From NCBI GenBank assembly GCA_021157815.1, contig JAGGVT010000176.1, forward strand, positions 1 to 9,548: a DNA stretch of 9,548 nt, written 5' to 3'. Within the stretch, counting starts at the first letter, position 1. Every line of letters starts with the position of its first letter. The position numbers were made by a program, and so were the translations under genes. Of this stretch, positions 1-9,548 are shown in pieces. A model generated the notes under the pieces. The model was not told the DNA's origin. It did not search any database and saw nothing but the letters and a program-made list of their open reading frames with translations. This DNA is from a bacterium (GTDB lineage Bacteria > JAJVIF01 > JAGGVT01).

Positions 1-2
1 CA

Positions 3-98
3 AACTACACGGCCGTGCTGTTCAGCTCGAATGATTTCGAAAACTATGAGATTCCCGCGAAAGTAATAATCACAAAAGATGAAGTTTTAGGTTATTAA
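3..98 (+). CDS. C-terminal end of an unidentified protein (partial)
   Basis: This is the last 31 codons and TAA stop of a gene that begins left of the window. The frame is open from the first complete codon. The tail alternates polar and hydrophobic residues, with a segment reading YTAVLFSSNDFENYEIPAKV. That resembles the last two strands of the Ig-like repeats found at the end of secreted bacterial proteins, where a 'SNDP' turn is followed by 'xIPVxxxI'. This likeness is an inference from a very short stretch. No catalytic motif is visible. The gene converges on phnC, with 151 bp between the two stops. The frame could be accidental, but this frame's residue pattern and the stop placement before a non-coding gap favour a real gene. 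Confidence 0.45.
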   Translation, partial: NYTAVLFSSNDFENYEIPAKVIITKDEVLGY

Positions 99-157
99 AT
101 CCGGCTCAATAGAAAATCGTGTGGTTAAATAAGGGTTAATAAGAAATATTGCACATA

Positions 158-174
158 ACCTGCGAGCCGCAGGT
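158..174. repeat. Small GC-rich hairpin between convergent genes
   Basis: ACCTGCG and CGCAGGT form a perfect 7-bp stem around a 3-nt AGC loop. It lies in the 151-bp gap between two converging genes, a usual place for a shared terminator. Neither side has a run of T residues, so it is not a classical intrinsic terminator. It may only weakly stop transcription or protect mRNA 3' ends. Confidence 0.35.
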
Positions 175-249
175 GATACGGAAATATCCTATTGCTGATT
201 TAGGGAAAACAGTGAATTGCCTCATATTATTGTTAATGTTAATCGAACA

Positions 250-999
250 CTATTCCACTTTCGCTGAATAAATGTGCTCGATATGCTCGCTGTCGAGCTG
301 TTCGGGGGTGCCGTCAAAAACCATTTCTCCCAAGCGGAATCCAAGAATCCTGTCGGCGTATTGAGTAGCGAGTTCCAGCACATGAAGATTCACAAGTACA
401 GTAATCCCCCGCTCCTTGTTGAATTTTTTCAATAAACCGAGAATGACATGTGACAGTTTCGGGTCAAGCGACGCCATCGGTTCATCCGCCAGGATTATTG
501 ATGGCTCCTGCGCCATTGCACGCGCGATTGCAACTCGCTGCTGCTGCCCTCCCGAAAGGTTGTCTGAGCGAGTATAGAGTTTTTCAATCAAGCCGACCTC
601 GCGTATATAATGCGTTGCTATCTCGATGTCCTTTTGCGAGAACAATCCAAGCATCATCGCGGGGACGGAATTGAACCCGATTCTCCCTGTGAGAACATTC
701 TGGAGTACTGTTAGTTTTTCAACAAGATTAAACTGCTGGAAGATGAACCCGATACGCCGCCGTATTTTGATAAGTTGATTTTTATTCAAACCGGTAATCT
801 CGGTGTCATCGATAAACACATGCGAACCATCAGCCGGTTCAATCAGGCGATTTATAGCTCTGAGAAAAGTTGATTTGCCGGCGCCGGATGATCCGATTAT
901 AGCGACAAACTCGCCATCCCTGATGGAGACATTGATATCCTTCAACGCCTGGACTTTCCCGTTATTGTAGTGTTTATTCAGCGTTTCAATACGAATCAT
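250..999 (-). CDS. phnC: Phosphonate-type ABC transporter ATP-binding protein PhnC
   Basis: This 249-residue protein is the cytoplasmic ATPase of an ABC importer, powering uptake of phosphonate, phosphite or a similar phosphorus anion. All nucleotide-binding motifs are intact: Walker A GSSGAGKST (about 36-44), Q-loop glutamine in FIFQQFNL (88-89), signature LSGGQQQR (148-155), Walker B IILADEP (168-174), D-loop SLDP (177-180) and switch histidine H206 in VNLHVLEL. The length and the stretch NVLTGRIGFNSVPAMM match the PhnC family. The ATG lies only 3 bp after the phnD stop and has no strong ribosome site, so translation is probably coupled to phnD. No permease gene follows, and the next gene downstream is convergent. 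PhnC against a generic ABC ATPase is decided by the neighbouring PhnD-type binding protein. The exact substrate cannot be read from the sequence. Confidence 0.9.
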   Translation of the reverse strand: MIRIETLNKHYNNGKVQALKDINVSIRDGEFVAIIGSSGAGKSTFLRAINRLIEPADGSHVFIDDTEITGLNKNQLIKIRRRIGFIFQQFNLVEKLTVLQNVLTGRIGFNSVPAMMLGLFSQKDIEIATHYIREVGLIEKLYTRSDNLSGGQQQRVAIARAMAQEPSIILADEPMASLDPKLSHVILGLLKKFNKERGITVLVNLHVLELATQYADRILGFRLGEMVFDGTPEQLDSEHIEHIYSAKVE

Positions 1000-1002
1000 G
1001 AT

Positions 1003-1959
1003 TTATTCTTTTGTTGTTTCTTTCCTCTTTCCCTCGACATCGATTCCCAGCAGGCCTGCCGCCTTGCGGACGGGATCATAATCCGCGCTTGTCGCATCAA
1101 TCATGGCATCGATGTTATAGAGTTCCTTCAACAGCAGCGCGGTTTCCTCGACTGTTGAAAGTTGTTTAACTGTACTGGTTATTTTATCCACAATTTCAGG
1201 ATGCTCCTTATGGAATCTTGTGGATGTTGACATGGTATCAGATGGAATAGGGTCTGTGAAAAAAATCGGTCGGATTTCGTCTTTCTTGTCCTCGTCAAGA
1301 AATTGAGTCCAGCTGCCCTTGATGCCCTTGTTATCTCGCGCGAAAGTCGCGGCGGCATCAACCTGCCCATGATAAACCGCGAGTAAAGCGGCATCGTGGC
1401 TTCCGGCAATTTTCGATTCCCCAAAAAAAGTTTCAGGATCATAACCTGCCTGCATCATTGCCGCCATCGGGAATATGCGTCCGCTCGCGGATGTTTCCGA
1501 TGCCCACGCGATTGACCCGCCTTCAAGGTCTTCAAGCTTCTGAAACGGGCTGTCGGCGCGCACGACAATCGCGCCGAAATAATACGGGTGCCCGTTGCGC
1601 ACAGCTTTCAGCAGAACCTCCGCATCGGCGACTTTCTCCGCCTGAACAAAAGCGAACGACGGCAGCCACGCGAAATCAACATGATCATTCTGCAACGCTG
1701 TAACAAGTGCCGGATAACTCTGCGCTACATACGTTTTAATTTTCCATCCGGTTTGTTCCTCTATTACAATTGCAAGAGCATCCGCATTTTCAAAAACAAC
1801 CTCAGCGCTCTCAGCCGGATTGAATCCCATTACAATCGGATTCTTTTCACTGCCTTTTGGCGATTTGCTTTTGGAATCCCCTTCACTGCATCCTGCAATC
1901 GTAATGATGAGAGTGAAGGATAATAATAAAATCAGTATTGGAATTGTTTTTTTTAACAT
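1003..1959 (-). CDS. phnD: Phosphonate/phosphite-type ABC transporter substrate-binding lipoprotein PhnD
   Basis: This 318-residue protein is the extracytoplasmic solute-binding component paired with the adjacent PhnC ATPase. The first 24 residues are a lipoprotein signal: basic MLKK, a hydrophobic core, then the lipobox IAGC with Cys24 as the lipidation site, so it should be anchored in a membrane. The mature part has the PhnD/transferrin-like fold signatures. These include MGFNPAESAE near the start, VAQSYPALVTALQNDHVDFAWL, a Ser-rich ligand-loop region WASETSASGRIFP, and GSHDAALLAVYHGQVDAAATF. The ATG is preceded on its strand by GAGG (1966-1969 on the plus strand) with 6-nt spacing. The gene is first of a two-gene unit with phnC. 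I found no convincing sigma-70 promoter in the 191-bp upstream gap, so read-through from the HIT gene is possible. The ligand could be phosphonate, phosphite or another oxyanion. Confidence 0.88.
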   Translation of the reverse strand: MLKKTIPILILLLSFTLIITIAGCSEGDSKSKSPKGSEKNPIVMGFNPAESAEVVFENADALAIVIEEQTGWKIKTYVAQSYPALVTALQNDHVDFAWLPSFAFVQAEKVADAEVLLKAVRNGHPYYFGAIVVRADSPFQKLEDLEGGSIAWASETSASGRIFPMAAMMQAGYDPETFFGESKIAGSHDAALLAVYHGQVDAAATFARDNKGIKGSWTQFLDEDKKDEIRPIFFTDPIPSDTMSTSTRFHKEHPEIVDKITSTVKQLSTVEETALLLKELYNIDAMIDATSADYDPVRKAAGLLGIDVEGKRKETTKE

Positions 1960-2009
1960 TGTGGGCCTCAGTTTATTTGTTGGTTGAGATAGTTAAGTTC
2001 TATATTTTT

Positions 2010-2040
2010 CCCCCCCCTTAATCCCCCCGCGAGCGGGGGG
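2010..2040. repeat. GC-rich palindromic intergenic repeat, copy 1
   Basis: A run of eight C is followed by TTAAT and a perfect 8-bp stem, CCCCCCGC (2023-2030) with GCGGGGGG (2033-2040), around a 2-nt GA centre. The core CCCCGCGAGCGGGG recurs in reverse orientation at 2109-2130, so the two are members of one dispersed repeat family. It lies about 50 bp upstream of phnD. On the plus strand it is followed by AAATATTTTTT, which is only weakly terminator-like. Confidence 0.6.
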
Positions 2041-2108
2041 AAATATTTTTTGCATTTGCAAACAATATTTCCGATCCATACACTTGCGAAGGTAAGAGAC
2101 AGTATGCT

Positions 2109-2143
2109 CCCTCCCCGCTCGCGGGGAGGGCTGGGGTGGGGGC
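2109..2143. repeat. GC-rich palindromic intergenic repeat, copy 2 (inverted)
   Basis: CCCTCCCCGC (2109-2118) and GCGGGGAGGG (2121-2130) form a perfect 10-bp stem around TC, followed by a G-rich tail to about 2143. Read on the minus strand it has the same order as copy 1: a C-rich lead, then the CCCCGCGAGCGGGG core. It begins only 8 bp downstream of the HIT stop codon in that gene's reading direction. It may therefore shield the 3' end of the HIT mRNA or reduce read-through into phnD. There is no clear T-run, so it is not called a terminator. Confidence 0.6.
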
Positions 2144-2150
2144 TTGTTCA

Positions 2151-2570
2151 TCAAACATTCGAGCTGATTGAATCAGCTATTCTCTTCCATTCGTCATCAT
2201 CAGGAAGTTTTCGATTCGGGTCGAATTTATAGCCTGCGCCGTCACCCCGATACCGCGCGATAACATGCAGATGAACATGCCCTACTTCCTGCCCGGCGGT
2301 TGCACCATCGGCGAGAAGGAAATTAACGCCATCGCATTTGATATCCGCTTTTCGCAATGCGCTCGCGATTTTTCTCCCGGCTTCCCACATCGGAGCTGCA
2401 TACTCAGGAGCCATATCCGCCAGAAACTCGAAATGTTTTTTCGGTATAACGAGCGAGTGTCCGGGAGTTACCGGGTTTATATCGAGGAAACAGTAAACAT
2501 GGCTGTCCTCGTATAGCTTGCTGCTCGGTATCTCACCCGCGATTATTTTGCAGAAAATGCAGTCTGTCAT
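2151..2570 (-). CDS. HIT-family nucleotide hydrolase (histidine triad protein)
   Basis: This is a complete 139-residue histidine triad protein of the Hint/HinT type, which hydrolyses nucleoside phosphoramidates or related AMP-linked substrates in the cytoplasm. The defining motif is HVHLHVI (His98, His100, His102), where the central histidines bind the phosphate and form the nucleotidyl intermediate. The N-terminal CIFCKIIAGEIPSSKLYED is typical, with Cys4 and Cys7 as candidate zinc ligands. The NPVTPGHSLVIPKKH segment (about 32-46) is the conserved strand and turn before it. Family members are usually 110-140 residues, so the length is normal. The ATG is preceded by AGGAG (2578-2582, plus-strand coordinates) at 7-nt spacing. 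It is upstream of phnDC on the same strand, but the 191-bp gap and repeats argue against a tight operon. The precise substrate is unknown. Confidence 0.92.
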   Translation of the reverse strand: MTDCIFCKIIAGEIPSSKLYEDSHVYCFLDINPVTPGHSLVIPKKHFEFLADMAPEYAAPMWEAGRKIASALRKADIKCDGVNFLLADGATAGQEVGHVHLHVIARYRGDGAGYKFDPNRKLPDDDEWKRIADSISSNV

Positions 2571-2604
2571 TTTGCTTCTCCTGATTCGGATTTAATCGCG
2601 GTTA

Positions 2605-2632
2605 ATTATAGCGAGTCGGGCGGGTTTTACAA
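2605..2632 (-). promoter_or_regulatory. Sigma-70-type promoter of the HIT gene
   Basis: On the minus strand there is a perfect -10 TATAAT (2605-2610) with TTGTAA (2627-2632, four of six consensus bases) 16 bp upstream. The expected start, near 2598, leaves a short leader of about 27 nt that contains the AGGAG ribosome site. Confidence 0.55.
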
Positions 2633-2675
2633 ATGGGGAGTGGTGAAAAAGGCAGACAAAAAAACGATGAACTGC

Positions 2676-2825
2676 AACCCGGTCATGCCGTCCCGTGCAC
2701 AATTGACAATTTTCTATAATGCAAATCAGGCATGCCGGGGAGGTGGCTATTTATGCGATACCCTGGCATGCCTGATTCACCTAATAGGTAATTGTTGATT
2801 TTATTCGGGACGGCATGACTGGGTT
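2676..2825. repeat. 150-bp full-length imperfect palindrome (MITE-like or structured element)
   Basis: The two halves are almost exact mirror complements with equal segment lengths. The outer 20-bp arms (2676-2695 and 2806-2825, both with the core TCATGCCGTCCCG or its complement) differ at one position. Middle 28-nt arms (2696-2723 and 2778-2805) pair imperfectly, with the best run around CAATT/AATTG. The inner 13-bp arms AATCAGGCATGCC (2724-2736) and GGCATGCCTGATT (2765-2777) are perfect. The remaining 28-nt centre can add a GGG/CCC closure. It lies between the divergent HIT and lipoprotein genes and does not overlap either predicted promoter. No open reading frame or obvious target-site duplication is seen. 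It could be a mobile palindromic element or a stem-loop RNA. Confidence 0.75.
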
Positions 2826-2959
2826 ACGGGAGAAATATCCTTTTTCAACAGCCCAAACTAAAAATAAATCCAAATGTGGGTACATTTCGATTACCAGCAG
2901 TAAATGCGGTTCTATAATCCTTTATATCAATCGTCCAATTGAACATTCCGAACAACAAT

Positions 2960-2988
2960 TTGAACAGCCGGGGTTAATAGGATATACT
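2960..2988 (+). promoter_or_regulatory. Sigma-70-type promoter of the 987-residue lipoprotein gene
   Basis: TTGAAC (2960-2965, four of six) and TATACT (2983-2988, five of six) are separated by exactly 17 bp. The predicted start near 2995 gives a leader of about 60 nt ending in the strong AGGAGG ribosome site. A second TATACT at 2991-2996 has no matching -35. This promoter position also supports the ATG at 3058 over the upstream in-frame ATG at 2815. Confidence 0.5.
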
Positions 2989-3043
2989 TATATACTTGCT
3001 ATACCTGTCTTTAATAATGAATTCAAACAACCATCAATCTGCC

Positions 3044-3049
3044 AGGAGG
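3044..3049 (+). promoter_or_regulatory. Strong ribosome binding site that fixes the start at 3058
   Basis: A perfect AGGAGG lies 8 nt before the ATG at 3058. The reading frame is open back to an ATG at 2815, but that codon lies inside the palindromic element and upstream of the predicted promoter. Only the start at 3058 begins with a signal peptide. Confidence 0.85.
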
Positions 3050-3057
3050 TTAGAGAA

Positions 3058-6021
3058 ATGCGAGTTTTTACCTTCCTTTTTGCAATGCTGTATATTGTTT
3101 TATTCGCAGCATCATGTTCATCCGGTGGTGGAGTTACCGCACCTGCTCCATCAGGCAGTTCAAATTTTCCGGGATATGATTCGCTGCCAGTACTTGCCAG
3201 TGATTATGACACCAATGGCAATCCTGTTTCAGGATGGGGTGTTTTAGGCATGTTCAATCTTTCCGGTTCTCTTGAAAGCGGAGACATCGAACTCACGCCG
3301 CTTCGAAACACCTCATTTTATGACACTCTTGAGGTTGTTGATATTTCGAACTTTCTTAACCTGGCTCCCTGTACCGATTGCGCGAAGGTTGAATCTGTCG
3401 AACTAACCAGTGAAAATCAACTTCAGGTGAACATTTCAATCAGGCATCCATTCGGCGTTGGTGACCCGTTAAAACCAATCTCAGGAAAAAACCGCGCTGA
3501 CCTTCATGTGTTCAACGTGGAGGGATTAATAATTGCGAACGACTCAACAGAAACGCCTGTTATGTTTACAGGGCTTGGGCAGACAGTCGGCAACGTTCAT
3601 CTTGTAAACGCCGATGGTTTCAGCCCATACCTGGATATGGTTATCGATGATATATTTCCAAACACTGCCACGGTTCATCCGTACAAACTTCACTTCAAGG
3701 ATTACACTATTGGGAATTTCGACTCCGCCAGTGAAACCGGTTTTACGGATATTCTCGCGCCGACCGGTAACCTTGTAATGGCTATGGGATGCGAGCCGGA
3801 CACGCAGCCGTATGTTTTCAATTTAAGTGGAATCGACAGGCTTGATTTCACCTATGCTGTCGGATGCACATACGCTGTCAGCTCTGAATCCAAATCAATG
3901 CGATTCTCTCCTGAATACAGAATCCCGCAGCACAATAAAAAAGCCGCGAGCGAGGTTCATGTTGCGATTGCCACTAATAATCTTATGGGCGGTGTATCAT
4001 CCAGCGACTGCACGTTGAATATAAGCGTACTTGACATGAACTACGGCGCTATTGTGGGAGAAAATCTGGATGAAATGCACGCGGCCAGCGATGTGGCATC
4101 GATTTCAGTCGATGTCGCGGGAGTAACATCATCGCCTGTTATTGAATCAAGCCCTACTCCGGTAAGCGGTTCGCCACGCGATCCTGCAGACCCTCTGCTC
4201 TATGAATTAACATTCACAAATTCGGCATCGGCGGCAGAGGGAACATACCTTGCTCTGATTAAGGTTCTCGATACATATCCCCCCGGTGAAAACTCCTCTC
4301 CGCTTCTTAGCGGCATGGATGGAATAGAGCGAGTTGGCCCTATTGAAAATCCTCTTGTCGGGCTTTTTAACATTTCTGAATTTGCCACTTATGCTGTTAT
4401 TGGAATTGATGTCGCTGCGTCAACCGTGCCGCCAGTCTGCGATATTCAATCAGCTCCGGATGGTCCCGGTGTTTTCACAAATCAAGACATTACGCTTGAC
4501 GGCTCCGGCTCTTACGACACCGACGGCACTATTGAATCATACGAATGGGATTTCGATTACGACGGTGTTACATTCGATATTGATGACACAGGCGCTGTTG
4601 TATTAACCAATTACAGTGCTGAAGGCGATTATACTGTCGCCCTGCGTGTTACCGATGATTTGCTCGCGAGTTCAATTTGCGCAAAGGATTTCAATGTAAC
4701 CGAATCGCAGTTGCCGGATGGCTTTATACAAATTGACAATGTGGTTCTGACCAGAAATGTTGTTATCGTGGAGGATTACAACGGTGTCCTTCATGCTTTT
4801 TACGGCAATCCCGCGGAACAGACCGTGCAGGAATCAAATATAATCCACGCATACAGCACCGATATGGGTAACACATGGCAAGGACATACAACACTTTATG
4901 AGATGACCGGCAACGGATGGCATGTTACGCTGGGAAGCGCATTTGCCCAGCTTGTCATGGCATATGCAACCGATGGCCCAACAATTTATATCGCATGGAG
5001 AGAAAAGAACTTGGGAACCAACTATCAACGCATGATGGCTGGTGAGGTTGACATTTCAAACCTGGCCGCGCCGTCAATGACAGAAATTGTGGTTCATCAA
5101 GGAGGTTACAACCATTCGTTTAACGGACCTCAGATTGTATCCACCAGTGATGGGCATATCATGATGTACTATATGCAGTATCAGGGAACAGGATCGTTCC
5201 ACCCAAAATACAAATTCGCGCCCACCTTTTCAATGCTTGAGGACTCCGTTACACCTACCCGTGATTTCAACGATTATCTTAACAACGGGCATCTGATATA
5301 TATCTACAACTCATCATCACCTATTCTGCTTGTTGATGATCAGGATAATATTCTATATACGATATCCGGACGGTTCTCTGGAATAAGCAATCCAAATCCG
5401 CCAGTGGGTGATTACAACACGGGTTATGGTTCTCTGATTGCGCGGTATAACAATTCCGGGAATTATTCATCCGGTGATGACTGGGATATTGTACAGCATT
5501 ATGGCCGTGACGGCATGGTCAGCTACTGGGATAATTACACTCAGGCATTCTGTGTCGATTCAAGCGGAACTGTGCATTGGGTGTTTGAGTATCAGGTCAA
5601 TGGCTCCGGTCCATTTGGAAACAATAGCGGTAATTACCAGTTTGTTTATGGCACCGGACTACTCAGCGGACAATGGGATTTCACCTATACCGATCCGATT
5701 CATCCTGATATGACATCAAGCGGCGCAAAATATGCTGCGGAATTTATTTACGCTTCAATTGACACAAATTCGCAAGGCGAAATCTGGATTACATATCAGG
5801 ATGCGTATCAGGATGGTTTTCCACCAGCTATCCCGGCGGAAATTTACTATACTCACTTTGACGGCGCCACGTGGCAGGATCCAATCGAGATGACAGTTCC
5901 GCCAATGGACCATGGTTATTATCCTTATATGTTCATATCATCATGGGATGCTATGTATGTCGTGTTCTCCGATGCAAAGATAGATGGTGACCCATGGTTG
6001 AAGGTGATAAACACACTGTAA
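3058..6021 (+). CDS. Large lipoprotein: N-terminal CxxC/SIRHPF module, PKD-like domain, BNR/sialidase-like propeller
   Basis: This 987-residue protein is predicted to be exported and lipid-anchored. Its signal MRVFTFLFAMLYIVLFAASC ends at lipidation residue Cys20. Residues about 40-455 form a module also seen in the gene at 7411. Its landmarks are CTDC (Cys105, Cys108), SIRHPF (127-132), GKNRADL (143-149) and AASDVASISVDV (343-353). Residues about 459-547 are PKD-like, with the hallmark GSGSYDTDGTIESYEWDFDYDG split around 482-503 and the closing strand YTVALRVTD. From about 550 to the end the sequence is Trp/Tyr-rich with repeated strands. It includes a perfect Asp box STDMGNTW (600-607) and later strands such as IYYTHFDGATW, as in BNR/sialidase-like beta-propellers. 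I see no sialidase active-site arginine triad, so a carbohydrate-binding or structural role is as likely as an enzyme. No C-terminal sorting domain is evident. The domain calls rest on motif recognition, and the biological function is unknown. Confidence 0.88.
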   Translation: MRVFTFLFAMLYIVLFAASCSSGGGVTAPAPSGSSNFPGYDSLPVLASDYDTNGNPVSGWGVLGMFNLSGSLESGDIELTPLRNTSFYDTLEVVDISNFLNLAPCTDCAKVESVELTSENQLQVNISIRHPFGVGDPLKPISGKNRADLHVFNVEGLIIANDSTETPVMFTGLGQTVGNVHLVNADGFSPYLDMVIDDIFPNTATVHPYKLHFKDYTIGNFDSASETGFTDILAPTGNLVMAMGCEPDTQPYVFNLSGIDRLDFTYAVGCTYAVSSESKSMRFSPEYRIPQHNKKAASEVHVAIATNNLMGGVSSSDCTLNISVLDMNYGAIVGENLDEMHAASDVASISVDVAGVTSSPVIESSPTPVSGSPRDPADPLLYELTFTNSASAAEGTYLALIKVLDTYPPGENSSPLLSGMDGIERVGPIENPLVGLFNISEFATYAVIGIDVAASTVPPVCDIQSAPDGPGVFTNQDITLDGSGSYDTDGTIESYEWDFDYDGVTFDIDDTGAVVLTNYSAEGDYTVALRVTDDLLASSICAKDFNVTESQLPDGFIQIDNVVLTRNVVIVEDYNGVLHAFYGNPAEQTVQESNIIHAYSTDMGNTWQGHTTLYEMTGNGWHVTLGSAFAQLVMAYATDGPTIYIAWREKNLGTNYQRMMAGEVDISNLAAPSMTEIVVHQGGYNHSFNGPQIVSTSDGHIMMYYMQYQGTGSFHPKYKFAPTFSMLEDSVTPTRDFNDYLNNGHLIYIYNSSSPILLVDDQDNILYTISGRFSGISNPNPPVGDYNTGYGSLIARYNNSGNYSSGDDWDIVQHYGRDGMVSYWDNYTQAFCVDSSGTVHWVFEYQVNGSGPFGNNSGNYQFVYGTGLLSGQWDFTYTDPIHPDMTSSGAKYAAEFIYASIDTNSQGEIWITYQDAYQDGFPPAIPAEIYYTHFDGATWQDPIEMTVPPMDHGYYPYMFISSWDAMYVVFSDAKIDGDPWLKVINTL

Positions 6022-6023
6022 AT

Positions 6024-6042
6024 CATTCGGATTACGCGAATG
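6024..6042 (+). terminator. Weak hairpin just after the lipoprotein stop
   Basis: CATTCG (6024-6029) and CGAATG (6037-6042) form a 6-bp stem with a 7-nt loop starting 3 nt after the stop codon. Only scattered T residues follow, so termination efficiency is doubtful. The much larger inverted-repeat element from 6069 may do more. Confidence 0.3.
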
Positions 6043-6132
6043 GATAAATTACTTTGAATTATTTTCAACAGAGGGGTTAAGAGCCTGCCGGAAAAGGGGC
6101 AAATTAATTATTAACGTTAGGATAACACATTT

Positions 6133-6165
6133 ACGTAGGGGCGGGTTTAAAACCCGCCCCTACGT
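6133..6165. repeat. 33-bp perfect palindrome
   Basis: ACGTAGGGGCGGGTTT and its exact complement AAACCCGCCCCTACGT flank a single central A, giving a 16-bp perfect stem (fewer once a real loop forms). No T-run follows, so it is a dispersed palindromic repeat rather than a textbook terminator, although it could block exonucleases. It is the first of two palindromes nested in the 6069-6335 element. Confidence 0.75.
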
Positions 6166-6184
6166 TGTACAGATGCTTTTCACC

Positions 6185-6284
6185 GGGTGCCGCCCACACA
6201 TCACGTCTTTTTGTGATTTGTGGGTGACGTGCAAATTCGTAGCAGTTCACCCATAAAGCCCGGAGGGCTGTATGGGCGGCACCC
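6185..6284. repeat. Branched, cloverleaf-like palindromic repeat
   Basis: A perfect 12-bp outer stem, GGGTGCCGCCCA (6185-6196) with TGGGCGGCACCC (6273-6284), encloses three smaller hairpins. The first is 6197-6204 with 6213-6220, with one mismatch. The second is TGGGTGA (6221-6227) with TCACCCA (6247-6253). The third is AGCCC (6257-6261) with GGGCT (6265-6269) around GGA. Alternative pairings exist, notably CCCATA (6250-6255) with TATGGG (6271-6276), which would lengthen the third hairpin at the expense of the outer stem. It has no tRNA features such as a T-loop consensus or CCA end. It may be a compound repeat or a structured RNA domain. Confidence 0.6.
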
Positions 6285-6335
6285 AGCGTTTTGAATCAAT
6301 TGGGCGCCTTTCCCGACATGCTCTTAAATCCTCTG

Positions 6336-6618
6336 CTATTTATTTATAATTCCAAACCGAAATCAGTGAAAACGTATCTTAACTAATGATGAACGAATGC
6401 CGTAACTGGCAATCGGACATCAAAAAGCGAAAATAAAAAATTACTAAATATTTTAAAATAACTATTGATTTTATTTGCTAAATCGTTTTTAATGTTATGA
6501 GTATTCGGGGAAACAGTTTTTACTGTAGCTTGGGATAAGACATAAGGCTTGAGTGATTTGCAGCATTAAGTCTGATTAAGATAGATTTAATGCACGTCAC
6601 GGAAAAGCCTTGTATATC
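6336..6618. other. AT-rich non-coding spacer
   Basis: This stretch lies between the nested repeat element and the regulator promoter. It is AT-rich and holds no credible gene. Minor dyads are ACAGT/ACTGT (6513-6526) and GCATTAA (6563-6569) with TTAATGC (6587-6593). The second lies about 30 bp upstream of the extended -10 promoter's -35 box and could be an operator, but nothing confirms this. Confidence 0.4.
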
Positions 6619-6647
6619 TTGTAAAAGTAAAGGGTATATGATATAAT
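6619..6647 (+). promoter_or_regulatory. Extended -10 promoter upstream of the XRE regulator
   Basis: TTGTAA (6619-6624) and a perfect TATAAT (6642-6647) are spaced by 17 bp, with TG at 6639-6640 forming a TGn-extended -10. The expected start, near 6654, would give a leader of about 130 nt before the GTG start at 6786. A weaker second -10, TATAAC (6747-6752), lies closer to the gene and lacks a good -35. Confidence 0.55.
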
Positions 6648-6785
6648 GCACGGGCTTAAAGAAGTTTGAAGAGATTTGATATAGATTTATATTTTTACAT
6701 GAAAAAAGATTCACCCTAAAACCGCTGAGGTAATGGGGTTAGTTAATATAACATGTACACAGTTCCATATCAGGAGGCAGTATAA

Positions 6786-7214
6786 GTGAAAGGCATCGGA
6801 CATAAAATTCGCGCGGCTCGATTTACGCGGGGAAAGGAATGGACTCAGAAGAAGCTCGCTGACGCAGCGGGACTTTCCCAGGGTTACATCTCCGCAATCG
6901 AGCGAGGTGATGAGTTTCCGTCATTGAAAGCTCTCAAGAGAATCGGGGAAGTGCTTGATTGCTCCCTCGGTTACTTCATTGAAGAGGAAAGTGAACTGGA
7001 TGCTCCAATCACCGAATCAAAGTACGCCCGACGCACCAATCAGGATGACACCCTTGAATCGGTGAAATCCAATATTGCCGCAATCTTCAAGGAAATGCTC
7101 CAGGATCAGCATGCGAACAACAAAAACAGCAACCTGAAACAAATGCAGGAAGACATTGTTGTTCTCAAGAAGAAAGTGGCAAGTCTGGAAACCAACCTGA
7201 AGAAAAAGCGTTAG
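6786..7214 (+). CDS. XRE/Cro-CI-family transcriptional regulator with C-terminal coiled coil
   Basis: This 142-residue DNA-binding regulator has an N-terminal helix-turn-helix (about residues 5-64). It includes the classical segment QKKLADAAGLSQGYISAIERG (21-41), whose second half is the recognition helix, and PSLKALKRIGEVLDCSLGYF, which completes the five-helix fold. The middle is acidic and polar. Residues 113-141 form a predicted parallel coiled coil with near-perfect heptads: Leu117, Ile124, Val131 and Leu138 at one core position, and Met120, Leu127 and Leu134 at the other. A dimerising zipper is therefore likely. It starts with GTG, supported by AGGAGG (6772-6777) at 8-nt spacing. It has no sensor or enzymatic domain. 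A terminator follows, so it is probably monocistronic. Lying between two paralogous lipoprotein genes, it may control one or both, or itself. This is inference only. Confidence 0.88.
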   Translation: MKGIGHKIRAARFTRGKEWTQKKLADAAGLSQGYISAIERGDEFPSLKALKRIGEVLDCSLGYFIEEESELDAPITESKYARRTNQDDTLESVKSNIAAIFKEMLQDQHANNKNSNLKQMQEDIVVLKKKVASLETNLKKKR

Positions 7215-7250
7215 GACATACTCGAACGCGAGAAAAGCAGTAATCAACAC

Positions 7251-7279
7251 CGGGGACAGTTTTTTGTCCCCGTTTTTTT
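7251..7279 (+). terminator. Intrinsic terminator of the XRE regulator gene
   Basis: CGGGGACA (7251-7258) and TGTCCCCG (7265-7272) form a perfect 8-bp GC-rich stem with a 6-nt loop, immediately followed by seven T residues (7273-7279). It starts 36 nt after the stop codon. This is the cleanest terminator in the window and separates the regulator from the lipoprotein gene downstream. Confidence 0.92.
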
Positions 7280-7328
7280 GTGCCTGCTTCATCCTTGTTT
7301 GCTATAACCTGGCCATTCTGATATTATC

Positions 7329-7347
7329 TTTCCAAATCGTTTGGAAA
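7329..7347. promoter_or_regulatory. Perfect dyad, candidate operator upstream of the second lipoprotein gene
   Basis: TTTCCAAA (7329-7336) and TTTGGAAA (7340-7347) are exact inverted repeats around TCG. The dyad is centred about 49 bp upstream of the TATAAT at 7387 and about 70 bp before the ATG at 7411. The size and symmetry suit binding by a dimeric helix-turn-helix protein, and the adjacent XRE regulator is a candidate. I do not see the same dyad upstream of the other lipoprotein gene. Confidence 0.4.
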
Positions 7348-7386
7348 ATCGAATAAACCATTGCACCAGTTTTGAGGTTGATAAAG

Positions 7387-7392
7387 TATAAT
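7387..7392 (+). promoter_or_regulatory. Perfect -10 box upstream of the second lipoprotein gene
   Basis: TATAAT lies 18 bp before the ATG at 7411. The nearest -35 candidate, TTGCAC at 7361, is a poor match at a 20-bp spacing. The predicted start near 7399 leaves only a very short leader that still holds the weak ribosome site GAAGG (7400-7404). The weak -35 would fit an activator-dependent promoter, but this is not proven. Confidence 0.4.
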
Positions 7393-7410
7393 CCAATGTG
7401 AAGGCTGACA

Positions 7411-9548
7411 ATGCATAATCAAATTGTAAAATTAACATTACTTGGATTCATTCTACTTTTCCTGATAACGGGATGCAGCAAGGGAAGTTAAAATCCGATT
7501 GCCGGAGGCACATCCCTCACCTATGCGGGAGCGGGGAATCTCGACACTCTTCCCATCATCGCTTTCGATGGCGTCACCGCGGTTGGCGTAATGGGCGGAT
7601 TCAACCTGACAATCTCACCCGACGGCACCAACGCTGATTTGGTTCCGATGCGAACATTAGCAATTGGTGAATCGTATATCGTAAGCGGAAAGAGTTATTT
7701 CGATACACTCCCCTGCAGGGATTGTTTCCGAATAAGCGGACTCGGATACGAGGACGGTCGAATAATTGTAAAATTCAGCATAAGGCATCCATTCCCGAAA
7801 GGAAATCCTGCGCTGCCCCCAACTGGTAAAAACCGTCTTGATCTCGACCTGTTCGACCTGGCTCTGGTTGTAAAGCCAATACCTCTTTCACCGCAGAATT
7901 ATCCCCTGATGAATATTAATATTCCGGAATATATTATTGAAAATCCTGATGGCTTCACGGATGAGCTTTCGAATGTAATCAGCGCTGATGTTGCTCTTCC
8001 TTATATGTTAGTCATGGATGACAGCGTGAGCGTTCCTCCATCGAGCACTTTCAACAAGTTCGAAATGGGGGCAAGCAAAGACTTCGAAGTCAAATTCCCC
8101 GTGCAATCGGGTGAAATTCTTGTTTTCGATTTGTATCTGACCTTCGGTTATGGCGCCAGCGCACTTTTTGATGATAGATTGAATCCGGTATATTACAATC
8201 CTGAGTTCAATCGAAAGTCGGCTTGGAAAGTGGAGGTGATTCCTCCGAACGGTACGAACCCTCCCACACAGGAAAACACATGGGATGATGCTCGTAGCGC
8301 AACTGTATATAAAGTTATTGTAAAAGTTTATGATTGGCAGATTGGCGCGAATGTTGACCCGAATCTGACTAATACAACCGACATTTATGCAGCGTCGGAT
8401 GTTGACTATGTAAGCGTTGAAATCCCGGGAATGACTCATGCGCTGAAACAGGTTGATGGGAACTCATACGTTCCCGGTGGAACCGGAATGCCGGATTCTC
8501 CTCTGGTTTACACAATTCCAATAGCGAATGAAAATCTTCTCGCCTCGGGTGAATATGTCGGTCTTGTTGAAGTTCGTGATGAGCGCGAACCCCAGGATTT
8601 TGCGCAAGGAAGAGATTATTTGATTCATTCGCCGGATGGTGTAACCCTGAATCAATATCAAATAGTGGGCTATAGAACTTACCAGACTTTTATCGCTACA
8701 GTTGTTACTGGAAGCATAAACCCTGGCAACCTCGTCTGGGCTAAACGCGCAGGAGGAACTGGTTGGGATGAGGGCAGGGGAATCACAACGCTTTCTGACA
8801 ATTCTACAGTCGTGACAGGATGGTTTCATGGATCAGTTACATTCGGTCTAGGCGAGTCGAACCCGACAGTCCTTACTTCCGCTGGAGATGAGGACATCTT
8901 CATCGCGCGGTATAATCCTGATGGAACACTTGCATGGGCCAAACGCGCAGGAGGTTCAAGTGATGATTGGGGCAGGGGAATCACAACGCTTTCGGACAAT
9001 TCGACAGTCGTGACCGGAGGCTTTGGTTATCCAGTTGGGGGATCAGCCACGTTCGGTCCGGGCGAGATAAATCAGACAGTCCTGACTTCCGCTTTGGGTG
9101 ATATATTCATCGCGCGGTATAATCCCGATGGGTCACTTGCTTGGGCTAAACGCGCCGGAGGGGCAATTTGGGATGAAGGCTATGGAATCACTACGCTTTC
9201 AGATAATTCGACAGTCGTGACCGGAGAGTTTAGTTACGAAGCCACGTTCGGTCCGGGCGAGATAAACGAGACAGTCCTGACAACTTCCTTCCCATATGGG
9301 GTTGGTGGCTTCATCGCGCGGTACAATCCGGATGGAACACTTGCATGGGCTAAAAGCGCTGGAGGGACAGATTATACTGTATCTCCACAATACAGTTATG
9401 GAATCACAACGCTTTCGGATGATTCGACAGTCGTGACCGGAAGGTTCACGGGAGAAGCCACATTCGGTCCAGGTGAGCCCAACCAGACAGTACTGACTTC
9501 CGATGGACCGGGCGATATCTTCATCGCGCGGTACAATCCTGATGGAAC
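7411..9548 (+). CDS. Lipoprotein with SBBP-like beta-propeller repeats, interrupted by an in-frame stop and cut by the window edge (candidate pseudogene)
   Basis: The gene opens with a lipoprotein signal, MHNQIVKLTLLGFILLFLITGC, with lipobox ITGC and Cys22. Codon 27 (7489-7491) is TAA. The same frame then stays open for 685 codons to the right edge, with no frameshift. Counting that stop as one codon, the later sequence has CRDC (Cys102, Cys105), SIRHPF (123-128), GKNRLDL (139-145) and a YAASDVDYVSVEI segment near 325-338. All align in order with the lipoprotein at 3058, so the N-terminal module is paralogous. From codon 443 it changes to tandem WAKRAGG...FIARYNPDGxLA repeats, as in SBBP-type beta-propellers of secreted proteins. 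The first in-frame ATG after the stop is at 7591. It lacks a ribosome site and would remove the signal, so a restart there is unlikely to give an exported protein. A recent nonsense mutation, a sequence error or read-through are all possible. Confidence 0.8.
8737..9548 (+). repeat. Tandem 66-70-codon propeller repeats within the second lipoprotein gene
   Basis: Units start at the Trp of WAK at 8737, 8935, 9142 and 9346, giving lengths of 198, 207 and 204 bp. A fourth unit continues past the edge; by its own spacing the next Trp would fall at about 9556. Conserved blocks in each unit are WAKxAGG, GITTLSD(N/D)STVVTG, ATFGPGE and FIARYNPDG. The length differences fall in the loops between them. 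Conservation is high even at DNA level (for example ACAGTCGTGAC and TTCATCGCGCGGTA), which points to recent duplication or gene conversion. Confidence 0.9.

Follow-up and report, generated by a model that had tools for sequence, protein, structure and literature searches.

Lipoprotein families that have expanded around a constant base and a variable domain are a known general kind. The SusD-like lipoproteins of Bacteroidota form very large paralogous sets at the outer membrane, where they are thought to bind different ligands; they have a helical (TPR-type) fold and are paired with a TonB-dependent transporter. The PE/PPE proteins of Mycobacterium tuberculosis join a conserved N-terminal module to variable C-termini, occupy around one tenth of coding capacity and are restricted to a clade.

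Here, we describe a family of this general kind that is unusual in its scale, its restriction to one phylum and the exchange of its C-terminal regions (or ‘heads’), starting from two genes, A and B, in a window (the whole stretch of DNA analysed) of 9548 bases. As with SusD, there is a very large per-genome set of paralogous lipoproteins, presumably also at the outer membrane, but the base is predicted by AlphaFold to be all-beta and inspection by eye of the tandem arrays in which many of the family genes of another genome (G002) sit revealed no obvious constant partner gene, such that the family is not SusD-like. The likeness to PE/PPE lies in a constant N-terminus, variable C-termini, roughly a tenth of coding capacity and clade restriction; fold, export route and envelope all differ, however: here the N-terminus holds a lipobox and a beta-sandwich, and folded domains can be recognised in the heads. 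The propeller repeats of LipL53-type SBBP lipoproteins (NF047494) and of DUF5122/delta-60 proteins resemble the head of gene B, and neither model matches the shared module. The best structural neighbours of that module (GH2 jelly-roll plus Ig, transglutaminase and SoxY-type Ig-like proteins) score at Z 5–6, which is background; the GH2 jelly-roll/Ig superposition has an rmsd of ~7 Å over the whole module, with no sequence link.

Two genes with a common base

The window is an entire contig, and the C-terminus of gene B is therefore missing. The features of the two genes are as follows:

3058..6021, + strand: gene A, a lipoprotein of 987 aa (module, PKD and C-terminal head), with a ggagg RBS at ~3045, before the ATG
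3073..4419, + strand: shared module of gene A; domain 1 at ~3175-3942, Ig-like domain 2 at ~3946-4419
3115..3117, + strand: cysteine codon of the gene A lipobox, FAASC
3367..3381, + strand: Cys pair of gene A, PCTDC
3436..3453, + strand: SIRHPF of gene A, including the near-invariant His
3484..3504, + strand: GKNRADL of gene A
4081..4110, + strand: AASDVASISV of gene A
4453..4662, + strand: PKD domain of gene A (PF18911, E=1.2e-10)
4663..6018, + strand: head of gene A, weak BNR_2
7411..9548, + strand: gene B, shared module plus DUF5122/delta-60 head, with one in-frame stop, ending at the contig edge
7441..8706, + strand: module of gene B (family profile, 424 bits)
7474..7476, + strand: cysteine codon of the gene B lipobox, LITGC
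7489..7491, + strand: in-frame TAA of gene B, five codons past the lipobox Cys
7711..7725, + strand: PCRDC of gene B
7777..7794, + strand: SIRHPF of gene B
8707..9548, + strand: head of gene B, DUF5122/delta-60 propeller repeats, incomplete

All of the motifs that a sequence-only reading had listed as common to the two genes were found, in the same order in both, and the relationship between the modules is far beyond chance (BLASTP, 27% identity over 382 aa, E=1e-23). The lipobox-anchored module that it proposed, at about 400 residues, is real and measures ~430, and the ‘membrane-proximal’ position that it assigned to it fits with the lipobox. In both genes a signal peptide precedes a lipobox (FAASC and LITGC) whose cysteine is the sole invariant column in a diverse 91-member alignment, as defines bacterial lipoproteins; the residue at +2 after this cysteine is mainly Ser, Gln, Ala or Gly.

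Beyond the module, the labels given to the C-terminal regions have had to be revised. For gene A, the PKD domain stands (PF18911, 41.7 bits, above the curated cut-off of 27) but the BNR-type propeller is weak, the head scoring 24.1 bits against BNR_2 (PF13088), under the curated cut-off of 31.4; no similar head was found among the family copies examined. Gene B does carry propeller repeats, but their proposed SBBP identity is weak (27 bits against the SBBP LipL53 model NF047494, far under its curated cut-off of 400), whereas DUF5122 (PF17164) reaches 47.4 bits, above its curated cut-off of 27, and on these scores the repeats are best called DUF5122/delta-60.

The TAA of gene B had escaped the sequence-only reading. 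The next in-frame ATG after it, at 7591, comes without a signal peptide, and this copy is therefore probably broken, unless the base call is wrong. Recoding as an account of the TAA was rejected: other copies show single TAA, TAG or TGA codons, and most are stop-free.

The DNA around the two genes has several features of its own. On the minus strand, 250-1959 holds genes of an ABC transporter of the phosphonate/phosphate type, among them phnC and one for a PhnD-like binding lipoprotein. Between genes A and B lies an HTH_3 regulator with a GTG start (6786-7214), just past which is a strong terminator-like hairpin with a T run (7251-7272). Also between the genes, 6184-6292 is a ~110-base element whose arms, GGGTGCCGCCCA...TGGGCGGCACCC, are inverted repeats, and of which approximately 39 or more further copies, 85-96% identical, occur in the genome among the best 40 of 104 candidates; it is a MITE/REP-like repeat. 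Directly upstream of it is a near-perfect palindrome, ACGTAGGGGCGGGTTTAAAACCCGCCCCTACGT (6133-6165), the core of which has a second exact copy near family genes in another locus (L131), and 6120-6310 as a whole folds far more strongly than shuffled sequences (z -8).

Conservation and fold of the module

Scans of 70 and 91 members against Pfam and NCBIfam gave nothing significant, searches against PDB profiles gave no match, and searches of open-access papers did not find the family described. The module is thus, by every library searched, a new family, in keeping with the sequence-only reading, which had not recognised it as a named one; neither of the outcomes that this reading had set against itself, a known family matching the whole module or a lack of relatives with differing C-termini, occurred. 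A candidate reading as an AID/APOBEC-like deaminase, prompted by weak hits to the PCxxC motif and for which we required H/C-x-E upstream of PCxxC plus a significant profile match, was rejected, the best E being 0.0024, in some members only, with no conserved H-x-E before PCxDC.

In the main subfamily the invariant or near-invariant residues are R78, C100, C103, H125, P126, R141, D143, L144, P285, D321 and D400 (module numbering, starting at window position 3073), and the Cys pair is 98-100% conserved. Across the family the pair is nevertheless dispensable: in G002 only 41% of copies keep its second Cys, whereas every copy retains the nearby His, and the pair is mostly gone in the short subfamily of the window genome. 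Of the two roles previously offered for the CxxC, a disulfide or a metal site, a disulfide would suit this pattern better than a catalytic metal site. The short form itself (L131-L157) is a diverged module of ~280-300 residues in ~30-40 genes of the window genome; the CxxC is missing in many of these and Asn often replaces His125.

AlphaFold gives a confident model of the module, in which an Ig-like domain comes after an N-terminal beta-sandwich (pLDDT 85, pTM 0.84; for domain 1 alone, pLDDT 89, pTM 0.87), which supplies the structure prediction called for at the outset. Fold searches against the PDB, with the whole module and with domain 1 alone, gave no confident match: the GH2 jelly-roll/Ig neighbour of the whole module has Z 6.2 at an rmsd of 7.7 Å, the transglutaminase and SoxY-type Ig-like neighbours Z ~5, and a viral jelly roll Z 6.6 to domain 1 (3.5 Å over 120 residues), all at background level. 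With PDB neighbours at this level, we make no claim of novelty for the predicted fold.

Copy number and distribution

Searching the window genome (G000) with gene A gave 91 matches, and a profile built from 70 copies gave 121; there are ~113 distinct family open frames, making up ~8.6% of 3.2 Mb, and in G002 (99% complete, four contigs) ~127, making up ~11% of the genome, both percentages being slightly high as they come from stop-to-stop lengths. With a broader profile (A3), and at most 150 candidates scored per genome, there were 137, 136, 138 and 120 matches in G000, G001, G002 and G003, respectively. The copy count that had been put forward as a check for the same genome, extended to four genomes of the phylum, gives 120-138 matches in each, with more than 100 module-sharing genes per genome bearing differing heads.

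Convincing matches occur in 4 of the 385 genomes searched, namely the four phylum members; with four candidates scored per genome the 381 non-phylum genomes gave no convincing match, remote relatives being possible beyond that depth, and the lone weak N-terminal matches in some of them (E ~3e-4) resemble noise from signal peptides. When GTDB contigs were scanned, two more loci (L079 and L080) came up, both on JAHIRU contigs. The bin to which these belong carries the label Nanoarchaeota and comes from Fennoscandian Shield deep groundwater, the sample label occurring in PMC8275790. These contigs are probably misbinned bacterial DNA; transfer into an archaeon is a possible alternative.

Omp85/BamA was found in all four phylum genomes, and a diderm envelope is therefore supported. 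LolCE-like permeases are present, scoring under the curated cut-off, and sorting of the lipoproteins by a Lol-like route is possible. The LptD model detected nothing in the four genomes. Taken with the presence of more than 100 such lipoproteins in every phylum genome examined, this could point to a structural coat, i.e. a protein layer on an outer membrane perhaps devoid of ordinary LPS, with the diversity of the heads being secondary. The absence of LptD carries little weight, however, as the same model also misses Bacteroides and one cyanobacterium used as controls, and a coat can usually be made from one or a few abundant proteins rather than more than 100 different heads; we regard this explanation as unlikely.

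Selection on the base and exchange of heads

Where modules are 65-80% identical as protein, their 4-fold sites mostly agree at 30-60%, near saturation, which indicates that the base is kept by purifying selection. Recent gene conversion as the main source of the similarity between bases was rejected on the same near-saturation of most 4-fold sites, with one pair (L039/L064) showing a tract in which 4-fold sites are 70-90% identical and for which conversion is the likely origin. This tract, together with the internal stops in gene B and a few other copies, might be expected if the family were a switchable store for antigenic or phase variation, in which gene B and other broken copies would act as silent donors; yet stops are found in only ~5 of the 113 copies in the window genome, and most copies run to full length and have a start and a lipobox of their own. 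Neither a silent cassette array nor a hotspot came to light, and we hold this account to be very improbable.

A tree built from 202 modules places the G002 copies in 15 clades interleaved with copies from the window genome (one clade having 41 members) and the sampled G001 and G003 copies in a single clade, although support for its deep branches is weak. The pattern suggests that the family was already multi-copy in the ancestor, with expansions within each lineage. Tandem arrays and lineage-specific clades would also be produced by non-adaptive proliferation of genes with little function, but the 65-80% conservation of the base protein despite near-saturated synonymous sites, and copy numbers that differ little across the four genomes, make this the account that we find hardest to credit.

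The heads are widely varied. In the window genome, tabulation of the C-termini, as had been advised, shows PKD, BNR, PQQ/BamB, SBBP, DUF5122, Kelch and LVIVD, as well as right-handed beta-helix, fn3, reelin-like and TIGR03790 types, with many giving no match, and those in G002 are similarly broad (PKD, FG-GAP, Kelch, PQQ, SBBP, BNR and PD40). The ‘variable beta-propellers’ of the sequence-only reading were thus rightly called variable but too narrowly drawn, as beta-helix, fn3, PKD-containing and many unclassified types occur too. Nameable types are mostly binding or propeller folds. Enzymes do include BNR, beta-helix and PQQ folds, and the family might be imagined as a degradative arsenal in which a common anchor carries mainly extracellular hydrolases or lyases; few named catalytic families are found among the heads, though, with PKD and generic propellers predominating, and we give this still less credence than a coat.

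Base and head have separate histories, because like modules bear unlike heads and vice versa: for modules that are at least 60% identical, 55 of 71 paralogue pairs have no detectable similarity in their heads, and 11 pairs with modules only 25-35% identical nonetheless have heads alike at more than 100 bits. DNA identity is high inside the module only, falling to background at both edges. Gene B provides an example. Its head is 63-68% identical to heads in G001, a genome from a different family (delta-60 heads are repeats, and a strong fold constraint could produce such likeness), where the modules reach no more than 23% identity to its own or go undetected by BLAST, yet copies in the window genome, including L048 with its PQQ head, match its module at 50-55% identity. 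These sequence comparisons show that a change of head without a corresponding change of base has happened often.

Discussion

Bringing these findings together, we think it probable that the family is an outer-membrane display repertoire, found phylum-wide, in which a fixed lipoprotein base carries exchangeable ligand-binding heads. In each protein, the signal peptide with its lipobox leads into a two-domain all-beta base of ~430 residues (~290 in the shorter form), which is followed by a variable head. The lipid would anchor the protein to the outer membrane, with the base serving as a standard ‘mount’ that may contact a constant partner or surface; the heads would face outwards and, going by the minority that can be named, bind different ligands, such as glycans, particles or other cells. 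The outcome would be a repertoire of more than 100 surface binders per genome.

Rather more tentatively, we speculate that the phylum may spend around one tenth of its genome on a combinatorial surface system, in which one conserved lipid-anchored mount takes heads that are mobile both between genes and between lineages, so that each species would have its own set of more than 100 receptors.

A profile of the module can be used to annotate proteins that are now called ‘hypothetical’ or ‘PKD domain’, and the family offers a testable case of head exchange across lineages. With its fixed base and swapped heads, it also amounts to a natural experiment on modular display, and a clean one. As one unnamed module accounts for about a tenth of coding capacity in the phylum genomes examined, it probably shapes how these cells encounter their surroundings.
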